Shown: in pieces, positions 1-64,000 of the stretch | Layout of the letters: the number at the start of each line of letters is the position of its first letter | Position numbering within the stretch: the stretch's first letter is position 1 | From: Qipengyuania flava | GTDB lineage: Bacteria > Pseudomonadota > Alphaproteobacteria > Sphingomonadales > Sphingomonadaceae | Length of the DNA: 64,000 nt | Assembly: GCF_019448255.1 (NCBI RefSeq) | Contig: NZ_CP080410.1 | Location: 1,798,001-1,862,000 of the forward strand | Direction of reading: 5' to 3' | Position numbers and translations under genes: made by a program | Notes under the pieces: generated by a model | Databases searched by the model: none | What the model saw: only the letters and a program-made list of their open reading frames with translations | What the model was told of the DNA's origin: nothing

Positions 1-636
1 CTCGACCGTGCAATAGGGAATGCCATGGGCCTCCGCGTGGCGGTCCATCGTCGCGTTCAGCTGCTTGCCCGAATAGGGCTGGTTGTCGCCCACGGTCAGG
101 CCCTGCTCGCCGAACAGCCGGATGGCGTGGCGCGCGGCGGTGTCGTCCTGGTTGTAGAGCAGCGCGACTTCCCAGGGACGTTCCTCGTCGCTCGTGTCGA
201 GCTTGGGCGTGAAGCTGTGCAGCGCGACGATCATCTTGGGCTGGGCCTGCTCGATCAGGTCGGCGAGCGCGTTGTGGTACGGGCGATGGAAGCGGTCGAG
301 CCGGGCTTCGACATTGGCGCCGATATTGCCCGCAATGAGCTTGCCGTCGCTCTCGGTCGGGACAACGGCGGGCTCGTCTTCCTTGCGGTGCATGTCGCAC
401 ACCAGGCGGCTGACGGTGGCGATATGCGCAGGGATATTGTGGCGGCGCGACAAACGGTCGGCGACGCCTTCCACGCCGATATCAACGGCAATGTGCTGGT
501 CGAGCAGCGCGCGGTCGATGCCGAGCTCGATTTCTTCGGGCACGTAGTTGGAGGCGTGATCGGCAACGCACAGCAGCCCTCCCGGTCGCAGGTCTTCCGT
601 GCCGACCTGGCGGTAGGGGAGGTTGTCGATCATCAT
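1..636 (-). CDS. N-formylglutamate amidohydrolase family protein (3' part cut by window edge)
   Basis: Hydrolyses N-formylglutamate (or a related N-acyl amino acid) to formate and glutamate, the last step of one histidine degradation route. The 212 visible residues match the N-terminal part of this family (Pfam FGase). Recognisable blocks are ADHASN at residues 25-30, RLVCDMHR at 77-84, HSFTP at 140-144 and GDNQPYSG at 183-190. The start is the ATG at 636, whose TGA overlaps the ispE stop (ATGA), with an AAAGGTG ribosome-binding site seven bases upstream. An in-frame ATG also sits at 633. The C-terminus lies beyond base 1. No other hut gene is in view, so a role in histidine use is family knowledge only. 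Confidence 0.85.
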   Translation of the reverse strand, partial: MMIDNLPYRQVGTEDLRPGGLLCVADHASNYVPEEIELGIDRALLDQHIAVDIGVEGVADRLSRRHNIPAHIATVSRLVCDMHRKEDEPAVVPTESDGKLIAGNIGANVEARLDRFHRPYHNALADLIEQAQPKMIVALHSFTPKLDTSDEERPWEVALLYNQDDTAARHAIRLFGEQGLTVGDNQPYSGKQLNATMDRHAEAHGIPYCTVE

Positions 637-1439
637 CGCAAGGCACCTTTCATGCGCCACCATCCCGGGTGCCGCTCTGCTATCTGCTGGTCAGCCGCGT
701 CGCGAGCGGACGCGCTTTCGTAGAGCGCGAAACACGTCGCCCCCGAGCCTGACATACGAGCCAGAAACGGCGAAGTTCCATCGAGAGCCGAGAGAACGCC
801 GGCAATCTGGGGACACAGCGATATGGCGGGGCCTTCGAGATCGTTGCGACCCTCCAGCGCGACCGTGCGTGCATCGCCTTCCGGCAGCGGCCCGCGATCC
901 TCGCCGTCCCAGTGCTTGAACACGGGCCCTGTCGAGAGCGGAACGCGCGGGTTGAGGAGCAGGACGGGCGTACCTGCAAGGCTGTCGTCGGCCGGTTCCA
1001 ACTCGGTCCCCGTCCCGCGCCCGATGCAGGTGCGGCTTTCGACACAGGCGGGGACATCGGCGCCGAGCGCGGTCGCGCGCGCATGCCAGTCCTCGGGCAG
1101 GCCGTAGCATTCCTTCACGATCCTGAAGACCGCGCCCGCATCGGCCGATCCCCCGCCCAGCCCCGCCGCGACGGGCAGGTTCTTTTCGAGCGTGATGGCC
1201 AGCCCATCGGCGCGCGGCAGCTTGCCCAGCGCCTTGGCGACGAGATTGTCGAAGGGATCGTCGAGCCCGCTCGAGAATTCGCCGAGCACCTGCACGCTGT
1301 CCTGCGCGGCCGGACTCGCGGTCAGCACATCGCCCGCATCGACGAAGGCAAACAGCGTTTCGAGCTCGTGATACCCGTCCTCGCGCCGCTTGCGGACATG
1401 CAGCGCGAGGTTGATCTTGGCGTAGGCGGTTTCGCGCAT
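633..1439 (-). CDS. ispE: 4-diphosphocytidyl-2-C-methyl-D-erythritol kinase
   Basis: ATP-dependent GHMP kinase of the MEP isoprenoid pathway; it phosphorylates CDP-methylerythritol. About 268 aa, a normal length. AKINLALHV at residues 7-15 carries the catalytic lysine. The ATP loop PVAAGLGGGSADAG is at 89-102, GADVPAC lies in the middle, and the C-terminal GHMP motif ARMSGSGATCFAL is present. I chose the ATG at 1439; a TTG two codons upstream (1445) overlaps the stop of the preceding small gene and is an alternative. The downstream N-formylglutamate amidohydrolase overlaps its stop by four bases, so the two are probably co-transcribed. Confidence 0.95.
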   Translation of the reverse strand: MRETAYAKINLALHVRKRREDGYHELETLFAFVDAGDVLTASPAAQDSVQVLGEFSSGLDDPFDNLVAKALGKLPRADGLAITLEKNLPVAAGLGGGSADAGAVFRIVKECYGLPEDWHARATALGADVPACVESRTCIGRGTGTELEPADDSLAGTPVLLLNPRVPLSTGPVFKHWDGEDRGPLPEGDARTVALEGRNDLEGPAISLCPQIAGVLSALDGTSPFLARMSGSGATCFALYESASARDAADQQIAERHPGWWRMKGALR

Positions 1440-1441
1440 GG

Positions 1442-1657
1442 TCAAGCAAGCAACTGCGCGGCGGAGTAAAGGCCAGCTAGAACGATCGCGCCATAGCTGG
1501 TCAGGTCAAACCAGTACCTGACTGGCGTCATTTCACGAGTGATCGGACCGGTTGGCCAGGGCGTCACACTCTCTCCGCTACGCAAGCTCCATCGCATCGC
1601 GAAAAGTCCCCCGATGGCGACCAAAATCAGGATAAATCCGAATGTGATATCGCCCAT
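1442..1657 (-). CDS. Small two-helix membrane protein, unknown function
   Basis: A 71-residue protein with hydrophobic helices at about residues 5-21 and 53-69, joined by a polar loop rich in Pro, Thr and Arg. I recognise no family. It lies 33 bp downstream of the ETF-QO gene and ends just before ispE, so it is probably carried in the same transcript. Local GC is about 57-58% by hand count, below that of its neighbours, a trait shared with several other small membrane-protein genes in this window. Coding status rests on the complete frame, a plausible two-helix topology and tight junctions. Confidence 0.6.
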   Translation of the reverse strand: MGDITFGFILILVAIGGLFAMRWSLRSGESVTPWPTGPITREMTPVRYWFDLTSYGAIVLAGLYSAAQLLA

Positions 1658-1690
1658 CGCGTTACCGAACGACTGACTGGAAATCGCCGA

Positions 1691-3340
1691 TTACATATTC
1701 GGATAGTTCGGCCCGCCGCCGCCTTCGGGCGTCGTCCAGTTGATGTTCTGGTTGGGGTCCTTGATGTCGCAGGTCTTGCAGTGGACGCAGTTCTGCGAGT
1801 TGATCTGATACTTGGGCTCGCCCGTTTCCTCGTCGACCAGCCATTCGTAGACACCGGCCGGGCAATAGCGGGTCGAGGGACCGGCGAAGACGCCCAGCTC
1901 GCTCGTGCGCTGCAGCTCCAGGTCCTGCACCTGCAAGTGGACCGGCTGGTCTTCTGCGTGGTTGGTGTAGCTGAAGGCCACGTTCGTCAGGCGGTCGAAG
2001 CTCAGCACGCCGTCGGGCTTGGGATAGTTGATCGGCTGGTAGAGATCGGCGCGGTTGAGCGCATCGCAGTCGCGGTGGTGCTTCATCGAGATCGGAAGGC
2101 CGATCTTGAGATAGCGCATCCACATGTCGATCCCGCCGAGCACGGTGCCGATGTCGGCCCCGTATTTCTCGATCGCGGGAAGCGCGTTCTGGACCTGCTT
2201 CAGCTCCTTGGCGATCCAGCTGTCACGCAGGTTCGCGTCGTAATCCGCAAGCTCGGTCTTTTCGTGACCGGCGGCAATCGCAGCGGCAATGCTTTCGGCG
2301 GCCAGCATGCCGCTCTTCATCGCGGTATGGCTGCCCTTGATGCGCGGCACGTTGACGAAGCCGGCGGCACAACCGATCAGCGCGCCGCCCGGGAAGGCAA
2401 GCTTGGGCACGCTCTGCCAGCCGCCATCGTTGATCGCGCGCGCGCCATAGGCGACGCGCTTGCCACCCTTCAGCGTCTCGGCGATCAGCGGGTGGTGCTT
2501 CCAGCGCTGGAATTCCTGGTAGGGCGAGACATAGGGGTTCGAATAATCGAGCCAGGTGACGAGGCCCAAGGCAACCTGTCCGTTCGCCTGGTGGTAGAGG
2601 AAGCCGCCGCCGTTGCTGCCGCTTTCGTTAAGCGGCCAACCCTGCGTGTGGACGATCTTGCCCGGCTCGTGCAGCTCGGGGTCGATATCCCACAGTTCCT
2701 TGATGCCGATGCCGTAGACCTGCGGCTCGCAATCGGCCTCGAGGTCGAACTTGGCCTTCATCTGCTTGGTCAGGTTGCCGCGCACGCCTTCGGCAAAAAG
2801 CGTGTACTTGGCGTGGATTTCCATGCCGGGCTCGTATTCGCCCTTCTGCGATCCATCGGCGGCGATGCCCATGTCCTGCGTGATGACGCCCGAGACCGCG
2901 CCGTTCTCGTCGAACATGACTTCGGCGGCCGGGAAGCCGGGGAAGACCATGACACCGAGGCCCTCGGCCTGTTCGGCGAGCCAGCGGCAGAGGTTGCCGA
3001 GCGAGCCGGTGTAGCACCCCTCATTCGACATGAACGGCGGGAACATGATGTGCGGCATGGCCGAGGCGCCGGTTTCGCTGATCGTGTAGAACAGGTCCTC
3101 GCCAACCGGCGTTTCCGCCATCGGGCAATCCATGTCGCGCCATTCGGGCAGCAGCTCGTCCAGCGCGATCGGATCGACCACCGCGCCCGAGAGGATGTGG
3201 GCGCCGATTTCGCTGCCCTTTTCGAGGACGACGACCTCGAGTTCCTCGTTGATCTGCTTCAGCCGGATAGCCGCCCCGAGGCCGGCAACACCGCCGCCAA
3301 TGATGACGACGTCGCAGGGCATGGATTCGCGTTCGCTCAT
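1691..3340 (-). CDS. Electron transfer flavoprotein-ubiquinone oxidoreductase (ETF-QO)
   Basis: Membrane-associated FAD and 4Fe-4S enzyme that passes electrons from reduced ETF (fatty-acid and amino-acid dehydrogenation) to ubiquinone. At 549 aa it has the usual length. The N-terminal Rossmann FAD motif GGGVAG is at residues 15-20. The C-terminal ferredoxin-like domain keeps its four cluster ligands, Cys493, Cys518, Cys521 and Cys524 (CPAGVYEW and CVHCKTCDIKDP). The ATG at 3340 begins MSERESMPCDVVIIGGG; a longer in-frame extension upstream would run across the divergent promoter and is not supported. An AGAGAGA sequence lies just upstream as a weak ribosome-binding site. etfA and etfB are not in the window. 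Confidence 0.96.
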   Translation of the reverse strand: MSERESMPCDVVIIGGGVAGLGAAIRLKQINEELEVVVLEKGSEIGAHILSGAVVDPIALDELLPEWRDMDCPMAETPVGEDLFYTISETGASAMPHIMFPPFMSNEGCYTGSLGNLCRWLAEQAEGLGVMVFPGFPAAEVMFDENGAVSGVITQDMGIAADGSQKGEYEPGMEIHAKYTLFAEGVRGNLTKQMKAKFDLEADCEPQVYGIGIKELWDIDPELHEPGKIVHTQGWPLNESGSNGGGFLYHQANGQVALGLVTWLDYSNPYVSPYQEFQRWKHHPLIAETLKGGKRVAYGARAINDGGWQSVPKLAFPGGALIGCAAGFVNVPRIKGSHTAMKSGMLAAESIAAAIAAGHEKTELADYDANLRDSWIAKELKQVQNALPAIEKYGADIGTVLGGIDMWMRYLKIGLPISMKHHRDCDALNRADLYQPINYPKPDGVLSFDRLTNVAFSYTNHAEDQPVHLQVQDLELQRTSELGVFAGPSTRYCPAGVYEWLVDEETGEPKYQINSQNCVHCKTCDIKDPNQNINWTTPEGGGGPNYPNM

Positions 3341-3419
3341 GTCTCTCTCTTTTCGTCGCGTAACTGCTCCGAATGCCTTGATTGGTGGCGCTTTAGAGGT
3401 CAAGACCTGCGCCACAGGA

Positions 3420-4205
3420 ATGATGCACGCCGATCCCCCCAATTCGCGCGATTACAGCGCTGCCAAGGCCCTAGAAGGCGCGCTCGACTGGTGGCGCGAA
3501 GCGGGCGTCGACGCCGATTTTTCCGACGAGGCGAGCGGCTGGCTGGCAGAGCCCGAAGCCGAGCAAGACGTAGCGGCCCCGCCCCCACCTGTTCCGCCGC
3601 CGATAGCGCGCAAGACCGCGCTCGAACGCGCGCTCGAGCCTGAGGCTGCAGGCGCTCCAGCCGTCGCGATGGCTGGCATTCCGGACACGCTCGAAAAATT
3701 TCGCGAATGGTGGATGAGCGAGCCGTCGCTGGCCGATGGCGCGCTGGAACGGCGGGTGTGCCCGCGCGGCGTTCCAGGGGCAAAGCTTATGCTGGTCGTC
3801 CCGCAGCCCTTCGAGGACGATAGCGAGGGCCTGTTGACGGGCGGCGCAGCGCCTTTCGTCAAAGCCATGCTCTCCGCCCTGGGCGTGGCCGAGCACGAAG
3901 CCTATTTCGCAAGCGCCCTGCCCGCGCCCATGGCGATGCCCGACTGGGCGCAACTTGCCGCAAGCGGGATCGGTTCCGTGCTGACCGCCCATATCGCGCT
4001 TGCGGAGCCGCAGCGCGTGGTGCTGTTCGGACGCGCGCAGCTCACCCTGCTCGGCCGCTCGCCCGAAGACGCGCGCGATCCGCTCGCAATCGACTGCAAG
4101 GGCAAGCCCTACCCCGTGCTTGCCGCCCCCGACCTTCGCAATCTCGCCCGTTCAGCGGCGCGGCGGGAAACCTTCTGGAACCGCTGGCTGGACTGGACCC
4201 GATGA
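3420..4205 (+). CDS. Uracil-DNA glycosylase superfamily-like protein with degenerate active site
   Basis: A 261-residue protein. The N-terminal third is a Pro/Ala-rich linker, and the C-terminal ~150 residues have the length and order of family 4/5 uracil-DNA glycosylases (block PGAKLMLVVPQPFEDD, then ALAEPQRVVLFGRAQLTLLG, then a C-terminal Trp/Arg-rich end). The catalytic GEAPG-type loop and the HPS-type loop are not visible, and the four Fe-S cysteines are reduced to one (RVCPRG). It is therefore probably not an active glycosylase. Two tandem ATGs occur (3420, 3423); AGGA is better spaced for the second. It is divergent from the ETF-QO gene (79-bp gap) and overlaps the following transglycosylase by ATGA, which suggests co-expression. 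Confidence 0.72.
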   Translation: MMHADPPNSRDYSAAKALEGALDWWREAGVDADFSDEASGWLAEPEAEQDVAAPPPPVPPPIARKTALERALEPEAAGAPAVAMAGIPDTLEKFREWWMSEPSLADGALERRVCPRGVPGAKLMLVVPQPFEDDSEGLLTGGAAPFVKAMLSALGVAEHEAYFASALPAPMAMPDWAQLAASGIGSVLTAHIALAEPQRVVLFGRAQLTLLGRSPEDARDPLAIDCKGKPYPVLAAPDLRNLARSAARRETFWNRWLDWTR

Positions 4206-5911
4206 CCCTCCGCACCCTCGCCGTGGCGCTTCTTGCGGCCACTGCCACACCGGCGCTCGCACAGGGCAGCAGCGTCGAATACTTCACCCGCTCGCACGCC
4301 GCCGCCCTGCCCCAGCTGCTTTCGACCGACGACCGGGCCTATTACGGCTCGTTGTTCGAGGCGATCGACAACCGCAACTGGGACCGGGTCGAGGTAATGC
4401 TGGCCAACCGCGACAGCGGACCGCTGCACGGCGCGGCGCTGGCGAGCTATTACCTCCATCCCGACAGCCCGCGCATCGACCTGACGCGGATCGAAGCCTG
4501 GCTCGGCCGCTATGCCAGCCTGCCCGAAGCCGAAGCGATCATCCGCCTTGGCGAGACCCGCGGCCTTGAAAGCCCGCCCTCGGTCCGCCGCGAGCGTGAG
4601 CTGGTGCGCCAGCCCGGCATGACCAAGCGTATCCGGCCCCGCTCGGTGCAGGACGGGACCATGCCTGGCAATGTCCGCTCCGCCATCCTTGAACGGATCA
4701 CCAACGACGATCCTGACGGTGCGCGCATCCTCCTCGACGGCGTCGACGCGACGCTCTCGAGCGAGGCGCGGGCCGAATGGCGCTACCGCGTGGCGTGGAG
4801 CTATTACATCGAGAACCGCGACGCACAGGCCTGGGCGCTGGCGGACCGGGTGCGCGACAACGGCAGCGGCGCCTGGGTCGCGGAAGGCGACTGGGCCGCT
4901 GGCCTTGCCGCCTGGCGCCTCGGCGATTGCGAGCGAGCGGCGGAAGCCTTCCAGCGCTCGGCTGCGGGCGCGGTCAATCCCGAACTCGGGTCGGCCGCCC
5001 ATTACTGGGCGAGCCGCGCGCTGATCCGCTGCCGCGAGCCCGAGCAGGCAGCCGAACAGCTGCGCGGCGCCGCGCGCTTCCCCGAAACGCTCTACGGCAT
5101 GCTCGCCCACGAACAGCTCGGCCGCGACCTTCCGGAAACCCACACCCAGCCCGACCTAACCGAAGCCGACTGGCGCCGCCTGCGCGATGTCGAAGCCGCG
5201 CGGCAGGCGGTGATGCTGGCGGAAATCGGTCGCCGCGAGGAAGCGGAGAACGATATCCTGTGGCTGGTGCGCACGGGCGACCCGGACGATTTTGGCGCGC
5301 TTTCGCGCCTTGCCCGCGCGCTCGGCCTGACCAGCGCGCAGAACTACATGGCCTACAACGCCCCGCGCGGCGAAGGCTCACACCCGAGCCTGCGCTATCC
5401 GGTGACCTTCCGCGCGCCGGTGGGCGGGTGGCGCGTCGACCCGGCGCTGGCCTTTGCTCACGCCCTGCAGGAATCGAATTTCCGCGAACGGGTGGTGAGC
5501 CCGGCCGGCGCCATCGGCCTGATGCAGATCATGCCCATCACGCGGCGCGAATACGCCTCCTCCATCAACATGAGTGCCTCGGCCGACCTCAAGGACCCGG
5601 CAGTCAATTTCGCCTTCGGTCAGCGCACGCTGGAGGCGCTCAGCACCTCGGGCTACACGCAGGGGCGCCTGCCCAAGATCATGGCCGCCTACAACGCCGG
5701 GCCGACCCCGGTGGCGCGCTGGGAAAGCGAGATCCGCGACCAGGACGATCCGCTGCTGTACATGGAAAGCATCCCCTATTGGGAGACGCGCGGCTATGTC
5801 GCCATCGTGATGCGCAACTACTGGATGTACCTGCGCCAGGCGGATGCCGCCGCTCCGAGCCGCGTCGATCTCGCCGAGAACGACTGGCCGATGTTCCCGC
5901 GGGTGAGGTAA
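4202..5911 (+). CDS. Soluble lytic murein transglycosylase (Slt type)
   Basis: Periplasmic enzyme that cleaves peptidoglycan between MurNAc and GlcNAc to give 1,6-anhydro ends. 569 aa. A signal peptide occupies about residues 1-21 (ends TPALAQG). An alpha-helical superhelix with TPR-like repeats fills most of the N-terminal 400 residues. The C-terminal SLT domain carries the catalytic glutamate Glu424 in ALQESNFRE, then GAIGLMQIMP and AYNAGPTPVARW. All GEWL-fold signatures are intact. Its start overlaps the end of the UDG-like gene and moaB begins five bases after its stop, so the three genes look like one operon. Confidence 0.95.
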   Translation: MTLRTLAVALLAATATPALAQGSSVEYFTRSHAAALPQLLSTDDRAYYGSLFEAIDNRNWDRVEVMLANRDSGPLHGAALASYYLHPDSPRIDLTRIEAWLGRYASLPEAEAIIRLGETRGLESPPSVRRERELVRQPGMTKRIRPRSVQDGTMPGNVRSAILERITNDDPDGARILLDGVDATLSSEARAEWRYRVAWSYYIENRDAQAWALADRVRDNGSGAWVAEGDWAAGLAAWRLGDCERAAEAFQRSAAGAVNPELGSAAHYWASRALIRCREPEQAAEQLRGAARFPETLYGMLAHEQLGRDLPETHTQPDLTEADWRRLRDVEAARQAVMLAEIGRREEAENDILWLVRTGDPDDFGALSRLARALGLTSAQNYMAYNAPRGEGSHPSLRYPVTFRAPVGGWRVDPALAFAHALQESNFRERVVSPAGAIGLMQIMPITRREYASSINMSASADLKDPAVNFAFGQRTLEALSTSGYTQGRLPKIMAAYNAGPTPVARWESEIRDQDDPLLYMESIPYWETRGYVAIVMRNYWMYLRQADAAAPSRVDLAENDWPMFPRVR

Positions 5912-5915
5912 CGCC

Positions 5916-6443
5916 ATGCCGATCGACGAAAGCCGCCGCTTCATTCCCATTCGCATCGCGCTGCTGACTGTGTCGGACACCCGCACGCTGGCCGACGACA
6001 CCTCGGGCGACATCCTCGAAGCTCGTATCACGGAGGCCGGTCATGAACTCGCCGCGCGCGAAATCAGCCGCGACAGCGTGGAGGAGATCGCCGCGCACCT
6101 CCATCGCTGGATCGACGACGAGAGCATCGACTGCGTCATCACCACGGGCGGCACGGGGCTTACCGGGCGCGACGTGACGCCCGAGGCGCTCGACCGGGTG
6201 AAGAGCAAGGATATCCCGGGTTTCGGCGAGTATTTCCGCTACATCAGTATCGCCAGCATCGGGACGAGCACAATTCAGTCACGCGCCTGCGCGGTGCTGG
6301 CGCGCGGGACCTATATCTTCGCCCTGCCCGGCTCGAACGGCGCGGTGAAAGACGGGTGGGACCAGATCCTTCACTACCAGCTCGACAGCCGCCACAAGCC
6401 CTGCAATTTCGTCGAGCTGATGCCGCGCCTGCGCGAAAGCTGA
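5916..6443 (+). CDS. moaB: Molybdenum cofactor biosynthesis protein MoaB/MogA family
   Basis: 175-residue MPT-binding protein of the MoaB/MogA family, which acts in molybdopterin adenylylation before metal insertion. The family signature VITTGGTGLTGRDVTPEA lies near residues 70-87, and ALPGSNGAVKDGWDQIL near 133-149 forms the second part of the binding site. Length is typical. It starts four bases after the lytic transglycosylase stop with weak spacing for a ribosome-binding site, so translational coupling is likely. Other moa genes are not in view, and the link with a cell-wall enzyme is positional only. Confidence 0.93.
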   Translation: MPIDESRRFIPIRIALLTVSDTRTLADDTSGDILEARITEAGHELAAREISRDSVEEIAAHLHRWIDDESIDCVITTGGTGLTGRDVTPEALDRVKSKDIPGFGEYFRYISIASIGTSTIQSRACAVLARGTYIFALPGSNGAVKDGWDQILHYQLDSRHKPCNFVELMPRLRES

Positions 6444-6498
6444 GGAACCGACCGCTCCTCTCGCGCGTCCTTCCGGCAAGCTGCCGAGGAACCGCGAC

Positions 6499-7533
6499 CT
6501 GCCCGATTTCGCTCTGCTTTCAACCACTAGCCTCCTGCTGATCTTCGCCGGAACGGCCTTCGTCATCGCGCTTGTGGGCTCGCGCATGGCGGGCCTGGCC
6601 GACACGCTGGCGGACCGCACGGGCTTCGGAGAGGCGCTGGTTGGCTCGGTCCTTCTGGGCGCAGGCACGAGCATTGCCGGTATTGTCACCTCGGCCAGCA
6701 CAGCCGCCAGCGGCGCGCCAGATCTCGCGGTGTCCAATGCCGTAGGGGGCATCGCCGCGCAGACCATGTTCCTCGCCATCGCCGACGTCGCCTATCGCAA
6801 GGTCAATCTCGAACACGCGGCGGCAAGCCCGGTCAACCTCGGCCAGGCCGCGGTGCTCATCATCCTGCTGATCCTGCCGATCATGGCGTGGTCCTCGCCG
6901 CCAATCGTCATCTGGGGCGTGAACCTGCTGACACCGGTGCTGGTTGCGACCTATCTCGTCGGCCTCCACAACGCGCACCGGATCAAGCAAAGGCCCATGT
7001 GGCTGCCGCGGAACACCAGCGATACGCGCGACGAGGATGATGACGAGTGCGACGATGAAAGGCCGATCTGGCTGCTCGGCCTGATCTTCGCCGGGATGGT
7101 CGCCGTGGTCGGCCTGTGCGGCTGGCTCGTAGGCACGACGGGCCTGGAACTGTCAGGCCGGCTCGGCATATCGCAAGGCGTCGTCGGCGCATTGGGGACT
7201 GCCGTGGTTACCTCCCTGCCCGAGCTCGTCACCACCATCGCCGCCGTGCGGCGCGGTGCGCTCCAGCTGGCGGTGGGCGGGATCATCGGAGGAAACATGT
7301 TCGACGCGCTGTTCGTTGCCGCAAGCGACGTCGCTTATCGCGAAGGCAGCATTTACAACGCAATCAGCGAGCGCACCGTGTTCTGGATGGCACTCGCCAT
7401 CCTGATGACGGCGGTGCTGCTCATGGGCCTCCTGCGCCGGGAGCGGCAGGGTCCGGCGGGCATCGGCTGGGAATCGGTGCTGCTCATCGGCCTCTGGCTC
7501 GGCGGAGCGGCGATGCAAATCCGCCTCGGCTGA
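6499..7533 (+). CDS. Ca2+/cation antiporter (CaCA) family membrane protein, divergent first alpha-repeat
   Basis: Inner-membrane protein of about ten helices with two inverted alpha-repeats. The second repeat is canonical (TAVVTSLPELVTT, then GGIIGGNMFDALF). In the first, GAGTSIAGIVTS lacks the acidic residue that normally follows the proline and ligates the cation. A central acidic loop (about residues 175-190 of the long form) could be regulatory. There is no ATG, GTG or TTG at the natural N-terminus. The frame is open upstream, and CTG at 6499, eight bases after GAGGA, gives a full first helix; GTG at 6574 would remove most of it. The function is probably cation exchange, but the altered site makes the substrate uncertain. 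Confidence 0.8.
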   Translation: MPDFALLSTTSLLLIFAGTAFVIALVGSRMAGLADTLADRTGFGEALVGSVLLGAGTSIAGIVTSASTAASGAPDLAVSNAVGGIAAQTMFLAIADVAYRKVNLEHAAASPVNLGQAAVLIILLILPIMAWSSPPIVIWGVNLLTPVLVATYLVGLHNAHRIKQRPMWLPRNTSDTRDEDDDECDDERPIWLLGLIFAGMVAVVGLCGWLVGTTGLELSGRLGISQGVVGALGTAVVTSLPELVTTIAAVRRGALQLAVGGIIGGNMFDALFVAASDVAYREGSIYNAISERTVFWMALAILMTAVLLMGLLRRERQGPAGIGWESVLLIGLWLGGAAMQIRLG

Positions 7534-7552
7534 ACCGTCGACGCTGCTGCAT

Positions 7553-7567
7553 GTTCCGTGTATGTTC
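7553..7567 (+). promoter_or_regulatory. LexA (SOS) box, GTTC-N7-GTTC
   Basis: A perfect copy of the alphaproteobacterial LexA operator: GTTC at 7553-7556, seven bases, GTTC at 7564-7567. It ends six bases before the ATG of the radical SAM gene and 20 bp after the preceding stop, so LexA bound here would block transcription or initiation of that gene. It implies damage-inducible expression. The match to the known consensus is seen directly; regulation is inferred. Confidence 0.72.
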
Positions 7568-7573
7568 TCATGC

Positions 7574-8659
7574 ATGGAACGCCGACTCGCCCCCCCTGTT
7601 TCCGGCCGCGGTGCGCAAGGCGCCGAGGTGCCTACGCGCTTCGGCCTTGCCACGCGCGAGACCGATGGCGACTGGCGCGATTACATGGAGCAGCTTGACG
7701 GCCCGCCCGTGAAGCTGCGCACCACGGTGACGGAAGAACACCCGCGCACCATCCTAAGCTTCAACCAGTCGCCCGATGTCCCGTTCGACCGGTCAGTCAA
7801 CGCCTATCGCGGATGCGAGCACGGCTGCGTCTATTGTTTTGCGCGCCCCACCCACGCCTATCACGACCTGTCGCCCGGCCTCGATTTCGAAACGCGGCTT
7901 TTCGCCAAGCCCAATGCGGCAGAACTTCTGCGCGCGACATGGGCCAAGCCGAAGTATCGGCCCAAGCCGCTTGCCATGGGCACGAACACCGATCCCTATC
8001 AGCCGATCGAGGCGCGTTACCGCATCACGCGCAGCCTGCTGGAGGTCTGCCTCGACGCGCGCCATCCGGTGACGATCACGACCAAGTCGGACCGTGTTCT
8101 CGCCGATCTCGACCTGCTTGCCGAACTGGCCCAGCGGCGCCTGGTGGCGGTGGCGATATCGGTGACGAGCCTCGACCCCAAGCTCTCGGGAAAGCTCGAG
8201 CCGCGTGCAGCTGTGCCAGCCAAACGTCTGCAAACTCTGGAAAAACTGGTTGAAGCGGGCGTGCCGACGCACTGTTCGGTTTCGCCCATCATCCCGGCCA
8301 TCACCGACGAGTTCATGGAAGAAATCGTCCAGCGCGTCGCGGCCATCGGTGTTCAAAGCGTGGGCTGGATTCCGCTGCGGCTGCCGCACGAAGTCGCCCC
8401 GCTGTTCCGCGAATGGCTTTCAGTCCACTTCCCCGAGCGCGGCGACAAGGTGATGAGCATCGTCCGCTCGATCCGAGGCGGCAAGGATAACGATCCGGAC
8501 TTCTTCACCCGCATGAAACCAACCGGCGTCTGGGCCGACCTCTTCCGCGCCCGCTTCCGCGTGGCCTGCAAGCGGGCTGGGCTAGGCAAAGCGAAATTCG
8601 AGCTCGACTGCACGCAGTTCCGGCCGCCCGCAGTGGGCGGCCAGCTGCGGTTGCTTTAG
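7574..8659 (+). CDS. Radical SAM protein, SplB-like (PA0069 / Rv2578c group)
   Basis: 361-residue radical SAM enzyme. The 4Fe-4S motif CxxxCxxC is Cys81, Cys85 and Cys88 in GCEHGCVYCFARP, followed by the TIM-barrel region with TNTDPYQPIE and TKSDRVLADLDLL, typical of the PA0069-type relatives of spore photoproduct lyase. The substrate of this group is not established. I start at ATG 7574 (MERRLAPP); an ATG at 7562 lies inside the LexA box and would add four residues. Its transcript would be nearly leaderless. The SOS operator suggests a role in DNA damage tolerance, in line with the SplB resemblance, but that is inference. Confidence 0.9.
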   Translation: MERRLAPPVSGRGAQGAEVPTRFGLATRETDGDWRDYMEQLDGPPVKLRTTVTEEHPRTILSFNQSPDVPFDRSVNAYRGCEHGCVYCFARPTHAYHDLSPGLDFETRLFAKPNAAELLRATWAKPKYRPKPLAMGTNTDPYQPIEARYRITRSLLEVCLDARHPVTITTKSDRVLADLDLLAELAQRRLVAVAISVTSLDPKLSGKLEPRAAVPAKRLQTLEKLVEAGVPTHCSVSPIIPAITDEFMEEIVQRVAAIGVQSVGWIPLRLPHEVAPLFREWLSVHFPERGDKVMSIVRSIRGGKDNDPDFFTRMKPTGVWADLFRARFRVACKRAGLGKAKFELDCTQFRPPAVGGQLRLL

Positions 8660-8695
8660 GGTTACCGCGGGCTTTTCACGATCCCATCGCCGGGC

Positions 8696-8725
8696 TTGAA
8701 ATAGCCCGCAAGGCGCTGCTAGCCT
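8696..8725 (+). promoter_or_regulatory. Candidate sigma70-type promoter for the YbjN-domain gene
   Basis: TTGAAA at 8696-8701 and TAGCCT at 8720-8725 are separated by 18 bases, about 30 bp before the start codon at 8756. The -35 is a good match and the -10 moderate. The same stretch holds a short hairpin (CGGGCT / AGCCCG around 8691-8707). Confidence 0.4.
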
Positions 8726-8755
8726 CGCCTCAGAACAGAAACGGGGGGGAAATCT

Positions 8756-9265
8756 ATGCGAAAGAGCACGCGCGCCATGGGCGCACTCCTGGGTGCAGCG
8801 GTCCTGGCCGTCAGCCCGGTTCCGGCGGCGGCCCAGAGCTACTCGGCAAGCCGGGTCATCTCCTACTTCAGCCCGGACGATCTGAGGGCTGTGCTGGGGG
8901 AACTGGATGCGACGATGGAGCAATCGTCGGACGAGGAAGACCGCTATCTGATCAAGTTCAGCAACGGTACCGCCTCATCGGTGTTCTTCCGGGTCTGCAG
9001 CTCCTCCGGATGCCGGGGCCTGAACTTCCTGGCGAGCTTCGCAAAGCCATCGGACAAGACGTCCGAAGCAACCAGCAAGCTGGTGCATGACTACAACGAG
9101 ACCTGGTCGGCGGCCAAGGCATACCCCAAGTCCGACGGGGGGGCCTACGTCCAGCACTACGTGATTTCCGACGGCGGCATCACGATGGACAACCTTCGCG
9201 CACAGGTGAACATCTACTCCAGCATGCTGCAGAAGATGAGGGAAACAATCTACACCGACGGGTAG
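8756..9265 (+). CDS. Secreted YbjN-domain protein
   Basis: 169 aa with a signal peptide (about residues 1-26, cleavage after AAA-Q). The mature part has YbjN-like features: an N-terminal strand-helix block with FSPDDLRAVLGEL, a central hydrophobic segment after SNGTASSVFFRV, and a long C-terminal helix ending the domain. Two cysteines in the CSSSGC motif could form a disulfide. YbjN proteins resemble secretion chaperones and have a poorly defined role in stress and motility. The gene stands alone, with its own promoter, between a radical SAM gene and a convergent DUF1330 gene. Confidence 0.78.
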   Translation: MRKSTRAMGALLGAAVLAVSPVPAAAQSYSASRVISYFSPDDLRAVLGELDATMEQSSDEEDRYLIKFSNGTASSVFFRVCSSSGCRGLNFLASFAKPSDKTSEATSKLVHDYNETWSAAKAYPKSDGGAYVQHYVISDGGITMDNLRAQVNIYSSMLQKMRETIYTDG

Positions 9266-9295
9266 GCCAGCCGACTCAAGTCGGACAGACCCGCC

Positions 9296-9730
9296 TCACC
9301 CGAACCCCTCGCCCGCTTTGCCCGGCTTGAAGCGCACCAGCCGGCTGTCCACCAGCGCGGCGGTGCGGTTGACCACGGCCAGCTGGTAGTCGGGGTCCTT
9401 GATCATTTCGAAGAAGGCACCGGAATTGGGGTATTGCGCGACGAAGCCGTCGTGCCATTGCATCGCTTCCGGGCCGGTCACCACCGTCTGGAACGCCCCG
9501 CGCCAGACGATTTCGCCGCCTACGCGGCGGAAGATCGGGCCGCTGGTCTTGCCGTATTCCTCATAGGCGCGCCGGCCGCTCCATCCGTTGCCGTGGTGCT
9601 CGTGCCCCTCGGGATACTCTGCAAGCTCGCGGTATTGCAGCAGGTTGAGCATGTGGATCGGCTCGTCGCGCGGCAAATCCTTGAAGGACTGGAAATTCGC
9701 GGGACTGGGATCGATGTAGGTGTCGCTCAT
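9296..9730 (-). CDS. DUF1330 domain-containing protein
   Basis: 144-residue cytoplasmic protein of the DUF1330 group, a dimeric alpha/beta-barrel fold like EthD and monooxygenase-type small domains. Family features are HMLNLLQYRE near residues 26-35, a glycine/tyrosine-rich middle (SGRRAYEEYG), and FQTVVTGPEAMQWHDG near 82-97. Function is unknown for the family. It is 18 bp downstream of the acetyltransferase gene on the same strand and may be the last gene of the acyl-CoA synthetase run. Confidence 0.82.
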   Translation of the reverse strand: MSDTYIDPSPANFQSFKDLPRDEPIHMLNLLQYRELAEYPEGHEHHGNGWSGRRAYEEYGKTSGPIFRRVGGEIVWRGAFQTVVTGPEAMQWHDGFVAQYPNSGAFFEMIKDPDYQLAVVNRTAALVDSRLVRFKPGKAGEGFG

Positions 9731-9748
9731 GAGGTCTCTCCTTACCCT

Positions 9749-10258
9749 TTACCTGGCCTCGGTCAGATCGCGTTGCATGTAGACGGTATCGAGTTTGCGG
9801 CCGAACTTGTAGCCCACATTGCGCATCCGGCCCGCCTGGAGGAAGCCGAGTTTTGCGTGGACGGCAAGAGAGGCAGGCTCCCCGCCGCCGGCAACCGCGA
9901 TCATCTGTTCAAAGCCGCACGCCCGTGCCGCCTCCACCAGCGCGCCGAGCAACTCCGTACCCAGCCCCGCGCCTGTGTGCCTCTCGGCGATGTAGATGCT
10001 GTCCTCGCAAGTGTGCGCATAGGCCGGGCGGTCGCGGAACTGGGTCGCGTAGGCATAGCCGCCGACCTCGCCCGCGTGCTCGATCACGAGGAACGGCCAC
10101 CCGCGCTCAAGGACGTCGGCGATCTTCGCACGCCAGAAGCTCTCTTCCGGCGGCACGGTGTCGAAGGTCGCGGTGCCGTGCTCGACGTGAAAGGCATAGA
10201 TCGCCTGCACCGCCGCCGCGTCATCGGCGGTGGCGGTGCGGACGATGGCGTCAGCCAA
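9749..10258 (-). CDS. GNAT family N-acetyltransferase (phosphinothricin/methionine sulfoximine type)
   Basis: 169 aa. The acetyl-CoA loop RHTGAGLGTEL is at residues 93-103, preceded by GGYAYATQFRDRPAY and TCEDSIYI and followed by NVGYKFGRKLDTVYMQ; this order is that of the Pat/MddA acetyltransferases, which acetylate phosphinothricin and methionine sulfoximine or sulfone. There is no suitable ATG. TTG at 10258, inside the 3' end of the upstream synthetase gene, begins LADAIVRTATADD and is the best start. The physiological substrate is unknown. Confidence 0.85.
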   Translation of the reverse strand: MADAIVRTATADDAAAVQAIYAFHVEHGTATFDTVPPEESFWRAKIADVLERGWPFLVIEHAGEVGGYAYATQFRDRPAYAHTCEDSIYIAERHTGAGLGTELLGALVEAARACGFEQMIAVAGGGEPASLAVHAKLGFLQAGRMRNVGYKFGRKLDTVYMQRDLTEAR

Positions 10259-11849
10259 GCGTGTAATCCGCAAAGCGGGAGCGCAGGTCCTTCTTGCTGA
10301 TCTTGCCGGTGGCGGTGTGCGGGATGTCGTCGACGAACTCGACCGCATCGGGCAACCACCACTTGGCAATCTTGTCGGCGAGGAATGCGGTGATGTCCTC
10401 GCCGCTCACGTCCTCGCCTTCCTTCTTCACCACGAACAGCACCGGTCGCTCGTCCCATTTTGGGTGCGGCATCCCGATGCAGGCCGCCTCGGCGACCGCG
10501 GGGTGGCCGACAGCGGCGTTCTCGAGCTCGACCGAGCTGATCCATTCGCCGCCCGACTTGATCACGTCCTTGGTGCGATCGGTCAGCTGCAGCGTGCCGT
10601 CGGGATGGATGATGCCGACATCGCCTGTGTCGAACCAGCCGTCCTCGGTCACCGCGTCGTGCTCGGCCTTGAAGTAGCGCTTCACCACCCAGGGCCCGCG
10701 GATCTGCAGAGCGCCCGAGCTTTCGCCGTCGCGCGGCAGGACCTTGGTCGGATCGTCGAGGTCGACGATGCGCAGTTCCACGCCGAAGATCGGGCGGCCC
10801 TGCTTCATGGTCTTTTCGACCTTCTCCTCGAAACTGAGCTGGTCCCAATCGTGCGTCGGCCCGCCGACGGTGCCGATGGGAGACGTCTCGGTCATGCCCC
10901 AGGCGTGCTGGACGCGGGTGCCGTTCTTCATCAGCCGCTCGATCATGAAGCGCGGCGCGGCCGAGCCGCCGATGGTCGCGGCGCGCAGGGGCGGCAGGTC
11001 GATGCCTTCCTTGTCGCAATACTGGAAATGGGCGAGCCAGACGGTCGGCACGCCGGCGCTGTCGGTGACGCCTTCCTTCAGCATCATTTCGTGCAGCACG
11101 GCCGGATCGTTGACGGCCGAGAACACGAATTTGATCCCCGCCATCGCGCCTGCGTAGGGCAGGCCCCAACTGGCGGCGTGGAACATCGGCACGACGGGCA
11201 GCATCACGCTGGATGCGCTGAAGTTGAAGGTGCTCGGCTGGAGGCCGGATACCGCGTGCAGGATGGTCGAGCGGTGTTCGTACTGCACGCCCTTGGGATT
11301 GCCCGTGGTGCCGCTGGTGTAGCAGATCATGCACGGATCGCGCTCGTCGCCATCAACCCACTCGAACTCGCCATCCTGCGCGCCGATCCAGTCTTCGAAG
11401 CTGGTCGTGTGCTCGGAGCTGTCGAAGCAGATGTAATGCTCCACGCCCGGCCACTTGTCGCGCATCTTGTCGATGATCGGCTGGAAGGCCGCATCGTAGA
11501 GCATGACTTTGTCTTCGGCGTGATTGACGATGTATTCGAGCTGGTCCTCGAACAGGCGCGGGTTGCAGGTGTGCAGCACGCCGCCCATCCCGGCGACGCC
11601 GAACCAGCTGACGAGATGGCGCGCGTGGTTCATCGCGAGACTGGCAACCTTGTCGCCCTTCTTGAGGCCGAGCGCGAGCAGCGCCTGGCTCATCTTCTTC
11701 GCATCGCGGTGCACGCCCGCCCAGGTGGTGCGGGTTTCGCTGCCGTCGGCCCAGCGGGTGACGATATCGCGGGTCGGGGCTTCACGGGCAGCGTGGTCGA
11801 TCACATGCGAAATCCGCATGCTCCAATCCTGCATCGCGCCAAGGGACAT
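10251..11849 (-). CDS. AMP-binding long-chain acyl-CoA synthetase
   Basis: 532-residue adenylate-forming enzyme that activates a carboxylic (probably medium- or long-chain fatty) acid to the acyl-CoA. The P-loop YTSGTTGNPKG lies at about 177-187. The adenylate motifs HAWGMTETSP and GWFDTGDVGIIHPDG and the C-terminal GKISKKDLR with the catalytic lysine are all visible. The start is the ATG at 11849 with GGAGAGAAT upstream; five extra upstream codons are possible but lack support. The acetyltransferase gene begins within its last codons. Role: probably feeds beta-oxidation together with ETF-QO. Confidence 0.93.
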   Translation of the reverse strand: MSLGAMQDWSMRISHVIDHAAREAPTRDIVTRWADGSETRTTWAGVHRDAKKMSQALLALGLKKGDKVASLAMNHARHLVSWFGVAGMGGVLHTCNPRLFEDQLEYIVNHAEDKVMLYDAAFQPIIDKMRDKWPGVEHYICFDSSEHTTSFEDWIGAQDGEFEWVDGDERDPCMICYTSGTTGNPKGVQYEHRSTILHAVSGLQPSTFNFSASSVMLPVVPMFHAASWGLPYAGAMAGIKFVFSAVNDPAVLHEMMLKEGVTDSAGVPTVWLAHFQYCDKEGIDLPPLRAATIGGSAAPRFMIERLMKNGTRVQHAWGMTETSPIGTVGGPTHDWDQLSFEEKVEKTMKQGRPIFGVELRIVDLDDPTKVLPRDGESSGALQIRGPWVVKRYFKAEHDAVTEDGWFDTGDVGIIHPDGTLQLTDRTKDVIKSGGEWISSVELENAAVGHPAVAEAACIGMPHPKWDERPVLFVVKKEGEDVSGEDITAFLADKIAKWWLPDAVEFVDDIPHTATGKISKKDLRSRFADYTLG

Positions 11850-11882
11850 ATTCTCTCCTCTCACCTATCAGGCCCAATTAGC

Positions 11883-14800
11883 CTAGGCGACGAGGCGCAG
11901 ATTTGCCTTCCCCCGTCGCGCGGTCAGCTGCACCTTGGCAAGGCCGGGCACGCTTGCCAAGCGTTCCGCAAGCTCTCCATCGATAGAAAAGCTACGGCCC
12001 AGCCGCATGACGGGTGGGGCCGCATCGCCGGTGAGCAGCGTGGCAAGCACTTCATCGCCGCCCGCGCCGTCATCGCCAAGCTCCAGCGCCAGCTGGGTGA
12101 GCGCCTCGACCGTCTCGACCTCCAGCGTGAGCAGCATGGCCATGCTGCCCTTGACCGCCTCCAGAGGCACCGCCCCGCGCACGGTGATGCGCGGCGGTTC
12201 GTCGGGGCTCGGGCTGTCGAGTTCGACATCGAGCTTCACGCAGGTCTGGTTGTCCGCCCATTCGAGGAATCGGTCGACCAGGCTTTCCTCGAAACAGGCG
12301 GCGCTGAACTGGCCGGAGCTGTCGGAGAAATCGGCCCGGATGAAGGGTTTGCCGCGCTTGGTCGTGCCCTTGCTGACCTTCTCGACCATCGCCGCCATGA
12401 CCGCGCCCGCGCGGCCGCCGGGAGGCGCGCCGCCGGCCATCAGCGAAGCGTAGCTGCGCGCCCCTTGCGCGCTGGCCACCTGGCGCCAGGCTTCGACAGG
12501 GTGCTCGGCGAAATAGAAACCGAAGTTCTCCTTCTCGCGCGCCATCTGGTCGGCGCGCGGCCAGGGTTCGGCCTCCTTGAGGCGCAGCGTGTCCTCGACC
12601 GGGGAATCCTCCCCGCCGAACAAACCGCCCTGCCCGCTTGAGCGTTCGCGTTCGGCCGCATCGGCAACCGCCAGCAGCATGTCAGCGTTGGCGAACAGCT
12701 TGGCGCGGTTGGGCTCGAATTCGTCCAGCGCGCCGGCGCTGATGAGCGCTTCCAGCTGGCGCGAGTTCATCGAACCCTTTGGCAGGCGTTCGAACAGGTC
12801 CTTGAGGCTTTCGAATGGACCCGCCGCCTCGCGTTCGCCCACGATCGCTTCCATGGCGCGTTCGCCGACATTGCGAATGCCGGCCAGAGCGTAGCGCACG
12901 GCGTAACCCTCGTCGGTCTGCTCGACCGTGTATTCGGCTTCCGAATGGTTGAGCGAGGGTGCCAGCACCCGGATGCCGCTGCGCCGCGCATCGTCGACGA
13001 AGACCGCCAGCTTCTCCGACTGGTGCATGTCGAAGCACATGGACGCGGCGTAGAATTCCTCCGGGTAATGCGCCTTCAGCCATGCGGTCTGGTACGCAAG
13101 CAGGGCGTAGGCGGCGGCGTGCGACTTGTTGAAGCCGTAGCCGGCAAACTTGTCGATCAAGTCGAACAGCGCGTTCGCCTCGGCCTTCTCGATGCCGGAA
13201 ACCTCCTTGCACCCGTCGACAAAGCGCTGGCGCTGGGCGTCCATTTCCGCCTGCACCTTCTTGCCCATGGCGCGGCGCAGCAGGTCGGCGTCGCCAAGCG
13301 AGTATCCGGCGAGGATCTGCGCGGCCTGCATGACCTGTTCCTGGTAGACGAAGATGCCATAGGTCTCGGCGAGGATGCCTTCGAGCTTGGCGTGCGGGTA
13401 TTCGATTGCCACCTCGCCCGCCTTGCGCTTGCCGAAGAGCGGGATGTTGTCCATCGGACCCGGACGGTAGAGCGAGACGAGCGCGATGATGTCGCCGAAA
13501 TTGGTCGGCTTCACCGCGGTCAGCGTGCGCCGCATGCCTTCCGATTCCAGCTGGAACACGCCGACCGTGTTACCCGCCTTCATCAGCTCGTAGACCTTGG
13601 GATCGTCGAGCGGGAGCTGCGAGAGATCGATGTCGATCTCGCGCTTCTTGAGGAGATCGGTCGCCTTCTTGAGCACCGAGAGCGTCTTCAATCCGAGGAA
13701 GTCGAATTTGACGAGGCCGGAGCTTTCGACATTCTTCATGTCGTACTGCGTCACGGGCATGTCCGAACGCGGGTCACGGTAAAGCGGGACGAGCTTTGCC
13801 AGCGGCCGGTCGCCGATCACCACACCCGCCGCGTGGGTCGAGCTGTTGCGCGGGAAGCCTTCGAGCTGCATCGCAAGGTCGACGAGGCGCTTCACCTCGT
13901 TGTCGTTGTCGTATTCGCGCTTGAAATCGGCTGCGCCATTGAGGGCGCGCGGGAGCGTCCAAGGGTCGGTCGGGTGGTTGGACACCATCTTGCACAGGCG
14001 ATCGACGTGGCCGTAGCTCATCTGCAGGATGCGCCCCGTATCGCGCAGCACGGCGCGGGCCTTCAGCTTACCGAAGGTGATGATCTGGGCGACGTGGTCC
14101 TGCCCGTACTTCTGCTGGACGTAGCGGATCACCTCGCCGCGACGCGTTTCGCAGAAGTCGATATCGAAGTCGGGCATGGAAACGCGTTCCGGGTTGAGGA
14201 AGCGTTCGAACAGCAGGCCCAGCTGGATCGGGTCGAGATCGGTAATCGTCAGCGCCCAAGCGACGAGGCTGCCCGCACCCGAACCACGGCCCGGCCCAAC
14301 CGGAATATCGTGGTCCTTCGCCCATTTGATGAAGTCGGCAACGATCAGGAAGTAGCCCGGAAAGCCCATCTGGTTGATGATGTCGACTTCGAATTTCAGT
14401 CGGTCGAAATAGACCTTGCGGTCTTCCTCGCTCATCTCGCCATAGGGTTCGAGGCGGGCTTCAAGGCCCTTGCGCGCGTCTTCCTCCAGCATCCGCGCCT
14501 CGCCTTCGAGGTCGCCGGCAAGGCTCGGAAGGATCGGCTTGCGATAGGGCGGCGCGTAGGCGCAGCGCTGCGCGACAACGAGCGTGTTCTGCATCGCTTC
14601 GGGCAGGTCGGCGAAGGCCTCGTCCATCATGTGGAAGGTCTTCACATAGCTTTCCGGGTTCGACCGGGCGCGTTCCTCGGCTTCGACATGGGTCGACCCG
14701 GCAATGCACAGCATGGCGTCATGCGCCTTGTGCATATGCGGTTCGGCGAAGTTTGCAGGGTTGGTGGCCACCAGCGGCAGGTCGCGCGCATAGGCAAGGT

Positions 14801-15359
14801 CGATCAGAGCGTCTTCCGCGCGCTCCTCGACCTCATTCCCGCGCCGGGCAAGCTCGATGTAGAGCCGATCCGGGAAGAAGCCCTGCAGCCGATCGAGCAG
14901 CGCTTCGGCGTGGTCCTTTTGACCTTCTGCAAGGAGGCGCGTCAGCCCGCCTTCGCTGGCGCCGGTGAAAGCGATCAGCCCGTCGGTATGCCCTTCGAAA
15001 TCGGACATGCGCACATGCGGTTCGAATTCGAGCGGGCGGTCGAGGTGGGCCTTGGAGACCAGGTGGCAGAGGTTGTCATAGCCCGCCTCGTCCTGCGCGT
15101 AGAGCGGCAGGTAGTCGACCAGCTTGCCTTCCTTGTCGCGTGCAACGCCCAGCAAGGTGCCGATAATCGGCTGGATGCCTTCCGCCTTGCAGGCGTTGGC
15201 GAACATGACCGCGCCATAGAGCCCGTTGCGGTCGGCAATCGCCATCGCGGGAAAGCCGCGTTCCTTTGCCAGCTTCGCCATCGCCTTGGGATCGATCGCG
15301 CCTTCCAGCATGGTGTAGGCGGACAGAATACGAAAAGGGACGAAGGGCTTGAACGGCAT
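11883..15359 (-). CDS. dnaE: DNA polymerase III alpha subunit
   Basis: Replicative polymerase of 1158 aa, typical DnaE1 length. Order: PHP domain (about 1-275), palm/fingers with the catalytic motif PDFDIDF at about 395-401, then helix-hairpin-helix, OB fold and tau-binding tail. GPGRGSGAGSLVAWAL and GYGFNKSHAAAYALLAYQTA are typical DnaE1 blocks. ATG at 15359 (MPFKPFVPFRIL) is chosen; 20 further in-frame upstream codons are not conserved-looking. The PHP metal site looks lost (RILSAYT and ADRN where active enzymes have HxH and TDHG), so proofreading must come from DnaQ. No SOS dnaE2-type features. Confidence 0.97.
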   Translation of the reverse strand: MPFKPFVPFRILSAYTMLEGAIDPKAMAKLAKERGFPAMAIADRNGLYGAVMFANACKAEGIQPIIGTLLGVARDKEGKLVDYLPLYAQDEAGYDNLCHLVSKAHLDRPLEFEPHVRMSDFEGHTDGLIAFTGASEGGLTRLLAEGQKDHAEALLDRLQGFFPDRLYIELARRGNEVEERAEDALIDLAYARDLPLVATNPANFAEPHMHKAHDAMLCIAGSTHVEAEERARSNPESYVKTFHMMDEAFADLPEAMQNTLVVAQRCAYAPPYRKPILPSLAGDLEGEARMLEEDARKGLEARLEPYGEMSEEDRKVYFDRLKFEVDIINQMGFPGYFLIVADFIKWAKDHDIPVGPGRGSGAGSLVAWALTITDLDPIQLGLLFERFLNPERVSMPDFDIDFCETRRGEVIRYVQQKYGQDHVAQIITFGKLKARAVLRDTGRILQMSYGHVDRLCKMVSNHPTDPWTLPRALNGAADFKREYDNDNEVKRLVDLAMQLEGFPRNSSTHAAGVVIGDRPLAKLVPLYRDPRSDMPVTQYDMKNVESSGLVKFDFLGLKTLSVLKKATDLLKKREIDIDLSQLPLDDPKVYELMKAGNTVGVFQLESEGMRRTLTAVKPTNFGDIIALVSLYRPGPMDNIPLFGKRKAGEVAIEYPHAKLEGILAETYGIFVYQEQVMQAAQILAGYSLGDADLLRRAMGKKVQAEMDAQRQRFVDGCKEVSGIEKAEANALFDLIDKFAGYGFNKSHAAAYALLAYQTAWLKAHYPEEFYAASMCFDMHQSEKLAVFVDDARRSGIRVLAPSLNHSEAEYTVEQTDEGYAVRYALAGIRNVGERAMEAIVGEREAAGPFESLKDLFERLPKGSMNSRQLEALISAGALDEFEPNRAKLFANADMLLAVADAAERERSSGQGGLFGGEDSPVEDTLRLKEAEPWPRADQMAREKENFGFYFAEHPVEAWRQVASAQGARSYASLMAGGAPPGGRAGAVMAAMVEKVSKGTTKRGKPFIRADFSDSSGQFSAACFEESLVDRFLEWADNQTCVKLDVELDSPSPDEPPRITVRGAVPLEAVKGSMAMLLTLEVETVEALTQLALELGDDGAGGDEVLATLLTGDAAPPVMRLGRSFSIDGELAERLASVPGLAKVQLTARRGKANLRLVA

Positions 15360-15434
15360 GGCCCCAATATGCGGATTGCGAGCGCGATTCTCCAGTGGGC
15401 GGCCCGCCCAATTCTCCACAGGCTGTGGGCGGAT

Positions 15435-15914
15435 TTAGAGGAGCTTTTCGATGTCCTTGGCGATGGTCTTAGGCGCATCGGCCGGGCCGTAGCGCTTCAC
15501 CACATTGCCCTCGCGATCGATCAGGAACTTGGTGAAGTTCCACTTGATCGCCTTCGACCCCATCAGGCCCGGCTTTTCCGCCTTCATCCAGTCGAACAGC
15601 GGGCTGGCGTTGTCGCCGTTCACATCGACCTTGGCCATCAGCGGGAAAGTGAGGCCGAAATTGACCTTGCAGAATTCCGCAATCTCGCCCGCATCGCCCG
15701 GTTCCTGGTTGCCGAACTGGTTGCACGGGAAGGCGAGGACTTCGAAATCCTTGTCCTTGTAATCCTGGAACAGCTCTTCCAGCCCGTCGTACTGCGGCGT
15801 GAAACCGCATTTGCTGGCGGTGTTCACCACCAGCAGCACCTTGCCGAGTTTCTCCTTGAGATCGAGTTCCTCGCCCTTGTTGGTGGCGACGGTGAAATCG
15901 GCAATCGTGGTCAT
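15435..15914 (-). CDS. Glutathione peroxidase (Cys type)
   Basis: 159-residue thiol peroxidase of the glutathione peroxidase family that reduces hydrogen and lipid peroxides using glutathione or thioredoxin. The peroxidatic Cys36 sits in NTASKCGFTP, in place of selenocysteine; the partner residues are in FPCNQFGNQEPG (62-73) and IKWNFTKFLID. A possible resolving cysteine is Cys64. ATG at 15914 gives MTTIADFTV. It lies 75 bp from dnaE, downstream of a secreted-protein gene whose stop is 7 bp away. Cytoplasmic, with no signal peptide. Confidence 0.93.
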   Translation of the reverse strand: MTTIADFTVATNKGEELDLKEKLGKVLLVVNTASKCGFTPQYDGLEELFQDYKDKDFEVLAFPCNQFGNQEPGDAGEIAEFCKVNFGLTFPLMAKVDVNGDNASPLFDWMKAEKPGLMGSKAIKWNFTKFLIDREGNVVKRYGPADAPKTIAKDIEKLL

Positions 15915-15921
15915 GGCGGCG

Positions 15922-16443
15922 CTATTCCTTGCGGCGGTAGATGTAATCGAAGGCGTCCGACCAGCTTCGTCCATGGTCGGCGCTCGCCTGGCCGTACTGG
16001 CGCACGCTGCCGTCCGCTTCAAGCGTATAGGTCATTCGCACCAGCATAGGATTTCCTTGTGCGTCCTTGCCCCAGTAACCGGTGAGCACCATTGCGCCAT
16101 CGACGGGGCCGCCGTCGAAGAACACGCGGCCCGGCTGCCCACCGACCCACAGCTGGTGCCACCCGCCGGTGACCGGATCATAGGTGCTGATGCTGGTCCC
16201 GCCGCGCCCCTGGAACGGCATCCAGGTTTCGCGAATGGCGCAGCCAGCGCCCAGTTCCTCGATACGGCTGTCGGCAACCTGCTGGTCGCTGCCGTTGGGA
16301 AAAACGTTCCACTCGCCGATCCAGAAGTCGAAGGCGTCGTACTTCTCGCCCGTACACGAGGGCGGAGGCGGCGGCGTGGCCTGAGCGGGTGCGCTCGGTG
16401 TGGCGGCTTGCGCAAGAACGAGCGCGAATGCGGCGGTCAGCAT
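15922..16443 (-). CDS. Secreted DUF1579-like beta-barrel protein, unknown function
   Basis: 173 aa. The N-terminus is a signal peptide (MLTAAFALVLAQAATPSAPA), followed by a Pro-rich linker and one domain beginning FDFWIGEWNVFP. This opening, with later WGKDAQGNPML and a C-terminal FDYIYRRKE, resembles DUF1579 or lipocalin-like barrels that bind small hydrophobic ligands. Cys30 and Cys68 could form a disulfide. It is probably co-transcribed with the downstream glutathione peroxidase gene (7-bp gap). No specific function can be given. Confidence 0.65.
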   Translation of the reverse strand: MLTAAFALVLAQAATPSAPAQATPPPPPSCTGEKYDAFDFWIGEWNVFPNGSDQQVADSRIEELGAGCAIRETWMPFQGRGGTSISTYDPVTGGWHQLWVGGQPGRVFFDGGPVDGAMVLTGYWGKDAQGNPMLVRMTYTLEADGSVRQYGQASADHGRSWSDAFDYIYRRKE

Positions 16444-16524
16444 GATTGTTCTCCCCTGATCCCGCCCTCATGCGCGCCGCGCCGCAACCGCGCGAGGACC
16501 TATCGACGGGGAGCGAACTGCACC

Positions 16525-16803
16525 CTACGAGCGCGGAAAATCGGGATGCTCGGCAAGGCCGGTGACCTCGTCGGCATGGTATTCGCGGTCGCCGGCTTTC
16601 TGGATGTAGAAATCCTTCCGCTCGTCTTCGGGCATCAGCATCATGTGCTTGATCAGATCGGCAAACGTGCCCGAACGCAGGCCCTTCGCACCGTCGAGCA
16701 CGCCGTCGCCATCACCAACCCGGTGAAGGCTGGCGCGGTCGTCCCAATCGATGCCCTTGCGGTGCGTATTGGCAGCTTTGAATGTGCTGGGATGGTCGGT
16801 CAT
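16525..16803 (-). CDS. Small conserved-looking hydrophilic protein
   Basis: 92 aa, acidic and basic residues mixed, no signal peptide or membrane segment. Notable are a DGDGVLDGAKGLRSG stretch and the segment LIKHMMLMPEDERKDFYI, which reads like an amphipathic helix. I recognise no domain. ATG at 16803 has GGAGGGTCTCC-like purine-rich sequence beforehand on its strand (AAGGAGACCCTCC). It lies 48 bp downstream of lolD and may be the end of the lol operon, or stand alone. Confidence 0.55.
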   Translation of the reverse strand: MTDHPSTFKAANTHRKGIDWDDRASLHRVGDGDGVLDGAKGLRSGTFADLIKHMMLMPEDERKDFYIQKAGDREYHADEVTGLAEHPDFPRS

Positions 16804-16851
16804 GGAGGGTCTCCTTCGACCAACCAACGGATAAGACGGCTAGTGGGTCCG

Positions 16852-17526
16852 CTATTCCAGCACGCCTTCGTGCAGACGCACGATGCGGTCCATCTTCTGC
16901 GCGAGCCGTTCGTTGTGGGTCGCGATCAGCGCGGCGCTCCCCTCGCCCCGGACGAGGTCAAGGAACTGGGCAAGGACCTTGTCGCTGGTCGCCTCGTCGA
17001 GATTGCCAGTGGGTTCGTCCGCCAGCACCAGATCGGGCTTGTTCGCAAGACCGCGCGCCACGGCGACGCGCTGCTGCTCGCCGCCCGAAAGCTGGCTCGG
17101 CCGGTGGTCGAGGCGATGCTCGAGGCCGAGCGCCACGAGCAGCTTCTCGGCGCGCGAAGTGGCCTCCTCGCGCGATCCCCCGGCGACAAGCTGGGGCAGC
17201 ACGACATTCTCGCGCGCATCGAAATCGGGCAACAGGTGATGGAACTGGTAGACGAAGCCGAGATGGTTGCGGCGCAGCTCGGTCCGGGCGCGCGAATCCG
17301 ACTTTTCGGCCGAGTGGCCCGCAATCACGATCTCGCCGCCGAACCCGCCTTCGAGCAGACCCACCGCCTGCAGCAGAGTCGACTTGCCCGAGCCCGATGG
17401 GCCGAGCAGCGCGACGATCTCGCCCGGCTGGATAGTGAGGTCCACGCCGCGAAGAACGTCGATGCGCACCCCGCCCTGTTCGAAGCTGCGGGTCAGCTTC
17501 TTCAGTTCGACGACCGGACTACTCAT
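16852..17526 (-). CDS. lolD: Lipoprotein-releasing ABC transporter ATPase LolD
   Basis: 224-residue ATPase that powers release of outer-membrane lipoproteins from the inner membrane to LolA. Walker [10 protein letters not shown] is at 42-50, Q-loop Gln94, signature [15 protein letters not shown] at 146-160, Walker [13 protein letters not shown] at 166-177 and switch His204. It overlaps the upstream LolC/E permease gene by eight bases, the usual pairing. ATG at 17526 (MSSPVVEL) is chosen; the longer open frame upstream runs inside lolC. Confidence 0.95.
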
Positions 17527-18760
17527 AGCGCAGCACCTGTACCGGATCCGTGCTCGCCGCCTTCCAGGCCGGGTAGAGCGTGGCGAGGAAGCTGAGCACC
17601 AGCGCAAGGACGACGATCATGGCGACCTCGACCGGGTCGGTCTTGGACGGAAGCGTGGTGAGGAAGCGCACTTGCGGATCCCACAGCTCCACGCCGGTCA
17701 GCCAGCCGATAAAGGCCGTGATCTGCTGGCGGAAGGTCAGGATCACGAAGCCGAGGATGAGGCCCGCGACCGTGCCGATCGCACCAACCGTGAAGCCGGT
17801 CGTCACGAAGATCTTCATCAGGCTCGCCCTTGTCGCGCCCATTGTCCGCATGATGGCGATGTCGCGCGTTTTTGCGCGCACCAGCATCACCAGGCTCGAC
17901 AGGATATTGAAGGCAGCCACAAGGACCATGAAGCTGAGCGCGAAGGCCATGGCTGCGCGTTCCACCTGCAGGGCTTCGAACAGGGTGGAGTTGATCGTCT
18001 TCCAGTCGGACACGACCGCCCTGCCCGCGACCGCGCGTTGCACCGGTTCGAGGATTTCGCCCACGGCATCGGCGTCCTCAACGGTCACCTCGATCATGCC
18101 GACCGTCTCACCGATCAGCAGCAATGTCTGCGCGTCCTGCATCGGCATGACGACGAAGGCCCCGTCATAGTCGTAAACCCCGACCTCGAAGATCGCGGCG
18201 ACTTCGTAGCCGACCTGGCGCGGCACCGTGCCGAAGGGGGTCGAGCGGCCCTGCGGGTTGATGATGGTGATCGTATCGCCCACCCGCGCGCCGATGTTTT
18301 CCGCAAGGCGCACACCGATTGCGACCTTGCTGGCACCGGGCTGGAGCGCCGCGAAATTGCCGGCCACGGCCTTTGCCGAAAGCTCGGCGATATCTTCCGC
18401 GGTGTTGCCGCGCACCAGGATCGCCTCGACGCGGCCATTGAAGCTGGTGAGGAGCGGCTGCTCGATCAGCGGGGAGGCATCGACAACGCCGGGCGTTTCT
18501 TCCACGCGCTGGAGAACATTCTCCCAGTCATCCAGCCTGCCGCCATAGGCCTGCACGATGGCGTGGCCGTTCAGCCCCACGATCTTGTCGAGCAGTTCGG
18601 CGCGGAAACCGTTCATCACGCTCATCACCACGACGAGCATGGCAACCGAGAGCATGACGACACCGATGGAGATGCTCGCCACCAGCGCAATGAACGCTTC
18701 GCCCTTGCCCGGAAGCAAATAGCGTTTGGCGATCATCCATTCGAAGGGTGAGAGGAGCAA
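17519..18760 (-). CDS. lolC: Lipoprotein-releasing permease LolC/LolE
   Basis: 413-residue inner-membrane permease. Topology is that of the family: one N-terminal helix (about 25-50, including [19 protein letters not shown]), a ~200-residue periplasmic MacB-type domain (about 50-260) and three C-terminal helices (about 270-300, 315-345, 375-405). Block [15 protein letters not shown] is the coupling helix that contacts LolD. Only one permease gene is present, as in many alphaproteobacteria where a single LolC/E works with LolD. The symbol is provisional (lolC versus lolE or lolF). It diverges from purF across a 182-bp gap. Confidence 0.92.
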
Positions 18761-18942
18761 GGCGGCCCTTTGCCTGTGTTTCTATGCCGATAGGTCCCAA
18801 GGCGTGTAGGCAGGCGAAGCTTGCCGTGCAATGAAATCGTGCAACGCGGTCGTGGGCATTCGTCGCTCTACCCTTGTAATCGGGCCGTAACATCGCCATT
18901 GGGGCGCGCATCCCGATTAGCCGCGGCAGACAGGCCTTTTCG

Positions 18943-20415
18943 ATGAACCTCACCCACCCGTTTTTCGACGAGGATGGCGACAAGCTGCGCGAAGAGTGCG
19001 GCGTGTTCGGCGCGATCAACGCGACCGACGCGGCGGCTGCTACGGCGCTCGGCCTCCACGCCCTCCAGCACCGCGGCCAGGAAGCGGCCGGCATCACCAG
19101 TTTCGACGGGGCCGAGTTCTTCACCCGTCGCGGGCTTGGCCATGTCGCGGAAAATTTCTCCACCCAGGAAGCGATTGCCGAGCTGCCGGGCAATATGGCG
19201 GCCGGCCATGTGCGCTATTCGACCACCGGGGGTGCTGGCCTCAGGAACGTCCAGCCGCTCTATGCCGATCTTGCCAGCGGCGGCTTCGCGGTCGCCCATA
19301 ACGGCAATATCTCCAACGCCGGCATGCTGCGCGACGACCTGGTGCGGCGCGGCTCGATCTTCCAGTCGACCAGCGACACCGAGGTGATCATCCACCTCGT
19401 CGCCACCAGCCGCTATCCCACGATCATGGACCGGCTGATCGACGCGCTGCGCCTCCTCGAAGGCGCCTACGCGCTGATCGTGATGACGCCTGAAGGCATG
19501 ATCGCCTGCCGCGACCCGCTCGGCATCCGTCCGTTGCAGATGGGCCGGATCGGCGATGCCACAGTCTTCGCCTCCGAAACCGTGGCGCTCGACGTTGTTG
19601 GCGCGCAGTTCGTGCGCCAGGTCGAGCCGGGCGAAGTGATCAAGGTCGACTTCGACGGCAATGTCGATTCGCTCCACCCCTTCGGCAACCACTCGCCGCG
19701 CCCCTGCATCTTCGAGCACGTCTATTTCAGCCGACCGGATTCGGTCTTCGACGGGCGCAGCATCTACGAAGCGCGCAAGGCCATCGGGGCCGAGCTTGCC
19801 CGCGAAAAGCCGGTCGAGGCGGACCTTGTCATTCCCGTGCCCGACAGCGGCGTGCCCGCGGCCATTGGTTACGCGCAGGAGTCGGGCATTCCCTTCGAAC
19901 TCGGGATCATCCGCTCGCATTATGTCGGGCGCACCTTCATCCAGCCGAGCGACGGCGCACGCCACGCGGGCGTGAAGCGCAAGCACAACGCCAACCGCGC
20001 GCTGGTCGAAGGCAAGCGCATCGTGCTGATCGACGACAGCATCGTACGCGGCACCACCTCGATGCAGATCGTCGAGATGATGCGCGATGCCGGCGCTGTC
20101 GAAGTCCATTTCCGCGTAGCCAGCCCGCCGACCGCGCACAGCTGCTTCTATGGTGTCGACACGCCCGAACGATCCAAGCTGCTCGCCGCGCGCATGGACG
20201 TGGAACCGATGCGCGAATTCATCCGCGCCGACAGCCTTGCCTTCGTCTCGATCGACGGCCTCTACCGCGCTGTTGGAGAGAAGCCCCGCAATTCGAGCTG
20301 CCCGCAATTCTGCGACGCCTGCTTCACCGGCGACTATCCCACCTCGCTGACCGACATGGGCCGGCGTGAGGAAAAGCAGGGCGAACTGGTTCTGCCGGTC
20401 GAGGCCGCCGAATGA
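18943..20415 (+). CDS. purF: Amidophosphoribosyltransferase
   Basis: First committed enzyme of purine synthesis: PRPP plus glutamine to phosphoribosylamine. 490 aa. The start MNLTHPFFDEDGDKLREE is a propeptide, with the catalytic nucleophile Cys19 (CGVFGAIN) exposed after cleavage. The glutaminase domain fills the first ~240 residues. The phosphoribosyltransferase domain has VLIDDSIVRGTTS. Cysteines in RPCIFEHV, AHSCFYGVD and FCDACFTGDYP match the Fe-S-containing Bacillus type, not the E. coli type. It overlaps the next SDR gene by ATGA. Confidence 0.97.
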   Translation: MNLTHPFFDEDGDKLREECGVFGAINATDAAAATALGLHALQHRGQEAAGITSFDGAEFFTRRGLGHVAENFSTQEAIAELPGNMAAGHVRYSTTGGAGLRNVQPLYADLASGGFAVAHNGNISNAGMLRDDLVRRGSIFQSTSDTEVIIHLVATSRYPTIMDRLIDALRLLEGAYALIVMTPEGMIACRDPLGIRPLQMGRIGDATVFASETVALDVVGAQFVRQVEPGEVIKVDFDGNVDSLHPFGNHSPRPCIFEHVYFSRPDSVFDGRSIYEARKAIGAELAREKPVEADLVIPVPDSGVPAAIGYAQESGIPFELGIIRSHYVGRTFIQPSDGARHAGVKRKHNANRALVEGKRIVLIDDSIVRGTTSMQIVEMMRDAGAVEVHFRVASPPTAHSCFYGVDTPERSKLLAARMDVEPMREFIRADSLAFVSIDGLYRAVGEKPRNSSCPQFCDACFTGDYPTSLTDMGRREEKQGELVLPVEAAE

Positions 20416-21125
20416 GCACCAAGCCGCTCGAAGGCCGCCTTGCCCTCGTTACCGGGGCGAGCAAGGGGATCGGCGCTGCAACCGCCAAGGCTCTTGCTGC
20501 GGCCGGCGCCCATGTCGTCCTGACCGCGCGTGATGTGCGCGCGCTCGAAGCGGTCGAGGACGCCATCCATGAGGCCGGCGGGGCCTCCACCATTGCGCCG
20601 GTGGACCTTGGCGAAAGCGATGGCATCGCCCGCCTTGCATCCGCGATCGCGGGGCGCTGGGACAAGCTCGATTATCTCGTAATTTCGGGTGCTTACCTGC
20701 CGACCCTCACACCGGTTACGCAGATCGACGGCAAGCAATTGAGCCAGGCGCTGACGGTCAATTTCCTCGCCACCCAGGCGCTGCTCGCCAATTTCGATCC
20801 GCTGCTCAAGCGGGCGGACGCTGGCCGGGTCATCGGCCTCACCAGCAGCGTGGGCGCGACGCCGCGCGCCTACTGGTCTGCCTATGGCGCGACCAAGGCC
20901 GCCTTCGACAACCTCATCGAAAGCTACGGACAGGAGGTCGAGAAGGTCTCCAAGGTCCGCACCGCGCTGATCGATCCGGGCGCGACTCGCACCGATATGC
21001 GCGCAAAAGCCTACCCCGGCGAAGACCCGAAGACGGTGAAAGACCCAGAAGTGGTCGCAAATCGCCTCGTCGAGCTGCTTGTTAACGATTTCGAGGGTTT
21101 CCACCGAGAGCGCGTGGAAGGATGA
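20412..21125 (+). CDS. SDR family NAD(P)-dependent oxidoreductase
   Basis: 237 aa, classical short-chain dehydrogenase. The nucleotide-binding TGASKGIG is at about 14-21, the catalytic serines are in GLTSSVGA, and the YxxxK motif is in YGATKAAF. The sequence after the motif (SYGQEVEKVSKVRTALIDPGATRTDM) is the usual substrate region. Substrate unknown. Translational coupling to purF (ATGA overlap) is a recurring arrangement in Sphingomonadales in my recollection, but a purine-related role has no direct support. Confidence 0.9.
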   Translation: MSTKPLEGRLALVTGASKGIGAATAKALAAAGAHVVLTARDVRALEAVEDAIHEAGGASTIAPVDLGESDGIARLASAIAGRWDKLDYLVISGAYLPTLTPVTQIDGKQLSQALTVNFLATQALLANFDPLLKRADAGRVIGLTSSVGATPRAYWSAYGATKAAFDNLIESYGQEVEKVSKVRTALIDPGATRTDMRAKAYPGEDPKTVKDPEVVANRLVELLVNDFEGFHRERVEG

Positions 21126-21237
21126 GTTAACCAATTGCGGTGACGAAGCCGCAACCCTGATGCGAGAGATTCCAGCAAACACGCCGCCTACGCGCGCGTT
21201 AAGATTGAGCCGGAATTTTCGAGGAAGGGCGTACGCC

Positions 21238-21585
21238 ATGATCCACCAGTCGCAAGACCGCTACCAGCTGGCAGCACAGGAAGACCGCTGCGCGCCGCGC
21301 ACCAAGCTGACCATTCCGGGCCAGCTGCGCGCCAGCGGTGGCCGCGCCTTCCAGACCGTCGTCCACGACCTGTCGATCTCGGGCTTCTCGGCCGCCGCCC
21401 TCAACCGCATGCACGAAGGCCAGCTGTGCTGGCTCACCCTGCCCGGCCTCGAAAGCCTGCAGGCACAGGTCGTGTGGTGGGAAAACTGCATGGTCGGCTG
21501 CGCCTTCAGCGAGCTCCTGAGCCCGATCGTGCATGACAGCATCCTCGCCCGCTACAGCGGCGAAGGCGCCTACCGCCCCTACTGA
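21238..21585 (+). CDS. PilZ domain protein
   Basis: 115 aa, a single PilZ domain, a c-di-GMP receptor fold. The two ligand motifs are present: RxxxR in DRCAPRTK (about residues 16-23) and DxSxxG in HDLSISGFSAA (about 44-54). ATG at 21238 has GAGGAAGGG upstream; the open frame extends upstream but would overlap the SDR gene. Probably a small cytosolic effector or sensor that responds to cyclic-di-GMP; target unknown. A diguanylate cyclase gene lies 38 kb away in this window. Confidence 0.87.
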   Translation: MIHQSQDRYQLAAQEDRCAPRTKLTIPGQLRASGGRAFQTVVHDLSISGFSAAALNRMHEGQLCWLTLPGLESLQAQVVWWENCMVGCAFSELLSPIVHDSILARYSGEGAYRPY

Positions 21586-21712
21586 TGACGCCCTAGGCGG
21601 CATCCGACCCTCTTGGCGGCGACCTCTGGGCGCTGGCCTGAACCTTCGTCCGGATCGCCGTCGGTGGCGGTGCGCCGTTTCCCCGGCCACCGTCACCACT
21701 CGTTTCGTGCGG

Positions 21713-22957
21713 TCAGTCGTCCAGCGCTTGGGCAATCTGGCCGACGAGCGTGCGGAATCCGTCGCGATGCGCGTTGCTCGTCGCGGTCTTCCAGTTGCTG
21801 ACGATCGCCACGACAAGGTCCTCTTCCGGGACGATGGTGATGGCCTGGCCGAAAATGCCCTGCGCGCCGTAGGTATCGCCGGGATAGGTCCACCACTGGT
21901 AGCCATAGCCAAAGCCCGGAGCCGCGGCGCCGAAATCGACCAGCGGAGAGCCGGCAGTCTCGAACCAGCCGCCGGGCACCATGCCCTTGCCCCCTTCGAG
22001 CGCGAATTGTCCCATGCGGGCATAATCGACGAGGCGCAGCGACAGGCAGCACCCGCCGATATTGCCGCCGGTGAGGTCCTGCATCCAGAACAGCCCGCCT
22101 TCAAAGCCGGCCGGCTCGACGATCTTCTCGGCAGCGTAGGCGGCAAGCGGCTTGCCGGTCGCCTCTTCGACGATGAGACCGAGGAGGTTCGTCTCGAGCG
22201 TCTTGTAGACCCATTTCTCACCCGCCGGCGCTTCGCGCTTCAAGGTGCGCGCATAGGTCACTGCCTGCGATTCCCCCGCGACCGGCGCAATGGCGAGCAT
22301 CTTAGCGACATCACTGTCCGGATCGGTGTAATCCTCGTTCCAGGCGACGCCCGAGGTCATGCTGGCAATCTGGCCGACGGTGACGCCTTCATAGGCCGTA
22401 CCCGCCAGCGCCGGGATGATATCGGTCACCGGGGTGTCGATGCTGGCAATGCTGTCATCGGCGATTGCCGCGCCGAGCAGGGTCGAGGTGAAGCTCTTGG
22501 CGACCGAGAAGCTGGTCCAGCGGTCGGTCGGGCCAAGACCAAGGCCATATTCCTCGGCGACGATCTCGCCACCTTTCAGGACCATCACGCCCGCAGCGCT
22601 GGTTTGGTCCATATACGCACGGATCGCCTGCTGCACGCCAGCCGGAAGGGTCTGCGCCGAGCGCGGGAGCATCCGCGGCGAGCTTGCCGGAGCAACCTCC
22701 AGTCCCGGGAAGAGGCTTTCCATGTCGCGGAAGGCGGCCGAACGGCGCTCGTCGCTCCAGAACAACAGCGAATCGGAAGGGTCCATGCTCGCCATCTGTT
22801 CGGGCATCGACTGGGTGACAGCCGGGATCGAAGCAGGTGCCGCGACCGGTGCCGGAGCGGGCGCGCTTGCGACCGGCGGCGTATCCGCCCCGCCGTAGCT
22901 GGCCGAACAGGCCGACAGCACCAGCGCAGCGCTCGAAATCCACAGAGCTCGCATCAT
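21713..22957 (-). CDS. Lipoprotein serine hydrolase, beta-lactamase class C / penicillin-binding protein-like
   Basis: 414 aa. The signal sequence ends in a lipobox LSAC with Cys17 as lipidated residue. A Pro/Ala linker (21-50) precedes the hydrolase domain. The nucleophile motif SxxK is Ser151-Val-Ala-Lys154; a tyrosine motif VYKTLETN and the C-terminal GIFGQAITI region (in place of the KTG-type triad) follow. The family covers 6-aminohexanoate-dimer hydrolase, esterases and PBP-like enzymes, so substrate is open. The start overlaps the CFA-type methyltransferase stop by ATGA; ATG 22954 is an alternative. Confidence 0.88.
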   Translation of the reverse strand: MMRALWISSAALVLSACSASYGGADTPPVASAPAPAPVAAPASIPAVTQSMPEQMASMDPSDSLLFWSDERRSAAFRDMESLFPGLEVAPASSPRMLPRSAQTLPAGVQQAIRAYMDQTSAAGVMVLKGGEIVAEEYGLGLGPTDRWTSFSVAKSFTSTLLGAAIADDSIASIDTPVTDIIPALAGTAYEGVTVGQIASMTSGVAWNEDYTDPDSDVAKMLAIAPVAGESQAVTYARTLKREAPAGEKWVYKTLETNLLGLIVEEATGKPLAAYAAEKIVEPAGFEGGLFWMQDLTGGNIGGCCLSLRLVDYARMGQFALEGGKGMVPGGWFETAGSPLVDFGAAAPGFGYGYQWWTYPGDTYGAQGIFGQAITIVPEEDLVVAIVSNWKTATSNAHRDGFRTLVGQIAQALDD

Positions 22958-24198
22958 TTCTCTCCCTCTTTCACCAGCGTGACCTGGTGCACGTCGATCC
23001 CGCCTCCACGGAAACCGCCTTCGCAATACATTAGGTAAAAGCGCCAGAGGTCGCAAAACTGGGCGTCGAACCCGGGCGGCAACTGGCCATCGGCCTCCGC
23101 CGCATCGAAGCTGCGACGCCAGGCTTTCAATGTCTCGGCGTAGTCGAGCCCGAAGTCGCGCTGGTCTTGCCAGGCAAGACCGCGTTGTTCGGCCAGTTCG
23201 CGAAACTCGCTGGTGCGGATCAGCAGGCCGCCGGGGAAGATATAGGCCTGGATGAAATCCGCGCTCTTGGCGTAGGAATCGAAGAGATCGTCGCGGATCG
23301 AGATATACTGGATCGCCGCGCGCCCGCCCGGCTTCAGGTTGCGCGCGATGCAGTCCATGAAGGTCGGCCAGTATTCGCGGCCAAGCGCCTCGACCATCTC
23401 GACCGACACGATGGCGTCAAACTGTCCCGCCGTGTCGCGGTAATCCTGCTTGAGGAACTGCGGCCCCTCGTACCGCGCCCGCGCCCAGGCCAGCTGTTCG
23501 TCGGACAGGCTGATCGCTGTGACGTCACTGCCCCGCGACGCAAGAAAGCCGGCGAGCGCGCCCCAGCCGCAGCCGATCTCCAGCACCGTCGGTGCCTCGC
23601 CAATGCGTGACGCCAGCGCGTCCCACTTGCGCCGCTGCGCCTCTTCCAGCCCGTCGCGCCCGACGTCGAGCGCGGAGGAGTAGCTCATCGTCGCATCGAG
23701 CCAGGGTTCGTAGAAATCGTTGCCGAGGTCGTAATGCGCGCTGATGTTCTTGCGCGCGCCTTCGTGCGTGTTGCGGTTGAACACATGCGCCAGCTTCAGC
23801 GCATGGCGGAACGGGCCCTTGGCGCGCGCCGTATCGCCGAGACGCGCGGCGTGCTGCATGAACAAAGCGAACAGCGGCACGGGATCGGGGCTCCACCACT
23901 CGCCCGCTTCCCACGCCTGGTACCAGCCGACCGAACCGTTGCTGGCAAGCCGCACCAGAGCGTTCCAGCTGCGCAGCTGCACTTCGCATTCGAAGCCCGG
24001 CGCGCGCCCGCCCAGCGTCGTGCGAGTGCCGTCGGGCAGCACCCCGTGAATGGTCCCCGAGGTCAGCGAAGCATCGATCCGCTTGATGATCTTGCCCATG
24101 GCGGGCGAGGTCATGCGGGCAAACCAGCCGGGCTTGCGCGCAAAGCGCTGCGATCCGGAAATGAGGGCGCGGCCGCGGGGTGTGGTCTGCATGTCCAT
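22954..24198 (-). CDS. Cyclopropane-fatty-acyl-phospholipid synthase family methyltransferase
   Basis: 414 aa. The SAM-dependent domain is complete: HYDLGNDFYEPWLD (about 153-166) and MSYSSA for lipid contact, the SAM loop LEIGCGWGALAG (about 204-215), then VEMVEALGREYWP and PGGRAAIQ. The N-terminal ~140 residues form the CFA-type lipid-binding part. It methylates, or forms cyclopropane rings in, unsaturated phospholipid chains. It lies 38 bp downstream of the photolyase gene on the same strand, a pairing known from singlet-oxygen response regulons. Confidence 0.9.
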   Translation of the reverse strand: MDMQTTPRGRALISGSQRFARKPGWFARMTSPAMGKIIKRIDASLTSGTIHGVLPDGTRTTLGGRAPGFECEVQLRSWNALVRLASNGSVGWYQAWEAGEWWSPDPVPLFALFMQHAARLGDTARAKGPFRHALKLAHVFNRNTHEGARKNISAHYDLGNDFYEPWLDATMSYSSALDVGRDGLEEAQRRKWDALASRIGEAPTVLEIGCGWGALAGFLASRGSDVTAISLSDEQLAWARARYEGPQFLKQDYRDTAGQFDAIVSVEMVEALGREYWPTFMDCIARNLKPGGRAAIQYISIRDDLFDSYAKSADFIQAYIFPGGLLIRTSEFRELAEQRGLAWQDQRDFGLDYAETLKAWRRSFDAAEADGQLPPGFDAQFCDLWRFYLMYCEGGFRGGGIDVHQVTLVKEGEK

Positions 24199-24236
24199 TG
24201 CCCGCCGCTATTGCGCGCGGGCGCGGCGGAGGCAAG

Positions 24237-25631
24237 CTAGTCCTTGCTGGCTTTATACGCTTCCAGTGCCCGCTCGCGCGCTTCTTTGTGGCCGATCATC
24301 TTCTTCGGGTATTTGCCGCGCTTGTGATCAGGCGGATCGTGGATCTCGCTGTCGGAAAGCTTCGCCAATTCGGGGACATACTCGCGGATGTAGCCGGCGG
24401 CGTCGAACTTCTCGCTCTGGGTGAGCGGGGCCATGATCCGCACGAACATGTTGCTGTCGACGCCGGTGCCCGAAATCCACTGCCAGTTGACGCCGTTGTT
24501 GCCATAATCGGCGTCGACCAGCGTATCCCAGTACCACTGTTCGCCGAAGCGCCAGTCGATCAGCAGGTGCTTCACGAGGAAGCTGGCGCAGATCATTCGC
24601 ACGCGGTTGTGCATCCAGCCGGTCTGCCACAGCTGGCGCATGCCGGCATCGACCACCGGATAGCCCGTCATGCCGCGTTGCCAGCATTCAAGATCCTGCT
24701 GGATCAGGTGACCGGCGTTCGGGTTCCGCCACAAGGTGCGCTCGTCGTAGTCGCGGTAGCTTTCCTTCGGATAATCCGGGAACTGGTCGATCACGTTCTG
24801 GGCGTAGTCGCGCCAGATGATCTCCTTGGCGTAGGTCTTCCACCCGTCGGAGCGCTTGTCCTTGAGCGCGTGCCACACCTGCGCCGGGCTGATTTCGCCC
24901 CAGTGGAGATGCGGCGAGAGGCGCGAGGTGATGTCCTCGGACGGCAGGTTGCGGCCCTCGTCGTATTCGGCGACGCGGTCGGTCCACCAGTCGAGCCGGT
25001 CGTGAGCGGCCTCTTCGCCGAACTCCCAGAAATCGCGGATGCCGCCGGCCCAGTCGGGCTTGCTCGGGAGCAGGTCCCAATCGGCCAGCTCGTCGCTTTC
25101 GGGCCAGCTACCCGGCGAATGGATGGTTTCGGGCGCGGGCAGCGGATCGCGCGGCGGCATGCGCTCGAGCATCGCTTTCGAGAACGGCGTGTAGATCTTG
25201 TAGGGATCGCCCGAGCCGGTGGTGACGCTGCCGGGCGGGAGCAGGTAATTGCCATCGTAGAGGCAGAGCTTGCGATCCTCGCCCAGAGCGTCCTTCAGCT
25301 CGTCCTCGGCCTCCTTCCACCACGGCTCGTAATGGCGCATGGCGTGGATGCAGGTCGCGCCCACCTCGTCGGCAATGGCGGCGAGGATCTGCGGCGCATC
25401 ACCCTTGCGCAGCACGATCCGCGAACTGCGGCTGCCGTAGCTCTTGCCCAGATCCTCGAGCGAATGGTGCAGCCAAACGAGCGAGGCCCCGCCATAGGCG
25501 TGGTCGCCCGCGCGGTCCTGGTCGAGGACAAAGACCGGGATGACGGGTCCCGCCTGCGCGGCGGCGTGGAGTGCGGGCTGGTCGGCCATGCGCAAATCGC
25601 GCCGCAGCCAGACGATCTGTGGTGAGCTCAT
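24237..25631 (-). CDS. phrB: Deoxyribodipyrimidine photolyase
   Basis: 464-residue class I CPD photolyase that repairs UV-induced pyrimidine dimers using blue light, FADH- and an antenna. The N-terminal antenna domain starts IVWLRRDLRMADQPAL. The C-terminal FAD-binding domain has EIIWRDYAQNVI, GYPVVDAGMRQLWQTGWMHN, FLVKHLLIDWR, and NWQWISGTG with the electron-transfer tryptophans. ATG at 25631 is chosen over an upstream ATG (25652). It lies 27 bp downstream of a YdjM-like membrane protein gene and upstream of the CFA-type gene. Confidence 0.95.
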   Translation of the reverse strand: MSSPQIVWLRRDLRMADQPALHAAAQAGPVIPVFVLDQDRAGDHAYGGASLVWLHHSLEDLGKSYGSRSSRIVLRKGDAPQILAAIADEVGATCIHAMRHYEPWWKEAEDELKDALGEDRKLCLYDGNYLLPPGSVTTGSGDPYKIYTPFSKAMLERMPPRDPLPAPETIHSPGSWPESDELADWDLLPSKPDWAGGIRDFWEFGEEAAHDRLDWWTDRVAEYDEGRNLPSEDITSRLSPHLHWGEISPAQVWHALKDKRSDGWKTYAKEIIWRDYAQNVIDQFPDYPKESYRDYDERTLWRNPNAGHLIQQDLECWQRGMTGYPVVDAGMRQLWQTGWMHNRVRMICASFLVKHLLIDWRFGEQWYWDTLVDADYGNNGVNWQWISGTGVDSNMFVRIMAPLTQSEKFDAAGYIREYVPELAKLSDSEIHDPPDHKRGKYPKKMIGHKEARERALEAYKASKD

Positions 25632-25658
25632 GGGATCCCCTTTGCGAGGCAAACGGGT

Positions 25659-26636
25659 CTAGCGCGCGGGAAGTTCCTCGCATTTCACCTCGGGCAGCGC
25701 GACGGTGAACCGGTCGCGCGCACGCGGATCGTAGAAGCGAGCGTCTCGTAGAAGGACGGAGCCATCAGGTGCGCGTTCCGCGAATGGTGCGCGGGACCAA
25801 AAGAGGAAGGCTTTTACCTGACTGTCGGCGCTGTCGAAAGATTGTCCCCACGAGCTTAGAGGGCATGGTTCGGCAGGCCATTGAGAATTCTCCAACACGC
25901 CTTGTCCGGCGCGCCAGAGATGGAAATTGTAGATGACCGAAGGGCCAGTAGTAAGCTCCGTTCTAATGACCTCGCGATCCCAAAACGCCAGTGGCAACGG
26001 GCTTGCGATCGCAGGTGCACCATGGTCACCGTCGTGGAAGGCCGTCGAGACATCATTTGCAGCCTTCCAACTAATCGCTCCATTCACCCCGATATACGCC
26101 AGCGCCACCGCTATCGCCACTCGCGCCGGCCGCATCCAATCCCCGCCCCGCTTCTCCCGTCGCAGCGAGAACCAGGTCGCAACGCCCATCAGCAGCCACA
26201 GCCAGATATCGATGATGAACAGCGTATCGCCGTAGAACCACTGGCTGGAAAAGGGTTCGAGGAAGCGGATGCCGTAGACGTTGAGCCAGTCGAGCGCCGG
26301 GTGTGTCAGGCAGCCGAGAAAGCTGAGCGCGAAGAGCCATTTGAAGCTCACCGGAAGCCGGTCCTCGGGCCGTTTCCCGCGCTTCGCCTGCCAGCGGTCG
26401 AACCCGTAGAGCAATCCCGCAAGGATCAGCGGCAGCAGCACCAGCGCGGGCGGCCCGTGCGTGATGCCCCGCCGGAAGCCGAGATGTTCGGTGCCCTCCA
26501 GCCAGAAGAAGCACGCCGCATCGACATCGGGCAGGTTCGCCCCGATGATCAGCGCGGGCATGGCCAGCCCGGTCTTCTTCTTGAGCCCCGCCTGTCCGAT
26601 CAGCGCGCCGACGAGGCTGTGCGTGAGGTTATCCAT
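25659..26636 (-). CDS. YdjM-like membrane-bound metal-dependent hydrolase (DUF457 type)
   Basis: 325 aa. The start MDNLTHSLVGALIGQAGL and following ANLPDVDAA and RGITHGPPAL motifs are those of YdjM/YfhO-like DUF457 proteins, which have several membrane helices and metal-binding His/Asp residues. About four to five helices lie in the first 200 residues; the C-terminal ~120 residues form a soluble domain. Base composition shifts near 26090: the C-terminal half is about 52% GC by hand count and the N-terminal half about 65%. E. coli YdjM is LexA-controlled; no LexA box was found here. Confidence 0.8.
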   Translation of the reverse strand: MDNLTHSLVGALIGQAGLKKKTGLAMPALIIGANLPDVDAACFFWLEGTEHLGFRRGITHGPPALVLLPLILAGLLYGFDRWQAKRGKRPEDRLPVSFKWLFALSFLGCLTHPALDWLNVYGIRFLEPFSSQWFYGDTLFIIDIWLWLLMGVATWFSLRREKRGGDWMRPARVAIAVALAYIGVNGAISWKAANDVSTAFHDGDHGAPAIASPLPLAFWDREVIRTELTTGPSVIYNFHLWRAGQGVLENSQWPAEPCPLSSWGQSFDSADSQVKAFLFWSRAPFAERAPDGSVLLRDARFYDPRARDRFTVALPEVKCEELPAR

Positions 26637-26655
26637 GCGACCGGGCTAACTCGGA

Positions 26656-27690
26656 CTAGGCCGGATGGCCGGCCGTGTCGTCCACCGTCCAGGTCTGGCC
26701 CTTGCCGAGCAGCTTGGCGAGGTTCGCTTCCTTGCCCTCGCTCGCCTTCGCCTTTTCGGCCAGCGCGGCGGCTTCGAAGGTCGGGCGCGGATCGTCATAG
26801 AGAACCCCCAAAGCCATCGGGAACGGGCCAAAGGGCATTTCGATCAGCATATGCGCGACCGAACGGTTGGTGACATCGTGGACGATCACGCCCGCGCTCT
26901 CCCAATCACCATCGACCACATCGACCACTTCGAGGCACAGCTTCTCGCGATTGAGCGCGATGCCCTTGCTGTCGTTCGCGAACAGCATCGGCTTGCCGTT
27001 TTCGAGCCAGAGCTGCTGGTCCTCCGCACCCTTGGGAGCGGCGAAGTCGTTGAAGACGTCCTTATTGTAGACGATGCAGTTCTGGAAAATCTCGATGAAG
27101 GCGGCGCCCTGGTGGGCGTGCGCGGCCTTGAGCACATCGGGCAGGTGCTTCGACACATCGAACCCGCGCCCGATGAAGCGCGCGCCGGCTCCCAGTGCGA
27201 AAGCGGCGGGGCGTGCCGGATGGTCGTAGCTGCCGATCGGGGTCGAGGGCGACTTGGTCCCCTCGCGACTGGTTGGCGAGGCCTGGCCCTTGGTGAGGCC
27301 GTAGATCTCATTGTTGAACAGCATGATCTGCATGTTCACGTTCCTGCGAAGAACATGCATCAAATGATTGCCGCCAATCGACAATCCGTCGCCGTCACCG
27401 GTCACCAGCCAGATATCGAGATCGGGATTGGCCAGCTTTGCGCCCGTCGCGAAGGCGGGCGCGCGGCCGTGGATCGTGTGGAAGCCGTAGCTCTCGACGT
27501 AATAGGGAAAACGGCTCGAACAGCCGATGCCCGAAATGAACACCGTGTTCTTCGGGTCCGCGCCCAGCTGCGGCAGCGTGCGCTGCACGGCCTTGAGGAT
27601 CGCATAATCCCCGCAACCCGGGCACCAGCGGACCTCCTGGTCGGTTTCCCAGTCCTTGAGGGTGGTTTCGATCTTTACCGGAGCGTTCAT
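26656..27690 (-). CDS. korB: 2-oxoacid:ferredoxin oxidoreductase beta subunit
   Basis: 344-residue thiamine-pyrophosphate subunit. Fe-S cysteines are Cys23 and Cys26 (WCPGCGDYA). The TPP/Mg site lies in VTGDGDGLSIGGNH and NNEIYGLTKGQ. With the alpha subunit (28086-30014) it oxidatively decarboxylates 2-oxoglutarate or a related 2-oxoacid to the acyl-CoA and reduced ferredoxin. Start ATG 27690 overlaps the stop of an inserted small membrane-protein gene (ATGA). Separation of korA and korB by another gene is unusual. Confidence 0.95.
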   Translation of the reverse strand: MNAPVKIETTLKDWETDQEVRWCPGCGDYAILKAVQRTLPQLGADPKNTVFISGIGCSSRFPYYVESYGFHTIHGRAPAFATGAKLANPDLDIWLVTGDGDGLSIGGNHLMHVLRRNVNMQIMLFNNEIYGLTKGQASPTSREGTKSPSTPIGSYDHPARPAAFALGAGARFIGRGFDVSKHLPDVLKAAHAHQGAAFIEIFQNCIVYNKDVFNDFAAPKGAEDQQLWLENGKPMLFANDSKGIALNREKLCLEVVDVVDGDWESAGVIVHDVTNRSVAHMLIEMPFGPFPMALGVLYDDPRPTFEAAALAEKAKASEGKEANLAKLLGKGQTWTVDDTAGHPA

Positions 27691-28082
27691 CTCGTGACGT
27701 TCCCTTTTTTGGCAGCCATGAAATACATGATCTGACGGAGCATGAGGGGCAGAATCAGGCCTACAATGCCTAACTCAAAATGACGGAGCCCGTCGCTCGC
27801 ACGGGCGAGCATCGCAAACGCGATAACCAGAACCATGGCAAATCCCACCAGGCTGCCAAGAAGCCCCAACGCGTCGAACGATCCGGAACCCAGCATCCGG
27901 GAAAACAGCGCGCGATTATGCTCCAAGAGAGCAAAGATCGCTCGAGTACGGGCAACCAGTAGGCCGATTACGAGTGCGAGACCGAAGGTCACGAACGGAT
28001 TACCAACCCACTGTCCGATGGTGGATGCGGCCAGAATACCTCCGACCAGCATCACAAAAAGAAGGAAGGTGTTTCCCACCAC
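27687..28082 (-). CDS. Membrane protein gene inserted between korA and korB
   Basis: 131 aa with about four hydrophobic helices (roughly 2-22, 27-47, 75-95, 100-122) and a Lys/Arg-rich C-terminus. I recognise no family. It starts three bases after the korA stop and overlaps the korB start by four bases, so it is co-translated with both. GC is about 56% by hand count; the neighbouring kor genes are about 65%, and codon usage is less biased. This suggests later insertion. Confidence 0.68.
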   Translation of the reverse strand: MVGNTFLLFVMLVGGILAASTIGQWVGNPFVTFGLALVIGLLVARTRAIFALLEHNRALFSRMLGSGSFDALGLLGSLVGFAMVLVIAFAMLARASDGLRHFELGIVGLILPLMLRQIMYFMAAKKGNVTR

Positions 28083-28085
28083 CGG

Positions 28086-30014
28086 TTACGCCTCCGTGCT
28101 CGGAAGCTGCTGGTCGTTAGCCGGGACCTGACCGCCTTCGTTGCCTTCGATGCCATCGAAAAACTTGCCGATCGCCGCTTCGAGCTCGGCGATCTGGAAG
28201 GGCTGGCCGCTGGTCTTGGTGAGCGGCTCGGCGTCGACGAGGAACTGGTCGCGCAGCACGGTCTTGAATTGGCCGGTGTTCATTTCCGGAACCAGCACGT
28301 GGTCGAAGCTCTTGAGCAGCTCACCGAGGTTGGCGGGTAGCGGCCAGATGTGGCGCACGTGGATGTGGCTTACGTCGAGGCCGGCGCGTCGGCAGTTGTC
28401 GACCGCGCGGTGGATCGGGCCGAAGGTCGAACCCCAGCCGACAACCGCAAGCTTGCCCGAGGTCTCGCCGAGGCAAACCTCCTGATCGGGCACCGCGATG
28501 CCTTCGACCTTGCCCTTGCGCAGGTCGGTCATGCGCTGGTGGTTGTCGGGCGAATAGTCGATATTGCCGGTCAGCTCGTGCTTTTCGATCCCGCCGATGC
28601 GGTGCATCAGGCCGGGCGTGCCGGGCTTCACCCAGGGACGCGCACCCTTCTCGTCGCGCTTGTAGGGCAGGAAGTTGTCGCCATCGTTGGGCTGGTCGAG
28701 GAACTTCGCCGGGAACGGGGTGAAGGTCGAAGGATCGGGCACCTTCCACGGTTCGGCCGCGTTGGCGATGTAACCGTCGGTCAGCAGCATGACGGGCGTC
28801 ATGTACTCGACCGCGATGCGGCAGGCCTCGATCGCGACTTCGAAGGCATCGCCCGGGCTGCTGGCGGCAACCACCGGCATGGGCGCATCGCCGTTGCGGC
28901 CATAGACCGCCTGATAGAGGTCGCTCTGCTCGGTCTTGGTCGGAAGACCCGTGGAAGGGCCGCCACGCTGCGAGTTCACGATCACCAGCGGCAGCTCGGT
29001 CATGATGCCAAGGCCGATGGCTTCGGTCTTCAGCGCGATGCCAGGGCCGGAGGAGGAGGTAACGCCGAGGCTGCCCGCATAGCTCGCGCCGATGGCGGCG
29101 CAGATCGCGGCAATCTCGTCTTCCGCTTGGAAGGTGGTGACGTCGAATTCCTTCAATCGCGCCAGGTGGTGCAGGATCGCGGAAGCCGGCGTGATCGGAT
29201 AGCCGCCGAAGAACATCGGCAGCTCGGCCAGCTGCGCGCCCGCGACGAGGCCGAGGCTGACCGCTTCCGCGCCGGTGACGGTGCGGTAGAGGCCGGGATC
29301 GCTAGGCACCGGATCGACATGGACCTGCTTGAGCGGCCCGGCGAGTTCCGCCGTCTCGCCATAGGCATGGCCCGCGTCGAGCGCGGCGATGTTGGCGTCG
29401 GCGATTTCGGGCTTCGACTTGAACTTGCCCTTCAGCCAATCGTGGATCGGTTCGCGCGGACGGTCGAACATCCACAGCGCGAGGCCCAGCGTCCACATGT
29501 TCTTCGAACGCAGCGCGTCCTTGTTGCCAAGGCCGAAGGGCTTGACCGCCTCGATCGTCTTTTCGCTGATGTCGAAGGCCAGCACGTCGAACTTGGCGAG
29601 GCTGTCGTCTTCGAGCGGATTGGTGTCGTATTTCGCCTTGTCGAGGTTGCGCTTCGTGAAGGCACCCGTGTCGGCGATGATCAACCCGCCGGGCTTCAAC
29701 GCGGCAAGGTTCACCTTGAGCGCCGCCGGGTTCATCGCGACCAGCACGTCGGGCGCGTCGCCCGCGGTGTTGATCTCGCGACTACCGAAATTGATCTGGA
29801 AGGCCGATACACCGAACAGCGTGCCCTGCGGCGCGCGGATTTCCGCGGGGAAATCGGGGAAGGTCGCCAGGTCGTTTCCGGCAAGCGCGGTCGACAGCGT
29901 GAACTGCCCGCCGGTCAGCTGCATGCCATCGCCGGAGTCGCCGGCGAAGCGCACCACGACGCTTTCGGGAGTTGCGGGGAGGCCGTCCTGCGGCAGGCTG
30001 GCGGCTGTTGCCAT
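28086..30014 (-). CDS. korA: 2-oxoacid:ferredoxin oxidoreductase alpha subunit (gamma-alpha fusion)
   Basis: 642 aa. The N-terminal gamma domain (about 1-200) starts RFAGDSGDGMQLTGGQF and has the FPAEIRAPQGT motif of such proteins; the alpha domain follows with GGYPITPASAILHHLA, FQAEDEIAAICAAIGASYAG and TSSSGPGIALKTEAIGLG. This fused layout is common for KorA of aerobic bacteria. It works with korB as an alpha2beta2 enzyme. The physiological acceptor is a ferredoxin that is not encoded nearby. Confidence 0.95.
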   Translation of the reverse strand: MATAASLPQDGLPATPESVVVRFAGDSGDGMQLTGGQFTLSTALAGNDLATFPDFPAEIRAPQGTLFGVSAFQINFGSREINTAGDAPDVLVAMNPAALKVNLAALKPGGLIIADTGAFTKRNLDKAKYDTNPLEDDSLAKFDVLAFDISEKTIEAVKPFGLGNKDALRSKNMWTLGLALWMFDRPREPIHDWLKGKFKSKPEIADANIAALDAGHAYGETAELAGPLKQVHVDPVPSDPGLYRTVTGAEAVSLGLVAGAQLAELPMFFGGYPITPASAILHHLARLKEFDVTTFQAEDEIAAICAAIGASYAGSLGVTSSSGPGIALKTEAIGLGIMTELPLVIVNSQRGGPSTGLPTKTEQSDLYQAVYGRNGDAPMPVVAASSPGDAFEVAIEACRIAVEYMTPVMLLTDGYIANAAEPWKVPDPSTFTPFPAKFLDQPNDGDNFLPYKRDEKGARPWVKPGTPGLMHRIGGIEKHELTGNIDYSPDNHQRMTDLRKGKVEGIAVPDQEVCLGETSGKLAVVGWGSTFGPIHRAVDNCRRAGLDVSHIHVRHIWPLPANLGELLKSFDHVLVPEMNTGQFKTVLRDQFLVDAEPLTKTSGQPFQIAELEAAIGKFFDGIEGNEGGQVPANDQQLPSTEA

Positions 30015-30190
30015 CCGGGATCTTCCTTGTCTGCGCCGCGCGTTGCAGCGCCGTTTCTCTCAGGGAGGCGCCACCTAGGACGCGCCCCATCCTCTCGCAA
30101 TGAAGTTTCTCTGCTAGGACAAAAAACCAGCGTGGAAAAGCGCTGCGAACACGCTAGGTATCGAAAAGCAACGAATTGGGAGAGAATTCG

Positions 30191-31141
30191 ATGGCCGATA
30201 CCGAACATTATGTGCGCGACGATGTGCGCGGTTTCCTCCAGATGCTCGAAGCCATGGGCGGCAAGGGCGTGGAAGAAGTGGGCGCCGTGGAAGGCCGCGA
30301 GCAGATGCGCGCCATGGGTGCCGTCGCCGAAGCCGAGCCGCGCACCATGGGCGTGCAGAAGGACCTCACGTGCCCCGGCCCTGCAGGTCCGATCCCCATT
30401 CGCTTCTACGACGTGAAGGCGACACGCGGCCCCAGCCCTTGCGTGATCTTCATCCACGGCGGCGGCTTCGTGATCGGTGACCTCGAGGTCTACAACGCGC
30501 TGTGCACCGAGATTTCACACCATCTCGACCTGCCGGTGGTCTCGGTCGATTATCGCCTTGCGCCCGAACACCCCTTCCCTGCCGCACCCGACGATTGCGA
30601 AGCGGCGGCGCGCTGGGTCGCCTCCTCCCCGGCCGAGCTCGACCGGGAGATCACCGGCCTTGTCATCACCGGCGACAGCGCGGGCGGGAACCTGACCATC
30701 GTCACCACGAACCAGCTGATGAACGAACCCGCCGACGCGCCGGTCATCGTGCAGGCCCCGATCTATCCGGTGGCGAGCGACACCTCGCAGCACCAGAGCC
30801 TCGCCATGTTTGCCGAAGGCTTCCTGCTGACCGGCGCCGCGATGGCGTGGTTCACCGACCAGTATGGCGGCGACGCCAGCGATCCGCGCCACACGCCCAT
30901 GGTGGGCGACTGCTCGAACACCCCGCCAACCGTGGTGTGCACCGCCGGGCTCGACCCCTTGCGCGATTCCGGCCGGGAATACGCCGCGCATCTGGTGCAG
31001 CTCGGCACGGAAGTGGTCTATCTCGAGTTTCCCGGCATCATTCATGGCTTTACGACGCTCAGAAAAGCGATACCGAGCGGCCAGAGGGACCTTGAGGCCT
31101 TCCTCGATGCTACGAAACTGATGGTGGAGCGATACAGGTGA
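30191..31141 (+). CDS. Alpha/beta hydrolase, hormone-sensitive lipase family esterase
   Basis: 316-residue carboxylesterase. Oxyanion-hole motif HGGGF at 89-93; nucleophile Ser163 in GDSAGG; acid in GLDPLRDSG and histidine in IIHGF near the C-terminus. The long N-terminal helix region (1-70) is typical of the HSL/bacterial family IV cap. Start ATG 30191 follows GGGAGAG; five extra in-frame upstream codons exist. It overlaps the start of rppH (GTGA), so the two are translationally coupled. Substrate is probably a short- to medium-chain ester. Confidence 0.9.
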   Translation: MADTEHYVRDDVRGFLQMLEAMGGKGVEEVGAVEGREQMRAMGAVAEAEPRTMGVQKDLTCPGPAGPIPIRFYDVKATRGPSPCVIFIHGGGFVIGDLEVYNALCTEISHHLDLPVVSVDYRLAPEHPFPAAPDDCEAAARWVASSPAELDREITGLVITGDSAGGNLTIVTTNQLMNEPADAPVIVQAPIYPVASDTSQHQSLAMFAEGFLLTGAAMAWFTDQYGGDASDPRHTPMVGDCSNTPPTVVCTAGLDPLRDSGREYAAHLVQLGTEVVYLEFPGIIHGFTTLRKAIPSGQRDLEAFLDATKLMVERYR

Positions 31142-31614
31142 GCGACGAGCTCGGTTACCGTCCCTGCGTGGGCGTGATGCTGGTGAACGAAGACGGAAAG
31201 GTCTTTGTCGGCCGGCGGATAGACAACAAGGAAGGCGACTGGTGGCAAATGCCGCAGGGCGGCGTCGACGAGGGCGAGGACCTCGAGGCGGCGGCCCTGC
31301 GCGAACTGGCCGAGGAAACCGGCGCCAGGGCCGACCATGTGACGCTGATCGACCGGACTCGCGAGCCCATCCGCTACGATCTGCCCGAAGAGCTGATCGG
31401 CAAGCTGTGGGGCGGCAAATATCGCGGGCAGGAGCAGATCTGGTTCCTCGCCCGCTTTTCAGGCGCGGACAGCGATATCGACCTCGAAGCCCACGATCCG
31501 GCCGAATTCTGCGACTGGAAATGGGTCGAGGCCGAGCAGCTTCCCGAGCTGATCGTACCCTTCAAGAAGCGCGTCTACCGCGCGGTGGTCGAGGCGTTTC
31601 GCGAGCTGGTCTAG
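31138..31614 (+). CDS. rppH: RNA pyrophosphohydrolase
   Basis: 158-residue Nudix enzyme that removes pyrophosphate from 5'-triphosphate mRNA and so starts decay. Nudix box at residues 41-63 (GG...REL..EE.GA), with the RppH hallmarks YRPCVGVMLVN, WWQMPQGGVDEGE, and YDLPEELIGKLWGGKYRGQEQ. GTG start at 31138 overlaps the esterase stop. Its 3' end overlaps by four bases the stop of a convergent membrane-protein gene. Confidence 0.95.
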   Translation: MSDELGYRPCVGVMLVNEDGKVFVGRRIDNKEGDWWQMPQGGVDEGEDLEAAALRELAEETGARADHVTLIDRTREPIRYDLPEELIGKLWGGKYRGQEQIWFLARFSGADSDIDLEAHDPAEFCDWKWVEAEQLPELIVPFKKRVYRAVVEAFRELV

Positions 31615-32045
31615 GCGCCTGCTTCTTGCTGCGAGCTGGCGAAATACCAAGCGGCCAGATTCCCCAGCGCGAAATACGCAACGATTGCTAGGTAACTCGC
31701 TGCCGATAAGCCGGGACCTTCACTGTCCGTGAAGTCGAAGAGCTTTGCAGCGGGCTGTGCGGCAAGCACTCCGCAAGCTAGCCAAATCCACTTCGACTGC
31801 GCGCGCTCAAAAGCTAGGGACAGGATCGCGGCCGGCAGAACGCTAAAAATCAAAAGCATAGATCCGATAAGAACCGAGGATAGCGCCCAGGCGAGAATTA
31901 GCTCCGCTATGGTACCGGGAATATCCGCAAATTCGACAGGAAGCTCCCACGAGCCTGTTCCGAGCAGACCTACTCGCGAGATCAGAAGCAGCGAAAAGAA
32001 GAAGCTCCAGCCAATCGCACCCAGCGCCGCGCGAGTGTAGCTCAT
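31611..32045 (-). CDS. Hypothetical multi-helix membrane protein
   Basis: 144 aa with about four hydrophobic helices (roughly 8-28, 45-70, 80-98, 113-135). No family recognised. GC about 56% by hand count, well below the neighbouring rppH (75% in one 60-bp window). It lies four bases after the TPR gene stop, at the 3' end of the bdhA-guaB-rsmB run, and converges with rppH. Coding is supported by tight junctions and a consistent membrane pattern. Confidence 0.6.
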   Translation of the reverse strand: MSYTRAALGAIGWSFFFSLLLISRVGLLGTGSWELPVEFADIPGTIAELILAWALSSVLIGSMLLIFSVLPAAILSLAFERAQSKWIWLACGVLAAQPAAKLFDFTDSEGPGLSAASYLAIVAYFALGNLAAWYFASSQQEAGA

Positions 32046-32049
32046 CCGA

Positions 32050-32556
32050 TCAATTCGACTGGGTCACGCTCGTGTCGGGCATCGTCGCTTCGGCGGTCTG
32101 GATGCGCACGGGCGGACCGGCTGCAATGCGCGCCGAGAGGACCTGCGTTTCCGGGCAGCTCGCCCCGCACAGCGATTCCAGCTTGGCGAGATTGCCCTTG
32201 GCCTTCTCGACAGCGCCCTTCTCCACCAGCGCTTCGCCTTCGCCGGCAATTGCGGCGAGGTTGCGCGGGTCGCGGTTGAGCGCTTCGCGGTAATAGGTGA
32301 TCGCCTTGCCCTGCAGCTGGTCGGCACGGGCCGCTTCGGCCAGGCGCAGGAAGATCGGCGTATGCGCCGGGTCCACTGCAAGCGCGGCTTCGAAGGCGTC
32401 AATCGCGCCCTGCGTATCGCCTGCCGCAAGCGCCGACTGGCCTTCTGCGATCAACACGGCAGCGCGCGGCGAAGGAGCTTTCTGGCCTGCCCATCCCACG
32501 CTCGACGTCACGACGAGAGCCAGCGAAAGGGCTGCAGCGGCGGGTGCGAAACGCAT
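32050..32556 (-). CDS. Secreted TPR-repeat protein
   Basis: 168 aa. A signal peptide occupies about residues 1-23 (MRFAPAAAALSLALVVTSSV). The mature part holds about two to three TPR units, for example GDTQGAIDAFEAALAVDPAH and LQGKAITYYREALNRDPRN. Two cysteines in GASC and SLCG may pair. The TPR fold mediates protein contacts in the periplasm; its partner is unknown. Start ATG 32556 follows GGAGA. It is 68 bp downstream of the rsmB-like gene. Confidence 0.8.
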   Translation of the reverse strand: MRFAPAAAALSLALVVTSSVGWAGQKAPSPRAAVLIAEGQSALAAGDTQGAIDAFEAALAVDPAHTPIFLRLAEAARADQLQGKAITYYREALNRDPRNLAAIAGEGEALVEKGAVEKAKGNLAKLESLCGASCPETQVLSARIAAGPPVRIQTAEATMPDTSVTQSN

Positions 32557-32624
32557 AATCGTCTCCGTTAACGTGGACGAGGAAGAATGTGGCGTGTCAG
32601 CCATAATCGCAATGGCTATCATGC

Positions 32625-33797
32625 TTAAGATGCACAGGCGATGAAAAATCCGTCCGTGCCGTCGTGATACGGCGACAAGCGCATACCTTTCCCACGTTCG
32701 CGGCCAAGCGGGAGAGCGAGCGGCTGCGCGGTGAACTGCGGATGCCGCGCGAGGAAGGCATCGAATTGTCCGGCCCCTTCCTCGTCCAGCAGCGAGCAGG
32801 TGACGTAGGCGATCCGCCCGCCCGGTTTGACCAGGTTTGTCGCCAGATCGAGCAGGTGCGCCTGGATCGCGGTGAGCCGGCCGAGCTCCTTGTCGTCGAG
32901 CCGCCAGCGCGCCTCGGGATTGCGGCGCCAGGTGCCGGTGCCCGAACAAGGCGCATCGATCAGCACCGCATCGGCCTGCCCCGCGTAGGCAGCCAGGGCT
33001 TCCAGTTCGGCCTTGGGATTGAGCAGGATGCTCTCGATATTCGTCGCCCCCGCACGCTCCGCGCGCGGCGCAAGGCGCGACAGGCGGCCGCGGTCGGTGT
33101 CCGAGGCAATCAGCGTGCCGAGATTGTCCATCGTGGCCGCGAGCGCGAGTGTCTTGCCGCCGCCGCCTGCGCAAAGGTCGATCACGGTCTCACCCGGCTT
33201 CGCCTCCACCGCGAGGCAGGCAAGCTGCGAGCCGGTGTCCTGCACCTCGATTAGCCCCTCGCGATACGCTGGCCACTGGTCGACCGGCGTGCCGGGAAGG
33301 ACGCGCAGGCCATTGGGCGCGGCTGTCGCGGCGGTCTCTACCGGCAACTCCAACGTCGCGCGTTCCGCCTTGAGCGTGTTGACCCTTAGATCGAGCGGCG
33401 CACGGTCCAGCAGTGCCAGAGCCTCCTCGCCCTCCACGCCCGAATCGCGCAGGCGTTCGGCCAGCCAGACCGGGGCGACGCCGCCCTCGGCCGGAACCTC
33501 GCCCTCAGTGATGGGGGGCGGGCCGTAATTCGATCCATCGAACAGCGGCGCGATGCTTTCGTCGGTCTCGGCCAGCCGCAGCATGGCCGCGCGGCCATTT
33601 GCAGGCACAGGGCCGCAGGCGCGAATGGCGGCGTAAACCAGCTCGCGGATTGCGCGGCGATCCTTGGACCCGGCAAATCGGTTGGAGCGGAACCAGTCGG
33701 CAAGGATGCGGTCGGCCGGCGCGCCCTTTCCGCGCGCGCCTGCGATGATCGCATCGAGCAACTTGATCGAAGTCTGGACCCGTGCGGCGGGCGTCAT
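32625..33797 (-). CDS. RsmB/NOP family 16S rRNA (cytosine) methyltransferase
   Basis: 390 aa. The N-terminal NusB-like domain spans about residues 1-130. The SAM-dependent RFM domain has GGGGKTLALA, then DAPCSGTGTWRRNPEARW with one conserved cysteine and YVTCSLLDEEG with the catalytic one, the two-cysteine chemistry of m5C methyltransferases. It probably methylates a cytosine in 16S rRNA (C967 in E. coli). It lies three bases after guaB on the same strand, a very tight junction. Confidence 0.92.
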   Translation of the reverse strand: MTPAARVQTSIKLLDAIIAGARGKGAPADRILADWFRSNRFAGSKDRRAIRELVYAAIRACGPVPANGRAAMLRLAETDESIAPLFDGSNYGPPPITEGEVPAEGGVAPVWLAERLRDSGVEGEEALALLDRAPLDLRVNTLKAERATLELPVETAATAAPNGLRVLPGTPVDQWPAYREGLIEVQDTGSQLACLAVEAKPGETVIDLCAGGGGKTLALAATMDNLGTLIASDTDRGRLSRLAPRAERAGATNIESILLNPKAELEALAAYAGQADAVLIDAPCSGTGTWRRNPEARWRLDDKELGRLTAIQAHLLDLATNLVKPGGRIAYVTCSLLDEEGAGQFDAFLARHPQFTAQPLALPLGRERGKGMRLSPYHDGTDGFFIACAS

Positions 33798-33800
33798 GGC

Positions 33801-35321
<1,521 letters not shown>

Positions 35322-35663
35322 CTAGCTAGTGGCAGAGCGGTGCTTGGGCGGATTTACGCGATTTCGGCGGTGCCAATACACCCGGACGAAGACCAATGCC
35401 GCGCCGGCAGGGAACAGGCACCGCACAACAGCCGGGCGAAAGGCCTCGTCCGAGGCGATGAACGAGGCGGTGGGCACCGCCACGCCGAAAAACCAGTAGA
35501 GGGTTTCAGGAGCCGACCACACCATGGCGGCCCCTCCCAAACCGAAAGGGGCCATAAAGACCCAAATGGGCTTCCACGAAAGTCCCGGTTCGCGATAAGC
35601 AAGCACCAGCGCAGCAAGGCTGATTGCCAGCGAAAGAGCACAGGCCGCGAGGAACATCGCCAC
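35322..35663 (-). CDS. Small membrane protein, unknown function
   Basis: 113 aa with three hydrophobic segments (about 3-22, 35-49, 56-70 and a weaker fourth near 80-95) and an Arg-rich C-terminus. No family recognised. ATG at 35663 and 35657 are both possible. It lies 18 bp after bdhA and 57 bp before guaB on the same strand. GC is mixed. Confidence is moderate because homologues cannot be checked here. Confidence 0.55.
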   Translation of the reverse strand: MAMFLAACALSLAISLAALVLAYREPGLSWKPIWVFMAPFGLGGAAMVWSAPETLYWFFGVAVPTASFIASDEAFRPAVVRCLFPAGAALVFVRVYWHRRNRVNPPKHRSATS

Positions 35664-35681
35664 GGGGATGGCCTTAACTCC

Positions 35682-36440
35682 CTATTCCGCCGTCCAGCCG
35701 CCGTCGACGCTCCAGTTCGCGCCGTTCACGTTCTGCGCCTCGTCGCGGCAGAGGAAGGCGGCGAGCGCGCCTACTTCTTCGGGCTGGACGAATTTCTTGG
35801 TCGCCTGTTTCACCAGCAGCACATCGTTGATGACCTGTTCGCGGGTCATGCCGCGGGCCTTCATCGTGTCGGGGATCTGGCCCTCTATCAGCGGGGTCCA
35901 GACATAGCCGGGGCTGATGCAATTGGCGGTCACGCCGTGTTCGGCCAGTTCGAGCGCGATGGTCTTGGTGAAGCCCGCGATGCCGTGCTTCGATGCGTTG
36001 TAGGCGCTCTTGAAGGGGCTCGCGACGAGGGAGTGCGCGCTGGCGGTGTTGATGATGCGGCCCCAGCCCTTGGCCTTCATGCCCGGGACGGCAAGCCGCG
36101 TGGTGTGGAAGGCGGCCGTGAGGTTGAGCGCAAGGATCAGGTTCCACTTGTCGACCGGGAAATCCTCCACCGGCGAGACATGCTGGACGCCCGCGTTGTT
36201 GACGAGGATGTCGATCTCGCCTGCCTCGGCCATCATCGCCTCTACTGCGGCGACATCGGTCAGGTCTGCGCCGAAATGCGCGGCTCCGCCCAGTTCCTCG
36301 CGCAGCGTCTCGATTTCGCCTTCATCGCCGAAGCCGTTGAGGATGACCTGCGCCCCCTCCCCATGCAGCGCCCGGGCGATGGCAAGGCCGATGCCGCTGG
36401 TCGATCCGGTGACGAGTGCGCGCTTACCTTCGAGAAACAT
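35682..36440 (-). CDS. bdhA: 3-hydroxybutyrate dehydrogenase
   Basis: 252-residue SDR enzyme interconverting 3-hydroxybutyrate and acetoacetate, a step of polyhydroxybutyrate and ketone metabolism. Cofactor loop TGSTSGIG at 10-17, NNAGVQHVSPVEDFP (about 87-101), catalytic Ser in NTASAHSLVASP, YNASKHG with the YxxxK motif, and the family-specific GYVWTPLIEGQIPD near 185-200. The later VKQATKKFVQPEEVG also matches the family. Start ATG 36440. It diverges from the zinc metallopeptidase gene (89-bp gap). Confidence 0.93.
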   Translation of the reverse strand: MFLEGKRALVTGSTSGIGLAIARALHGEGAQVILNGFGDEGEIETLREELGGAAHFGADLTDVAAVEAMMAEAGEIDILVNNAGVQHVSPVEDFPVDKWNLILALNLTAAFHTTRLAVPGMKAKGWGRIINTASAHSLVASPFKSAYNASKHGIAGFTKTIALELAEHGVTANCISPGYVWTPLIEGQIPDTMKARGMTREQVINDVLLVKQATKKFVQPEEVGALAAFLCRDEAQNVNGANWSVDGGWTAE

Positions 36441-36529
36441 TTGGGCCTCCGGGCGTTGTAATGACAATCGAGACAGGCCATCGCGCACATGGGATGCGCT
36501 GTAAAGCGGCCAGCACACAGGGGATGCGC

Positions 36530-37384
36530 ATGAAACTGAATCCGTTCAACACCGGCAATATCAACGTGCGCTCGAGCGGAGGCGGGATGCCGGGCGGAAA
36601 GGCCGGCGGCCTGGGTTGCGGCACGATCGTCATCGCGGCGATCGGCTATTTCGTCTTCGGCCTTGATCCGATGCAGACCGCCGGGATGGTGGAAAGCGTG
36701 CAGCAGGGCCAGGTGGCCTCGGGGCCCGCCAACACCAACGAACAGGAAATCTGCACCAGCAGCGAATACGCGCGCGAGGCGTGCAACGGCCTCCAGTCAC
36801 TGAACCAGACCTGGGCGCGCGCTTTCGAGGAACAGGGTTTTGGCGACCAGTTCCAGCAGCCCACGCTCGACCTTTATGGCGGGGGCGGCGTGCGCACCGC
36901 CTGCGGCAACGGCAGCTCGTCCATGGGCCCGTTCTACTGTCCGGGCGACCAGACGATCTATATCGACACCAGCTTTTACGACACGCTGGAGAAGCGGCTC
37001 GGAGCGGGCGGCGATTTCGCGCGCTACTATGTCCTCGCGCACGAGTACGGCCACCACATCCAGACGATCACCGGCATATCCGGCCAGATCCGCAGCGCCC
37101 AGCAGCAAAACCCCTCGCGGGCCAACCAGCTGAGCGTGCTGATGGAGCTGCAGGCGGATTGCTACGCCGGCGTATGGGCAGGCAAGAACCGCAACCTCAT
37201 CGAGCCGGGCGATATCGAGGAAGGCATGAACGCCGCCGCCGCCATCGGCGACGATCGCCTGACGGGCGGGCGGGTCTCTTCGGAGAACTTCACCCACGGC
37301 ACCAGCAAGCAGCGCAGCGATGCCTTGCGCCTGGGTCTCCAGGGCGACGACCGCGCCTGCGACCGGATTACCGCGCTACGCTAA
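36530..37384 (+). CDS. Neutral zinc metallopeptidase (YpfJ type)
   Basis: 284 aa. A single membrane anchor (about 22-42) follows a Gly-rich start (SSGGGMPGGKAGG). The extracytoplasmic domain has the zinc motif HEYGHH at 171-176 and MELQADCYAGVWA with the third ligand, the layout of the YpfJ/DUF2282-like neutral zinc metallopeptidase family. Two start codons (36524, 36530) exist; AGGGG at 36519-36523 is spaced for the second. Targets unknown. Confidence 0.88.
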   Translation: MKLNPFNTGNINVRSSGGGMPGGKAGGLGCGTIVIAAIGYFVFGLDPMQTAGMVESVQQGQVASGPANTNEQEICTSSEYAREACNGLQSLNQTWARAFEEQGFGDQFQQPTLDLYGGGGVRTACGNGSSSMGPFYCPGDQTIYIDTSFYDTLEKRLGAGGDFARYYVLAHEYGHHIQTITGISGQIRSAQQQNPSRANQLSVLMELQADCYAGVWAGKNRNLIEPGDIEEGMNAAAAIGDDRLTGGRVSSENFTHGTSKQRSDALRLGLQGDDRACDRITALR

Positions 37385-37415
37385 GAAGAGGGTTCAAGGA
37401 CTAAGCACCAACTGA

Positions 37416-37444
37416 AAGGGCGCGGTCCCACCGACCGCGCCCTT
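37416..37444. terminator. Hairpin terminator between convergent genes
   Basis: A 12-bp perfect stem (37416-37427 with 37433-37444, AAGGGCGCGGTC) and a 5-base loop separate the stop of the zinc metallopeptidase gene (plus) from the stop of the M56 peptidase gene (minus). The T-tract is short (GGGTTTG on plus; TTTC on minus), so it may act in both directions with modest efficiency. Confidence 0.72.
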
Positions 37445-37486
37445 CGGGTTTGCGCTGCAGGGGCTCAGCGCTACGGGAGCCGGGGG

Positions 37487-39223
37487 TTACGCCGCGCTCC
37501 GCAGTTCCTTTTTCAGCTTCTTGATCTCGCGATCGAGGTCGCGGAGGATTTCTTCGCGGAAATTGGCCGGCATCTCTTCGTCCGCAGCCATCTCTGCCCG
37601 CGCCGAGATCAGCGCCTTGAGCGCGATGCGATCACCGGCGCTTTCGCAGACGAACATGGTGATCTTGCCCGATTCCTTCTCGACCACCTGAACCGGCGTT
37701 TCCGGATAGCGGCAATCGTTGATCACTTCGGGCACATGGCTGACCGCCGTGGAGACCGAATGGGCGATGGCTTCACCCATTTCCTCGCCCCAGCCAGCCG
37801 ATGCGAGGGCCATGGCTTCCTTGCGCTTGGCCTTGTCCTTCGAGTGCTCAACCCGGCTTTCCGCCCACTGCAGGCGGCCGTCGGCCCACTGCTGGCGACC
37901 GCGCGCGTATTCCACGCGTCCGGCGGCCCACTGCTGGCGGCCCTGGGCGTAGCTGGTGCGGGCGCGTTCCCACTGGCGTTCGCGTTCCGCTTCCCAGGCG
38001 CGTTTGCGGCGTTCCTCGGCGCGTTCGCGGCGCTCTTCGGCTTGCTCGCGCCGTTTGTCCGCCAGTTCGCGGCGCTCCAGCGCGACTTCGATGAGGCCAT
38101 CCTCGTCAAGGAAGACAAGCTCCGGCGCGACGGGCTTGGCAAGTTCGCCGGGAGCCGGGATCGGGGCCACGACTTCGGTCATCTCCGGCGCCACGACCGG
38201 GAGCGCACTGGCCTGGGCCGGAGCAGCCCCGACGTAGCAGATGCTCGCGGTCATCGGCAGGGCGAGCACGGCAGCGGCCACGGCTCCGCGCGCGGCAAAG
38301 CGGCGGCGGCGGGAATCATCGCTCATGGGGAGGCTCCTCAGACGGTGGATGATCGACTTGTCGCCGAGGACGGGACACGCCATCGGAGCGGCCAGCGCAG
38401 GCCGCGGGGCGATTTGCGGGCGGCGGGCGAAATCGGCAATGATCGCGGCGTAGGCGGCGCGCTCGTCGCGGCTGCGGCTGGCGACCACGCGGGCATCGCA
38501 GGCCGCTTCCTGGTCGCGGCGCATGGCGGTCCAGCCCATCCAGCCCAGCGGGTTGAACCAGTGCACTGCAAACAGCGGCTGGATCAGCACGTTGACGAGG
38601 ATGTCGTGGCCGCGGTGGTGCGCAAGCTCATGCGCAATGGCGAGGTCGCGGACCTGGCGTTCGCGGCTGATCATGAAACCATCGGGCAGCGCGATGACCT
38701 TGTCGAAGACACCGAAGGCCATGGGGCCTGAAATAGCGGTGGTTTCGATCAGGCGGATGTTGTCCACCTCGCCCACCGGCTTGGCGTCTTCGAGCAGTTC
38801 CTTGCGGAGCTGGCCGTAAAGCCAGAAACGGCGGCCCATGAAGATCGCCGCGCCCAGCAGCCACAGGATGACGAGCGGCGTCACAAGGTCGATCGGCGAT
38901 TCGAAGGTCGTCGGAGCGACCGGGGCAACGATGTCGGCATAGGAAAAGGCGGTTTCGCTCGCCTCCAGGGGCATCGGCTCAGCCAGCACGGGCTCGGCCA
39001 CCGGCTCGGATGCGAACAGGCTGAACTGCATCCACGCCGGCAAGGTCACCGGCGGGAACAGCAGGCGCGCCAGCGGCAGGAACCACAGGGCATAGGCCGC
39101 GCCCGCGCCAAGGTATTTGGAGACCGGGCGACGCAGCAGCAGCGCGATGCCGATCAGGACGCCGGTCCACAGCAGCGTGTCGAGCAGGAACCAGTCCCAA
39201 TATTCGCGGATAAGCTCGGTCAT
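37487..39223 (-). CDS. M56-family (BlaR1-like) membrane metallopeptidase with a repetitive C-terminal coiled coil
   Basis: 578 aa. Membrane helices at about 12-30, 40-60, 96-115 and, near residue 310, one more that returns the tail outside. The cytosolic zinc motif HELAHH is at 198-203, followed by QEAACDARV with the third ligand. In BlaR1/MecR1 this protease is triggered by a C-terminal penicillin-sensing domain. Here that domain is absent; instead a highly charged coiled coil (about 380-490, repeats of RERAEER and of YAQGRQQWA-like units) is followed by a domain with Cys residues (VINDCRYPETP, MFVCES). It is coupled to the BlaI-type repressor gene (ATGA). Confidence 0.9.
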   Translation of the reverse strand: MTELIREYWDWFLLDTLLWTGVLIGIALLLRRPVSKYLGAGAAYALWFLPLARLLFPPVTLPAWMQFSLFASEPVAEPVLAEPMPLEASETAFSYADIVAPVAPTTFESPIDLVTPLVILWLLGAAIFMGRRFWLYGQLRKELLEDAKPVGEVDNIRLIETTAISGPMAFGVFDKVIALPDGFMISRERQVRDLAIAHELAHHRGHDILVNVLIQPLFAVHWFNPLGWMGWTAMRRDQEAACDARVVASRSRDERAAYAAIIADFARRPQIAPRPALAAPMACPVLGDKSIIHRLRSLPMSDDSRRRRFAARGAVAAAVLALPMTASICYVGAAPAQASALPVVAPEMTEVVAPIPAPGELAKPVAPELVFLDEDGLIEVALERRELADKRREQAEERRERAEERRKRAWEAERERQWERARTSYAQGRQQWAAGRVEYARGRQQWADGRLQWAESRVEHSKDKAKRKEAMALASAGWGEEMGEAIAHSVSTAVSHVPEVINDCRYPETPVQVVEKESGKITMFVCESAGDRIALKALISARAEMAADEEMPANFREEILRDLDREIKKLKKELRSAA

Positions 39224-39609
39224 TTGCGCATCTCCCTCAAGAGCGCTTCGATCTCGGAGAGATCATCGTCGGTCAGCGCCTCGCTTTCCGCAAGCTGCGC
39301 GAAAAGCGGTGCAGCGCGGCCACCGAAGAGGCGGTCGACCAGGCGGCGGCTTTCGCCCCCGACATAGTCCGCGCGTTCGATCAGCGGGCGGTACAGGAAC
39401 TTGCGACCCTGGGGCTCGGTAGCGACCACGTCCTTCTGGACGAGGCGGCTGAGCAGGGTTTTTACCGTGGGGATCGACCAGTCGCGTTGGGCGCAGACCG
39501 CGTCGCACACTTCGGCGGCGGAAATGGGGTTCTTGTCCCACAGCACTTCCATCACCGCGTGCTCGGCTTCGCTGATCCGTTCGCCACGTGCCTGGTTGCG
39601 CTTGGCCAT
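39220..39609 (-). CDS. BlaI/MecI/CopY family transcriptional repressor
   Basis: 129 aa. The N-terminal winged helix (about 15-80: SEAEHAVMEVLWDKNPISAAEVCDAV, read in parts, and TVKTLLSRLVQKDVV) binds DNA, and the C-terminal helices form the dimer and the cleavage site for the M56 protease. In this system the protease cleaves the repressor and relieves repression. The repressor likely regulates its own operon via the sites at 39632-39677, and may also affect the divergent cyclophilin gene. Confidence 0.92.
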   Translation of the reverse strand: MAKRNQARGERISEAEHAVMEVLWDKNPISAAEVCDAVCAQRDWSIPTVKTLLSRLVQKDVVATEPQGRKFLYRPLIERADYVGGESRRLVDRLFGGRAAPLFAQLAESEALTDDDLSEIEALLREMRK

Positions 39610-39631
39610 TCCCTACTCCTGAAGTGCAATG

Positions 39632-39643
39632 CGTAAATTTACG
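39632..39643. promoter_or_regulatory. Perfect 12-bp palindrome CGTAAATTTACG
   Basis: A self-complementary 12-mer lies 23 bp upstream of the BlaI-type gene start, adjacent to the first operator-like site. It may be an additional repressor half of the operator array or overlap the -10 region. Seen directly; function inferred. Confidence 0.5.
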
Positions 39644-39644
39644 A

Positions 39645-39677
39645 TTACGTCTGTAGCCATTTCGACTACGGCTGTAA
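39645..39677. promoter_or_regulatory. Tandem BlaI-type operators
   Basis: Two imperfect dyads, TTACGTCTGTAG (39645-39656) and CTACGGCTGTAA (39666-39677), related to the TAC-A/N-TGTA operators of BlaI/MecI. Their spacing of 21 bp (two helical turns) suits cooperative dimer binding. They sit 36-68 bp upstream of the repressor gene and 70-102 bp upstream of the divergent cyclophilin gene. Confidence 0.62.
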
Positions 39678-39746
39678 ATCTGAAGCGTGGATGAACGCCG
39701 ATGAAAGGCGCTTGCTTCTCGACCAACGACATATCACTCTGGATCA

Positions 39747-40403
39747 ATGACACGTTTCGCTGCGCTTCTCGCCCCTCTCGCCCTGATTGCCTCGCCCGCC
39801 CTGTCGCAAGAGTCGCCGCCGGCGCCGGAACCTGAGTATCAAACCCAGCTGGTCGTTATCGAGACCACGATGGGCGACATCACGGTCGAGCTGGAGACCG
39901 AGCGCGCGCCGATCACCGCGGCGAATTTCCTGCGCTATGTCGACGAGGATCGCTTCGACGGCACAAAGTTCTACCGCGCGATGCATCTCGACTGGGGCGA
40001 ACCGCCCAACGGGCTGCTGCAGGGCGGCACGCAGATGCATCCCGACCGCGTGCTCGACCCGATCGCGCATGAGCCGACCACCGAGACCGGGCTCAGCCAC
40101 ACCAACGGCGCGCTGTCGATGGCGCGTTACGATCCCGGCACGGCGACGGGCGACTTTTCGATCATGATCAAGGACCAGAAGGGCCTCGACGCGAACCCCG
40201 CCTCGCCCGATCCCAGCCTCAAGGTCGGCTTCGCGGTTTTCGGTTATGTCGTGGACGGGATGGATGTGGTCCACGCAATCCACGCCCTGCCGCCCGATCC
40301 CGACAAGGGCGAAGGCTGGATGAAGGGCCAGCTGCTGGCCGATCCGGTCGAGATCGTGGACATGCGGCGGTTGGACGCCCTGCCCGCAGCCGAAGCTGAC
40401 TAA
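39747..40403 (+). CDS. Periplasmic cyclophilin-type peptidyl-prolyl isomerase
   Basis: 218 aa. The signal peptide spans about residues 1-21 (ends ASPALSQ). The cyclophilin domain is short-form: TTMGDITVELETERAP, ANFLRYV, TKFYRAMH, NGLLQGGTQ with the active region, then LSMARYDPGTATGDFSIMI and VFGYVVDGMDVV. Folding catalyst for periplasmic proteins. Its promoter region is shared with the BlaI-type regulator. The stop overlaps the end of a convergent lipoprotein gene by a few bases. Confidence 0.9.
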   Translation: MTRFAALLAPLALIASPALSQESPPAPEPEYQTQLVVIETTMGDITVELETERAPITAANFLRYVDEDRFDGTKFYRAMHLDWGEPPNGLLQGGTQMHPDRVLDPIAHEPTTETGLSHTNGALSMARYDPGTATGDFSIMIKDQKGLDANPASPDPSLKVGFAVFGYVVDGMDVVHAIHALPPDPDKGEGWMKGQLLADPVEIVDMRRLDALPAAEAD

Positions 40404-41263
40404 CAGACCTCGGCGGTGTTTTCCGGCGGCGGCCCGGGCGGGACGCGCGCGGGGTGCATGTGGAACGGGTCTGATTTGAGTTCGTGCCGCTCGCCATAGG
40501 CTTCGGACAGCACGGAATAGAGCTGCGGATCGTAGTCCAACAGGTCGGTGTGGTTCAGGATCTGCCGCCCGTCGAAGGCCTGCAGGCGGTTCGAATTGAA
40601 CCAGAACTGCGTCCCTTCGGCCCAATATTCGTGCACCGTCGTGGTCGTGTATTCCTCGAACCAGAGCCTGTTCGCCAGCGCGTTCGCATAGGCCGCCTCG
40701 ACCCGCGCGTAGAGCGCCGGATCGGTCCCCTCGATCGCGAAGAGGACATTGTGCGCGAACTCGTGGACAAAGATGGTCTCGCCCCAATAGCGGCTGACGG
40801 GGAGGCCCAGCACATCCTCTTCCGATCCGACCAGGCGCGGGCCGCCGATGCCGCGGGCGCGCTCGTCCCAATATTGCCGCGCGGTCTTCGATCCGATGCG
40901 CGCCTCGTAATGCTTGCGCTCGCAGCGAGTCAGGCGCGGATCGTCCTTGGCCGGTTTGGTCCAGCCGCGGTTCTCCGGCAGGTCGAGCAGCGCCTCGTCG
41001 CGCGCGATGATGGCAACGCGGTAGTCGTTTTCGACCAGCCACACGGCAAGCTCGGGCCGGTGGGCCAGCATCCCGCGCACCATGTCGCGCGCGGCGAACA
41101 GCGCTTCGTCGGGCACACGCTCGGAGGAGAGGATCGCTATCCCCTCGGCCGCGACATGCTTCGTGTAGAACGGATCGGCGGATAGCCGTACGGGCGGCGC
41201 GCCTGCCGTGGTGGCGCAAGCGGCCAGCAGCGCGGCCCCGGCAAGACTGGCAAGCACGCGCAC
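40400..41263 (-). CDS. Zincin-like lipoprotein metallopeptidase (possible anthrax-lethal-factor-type domain)
   Basis: 287 aa. Lipobox LLAACATT marks Cys16 as lipidated. The catalytic zinc motif HEFAH is at 167-171, and a downstream HEYWAEGTQFW (Glu212 or Glu216) could supply the third ligand, the gluzincin arrangement of ATLF-like peptidases. The rest is rich in aromatic and charged residues. A cell-surface or periplasmic protease is the most likely function; family membership is tentative. Stop overlaps the convergent cyclophilin gene. Confidence 0.7.
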   Translation of the reverse strand: MRVLASLAGAALLAACATTAGAPPVRLSADPFYTKHVAAEGIAILSSERVPDEALFAARDMVRGMLAHRPELAVWLVENDYRVAIIARDEALLDLPENRGWTKPAKDDPRLTRCERKHYEARIGSKTARQYWDERARGIGGPRLVGSEEDVLGLPVSRYWGETIFVHEFAHNVLFAIEGTDPALYARVEAAYANALANRLWFEEYTTTTVHEYWAEGTQFWFNSNRLQAFDGRQILNHTDLLDYDPQLYSVLSEAYGERHELKSDPFHMHPARVPPGPPPENTAEVC

Positions 41264-41273
41264 CGGGCGGAGC

Positions 41274-42581
41274 CTATTTCGCGTAGGGGCCCTGCGACAG
41301 GCGACTCATCAGGATGGCCGCCCGCTGGGCCTGGCGCACGATGGAGCGCAGGTCGATCGTTTCGCCTTCGGCATGGCTGCCGCTGCCCGCCGGACCCATG
41401 CCGGCAAGCCCATCGGTATAAGGCGCAACGAAGCTGATATCGGCGGCCCCGCGGCGCGAGGGCGGATAGGGTTCCATCGGCTCGCGGCCGAGGTCCGCAT
41501 TGATCGCGTTAAGCCGGTCCAGCAACGCGCGGTTGCCATCGGTCGGGGCCATCGGGGGATAGCGGAATTCGATGGTGATCTTCGCCTCGGCGCCGGGCAG
41601 GTTGTCCGCAACGATGGTCCGCATCTGCTCGGCAACGCGCTCGTTCTGCTCCTGCGTCAGCGCGCGCAGATCGCCGCGCGCCACGGCGACGCTGGGGATG
41701 ATGTTGGTCTTGCCGCTGGCGGTTGCCGACAGCCCGTCTTCGGACAGTTCGGCGGGCGTGCCCCCGGCGATGAGGCCGACGTTGAAGGTGAGGTTGTCTT
41801 CCGGCAGTTCGCGGCGGAAGGTGTCGAGGATATCGACGATCTCGTAGATCGCGCCGTAGCCCGCATGGTCGGAAAAGATGCCCGAGCTGTGCCCGCTCTT
41901 CGCCCGCGCGGTCAGCGTCCAGCTTCCCGAAGACCGGCGCGCGATGACGCCCGCGTCCTTGCCGTCGAGGATCGACAAGCCTTCGAAGCCGAGCGCGACA
42001 TCGGCCCACTTGCCCGCCTCGATCAGGTGCTCGCGCGCGGCGTCCAGGGGTTCGCCCGCATGCTCTTCATCGCCGGTCAGCGCCACCACGATATTCGCAT
42101 CGTCGAGCGTGCCCGCTTCCTTCATGGCGCGCAGGGCCGCAAGGATGACGATGATCCCGCCCTTGTTGTCGACCACGCCCGGCCCGACCGCCGTATCGCC
42201 ATCCCGCACGAAGCCGGTGAAGGGCGAGTCCGGCTCGAACACCGTGTCGATATGGCCGATCAGGAGGATCCTGGTGGTGCCGGGCGTGCCGCTGGTGCGC
42301 GCAAAGAGATGCCCCGCGCGCCCGTTGGCCGACTGGTCGATCCACTCGGTCGTCATGCCCAGCGCCTCGAACTCGGGCACGAGTAGCTCGGCCACCGCCT
42401 TCACACCGGCGTGGTTGTGCGTGCCCGAATTGACGAGCGTGATCGTCTCGAGCAGCGCCACATCGCGCTCGAACCGGCTTTCGACGGTCTCGACAATCGC
42501 CTGCTCGGGCGCGGAAAGCTGCGCAGCGACGGGGCTGGCAAATGCGGCGGCGCACAGGAGCGCTGGGGTCAGGAAACGCAT
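41274..42581 (-). CDS. M20/M25/M40 family zinc metallopeptidase
   Basis: 435 aa with a signal peptide (MRFLTPALLCAAAFASPVAA). Metal ligands appear in IGHIDTVFE, GPGVVDNKGG and TGDEEHAGE, and the dimerisation domain with GKTNIIPSVAVARGDLR follows. Similar to glutamate carboxypeptidase or aminoacylase-type M20 enzymes; exported to the periplasm. It lies 10 bp from the zincin-like lipoprotein gene on the same strand, so the two extracytoplasmic peptidases may be co-expressed. Confidence 0.92.
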   Translation of the reverse strand: MRFLTPALLCAAAFASPVAAQLSAPEQAIVETVESRFERDVALLETITLVNSGTHNHAGVKAVAELLVPEFEALGMTTEWIDQSANGRAGHLFARTSGTPGTTRILLIGHIDTVFEPDSPFTGFVRDGDTAVGPGVVDNKGGIIVILAALRAMKEAGTLDDANIVVALTGDEEHAGEPLDAAREHLIEAGKWADVALGFEGLSILDGKDAGVIARRSSGSWTLTARAKSGHSSGIFSDHAGYGAIYEIVDILDTFRRELPEDNLTFNVGLIAGGTPAELSEDGLSATASGKTNIIPSVAVARGDLRALTQEQNERVAEQMRTIVADNLPGAEAKITIEFRYPPMAPTDGNRALLDRLNAINADLGREPMEPYPPSRRGAADISFVAPYTDGLAGMGPAGSGSHAEGETIDLRSIVRQAQRAAILMSRLSQGPYAK

Positions 42582-42612
42582 GAGGGGAATTGGCCGGTGA
42601 AGCGGCGCGAAG

Positions 42613-43158
42613 TCAACCTTCCCGGCCGGTCAGATGGGGCGGAGCGTAACGGACAATCGCATCGATCATCTCGTCTTTGTTCGCATCAAGAGACCCCAGG
42701 GAAATCGCAAAGGACGATCCCATAAGGCTTCGGTTGATCGCTCCATAAGCCCTTAACCACACCGGCAACCCCTTCCGAACCCCTTCGGTAACCTCGAACC
42801 GAATGATAGGAGGTGCGGGATTGATGGTCGTGACTTCGTCCCAGGCGAACGCGCGGCTGTAGTGCTGGCCAGTCCAGATTCCCGACGCGCTAATTCTCAC
42901 GGCATCCTGACGCAGGAAAATCCTGCGGAGAGCGATGATCGCGGCCCAACCGAAGAAAGCGACGTTCAGCGCACCGACATACGGATAGGCGGCGCGAGGC
43001 AAGGTCCCAAACGGCCTTCTGGGCGACGGCTCCCCGAGTTCGCCAAATACTTCGAGCATCCAGAGGCCGCCAACGACGAAGCCCAGCGAAAGGAGAAGCA
43101 GGAGACAGAGACGCCAACGGGAATACCGGGCGACGAAAGCGTCGCGTTCGTCGCCCAT
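42613..43158 (-). CDS. Two-helix membrane protein, unknown function
   Basis: 181 aa. Two helices at about 18-36 and 62-80 precede a soluble C-terminal domain of beta character (about 85-175), the layout of STM3941-like or PH-domain-type membrane proteins. No firm family. GC is about 50-57% by hand count, below the flanks. It starts four bases after the sdhA stop, so it occupies the place where sdhB is often found. Confidence 0.6.
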   Translation of the reverse strand: MGDERDAFVARYSRWRLCLLLLLSLGFVVGGLWMLEVFGELGEPSPRRPFGTLPRAAYPYVGALNVAFFGWAAIIALRRIFLRQDAVRISASGIWTGQHYSRAFAWDEVTTINPAPPIIRFEVTEGVRKGLPVWLRAYGAINRSLMGSSFAISLGSLDANKDEMIDAIVRYAPPHLTGREG

Positions 43159-43162
43159 TCGG

Positions 43163-45007
43163 TCAGTAAACCCGCTTCTTCGGCTTGATGTATTCCGCGT
43201 CGTCGGTGAGCGTGTATTCGTGCACCGGGCGATAGTCGATCTTGACTGCACCGCCCTTGCCGCCCCAGCCTTCGAACCAGGCGATGGTGTGCTTCATCCA
43301 GTTCGCATCGTCGCGCTCGGGGAAATCCTCGTGCGCGTGGGCGCCGCGGCTTTCCTTGCGGTTTTCCGCCGAAGCCATGGTCACGACCGACTGCGCCATC
43401 AGATTGTCGAGTTCGAGCGTTTCGATGAGGTCGCTGTTCCAGATCAGCGAGCGATCGTGGACCTTCACGTCCTCCATCTGCTTGTTGATGCCGGTGAGCT
43501 TTTCCACGCCCTCGGCCATCAGCTTGCTGTCGCGGAACACGGCGGCGTGGGCCTGCATCGTCTTCTGCATGTCGGCGCGGATCGAGGCGGTCGTCTGGCT
43601 GCCATCCGCATAGCGGAAGTGGTCGAGACGCGAGAGCGCCATGTCGGCGCTGTCGGCCGGCAGTTCGGCCTGGCTCGCACCGGCGGTCAAGTTCTCCTTG
43701 AGGTGGAGACCCGTTGCGCGGCCGAAAACCACGAGGTCGATCAGCGAGTTCGAGCCGAGGCGGTTCGCACCGTGGACCGAGACGCAGGCCGCTTCGCCCA
43801 CGGCGTAGAGGCCCGGGACCACGTGGTCGGGATTTCCGTCCTCGCCCAGCGTCACGACCTGGCCGTGGTAGTTACAGGGGATGCCGCCCATGTTGTAGTG
43901 GACGGTCGGTGTCACCGGCAGCGGTTCGCGGGTCAGGTCGACGCCGGCAAAGATCTTGCCGCTTTCGGTGATGCCCGGCAGGCGCTCGGCCAGCACCTTG
44001 GGATCGATGTGGTCGAGATGCAGGAAGATGTGGTCGCCTTCCGGCCCCACGCCGCGCCCTTCGCGCATTTCCAGCGCCATCGAGCGGCTGACGACGTCGC
44101 GGCTGGCGAGGTCCTTGGCCGACGGCGCGTAGCGTTCCATGAAGCGCTCGCCTTCGGAGTTGGTGAGGTAGCCACCCTCGCCGCGCGCGCCTTCGGTGAT
44201 GAGCACACCTGCGCCGTAAATGCCGGTCGGGTGGAACTGGACGAATTCCATGTCCTGCAACGGCAGGCCGGCGCGCAGCACCATGCCGCCGCCGTCACCC
44301 GTGCAGGTGTGCGCCGAGGTCGCGGTGAAGTAGCAGCGGCCATAGCCGCCGGTCGCGAGCACGACCGACTGCGAACGGAAGCGGTGGATGGTGCCATCGT
44401 CGAGGCACATGGCGATCACGCCGACGCACTTCTTGTTGGCGCCCTCGCCCGCCATGATCAGGTCGAGCGCGAAATATTCGATGAAGAAGTCCGCGTCGTA
44501 CTTCAGGCTCTGCTGGTAGAGCGCGTGGAGCATGGCGTGGCCGGTACGGTCGGCCGCGGCGCAGGTGCGCTGCACCGGCGGGCCTTCGCCCATGTTCTGC
44601 ATGTGGCCGCCGAAGGGGCGCTGGTAGATCGTGCCGTCTTCGTTGCGGCTGAAGGGGACGCCCGCGTGCTCGAGCTCGTAAACCGCCTGCGGGGCTTCGC
44701 GCGCGAGATATTCGATCGCGTCCTGGTCGCCGAGCCAGTCGGCGCCCTTCACCGTGTCGTACATGTGCCACGACCAGTGGTCGGGCGTGTTGTTGCCGAG
44801 GCTGGCAGCGATACCGCCCTGAGCGGCAACGGTGTGCGAACGCGTCGGGAAGACCTTGGAGATGTTCGCGGTCTTCAGGCCCGCTTCGGCGGCGCCCATG
44901 GTGGCGCGCAGGCCCGAACCGCCGGCGCCCACGACGACCACGTCATAGGTGTGGTCGACGATCGGGTATTCACGGCCGTTGATGCTGAAAGTTTCGTTGC
45001 GGGCCAT
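43163..45007 (-). CDS. sdhA: Succinate dehydrogenase flavoprotein subunit
   Basis: 614-residue catalytic subunit of complex II, oxidising succinate to fumarate. FAD loop GAGGSG at 27-32, covalent-FAD His58 in [11 protein letters not shown], active-site [15 protein letters not shown] and substrate residues of [13 protein letters not shown]. Length normal. It follows sdhD with start and stop overlapping. The sdhB Fe-S subunit is not next to it in this window. Confidence 0.97.
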
Positions 45008-45393
45008 CAGGCAGCTCCTCCAAGGGCCAGGCGGGCGATCGAAACGATGCCGAAGGCGCCGCCGCCGATGGTTGCAAGGTTGAGAAGGGCAAGCGTGCCG
45101 AACTTGGTGCCGGCGTCGTGGACATAGTCCTCGATCAGGACCTGCAGGCCGAGGCGCGCATGCCAGAAGACGGAGATCACCAGCAGCGCCAGCGCGGTCG
45201 CGGGCAGCGTCTGCGAAGCCCAGCCGGCGACGGTGGCGTAGGAATAGTTCGGCAGCAGCGCGAGGCTGACCGCGAGGAACAGCGCGAGGACAAGGTTGCC
45301 GATCGCGGTGAAGCGCTGCACCAGCCAGTGATGCGCGCCCTCATGCGCCGAGCCGAGCCCGCGCACGCGTCCGATGGAGGTTCCGTTACCCAT
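45007..45393 (-). CDS. sdhD: Succinate dehydrogenase hydrophobic membrane anchor subunit
   Basis: 128 aa, three helices (about 33-52, 61-82, 100-120). The motif [16 protein letters not shown] near residues 77-92 supplies the heme b histidine and quinone-site residues. Its stop overlaps the sdhA start; sdhC is 12 bp upstream. Standard sdhC-sdhD-sdhA order. Confidence 0.92.
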
Positions 45394-45405
45394 GGGTATG
45401 CCCTT

Positions 45406-45786
45406 TTAGCGAAGCAGGATGAGGGCCCAGAAGCCCGCAGTCAGGAGGATGCCGATGACCGGCGACAGGATCGACCAGGTCTTGTTCGTGTCGAGCTCGT
45501 AACCGGCACCGATGTCGAGGACGAAGTGGCGAAGCCCGCTCATCATGTGGGTGAAGAAGGCCCAGGACAGGCCCACCAGCACGACCATGCCGAGCGGCGA
45601 GCCCATGACCATTTCGAAGGTCGCGTACGCTTCGGGCCCGGCAGCCATCGCGCCCAGCCACCACAGCAGCACGCCGAGGCCGACAAAGGCGAGACCATCG
45701 CCGGTGATGCGGTGCAGGATGGAGACCGCCATGTGCGGGCCCCATTTCCATATCTGAAGGTGCGGTGCGATCGGGCGGTTGGCCAT
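45406..45786 (-). CDS. sdhC: Succinate dehydrogenase cytochrome b556 subunit
   Basis: 126 aa, three helices. Family motifs RPIAPHLQIWKWGPHMAVSI (about 4-23, quinone side) and SILHRITGDGL, then HMMSGLRHFVLDIG with the heme His. ATG at 45786 (MANRPIAPHL) is chosen; the longer upstream frame overlaps a divergent gene. Divergent from an SDR gene with a 109-bp gap that should hold the sdh promoter. Confidence 0.94.
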   Translation of the reverse strand: MANRPIAPHLQIWKWGPHMAVSILHRITGDGLAFVGLGVLLWWLGAMAAGPEAYATFEMVMGSPLGMVVLVGLSWAFFTHMMSGLRHFVLDIGAGYELDTNKTWSILSPVIGILLTAGFWALILLR

Positions 45787-45895
45787 GCGTTTCGTCCGGA
45801 TTGAAGAAATTGGAACGCCTCCCTTAGCGATATGACCGTGTGTGACAAGGCGCGCGGCCTCGACAAGTTGCGCAAATTTTTCGAAGAGCCTTTGC

Positions 45896-46606
45896 ATGAC
45901 ATGCATCCTCCTCACCGGCTCGAGCCGCGGAATCGGCGCAGCGGCCAAGGCTGCGCTCGAGAAGCGCGGCGCAAAGGTCATCGGTCAGGCGACCAAAAGC
46001 ACCGCGGTCGACACCGTTCCCGCCGACTTTTGCGAGCCCGGCGCGCCGCATGAATTGTGGGAAGCCGCCCTCGCCCGCGCGGGCGGCGAAATCGACGTGC
46101 TGGTGAACAACGCAGGCCTGTTCGATCCCAACCCGATCGAGCGATCGGACATCGAATGGCTCGACGCGTGGGAAGACACCATGCGCATCAACCTCACGGC
46201 CTCGGCGCAGCTGTCGCGCTTTGCAGTGAAGCACTGGCAGGAACGCGGCGTGGGCGGGCGGATCGTGCATGTCGCCAGCCGCGCGGGGCACCGCGGGGAT
46301 TCGCCCGCGCACTGGCACTATGCCGCAAGCAAGGGCGGGATGCTGGCGATGCACAAGACCATCGCCCGGCAATACGCAGCCGAGGGCATCCTGAGCTTTG
46401 CGATCACGCCCGGCTTCACCGATACCGCGATGGCGGGCGACTACCTCGAAAGCCGGGGCGGCGCGGGCCTCCTCGCCGATATCCCGCTTGGGCGCGTCGC
46501 CGAGCCGGAGGAAATCGCGAAAGTCATCGAATTCTGCGCGCTCGACGCTCCGGCAAGCCTTACCGGCGCCACGCTCGACGCCAACGGAGCCAGCTATGTT
46601 CGCTAG
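45896..46606 (+). CDS. SDR family oxidoreductase
   Basis: 236 aa. TGSSRGIG cofactor loop at about 7-14, NNAGLFDPNP at about 71-80, catalytic serine in HVASRAGHRGD and YxxxK in HYAASKGG. It ends with SLTGATLDANGASYVR, the usual SDR end. Substrate unknown. The ATG at 45896 is preceded by AAGAG. Its 3' end overlaps the start of the B3 beta-lactamase gene by 11 bases. Confidence 0.9.
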   Translation: MTCILLTGSSRGIGAAAKAALEKRGAKVIGQATKSTAVDTVPADFCEPGAPHELWEAALARAGGEIDVLVNNAGLFDPNPIERSDIEWLDAWEDTMRINLTASAQLSRFAVKHWQERGVGGRIVHVASRAGHRGDSPAHWHYAASKGGMLAMHKTIARQYAAEGILSFAITPGFTDTAMAGDYLESRGGAGLLADIPLGRVAEPEEIAKVIEFCALDAPASLTGATLDANGASYVR

Positions 46607-47504
46607 GATTGCCGTCTGCGCTAGTTCATTGGGTCTGGCTGCCTGTGCCCCGCCGATCCAGACCCTCGCGCCGCTCCCCGTGGCCGAACAGGTGACGCCC
46701 CAGCAGTGGGCCGAGGGCTGCTCGCAATGGGACGAGTGGGACAAACCCGCACCGCCCTACCTGATCCACGGATCGACCTATTACGTCGGCACTTGCGGCA
46801 TCTCGGCCATCCTCGTGGCAGGCGAAGGCGGCCACTTGCTGATCGACACCGGCACCGAAGCGGGTGGGAAGGTCGTCCTTGAGAATATCGGCAAGCTCGG
46901 CTTCCGGCCCGAAGAGATCGCAAGCATCCTCTACAGCCACGAGCATTTCGACCATGTCGGCGGCCATGCGCTGGTGCAGGAGGCGAGCGGCGCACATATC
47001 GTCTCCGCACCGCAGGCGGTGGCTGTGTTCTCCTCAGGCGAAGACCATCCAGAAGATCCGCAATTCGGCATGCATGAGCCCATGAAACCGGCCAAGGTCG
47101 ATGTCATCGTTCATGACGGCCAGACCGTCCGCTCGGAAACGGCGGAGCTCACCGCAATCGCCACCCCCGGCCATTCACCCGGAGCGCTCAGCTGGCAATG
47201 GACCGATTGCGACACGGCGGGCGACTGCAAGACCATCGTCTATGCCGACAGCCTCTCGCCGGTGAGCAGCGACAGCTACCGCTTCTCCGACCATCCGGAA
47301 TATCTCGCGCACTATCGCCATGGCCTCTCGCGCTTGCGCAAGATCGACTGCGACATACTCCTCACCCCGCACCCTTCGGCCAGCGGCATGGTCAAGCGCG
47401 CGGCGACCGGCTCGCTGGTGGGGGGAATGACCTGCACGCAATATGCGGATGCCGTCGAAGCCCGCCTCGACAAGCGCCTCGCCAAGGAGGCCGCCGGTGG
47501 CTGA
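46596..47504 (+). CDS. Subclass B3 metallo-beta-lactamase-like lipoprotein
   Basis: 302 aa. Lipobox LAAC with Cys17. MBL fold with HxHxDH as His115, His117, Asp119, His120 (SHEHFDHVGG), His193 (PGHSPG) and His259 (TPHPS): the complete two-zinc set of subclass B3. B3 enzymes hydrolyse beta-lactams including carbapenems, and related enzymes are known from environmental sphingomonads as I recall. GGAG lies before the ATG. Could also be a B3-like esterase or quorum-quenching relative. The gene overlaps its SDR neighbour and prmA. Confidence 0.88.
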   Translation: MFARIAVCASSLGLAACAPPIQTLAPLPVAEQVTPQQWAEGCSQWDEWDKPAPPYLIHGSTYYVGTCGISAILVAGEGGHLLIDTGTEAGGKVVLENIGKLGFRPEEIASILYSHEHFDHVGGHALVQEASGAHIVSAPQAVAVFSSGEDHPEDPQFGMHEPMKPAKVDVIVHDGQTVRSETAELTAIATPGHSPGALSWQWTDCDTAGDCKTIVYADSLSPVSSDSYRFSDHPEYLAHYRHGLSRLRKIDCDILLTPHPSASGMVKRAATGSLVGGMTCTQYADAVEARLDKRLAKEAAGG

Positions 47505-48402
47505 CAGCTGGAAGATCTATGCCGAGGTCACGAAGGACGTCGCCAAGGCCGCGCTTGTCGCACACGAAGAAGCGATCGACTGGCCGGTCGAATGGGTGGT
47601 GACCGGCATGGAAGTGGCCGACGACCAGCCCGATGACTGGACCTTCGAAGTCTATCTCGACCGCAAGCCGAAGGCCGCCGACGTCAAACGCGTCGCTGCG
47701 CTCTTCGCAGGCAAAGCGCCCGAATTCGAGGTGATCAAGCTACCCGACACCGACTGGGTGACCGAAAGCCAGAAGGGGGTCGACCCGATCCGTGCAGGGC
47801 GCTTCCATGTCCGCACGCCCGAGCATCCGGCCGACCCGGCAATGGTCGATTTCGTCATTCCCGCAAGCCAGGCCTTCGGCACCGGCCAGCACGAAACAAC
47901 CGCCGGCTGCCTCGCCATGCTCGACCGGATGAAGCAGGAAGGCGTGGTTGCGCGCAACCATATCGATGTCGGCACCGGCACCGGCCTGCTCGCCTTTGCC
48001 GCCATGCACCTGTGGCCCGGGGCCAAGGCAACGGCCTCGGACATCGACCCGGTCTGCGCCGGCGTCGTGCGCGACAACATGGCGACCAACGGGGTTGCCG
48101 AAGGCGACGGTCCGGGTGCGCTCACCATGGTCATTGCCGATGGCATGGACGATGCGCTGCTGAAGCTGCGCGGCCCGTATGACCTGTTCATCGCCAACAT
48201 CCTTGCCGGGCCGCTGGTTGAGCTTGCGCCGTCCTTTGCCGAGGCGATCCCGCCGGGCGGAAACCTGATGCTCGCCGGCCTCCTCGAAACGCAGGAGCCG
48301 CGGGTGCGTGCGGCCTACCGTGCGCGCGGTTTCCGCCTTGCGCGGCGGCTGGTGAACGGCGACTGGTCGATCCTGTGGCTGCGCAAGAGCCGGGTGCGGT
48401 GA
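47497..48402 (+). CDS. prmA: Ribosomal protein L11 methyltransferase
   Basis: 301-residue SAM-dependent enzyme that trimethylates ribosomal protein L11. N-terminal substrate-recognition domain (about 1-95), linker, then the catalytic domain with FGTGQHETT, HIDVGTGTGLLAFAA and FIANILAGPLVELAPSF. GTG start at 47497 is preceded by AAGGAGG. Start lies inside the end of the beta-lactamase-like gene; the stop overlaps the next gene by GTGA. Confidence 0.93.
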   Translation: MADSWKIYAEVTKDVAKAALVAHEEAIDWPVEWVVTGMEVADDQPDDWTFEVYLDRKPKAADVKRVAALFAGKAPEFEVIKLPDTDWVTESQKGVDPIRAGRFHVRTPEHPADPAMVDFVIPASQAFGTGQHETTAGCLAMLDRMKQEGVVARNHIDVGTGTGLLAFAAMHLWPGAKATASDIDPVCAGVVRDNMATNGVAEGDGPGALTMVIADGMDDALLKLRGPYDLFIANILAGPLVELAPSFAEAIPPGGNLMLAGLLETQEPRVRAAYRARGFRLARRLVNGDWSILWLRKSRVR

Positions 48403-49082
48403 AACGCGCAGGCAAGGCGCTTGCCTGGGCGTTGGCGATCCCGGCGACGCTGATCACGCTCTTCCTTCTGTCCGCCTGGATCGGCAGCGCCATTCCGCGC
48501 AATTCGGATTGGGTAGCACCGGAGGACGGGGTTGAGATCCTCATCGAAACCAACGGTGTGCATACGGCCATCGTCATGCCGCTGGTCACCGAGCAAAAGG
48601 ACTGGCGCGCCGACTTCCCGGCGAGCGATCTGGCCGCGCCCGGCCGCCCCTATACCCATGTCTCGGTCAGCTGGGGCGAGCGCGAGGTTTTTCTCAACAC
48701 GCCGACCTGGAGCGACATCACCCTCTCGACCATTGCGGGCGCCGTGGTCAGCGGGGACAGCCTGCTCCACATCGCGCATTATGTCCGCCCTGCCCCGCAG
48801 GATCACTTGCGCCCGCTGAGGCTGAGTGAGGACGAATACGCACGGCTGGTGGCGGCCATCGAAACGCAGGTCCTGCCACTCGCTGAGCGCGGCCGCTACC
48901 CCGGCTATTACAGCCAGGATGTCTTCTATGACGCGCCGGGCACCTACCACCTGTTCAACACCTGCAACCAGTGGACGAGCGACACGCTGGCCGCTGCCGG
49001 TGTTCGGGTCGGATCCTGGACCCCGCTGGCGGGCGGTGTCATGCAATGGATACCTAACCATTCGCTCGACAAGCCCCTGTAG
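48399..49082 (+). CDS. DUF2459 / TIGR02117 family protein
   Basis: 227 aa with an N-terminal membrane anchor (about 5-25, LAWALAIPATLITLFLLSAW). Motifs NGVHTAIVMPLV, SWGEREVFLNTPTW and FYDAPGTYHLFNTCNQWTSD are those of DUF2459. The Asn/Cys/Trp stretch may be a catalytic cysteine-hydrolase-like site. Function unknown. GTG start overlaps the prmA stop, so translation is coupled. Confidence 0.84.
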   Translation: MKRAGKALAWALAIPATLITLFLLSAWIGSAIPRNSDWVAPEDGVEILIETNGVHTAIVMPLVTEQKDWRADFPASDLAAPGRPYTHVSVSWGEREVFLNTPTWSDITLSTIAGAVVSGDSLLHIAHYVRPAPQDHLRPLRLSEDEYARLVAAIETQVLPLAERGRYPGYYSQDVFYDAPGTYHLFNTCNQWTSDTLAAAGVRVGSWTPLAGGVMQWIPNHSLDKPL

Positions 49083-49102
49083 CAGAGCCTAAAAGCGCCG
49101 CC

Positions 49103-49681
49103 ATGCGCGACGCTTCCGAGCAGCCGATCGATGGGCCCGATTCGAGTGCCCCTGCATCGGCGGACCATCCGCTGGTAACCCGTCGCCGATCGCTGGCGAA
49201 GGCAATCTCGTGGCGCATTGTCGGCTCGCTCGACACGCTGCTGATCTCGTTCCTGCTGATCACCTATCTCGGCCCGGTCTTCGGGCTTGAACACAGCCCG
49301 TCCGAAGCGCTTGGCACGGCCAGCCTGATCGCCTTTGCCGAGGTCGTCACCAAGATGATCCTCTACTACTTCCACGAGCGTTTCTGGGAATGGAACCGCT
49401 GGGGAACGTCTCTCAGCGGGCAACGCCGCAAGGAAAGCTATTCGCGCAGTACCACCAAGACCGCGACCTGGCGTATCCTCGCCTCGCTCGACACTATGCT
49501 GCTCGCGTGGATATTCACCGGCAATATCGCCACGGCCGCCTCAATCGGGGGCCTGGAAGTGGTGACCAAGCTGATCCTCTACTTCTTCCACGAGCGGGTC
49601 TGGGCCAATATCGGCTACGGCATCGTGGCGCGCGAACCGGCTCCTGTTTCAGGCGAGCCCGCCGAAGCCCGATCGGCGTAG
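49103..49681 (+). CDS. Tandem DUF2061 membrane protein
   Basis: 192 aa with two DUF2061 units in one chain: AKAISWRIVGSLDTLLISFLL...VVTKMILYYFHERFW and TATWRILASLDTMLLAWIF...VVTKLILYFFHERVW, each with two helices. The repeat halves are about 60 residues apart. The unit duplication is visible by eye. Function unknown. Its 3' end overlaps the convergent class A-like gene by 67 bases. Confidence 0.88.
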   Translation: MRDASEQPIDGPDSSAPASADHPLVTRRRSLAKAISWRIVGSLDTLLISFLLITYLGPVFGLEHSPSEALGTASLIAFAEVVTKMILYYFHERFWEWNRWGTSLSGQRRKESYSRSTTKTATWRILASLDTMLLAWIFTGNIATAASIGGLEVVTKLILYFFHERVWANIGYGIVAREPAPVSGEPAEARSA

Positions 49682-50757
49682 CGCACCGCATCGTAGCGCA
49701 CGGCCGCGCGTACCACCTCCTGCATCATTGCCATCCGGTCGGGCGTCGGCGCGCGCGTCCGGGCGATCATTACCACGACGGCGTAGGTCCGTCCCTCGGG
49801 CGAGGTGATCAGGCCCACATCGTTATATCCCGATTGCTCACCATCGTAGAATTGTCCGGTGCCGGTCTTGTGGCGCACCACCCAGCCCTCGGGCGCGCCG
49901 GCCTTCAGGCGGTTGGGCCCGCTCTTGGTGCGCTCGAGCGTGGATAGCAGCGTCGCGGTGGCGCCGGGCGACAGCAGGTCACCGCGCGCAAGCCGCCCCA
50001 GCGCCTCGGCAATAGCTACGGGAGGCGCGCCATCGACCGGATCGGCAAGGTAGCTTTCGAAGGCCTCGCGCCGGCGCGCCTCGGGCACCCGGTCGCGCGC
50101 CTCGAAGAAGGCCGGTCCGATGGAAAAGGCCTGCCGCCATTCGAGCCCTGCGATCGCGCTCTGCTTGGTCCGCTCGTCGGTGCCGAAGCGGATGCTCGAC
50201 AGGCCGTTCTGGTCAAGGAAGTCCTGCACCGCCTCCGGCCCGCCGACACGCCGCAGGATCCGGTCGTTGGCGGTATTGTCGCTCTGCGTGATGGCGCGGT
50301 CGATCAGATCGGCGTAGTCGGATACGAAATAGCCCTGCCGCCGCACCGTGTTGCGGATCGGCTGGTAAAAGACGGTCAGATCGTCGAAGCGGATCTCCAC
50401 CCGCTCCGCCAGATCAAGGCGCTCTTCATCGGCCTCCTCCAGCGCGGTCATGGCGACCCACAGCTTGCTCACGCTCTGCTGCGGGAACATCTCGAGCCCG
50501 TTGAAATGGAGCGTTTCGCCCGCGGCAATGTCGCGCACGGCAATGCCCGTGTGGCCGGGAAAGGTGCCGCCGATGCGGCTGAGCTCACGGTCGAGCGCTA
50601 CCTGCGCAGGGCTGAGCACCTGATCTTCGATAGCCGTTTCGGCCTGCTCGACCAGGGGATCGCCGCTGCGCCGCTCCAGCGCTGGCAGCCACACGACAAG
50701 CAGCGCCAGCAGCAGGAGCGGGACGCCGAAGAGCAGGAAGCGGAAACTAGCGGTCAC
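49615..50757 (-). CDS. Class A beta-lactamase-like serine hydrolase, membrane anchored
   Basis: 380 aa with an N-terminal membrane anchor or signal (about 5-28). SxxK is Ser95-Lys98 (QSVSKL), SDN is 159-161 and KTG is 297-299 (HKTGTG), so the serine beta-lactamase/PBP fold is intact. No clear ExxLN omega loop with the class A general-base glutamate was found between SDN and KTG. It could be a PBP-like peptidase or esterase and not a hydrolytic lactamase. The 3' end overlaps the neighbouring gene on the other strand by 67 bases. Confidence 0.85.
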   Translation of the reverse strand: MTASFRFLLFGVPLLLLALLVVWLPALERRSGDPLVEQAETAIEDQVLSPAQVALDRELSRIGGTFPGHTGIAVRDIAAGETLHFNGLEMFPQQSVSKLWVAMTALEEADEERLDLAERVEIRFDDLTVFYQPIRNTVRRQGYFVSDYADLIDRAITQSDNTANDRILRRVGGPEAVQDFLDQNGLSSIRFGTDERTKQSAIAGLEWRQAFSIGPAFFEARDRVPEARRREAFESYLADPVDGAPPVAIAEALGRLARGDLLSPGATATLLSTLERTKSGPNRLKAGAPEGWVVRHKTGTGQFYDGEQSGYNDVGLITSPEGRTYAVVVMIARTRAPTPDRMAMMQEVVRAAVRYDAVRYADRASAGSPETGAGSRATMP

Positions 50758-50798
50758 ACCCGATCAACGGGCGAGCGCGCGCAGGTTCCCCACATTTT

Positions 50799-52271
50799 TC
50801 AGGAGACTAGTCCCGAATCCGCAGCTGCTTCGCCTGCGACGGGGCGGCCCACGCCGAGCATCGAGCGGACCCGTTCGGAGAAGAGCAGCTGGCCGCGCGG
50901 GTAATGCTTGGCGTGAATGCTCATCAACGTGCCGATGTGCGAGGGGCCCAGCGCTTCGCAATAATCCGGCCCCAGCGCGCTCTTGCCGAAATGGGGCCGC
51001 GTCTTGGGTTCGTATTGCATCACTAGCCGCTGCAACCGTTCGAGCCATGCGTAGTCGCGCGGGTCGGCGAAGAGGTCGATCGCAGCCATCGGCTCCCACG
51101 CGTTGGCGGCGAACACCGGACCGGCCGTGCCGGGCAGTTCGCGCACCGAAATCACGCCCTTGAGGAAGAAGCCGAGGTCGCGCAGATCGTCCGCCTCGCG
51201 GATCAGGAACTTCACCACCGCCTGCGCCTTGTCGAGCGGCACGAAGAAAGCGAGATTGTAGCCAGTGTAGGTCGTGGAGAAGAGGCCGCGCGTGATGCTT
51301 GGAGCGCGCTTTTCCTTCAGTCCGGGCTTGGGATCGTAGAGATAGTCGAGGTCCTTGGGATCCGTGATGACCCTCTCGCTCTGCTTCAGGTCGAGCCAGC
51401 CGATGAAGCGCTGCATCGGGCGGCGGAACTTCGGCAGGAACCGGTCGAAATTGTAATAGTGGCGCAGGAACCACTTGGCGAAGTGGCCGCTGCCGCCTTT
51501 CGCCTTGGGGTGAGCCTCGAGCTCGGTCGCCTGGTCGCATTCGGCCAGCGCGTGGAGCATGATCACCGGATCCTCGCGGTCCGAATAGGGGAGCACCGCC
51601 CAGTTCGCTGCCAGCGCGCCCGCCTTCAGCTCGTCGAGCTTGGACAGCCGGCTCATCGAGCTGACCGAAACATAGGGTTCGAGCGGCTTGGTCTCGAGCA
51701 CCAGCTCTACGATCGGCGCGATCGTGCCGAAGGACAGCGCGACATAGTCGAAATCGGGATCGCCCTTCGCGAGCGTCCGCCGCTGCCCTGCCCCGTCGAG
51801 AAAGCTGAGCTCCACAATGCTGTCGGCCATCACGCCGCGCGGCCCGAAACCATGGGTCCCGGTCGCCAGCGCGCCGACCACCGATTGCTCCATGTAATTG
51901 CCCGAATTGTGCAGCCCGCGGTGATGCTTGTCGCACAGATAGGTCTTGAGTTCGCGCACCGAGACCGAGGCGCCCACGCGCACCGTCTCGGTGGCCGGAT
52001 CGTATTCCAGCGTGTCGAGCCCGCCTTCGCGCATCATCATTGCGGTGGCGCTGGGGACGACCTGGACCCCGTTGTAGGAATGGGACTTGCCGACGCAGCA
52101 GTACTCGCCTTCAGTCACGAGCTGGGCGAGCGTGGCTTCGTCCGCCGGAACGCGTGCATCGACCTTGCTGCGAAAGACGTTGATCCACGAGCGGACCCAG
52201 CGCTTGCCTTCCTGGCCGATCGCCTTCTCGTCCGCGCGGCGCACCACGGCGTTTCGGATTGTGCGGATCAT
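50799..52271 (-). CDS. FAD-linked oxidase (D-arabinono-1,4-lactone oxidase type)
   Basis: 490 aa. FAD-binding PCMH-type domain (about 35-210) with CCVGKSHSYNG, VGASVSVRELK and ALATGTHGFGPRG, followed by an ALO-type C-terminal domain with YTGYNLAFFVP and ending HYPRGQLLFSERVRSMLG. The family oxidises sugar-derived lactones or similar alcohols. The physiological substrate is not predictable. It diverges from an SDR gene and lies 41 bp from the class A-like gene. Confidence 0.85.
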   Translation of the reverse strand: MIRTIRNAVVRRADEKAIGQEGKRWVRSWINVFRSKVDARVPADEATLAQLVTEGEYCCVGKSHSYNGVQVVPSATAMMMREGGLDTLEYDPATETVRVGASVSVRELKTYLCDKHHRGLHNSGNYMEQSVVGALATGTHGFGPRGVMADSIVELSFLDGAGQRRTLAKGDPDFDYVALSFGTIAPIVELVLETKPLEPYVSVSSMSRLSKLDELKAGALAANWAVLPYSDREDPVIMLHALAECDQATELEAHPKAKGGSGHFAKWFLRHYYNFDRFLPKFRRPMQRFIGWLDLKQSERVITDPKDLDYLYDPKPGLKEKRAPSITRGLFSTTYTGYNLAFFVPLDKAQAVVKFLIREADDLRDLGFFLKGVISVRELPGTAGPVFAANAWEPMAAIDLFADPRDYAWLERLQRLVMQYEPKTRPHFGKSALGPDYCEALGPSHIGTLMSIHAKHYPRGQLLFSERVRSMLGVGRPVAGEAAADSGLVS

Positions 52272-52425
52272 CCCGATACCCCCGTATCATCCCCTTGAAG
52301 TGGCGAGACTATCGCGGGCGCAGGAGCGTGGCGAGGACAGAAACGACATTGTCCGCAAGCACCGTGTCGGAACCGGGCGGTGGCGCGTGCGCTCTTTCCC
52401 CGAAGAGACATTGGAAGGAACACTC

Positions 52426-53097
52426 ATGGCAAAGACCCTGCTCATCACCGGCGCCTCCAGCGGCATCGGCGCCGCGACCGCCCGCGCTGCGGCCGCGGCA
52501 GGCTGGAGCGTCGCGCTGCTCGCGCGGTCGAAAGACAAGCTCGACGCGCTGAAGGGCGAGATCGGCGAACAGGCACTATCCCTGCCCTGCGATGTCACCG
52601 ATCGTGACGAGCTCAAGCAGGCGATCGATACCGCCGCCGACCATTTCGGGGGCCTCGATGCGGTCTTCGCCAACGCAGGGACCGGGGTCTCCAGTCCCGG
52701 CGTGGAAAACGGCGATCCGCAGGAATGGCACGCCATGATCCACCTCAACGTCCTCGCCGTGCTGACCACCGCGCACGCCTCCCTGCCACATCTGCGCAAG
52801 ACGAAGGGGCATTTCGTCGTCACGGGGTCCAAGGCCGGCCGCGACCACCTGAAGGGCTCGGTCTATGGCGCGACCAAATGGTTCGTGCAGGGGCTGGCGG
52901 GCAACCTCGCCGAAGAAATGCGCGAATGGGGTGGCCGGTGCACGGTGATCACGCCGGGCATGGTCGACACACCTTTCTTCGACGAACCCAAGCCCGACAA
53001 GATCCAGCCCGAGGATGTTGCGAACGGCGTGCTGTTCGCGATCAGCCAGCCCGACACCGCGGCGGTGCGCGAAATTCACATCATGCCGAACGACTGA
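52426..53097 (+). CDS. SDR family oxidoreductase
   Basis: 223 aa. TGASSGIG cofactor loop at about 8-15, NAGTGVSS near 86-93, catalytic Ser in TGSKAGRDHLKG and YGATKWF with YxxxK. It resembles the YdfG/serine 3-dehydrogenase-like group, where the tail includes GMVDTPFFDEPK. ATG 52426 has GGAAGGAA before it; much longer in-frame upstream sequence is opposite the oxidase gene and is not used. Stop codon abuts the cinA-like stop. Confidence 0.9.
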   Translation: MAKTLLITGASSGIGAATARAAAAAGWSVALLARSKDKLDALKGEIGEQALSLPCDVTDRDELKQAIDTAADHFGGLDAVFANAGTGVSSPGVENGDPQEWHAMIHLNVLAVLTTAHASLPHLRKTKGHFVVTGSKAGRDHLKGSVYGATKWFVQGLAGNLAEEMREWGGRCTVITPGMVDTPFFDEPKPDKIQPEDVANGVLFAISQPDTAAVREIHIMPND

Positions 53098-53589
53098 TCA
53101 GCGGCTAAGCGCATCCTCCAGCGTTTGCAGGGCCGCGCGGGTGAAGGCTTCCATATTGGCGATCCGCTCGTCGCTGCCGGTTTCGGTCACCCGGACGAAT
53201 TCGAAGCCGTCCGGGCCGACGATGGCCGCGCAGCTTCGCCCCGCCGGCGCGCCGCTCGGATGGGTCGAGCCGCCGACCGATCCGCTTTCGGCGATACCCC
53301 ATTCCGCGCCGAAATTGTCGCGGATCGCGCGCGCCTGAAGCCTCGCGTAATCCTCGCTTGCCCCGCGCATGCCCTTGTAAGCCTCACGCGGGAGGTCGAA
53401 GAGCACGTCGCGAGCACGGAAGGAATAGACCACCCCGCCCCCGACAAAGAAATCGAGCGCGCCAGGCACGGTCAGCAGCGAGGCGGCGATCATCCCGCCG
53501 GTCGCGCCATCGGCGACGGCAATCTTCTCGCCACGCTCGCGCAGCAGCGCCGCAATCCGTACCGCCTGCTCGTGGGTTTCCGCGATCAT
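53098..53589 (-). CDS. CinA C-terminal domain (nicotinamide-nucleotide amidase-like), degenerate active-site motif
   Basis: 163 aa, one CinA_C fold domain (PncC-type), with family blocks VADGATGGMIAASLLTVPGA, VVYSFRARDVLF, and GIAESGSVGGSTHPSG. In active PncC-type amidases the first block reads ESCTGG; here the matching DGATGG lacks both the serine and the cysteine. The gene is thus probably without deamidase activity or has altered chemistry. It overlaps the upstream membrane-protein gene by four bases. Confidence 0.78.
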   Translation of the reverse strand: MIAETHEQAVRIAALLRERGEKIAVADGATGGMIAASLLTVPGALDFFVGGGVVYSFRARDVLFDLPREAYKGMRGASEDYARLQARAIRDNFGAEWGIAESGSVGGSTHPSGAPAGRSCAAIVGPDGFEFVRVTETGSDERIANMEAFTRAALQTLEDALSR

Positions 53590-54119
53590 GCTTTCAGACC
53601 CCGCACGGTCAGACCGAGGCCAAAGGCGATCTCGATCACCGCAACCTGCAGCGTGACCGATCCGGGCAGCGGCAGGAAGTGGTAGATGGCGGCGAACCCG
53701 ACCAGCGTGACCGCTGCGGCAAGTATCCAGAAGGCCTTCTCACCATAGGCCGTCCGGAAAGCGAAGTAATGGGTCCCCACCATGATCGCGGCGAGCGGCA
53801 TGACCAGTTCGGGAGCGTGGTCGAGGAACAGGTAGGCAGCAAAGAGACCCGCGATCATCGCGATGGTCGATTCCATCACCAGCGGTCCGCCGGGATTGTC
53901 CTTCTGCTCGCCGGCGCGGCGCAGCAGCGCGCGGTTCACCAGCAGCGCGAGCGGATAGATCAGCATGCCGCCGAAGAAGAGCACGGCAAAACCGGTGGCG
54001 GTGCCGCTGCTGCTCTCGGCGAACCATGCCGCGAGCCAAACGAGGCCCGAAATCAGCACGCCCGGCCCGCCATCGGTGTAGGCACGGCGCAGGTCGGCCT
54101 GCGCATCGACAATCAGCAT
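53586..54119 (-). CDS. Six-helix membrane protein, DUF7010-like
   Basis: 177 aa with about five to six hydrophobic helices (roughly 22-42, 45-63, 84-100, 104-120, 130-150, 155-172). The layout and motif HYFAFRTAYGEKAFWI resemble DUF7010-type proteins, but the assignment is tentative. Unknown function. It lies 28 bp downstream of ligA and overlaps the cinA-like gene by four bases. Confidence 0.68.
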   Translation of the reverse strand: MLIVDAQADLRRAYTDGGPGVLISGLVWLAAWFAESSSGTATGFAVLFFGGMLIYPLALLVNRALLRRAGEQKDNPGGPLVMESTIAMIAGLFAAYLFLDHAPELVMPLAAIMVGTHYFAFRTAYGEKAFWILAAAVTLVGFAAIYHFLPLPGSVTLQVAVIEIAFGLGLTVRGLKA

Positions 54120-54147
54120 AGTTCGGTAGTCTCCCTCGAGTGTGCGG

Positions 54148-57295
<3,148 letters not shown>

Positions 57296-57299
<4 letters not shown>

Positions 57300-58960
57300 G
57301 CCCCCTCCAGCAACCGGTCTGCCTGCGCCCTTGCTTCCGGCGTCACTTCCGCGCCCGACAGCATACGGGCGATTTCTTCCTTGCGGCCGTCTTCGTTGAG
57401 CAGGGCTACGCTGGTCTTGGTGACCGTGCCGTCGCTCGACTTGGCGATCATGTAGTGGGTGCGGCCGCGCGCGGCGACTTGCGGGCTGTGGGTCACGGCG
57501 AGCAATTGCCCGTCCGCCGACAGCCGCGCGAGGCGTTCGCCGATGGCGCTGGCCACCGCGCCGCCGACCCCGCGGTCGATCTCGTCGAAGATCACTGTCG
57601 CCGCCCCACCCTGTTCGGCCAGCGCTACCTTGAGCGCGAGGATGAAGCGTGACAGCTCGCCGCCGCTGGCGATTTTGGCCAGCGGGGCAAAATCGGCGCC
57701 GGGGTTGGTGGCGATGAGGAATTCCACGCTGTCCATGCCGGCCGCGCCCCATTTGTCTTCGGGCAGCTCGGTCACGGCGGTCTTGAAGCGCGCGGCATCG
57801 AGCTTGAGCGGGGCAAGCTCGCGCGCCACTGCTTCGTCCAGCCGCAGCGCGGCGGCCACGCGATTGGCATGAAGCGCCTCGGCCTCGGCGCGGTAGCGGT
57901 TGCCAGCGTCCTTCGCGGCCGCCTCCAGCGCGTCAAGCTGGGCTTCCCCGCCCTCGATGCTTTCGAGCGCGGCGCGCATCTCGCGCATCTTTTCGGGCAG
58001 CTCGTCCACTTCGCAGCGGTGCTTGCGGGCGAGCGCGCGCAGTTCGAACAGGCGCGTTTCGGCAGCGTCGAGCGCGGCAGGATCATGGACCAGCGCTTCG
58101 GCAGCGGCTTCCAGCTTCTCTTCGGCCTCGCCCGCTTCGATCACCGCGCGGTCGAGCGCGGCGAGCGCTTCGGTCAGCAGCGGGTGCTCGGGCGCAATCC
58201 GGTCGAGCCGCCGCGCCGCGACCCGCAAATGCGCCAGCGGCGAATCCGAGCCTTCCCACAAGTGGCGCAGCTCCTCGAGATCGCCCGAAAGCTTCTCGCC
58301 CTTCTGCATGCCGGCGCGCGTTTCGGCGAGGCGCGCTTCCTCGCCCGCTTGCGGTTCCAAGGCGGTGAGTTCGGCAAGATGCGCGAGCAGCAGGTCCTGG
58401 TCCGCCTTGGCGGTTTCGACCGCTTCGCGCGCTTCGGCCAGCGCCGCTTCCGCCCCGCGCCATTTGGTCCAGGCCCCGGAAACCCGATCGGTGTCGGCAT
58501 CGGCAAATCGGTCGAGCAGAGCGCGGTGGCCGCGCGGATTGACCAGCCCGCGATCGTCGTGCTGGCCGTGGAGCTCGACCAGGAAGGCGGCCATCGAGCG
58601 TAGCAGGCCGACGCTGACCGACTGGTCGTTGACGAAGGCCTTGCTCTTGCCATCGGCCTTGAGCTGGCGGCGCACGATCAGCGGTTCGCCTTCCTCGATC
58701 TCGATATCGGCATCTTCGAGCAGTTCGGCAAGACCTTGCGGCAAGGCATTGAATTCGAACGTCGCGATGGCGCTTGCCTTGTCTTCCCCGCTGCGCACCA
58801 GCCCGCTGTCGGCGCGGTTGCCGAGAACCAGCCCCAGCGCGTCGAGCAGGATCGACTTGCCCGCCCCTGTCTCGCCCGTCAGCACGCCGAGCCCCCGCCC
58901 GAAGGCTAGGTCAAGCGCCTCGATCAGCACGATGTTGCGGATGGAAAGCCGGGTCAGCAT
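57296..58960 (-). CDS. recN: DNA repair protein RecN
   Basis: 554-residue SMC-like ATPase for double-strand-break repair. Walker A GETGAGKS at 29-36, a long coiled coil in the middle (about 155-370) and the C-terminal signature ASGGELSRFILALK with Walker B ATVIFDEIDRGVGG. Start ATG 58960. No LexA box was seen in its 115-bp upstream region, although recN is LexA-controlled in many bacteria. Confidence 0.95.
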
Positions 58961-59075
58961 TGCCCCATGCTCCTAGCCAATGCGGAGCGCCGAGTCAGCA
59001 GGGCTGACACCCGCAATCGACAAGCGTGAAAACACCGCACTTTCGCCCCGCGCGTAAACACTGATTTAGCTTTTG

Positions 59076-60251
59076 ATGCATAGGGGATATCCCGTGCTTG
59101 GGCGACTTCGCTTAACCGGGCTCCTTGGCCCTGAGATTCCCGCGCATCTGCGCGAACCCTTCGTGCTGCTTACCGCGCGCCATATGCGCGGGCAGGCGCT
59201 CATCATGTTCACCGGCTTCCTGGCGAGCCTGCCGCTCGTCCTTCTGGCGACCAACACCAACGCTCCGCTCGTCGTATCCTTCGGCCTGCCGGGTGTGATC
59301 TTCATCCTGTGCATCACGGGAATTGTCGTCCTGCGCCACCGCTTCGACTTCGTGGACGGAACAAGGCAAGCGCAGCAGGCGATCGGCTCGATCTGGCGTC
59401 TGTGCCTCGCCACCGCCATCATGGGCAGCTTGTGGTGCGTGTGGAGCTGGGCCGCGGCGGCTCCGCAGGACAAGCTCTACTTCCCCGCGATCATGTCGCT
59501 CGGCGCGCTCACGCTGGGGTATTGCCTGACAGCGGTGCGCCGCGTGGCCGTGACAACACTGCTCATCACCATGCTTCCCATCGCGGTGGCGCTTGCCAGC
59601 ACCGGCGAGCCGATGAACCTGATCCTGGCCGGCTGCCAGATGATCGCCGTGGCGTTCCAGATTTTCCTGATCAACCGGCACCAGTCGCTGCTCTTGGAGA
59701 TGGTCGAGGCGCAGGCAGCGGCCGTGCAACAGGCACGGCGCGACCCGCTCACCGGTCTTGCGAACCGCCGCGCGCTGATGGAGCGCTTCACGGCGCTGGC
59801 GGAGCGCGGAGAGCATGTGCGCCTGATGGTGGTCGATATCGACCGCTTCAAGGCGATCAACGATCGTTTCGGACACGATATGGGCGACGAGGTGCTACGG
59901 GCCTTCGCCCAGATCCTGTCGATCCACGCACGCGGCGACATTTGCGCCGCGCGGCTTGGCGGAGAGGAATTCGCCCTGCTGGCGAGCTGCGAGGCGCTGG
60001 ATCCTGCCCTTGCGCTGCAGTTGCTGGGCGAAATCCGCGGGGCCTACATGCCGCATGGCGCGCAGATCACGGCCAGCATCGGGGTCGCCGATGCCTTCAT
60101 CCACGAAACCGAGGACTGGACCGCGCTCTACGGCAAGGCCGACCGCGCGCTCTACCGGGCCAAGAACGATGGCCGCAACCGGGTGGAGACCTTCGCCTTC
60201 GACCTGGAAGACGAACGGCCCGCAGCGCTGCCCCTGTCGCGCTCGGCCTGA
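59076..60251 (+). CDS. GGDEF diguanylate cyclase with N-terminal membrane domain
   Basis: 391 aa. About six membrane helices occupy residues 30-210 (MHYT- or MASE-like sensor). The GGDEF domain (about 228-390) has GLANRRALMERF and the active site GGEEF at 295-299, so c-di-GMP synthesis is likely. The I-site position reads RGDI, not RxxD: Arg is at -9 from GGEEF but the aspartate is shifted, suggesting weak product inhibition. TTG at 59073 precedes ATG 59076; a later GTG or ATG start is possible. Confidence 0.9.
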   Translation: MHRGYPVLGRLRLTGLLGPEIPAHLREPFVLLTARHMRGQALIMFTGFLASLPLVLLATNTNAPLVVSFGLPGVIFILCITGIVVLRHRFDFVDGTRQAQQAIGSIWRLCLATAIMGSLWCVWSWAAAAPQDKLYFPAIMSLGALTLGYCLTAVRRVAVTTLLITMLPIAVALASTGEPMNLILAGCQMIAVAFQIFLINRHQSLLLEMVEAQAAAVQQARRDPLTGLANRRALMERFTALAERGEHVRLMVVDIDRFKAINDRFGHDMGDEVLRAFAQILSIHARGDICAARLGGEEFALLASCEALDPALALQLLGEIRGAYMPHGAQITASIGVADAFIHETEDWTALYGKADRALYRAKNDGRNRVETFAFDLEDERPAALPLSRSA

Positions 60252-60255
60252 GGCT

Positions 60256-61239
60256 TCAGCCCTGCAGCACCGCCATGGTCATGAAGACCGCGTAACCGGC
60301 TAGCAGCACCGCACCGGCTGCACGGCCGACCTTGCCAACCGCATAGACAAGCACGAACACCCCGATCATCGCCGCGGTCATCACGCCGATATCGAACGGC
60401 AGGAGCGACTGCGGAATGCCGCCTGGCGCAAACATCATCGTGACCCCGCCAATGCCGAGGATGTTGTAGATGTTCGATCCCACCACATTGCCATAGGCGA
60501 CCTCCGGTTCGCCCTTGCGCGCAGCGACCAGCGAGGTGACCAGTTCGGGCATGGAGGTGCCGATGGCGACGATGGTGAGGCCGATCAGCGTCTCGCTCAC
60601 GCCGAACAGCCGCGCGAGGTCGATCGCGCCCGAAACCAACATCTGCCCGCCCACGATCAACAGGGCGAAACCCGCCAGCGTCAGCAGGATGGGCTTGCCC
60701 CAACCGTTGCGCGGCGGGTGCAGGCCCGCATCGCTCATCTCGAGCGCTTCGGACCGGTCGTAGGCCGCGTTGTGCTGGGCTTTGGGCGCGCGGTTGCGTT
60801 CCTCGAAGTAGCAATAGCCGAGGTAGACAAACAGCGCGAGGAGCATGGCCGCGCCGATCCAGATCGTGCCGAGTGCGGCCACGGCCAGACCTGCAAAGAG
60901 CAGCGCGGCGAGCGTCGCGACGCCGGTGTCGCGCAGCACGGCCCCGCGGCCCACGATGATCGGCGTGAACAGGGCCGCCGCGCCCAGCACCAGCAGCGTG
61001 TTGGCGATGTTCGATCCAACCACGTTGCCCCATGCGATCTCGGGCGAGCCGGCAAGCGCCGCCTCCACGCTCGTCACCAACTCGGGCGTCGAGGTGCCGA
61101 AGCCCACGATCACGAGGCCAATGACGAGCGGGGTCACTCCGGCGCGCTCGGCAAGGCCGACGGCACCGCGAACGAGCACTTCTCCTCCGGCCAGCAGGGC
61201 GACGAGCCCGGCGACCACGAGCAGCACAGTGAGGGTCAT
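60256..61239 (-). CDS. Ca2+/Na+ antiporter (CaCA family)
   Basis: 327 aa, about ten helices. Both alpha-repeats are canonical: GFGTSTPELVTS with GNVVGSNIANTLL, and AIGTSMPELVTS with GNVVGSNIYNILG. It probably extrudes Ca2+ using the sodium gradient. It overlaps nhaA by ATGA, forming a sodium/calcium homeostasis unit. Contrast with the divergent paralogue at 6499-7533. Confidence 0.93.
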   Translation of the reverse strand: MTLTVLLVVAGLVALLAGGEVLVRGAVGLAERAGVTPLVIGLVIVGFGTSTPELVTSVEAALAGSPEIAWGNVVGSNIANTLLVLGAAALFTPIIVGRGAVLRDTGVATLAALLFAGLAVAALGTIWIGAAMLLALFVYLGYCYFEERNRAPKAQHNAAYDRSEALEMSDAGLHPPRNGWGKPILLTLAGFALLIVGGQMLVSGAIDLARLFGVSETLIGLTIVAIGTSMPELVTSLVAARKGEPEVAYGNVVGSNIYNILGIGGVTMMFAPGGIPQSLLPFDIGVMTAAMIGVFVLVYAVGKVGRAAGAVLLAGYAVFMTMAVLQG

Positions 61240-62438
61240 GCAGTTTCCTTATTGGTTTCCGTCGGCGTGGCAGGGTCCGGTAGCGCCATCCGCAGCAGGA
61301 CGTAACCGGCAAGTGCCGCGATGGTTGAACCCGACAGTACGCCCAGCTTCACCGCATCCACCTGCGCCGGGTCGGCGAAGGCAAGGTTGCCGATGAACAG
61401 GCTCATGGTGAAGCCGATAGCAGCGAGCAGGCTGAGCGCATGGATCTGCCGCCAGTTGACGTCCTCAGGCAGCTTGGCGAGCCCGGTTTTCACCGCGACC
61501 CAGGCAAAGCCGAAGATGCCGACCTGCTTGCCGATCAGCAGGCCCAGCGCGATGCCGAGCGGCAGCGGGTCGAGAACGGCGGAGGGCGACAGGCCGATCA
61601 ACGTCACGCCGGCGTTGGCGAAGCCGAAGATCGGGATGACGAGGAATGCCACCCAAGGATGCAGCGCATGCTCCATGCGCTCGAGCGGACGCGAGGCACC
61701 GCGCGCAGTCAGCGGCACGCACATGGCCGCTGCGACACCGGCCAGCGTCGCGTGGACGCCTGACTTGAGGATGAAGGCCCACATCAGGATCGAGAGCAGG
61801 ACATAGGGGATCGACGATGCGATCCTGAGGCGACCGGTCAGGCCGAGCAGGACAAGCACGATCGCGCCCGCCCCCAGCATGCCGAGGTCGATGTTGCCGG
61901 TGTAAAAGACCGCGATGATGGCAATCGCGCCGATGTCGTCGATCACCGCAATGGCCAGCAGCAACGCCTTGAGCGCGACCGGCACGCGCGGGCCGAGCAG
62001 CATCAGGATGCCCAACGCAAAGGCAATGTCGGTAGCGGCCGGAATGGCCCAGCCCGCCGCGTTGGCGGGCTCGCCGGCGTTTATCGAGAGATAGACGATC
62101 GCCGGGATCGCCATACCGCCCACGGCCGCGACCAGCGGGAGGGAGGCCTTGTCCCAGCTCGACAACTGGCCTTCCAGCACCTCGCGCTTCACCTCAAGGC
62201 CGACGAGGAAGAAGAACACCGCCATCAGGCCATCGTTGATCCACAGCAGCAGCGGCTTGTCGATCACGAAACCGCCAATGCCCGCCACGACCGGCACGCC
62301 CAGGAGGGCGTTGTACTGGTCAAGCAGCGGGCTGTTGGCGACGATAAGGGCGAGAATGGCGGCTACAATCAGCGTGATGCCGCCGGCGCTTTCCTTCTGC
62401 AGGAAGTCGCGCAGCATGGGCGCAATGGCCTTGACCAT
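61236..62438 (-). CDS. nhaA: Na+/H+ antiporter NhaA
   Basis: 400 aa, twelve helices. The ion-binding pair Asp-Asp sits in AIAVIDDIGAIAI; the pH-linked lysine region is GLLIGKQVGIFGF. It exports Na+ (and Li+) in exchange for protons. Overlaps the CaCA gene and follows a long hairpin in its 5' leader. The start ATG 62438 is clear. Upstream is a small YdcH-like gene on the same strand. Confidence 0.96.
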   Translation of the reverse strand: MVKAIAPMLRDFLQKESAGGITLIVAAILALIVANSPLLDQYNALLGVPVVAGIGGFVIDKPLLLWINDGLMAVFFFLVGLEVKREVLEGQLSSWDKASLPLVAAVGGMAIPAIVYLSINAGEPANAAGWAIPAATDIAFALGILMLLGPRVPVALKALLLAIAVIDDIGAIAIIAVFYTGNIDLGMLGAGAIVLVLLGLTGRLRIASSIPYVLLSILMWAFILKSGVHATLAGVAAAMCVPLTARGASRPLERMEHALHPWVAFLVIPIFGFANAGVTLIGLSPSAVLDPLPLGIALGLLIGKQVGIFGFAWVAVKTGLAKLPEDVNWRQIHALSLLAAIGFTMSLFIGNLAFADPAQVDAVKLGVLSGSTIAALAGYVLLRMALPDPATPTETNKETA

Positions 62439-62463
62439 GATGGGCTCCGGAACGGTTCGAAAA

Positions 62464-62507
62464 GGGGGGCTGCGGAAGGCGGGGGTCGGGACAGGCCTTC
62501 CGCAGCC
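62464..62507 (-). terminator. Long hairpin with T-tract in the nhaA leader
   Basis: On the minus strand a 13-bp stem GGCTGCGGAAGGC (62495-62507 with 62468-62480) with a 14-base loop is followed by CCCCTTTT. It resembles an intrinsic terminator, located after the ydcH-like stop and 25-30 bp upstream of nhaA. It could terminate ydcH or act as an attenuator of nhaA. Confidence 0.6.
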
Positions 62508-62528
62508 GGGGGGAGGCGATAGGCAGCG

Positions 62529-62702
62529 TCAGGCGAGCGCAGGTGCGGGCGACAGCCGCGCGAGCGCACGCTTGGCGCGCTGCTTGAGGCGCGCAAGGCG
62601 GAAGAGTTCGCCCGCATCGGGGCGCCGCTTGCGCCGTTCGAGGCGCAAGCGCTCGTCGATCCGCTGGTGGATCTGGGTCAGTCGAAACATTCGGGCCGTC
62701 AT
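62529..62702 (-). CDS. Small YdcH/DUF465-like protein
   Basis: 57 aa: an N-terminal block MTARMFRLTQIHQRIDERL, then a basic helix RRKRRPDAGELFRLARLKQRAKRAL typical in order of YdcH-like (DUF465) small proteins. Probably a short amphipathic coiled coil. AAGGAGA is correctly spaced before the ATG at 62702, and an internal ATG lies four codons on. Small size explains why it is easily missed. It lies upstream of nhaA on the same strand, with a hairpin between. Confidence 0.78.
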   Translation of the reverse strand: MTARMFRLTQIHQRIDERLRLERRKRRPDAGELFRLARLKQRAKRALARLSPAPALA

Positions 62703-62733
62703 CCTAGGTCTCCTTGCGAGAGGCGTTTGGGTG

Positions 62734-62809
62734 ATCGGATAGCCGATGCGGCTGTCAGGCTGGCTTTGGGGAGGGGGAAAGGGCCCGCCAGCGCATCGGC
62801 TAATCCGAT
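62734..62809. repeat. 17-bp near-perfect inverted repeat in the ydcH-nhaA leader region
   Basis: Arms 62734-62750 and 62792-62809 pair over 17 bp with a single bulged A (62802); the loop is about 41 nt and includes a G/C-rich run. On the minus strand the structure would lie in the leader of the ydcH-nhaA-CaCA transcript, 32 bp before the ydcH-like start. Function inferred. Confidence 0.75.
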
Positions 62810-62905
62810 ACGGTCCGACATCACGCTTGCCAGTTCAGGCAGGCGCCAGAGGGGCCCGGTCCGCATTGACTAAATGCGACAGGATCGATCCGGTTTCAAG
62901 CAATA

Positions 62906-62921
62906 CCGAAAAAATTTTCGG
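62906..62921. repeat. AT-centred dyad symmetry
   Basis: CCGAAAA and TTTTCGG flank AA. It is almost a palindrome and is the most AT-rich point of the intergenic region, so a regulator-binding site is possible. Confidence 0.4.
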
Positions 62922-63009
62922 ATGCGGTCCCCGAGGGGGCGAGTCGCCGGACCACCGGCCGCCACAAAGCGTGTCACTTTGCAACAGTTTGGGCCCTGTG
63001 TTCGACTCC

Positions 63010-63033
63010 GGAAAATCAGCGTGCTAGATGGTT
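63010..63033 (+). promoter_or_regulatory. Candidate EcfG-type (general stress sigma) promoter
   Basis: GGAAA (63010-63014), 16 bases, then GTT (63031-63033), one mismatch from the alphaproteobacterial EcfG consensus GGAAC-N16/17-GTT. Transcription would begin about 63040, giving a ~145-nt leader for the small secreted-protein gene. The match is weak evidence alone. Confidence 0.42.
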
Positions 63034-63045
63034 AACGCTTCATGA

Positions 63046-63163
63046 TTGCGAAGCCTGGCGGGGAGAGACCAGGCCGCAACTCGGGCGCTCATGAACAGGG
63101 ATGGCTACGGGTAAGACCCGGCCTGCGGTCGCATCGACCCAAACGGTCCTGCCTGACAGGACC
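63046..63163 (+). other. Structured 5' leader of the small secreted-protein gene
   Basis: Three hairpins: TTGCG+GCCTGG / CCAGGC+CGCAA (63046-63079, loop CGGGGAGAGA), CGGG-TAAGA-CCCG (63108-63120) and GGTCCTG-CCTGA-CAGGACC (63145-63163). The first begins about where transcription should start. None has a T-tract, so they look like leader structure, not terminators. Confidence 0.55.
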
Positions 63164-63188
63164 CGATGTTCAGATGGAGAGAGACATC

Positions 63189-63491
63189 ATGAAAAAGCTG
63201 ATTTGTGCCGCGGTTGCGGCAGCCCTGGTGATTCCCGGTGCCGCGATGGCGAGCCACCCGCAAGGCAATGGTCCGGGTGGTCAGGTGAACCAGAACAATC
63301 CGGACGGATTCAAGAACCGCGGCCAGTGCCAGTCAGCGCTGAGCGCCGAAATCAATCGCCAGCGCAAGAATCCGGAAGAGCGCGTTCCCTTCCGCCAGGA
63401 CCAGAAGGCCTCGGACTTCCAGCGCGACATGCTCGATCGTTTCGAGTGCCGCTCCGAAGACGACGGTCCCTATCGCGTCTATCTGCGCTGA
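63189..63491 (+). CDS. Small secreted protein, unknown function
   Basis: 100 aa. Signal peptide about 1-22 (cleavage after AMA-S). Mature part is Asn/Gly/Gln-rich first (HPQGNGPGGQVNQNNPDG), then charged and helical. Two cysteines (about 47 and 86) could form a disulfide. GGAGAGAG precedes the ATG. No family recognised. It has its own terminator and a structured leader, suggesting separate regulation. Confidence 0.72.
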   Translation: MKKLICAAVAAALVIPGAAMASHPQGNGPGGQVNQNNPDGFKNRGQCQSALSAEINRQRKNPEERVPFRQDQKASDFQRDMLDRFECRSEDDGPYRVYLR

Positions 63492-63509
63492 GGATAGCCC
63501 GACCAGCAG

Positions 63510-63543
63510 AGGCCCGCGCGGAGCGATCCGCGCGGGCCTTTTT
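63510..63543 (+). terminator. Intrinsic terminator
   Basis: A 13-bp perfect stem (63510-63522 with 63527-63539), GCGA loop and TTTTT run follow the secreted-protein stop by 18 bp. Classical Rho-independent terminator. Confidence 0.92.
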
Positions 63544-63551
63544 CGTGGCCG

Positions 63552-64000
63552 TCAGAACAGCTTGCGGATGCGCAGGCGAACCGCCCTGCCCTCGGGATCG
63601 AGATAGGCAGGCAACAACGCCCGAGGCGTGCCTCCGCTGGCATCGCGCACCCTTCGCCGCGTGTTGAAGAGATTGTCGACCTCGAGGCTCACCCGCAGCC
63701 CCTCGGCCCAGCGATAGCGGGGCTCGGGCGGAAGGCGCTCGCCAAGGTCAACGAAGGCCTTGAGGTTGAACTTGGCGAGCGAAGGGTATCGCAGCGGTCC
63801 GCGCGTCCCGTCGCTTTGCACAGCATCGCGCACCGTGACTGCACTCTCCCACTGCGCCTCCAGCGTGCCGCCGATGCCGCCGCGCCGCCAGGTCGCGTCG
63901 CCAGAGAGGCGGTGGCGCGGATTGGCGCCCGCGCTGCCACCGAGATAGTCGATCACCGGCGATGTTCGGAACGCCTGCAAGCGGTCCGTCAGAGCTATGG
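63552..64000 (-). CDS. TonB-dependent receptor, C-terminal part (continues beyond window)
   Basis: The last ~149 residues of an outer-membrane beta-barrel. Alternating strand patterns, DNLFNTRRRV (typical TonB receptor block) and the final aromatic residue (IRKLF) recognised by the BAM machinery support this. The frame is open to base 64000; a TTG at 63980 is not the true start. Ligand cannot be told from this part. Confidence 0.82.
   Translation of the reverse strand, partial: IALTDRLQAFRTSPVIDYLGGSAGANPRHRLSGDATWRRGGIGGTLEAQWESAVTVRDAVQSDGTRGPLRYPSLAKFNLKAFVDLGERLPPEPRYRWAEGLRVSLEVDNLFNTRRRVRDASGGTPRALLPAYLDPEGRAVRLRIRKLF

Follow-up and report, generated by a model that had tools for sequence, protein, structure and literature searches.

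The small gene at positions 63189-63491 on the plus strand is preceded by what its sequence, compared with that of one orthologue, identifies as a structured 5′ UTR, conserved between the two; its product is a small exported protein. The best reading is a lineage-specific structured leader that would restrain translation and/or protect the mRNA, possibly under the control of CtrA. In kind this is an ordinary element, a structured 5′ UTR with a narrow distribution. The DNA analysed, called the window, is a 64-kb stretch covering bases 1798001-1862000 of a single-contig 2.85 Mb genome. Conservation of the promoter, the leader fold and the coding sequence was computed between two species, that of the window and Qipengyuania mesophila YG27 (G165), which carries the single close orthologue among the 60 genus genomes searched; the gene was not found in the remaining 58 at the sensitivity used.

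The open reading frame encodes a 100-aa protein with a signal peptide. Two cysteines, C47 and C87, lie in the mature part and a third, C6, lies inside the signal peptide, so that the secreted two-cysteine product of the preliminary description is borne out. The proteins of the window and Q. mesophila share 88% identity. The two genes differ at 7, 7 and 34 sites in the first, second and third codon positions, respectively, with a dN of 0.066 and a dS of 0.78. Since 34 of the 48 differences are at third positions and dN is low relative to dS, the frame is a real gene under purifying selection. Profile searches add five more distant members: G622 with 60% identity, G328, G303 and G310 with 35-39%, and G391 with 31%. 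The family alignment has 15 invariant columns, including those of Cys47 and Cys87. Further protein hits (G147, G065, G074, G656 and G321) are weak and were rejected as low-complexity or signal-peptide matches. Pfam holds no matching family, no NCBIfam score comes close to a curated cut-off and a PDB sequence search with the protein returns no relative. The AlphaFold2 model (mean pLDDT of 80) consists of helices and a two-stranded sheet, and a PDB fold search with it gives nothing at E < 2.8. No paralogues were found in the same genome. The term 'orphan', used earlier for this protein, is too strong, because five distant members with the two invariant cysteines emerge from the profile search; by sequence, the protein belongs with these in a small, patchy and unnamed family. 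If this is correct, the small exported proteins with two cysteines gain a family that had no name before. Around G622, G328, G303 and G310, the gene order bears no relation to that of the window.

Regarding the promoter, the preliminary description had proposed an EcfG-like, stress-induced element, GGAAA-N16-GTT, at positions 63010-63033 (plus strand). The element is present at this position ahead of the leader, and we judge it a chance match. The pattern GGAAN-N15-17-GTT occurs 17 times in the 64-kb window against an expectation of 12.1 ± 3.4, which is chance level. The EcfG motif of Sphingomonas melonis is GGAAC-N17-20-GTT (PMC6599016). The site resembles the EcfG promoters of sphingomonads (PMC6599016) in having GGAA at the −35 distance and GTT downstream, but its fifth base is A instead of C, its spacing of 16 falls below 17-20, and it is not conserved. 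In Q. mesophila, the only orthologue, TGAAT takes the place of GGAAA in a promoter that is otherwise conserved. The list of EcfG-dependent genes in S. melonis does include a GGAAA site and other degenerate sites (PMC6599016), which speaks for EcfG; on balance, we consider an EcfG-driven stress gene very improbable, and the stress-induced reading is unsupported.

The conserved elements are different ones. A −35-like TCGACT (TCGACA in Q. mesophila) at 63002-63007 keeps TCGAC in both species and lies 17 nt from the −10 element, and the extended −10 TGCTAGATG at 63022-63030 (TGGTAGATG in Q. mesophila) is conserved in the pairwise alignment, both on the plus strand. Together they give TCGAC(T/A)-N17-TAGATG with a TG one base ahead of the −10, followed by GTTAACGCTTCATG. 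A block of 20 nt, TAGATGGTTAACGCTTCATG, is identical in the two species; with the dS of the gene as a neutral yardstick, we infer that such a run is unlikely without selection. Its exact sequence was found only in the two orthologues, and matches with three mismatches occur in five other genomes. The hexamers are weak matches to the σ70 consensus, and in a generic σ70 scan the site falls below the threshold and no promoter is called. From its sequence, the promoter reads as σ70-type with an extended −10 and a predicted start near 63037. The comparison with Q. mesophila supports the predicted start site and the long leader suggested earlier, with about 150 nt between promoter and ATG.

The invariant 20-nt block also contains a candidate CtrA operator. 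On the minus strand, positions 63028-63035 read TTAACCAT, which is identical in Q. mesophila and overlaps the −10 as well as the predicted start. This sequence is the published CtrA half-site (PMC3692519), as would be found at a CtrA target promoter, and half-sites overlapping the −10 are the repressor arrangement in Caulobacter (PMC6180460). The predicted site resembles the CtrA-repressed promoters of Caulobacter (PMC6180460) in lying across the −10 and start site, a position that the orthologue shares, and differs from them in lacking the full TTAA-N7-TTAA. The CckA–ChpT–CtrA relay is conserved in Sphingomonadales (PMC2877005). The 8-mer, which was noticed after the fact, occurs once in the 64-kb window against 0.14 expected, and 25 times in the genome against 11 for a reversed-pattern control. 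When ORFs are called crudely, 18 of these 25 copies are intergenic. Among the genes next to copies are those for a CheA-like kinase, a Tad pilus component and an extensin-like protein. Genes of this kind are under CtrA control elsewhere. CtrA possibly controls the small-gene promoter as well, a putative new lead that, if true, would probably extend the CtrA-linked targets of Qipengyuania beyond the usual motility genes. The 25 genomic sites (L072-L096, G000:C1) can serve directly as candidate CtrA targets in this genome.

The predicted architecture of the leader is the same in the window and in Q. mesophila: a terminal helix P0, hairpin 1, and a long-range helix P1 around hairpins 2, 3 and 4, all on the plus strand. 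The 5′ end of the leader at 63037-63046, one arm of the TTCATGAT/ATCATGAA inverted repeat, forms the 5′ strand of P0, and the start codon with the first codons (63186-63198) forms its 3′ strand. In the minimum-energy folds of both species, the partner of GCUUCAUG at the 5′ end is CAUGAAAAAGC, which contains the start codon; the start codon is paired with a probability near 1 at 37 °C. Hairpin 1 occupies 63048-63077. Its loop was pointed out in the preliminary description; it is present as CGGGGAGAGA in the window but not conserved, and reads CGGCACGA in Q. mesophila. P1 spans 63092-63172, where TGAACA at 63092-63097 pairs with TGTTCA at 63167-63172 in invariant pairs. It encloses hairpin 2 (63103-63123), hairpin 3 (GGTCG-CAT-CGACC, 63127-63139), which is identical in the two species and predicted in both folds, and hairpin 4 (GGTCCTG-CCTGA-CAGGACC, 63145-63163). 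The Shine–Dalgarno region GGAGAGAGA follows at 63176-63184 and is invariant in the alignment. The earlier outline of a leader of roughly this length with several hairpins is retained, but there are four local hairpins and not three, with P1 and P0 in addition.

The pattern of substitutions agrees with this fold. In a hand structural alignment of 47 consensus pairs, 37 are unchanged, three are changed on one side, seven on both sides and none is broken. The double-sided changes support hairpins 1 (three pairs), 2 (one pair) and 4 (three pairs), the compensatory changes of a structured RNA leader, here seen between two sequences. The covariation check proposed earlier comes out in favour of these hairpins, in a single comparison, since the searched genomes contain just two such leaders. 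P0 and P1, the helices of greatest weight for the mechanism, are invariant, so that they are conserved but receive no support from covariation. The consensus energy of the hand alignment is −52.2 compared with −28.2 ± 4.2 for shuffles. Since this alignment leans towards structure, the shuffle test was repeated on a plain, unbiased MAFFT alignment, in which alifold gives −45.6 compared with −28.7 ± 4.2 kcal/mol for column shuffles (0/300 as good, z = −4.0). In the same test, two coding-region controls give z values of −0.4 and 0.1. The complementary strand of the leader scores z = −2.9, as expected from helices that are nearly symmetric, and the strand is accordingly assigned by the gene and the promoter and not by the alifold test alone. 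Taken singly, the Q. mesophila leader is unusually stable (z = −2.70), but the leader in the window is not (z = −1.18, with 23 of 200 shuffles as good).

The reach of this leader is short. Rfam cis-regulatory families likewise comprise structured leaders upstream of genes, but no family in Rfam 15 matches this one on the plus strand at E values up to 5, and a known riboswitch is thereby rejected. Across 299 family genomes, a covariance model recovered nothing but the query, in a search whose strict filters can lose weak matches and whose draw evidently left out Q. mesophila. On a set of sequences that included the distant family members and its own two source leaders, the model scores strongly only on these two; the next match (L056, E = 0.39) is not significant, and no significant match falls at the distant members. 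The leaders of the distant members are unrelated to that of the window, and those that were folded, at L047 and L039-L041, have other predicted hairpins. The leader is thus lineage-specific, and it is not essential to the protein family, whose distant members carry unrelated ones. The leader is a matter of specialist interest, and its very narrow distribution limits the wider meaning; if the reading holds, a small, testable structured leader is added in Qipengyuania.

As to mechanism, the explanation that we prefer, at about even probability, is a single-gene transcript with a σ70-type promoter, a putative CtrA operator and a conserved leader that brakes translation and/or shields the mRNA. 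Transcription would begin near 63037 from the extended −10 promoter and run to the terminator at 63543, giving an mRNA of about 510 nt. The CtrA half-site over the −10 and start site is the probable operator and would act most simply by repression. The first 150 nt or so would then fold into hairpin 1 and, after it, P1 with hairpins 2-4 inside, while the extreme 5′ end pairs with the region of the start codon. The most likely effects of such a fold are less frequent translation initiation and a protected 5′ end, and protein output would then depend on refolding of the leader or on a trans-acting factor. In the minimum free energy model, 6.6 kcal/mol is needed to open the ribosome site in the window and 4.2 kcal/mol in Q. 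mesophila, and on these modelled values the leader may be a moderate brake on initiation. Of the post-transcriptional control proposed earlier, plausibility is what can be kept, given a predicted fold that pairs the start codon in both species. Long structured 5′ UTRs are familiar on envelope-protein mRNAs, for example, in the E. coli ompA leader. The present leader resembles that type in its length of more than 100 nt, the hairpin near the 5′ end and the exported product; it differs in having no sequence or family relation and in that its 5′ end is predicted to base-pair with the start codon.

The main rival is a passive mRNA-stabilizing 5′ UTR, in which the hairpins and the closed fold hinder RNase E entry without any regulated switching. 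Stabilizing 5′ UTRs occur on many abundant envelope-protein mRNAs, and the stable hairpin near the 5′ end, the short single-gene mRNA, the exported product, the lack of a known riboswitch family and a modelled structure that is insensitive to temperature are all in keeping with one. A simple stabilizer would, however, require neither a start codon that itself lies within the predicted fold of both species nor the conservation of the exact 5′ block, hairpin 3, the CCTGA loop and the ribosome site, and we hold this rival to be possible but rather doubtful. The same insensitivity to temperature leaves an RNA thermometer unsupported, since the start codon stays paired at all modelled temperatures from 20 to 55 °C in both species. 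A switch responsive to a ligand, a protein or an sRNA goes further and would let the 5′ TTCATG pair either with the middle TCATGAA, which opens the start codon and breaks P1, or with the start codon in the closed state. The sequence TCATGA does occur three times (63040, 63089 and 63187) with mutually exclusive pairings, and Q. mesophila retains the TTCATG/CATGAA cores. However, the alternative fold is less stable by 3.9 kcal/mol in the window and by 10.8 kcal/mol in Q. mesophila, self-complementary TCATGA repeats pair easily by chance, two sequences allow no conserved ligand pocket to be recognized, and the leader has no match elsewhere. Because of the less stable alternative fold and the self-complementarity, a true switch is only a possibility, and an unlikely one.

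Unlikely as well is a new lineage-restricted class of cis-regulatory RNA, in which the 5′ end closes the start codon and the internal TCATGA copy opens it, behind a CtrA-controlled promoter; if true, such a class would gate a small exported protein at both transcription and translation. The idea that the leader is itself coding, with the gene starting at 63042 and specifying a 149-aa protein, is scarcely credible. In the window, no stop codon interrupts the frame from 63042 onwards, but in Q. mesophila a stop closes it 11 codons ahead of the ATG (111 aa from stop to stop), the alignment contains frame-breaking gaps, and the signal peptide begins at 63189, behind the ribosome site. An independent small RNA was also rejected, as hairpin 4 is followed by no U-run and there is accordingly no terminator ahead of the ATG.

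Downstream of the small gene, the opposite strand carries a large convergent ORF that resembles a TonB-dependent receptor gene. Between the two lies an intrinsic terminator at 63511-63543 (plus strand), recognized from its sequence as a stem GGCCCGCGCGG...CCGCGCGGGCC followed by T5. This stem, GGCCCGCGCGG/CCGCGCGGGCC with TTTTT, is strong and common to both convergent genes, and the stem and T-run are largely kept in Q. mesophila; there, too, the receptor gene comes next, and two more genes share the order of the window. Upstream, a Na+/Ca2+ exchanger, nhaA and a 57-aa ORF lie on the minus strand, with a GGDEF gene farther off; this GGDEF gene is the immediate upstream neighbour of the small gene in Q. 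mesophila. The segment 60256-62867 (minus strand), which carries the Na+/Ca2+ exchanger, nhaA and a terC RNA, is missing from the corresponding place in Q. mesophila. The terC RNA (RF03067) at 62806-62867 on the minus strand is complete (56.9 bits against a gathering threshold of 39.9, E = 4.5e-9) and, at about 135 bp upstream of the small-gene promoter, is the nearest regulatory RNA. Downstream of it are the 57-aa ORF, nhaA and the Na+/Ca2+ exchanger, with no terC gene among them, and a cation- or pH-linked role of the terC RNA would fit these non-terC genes.
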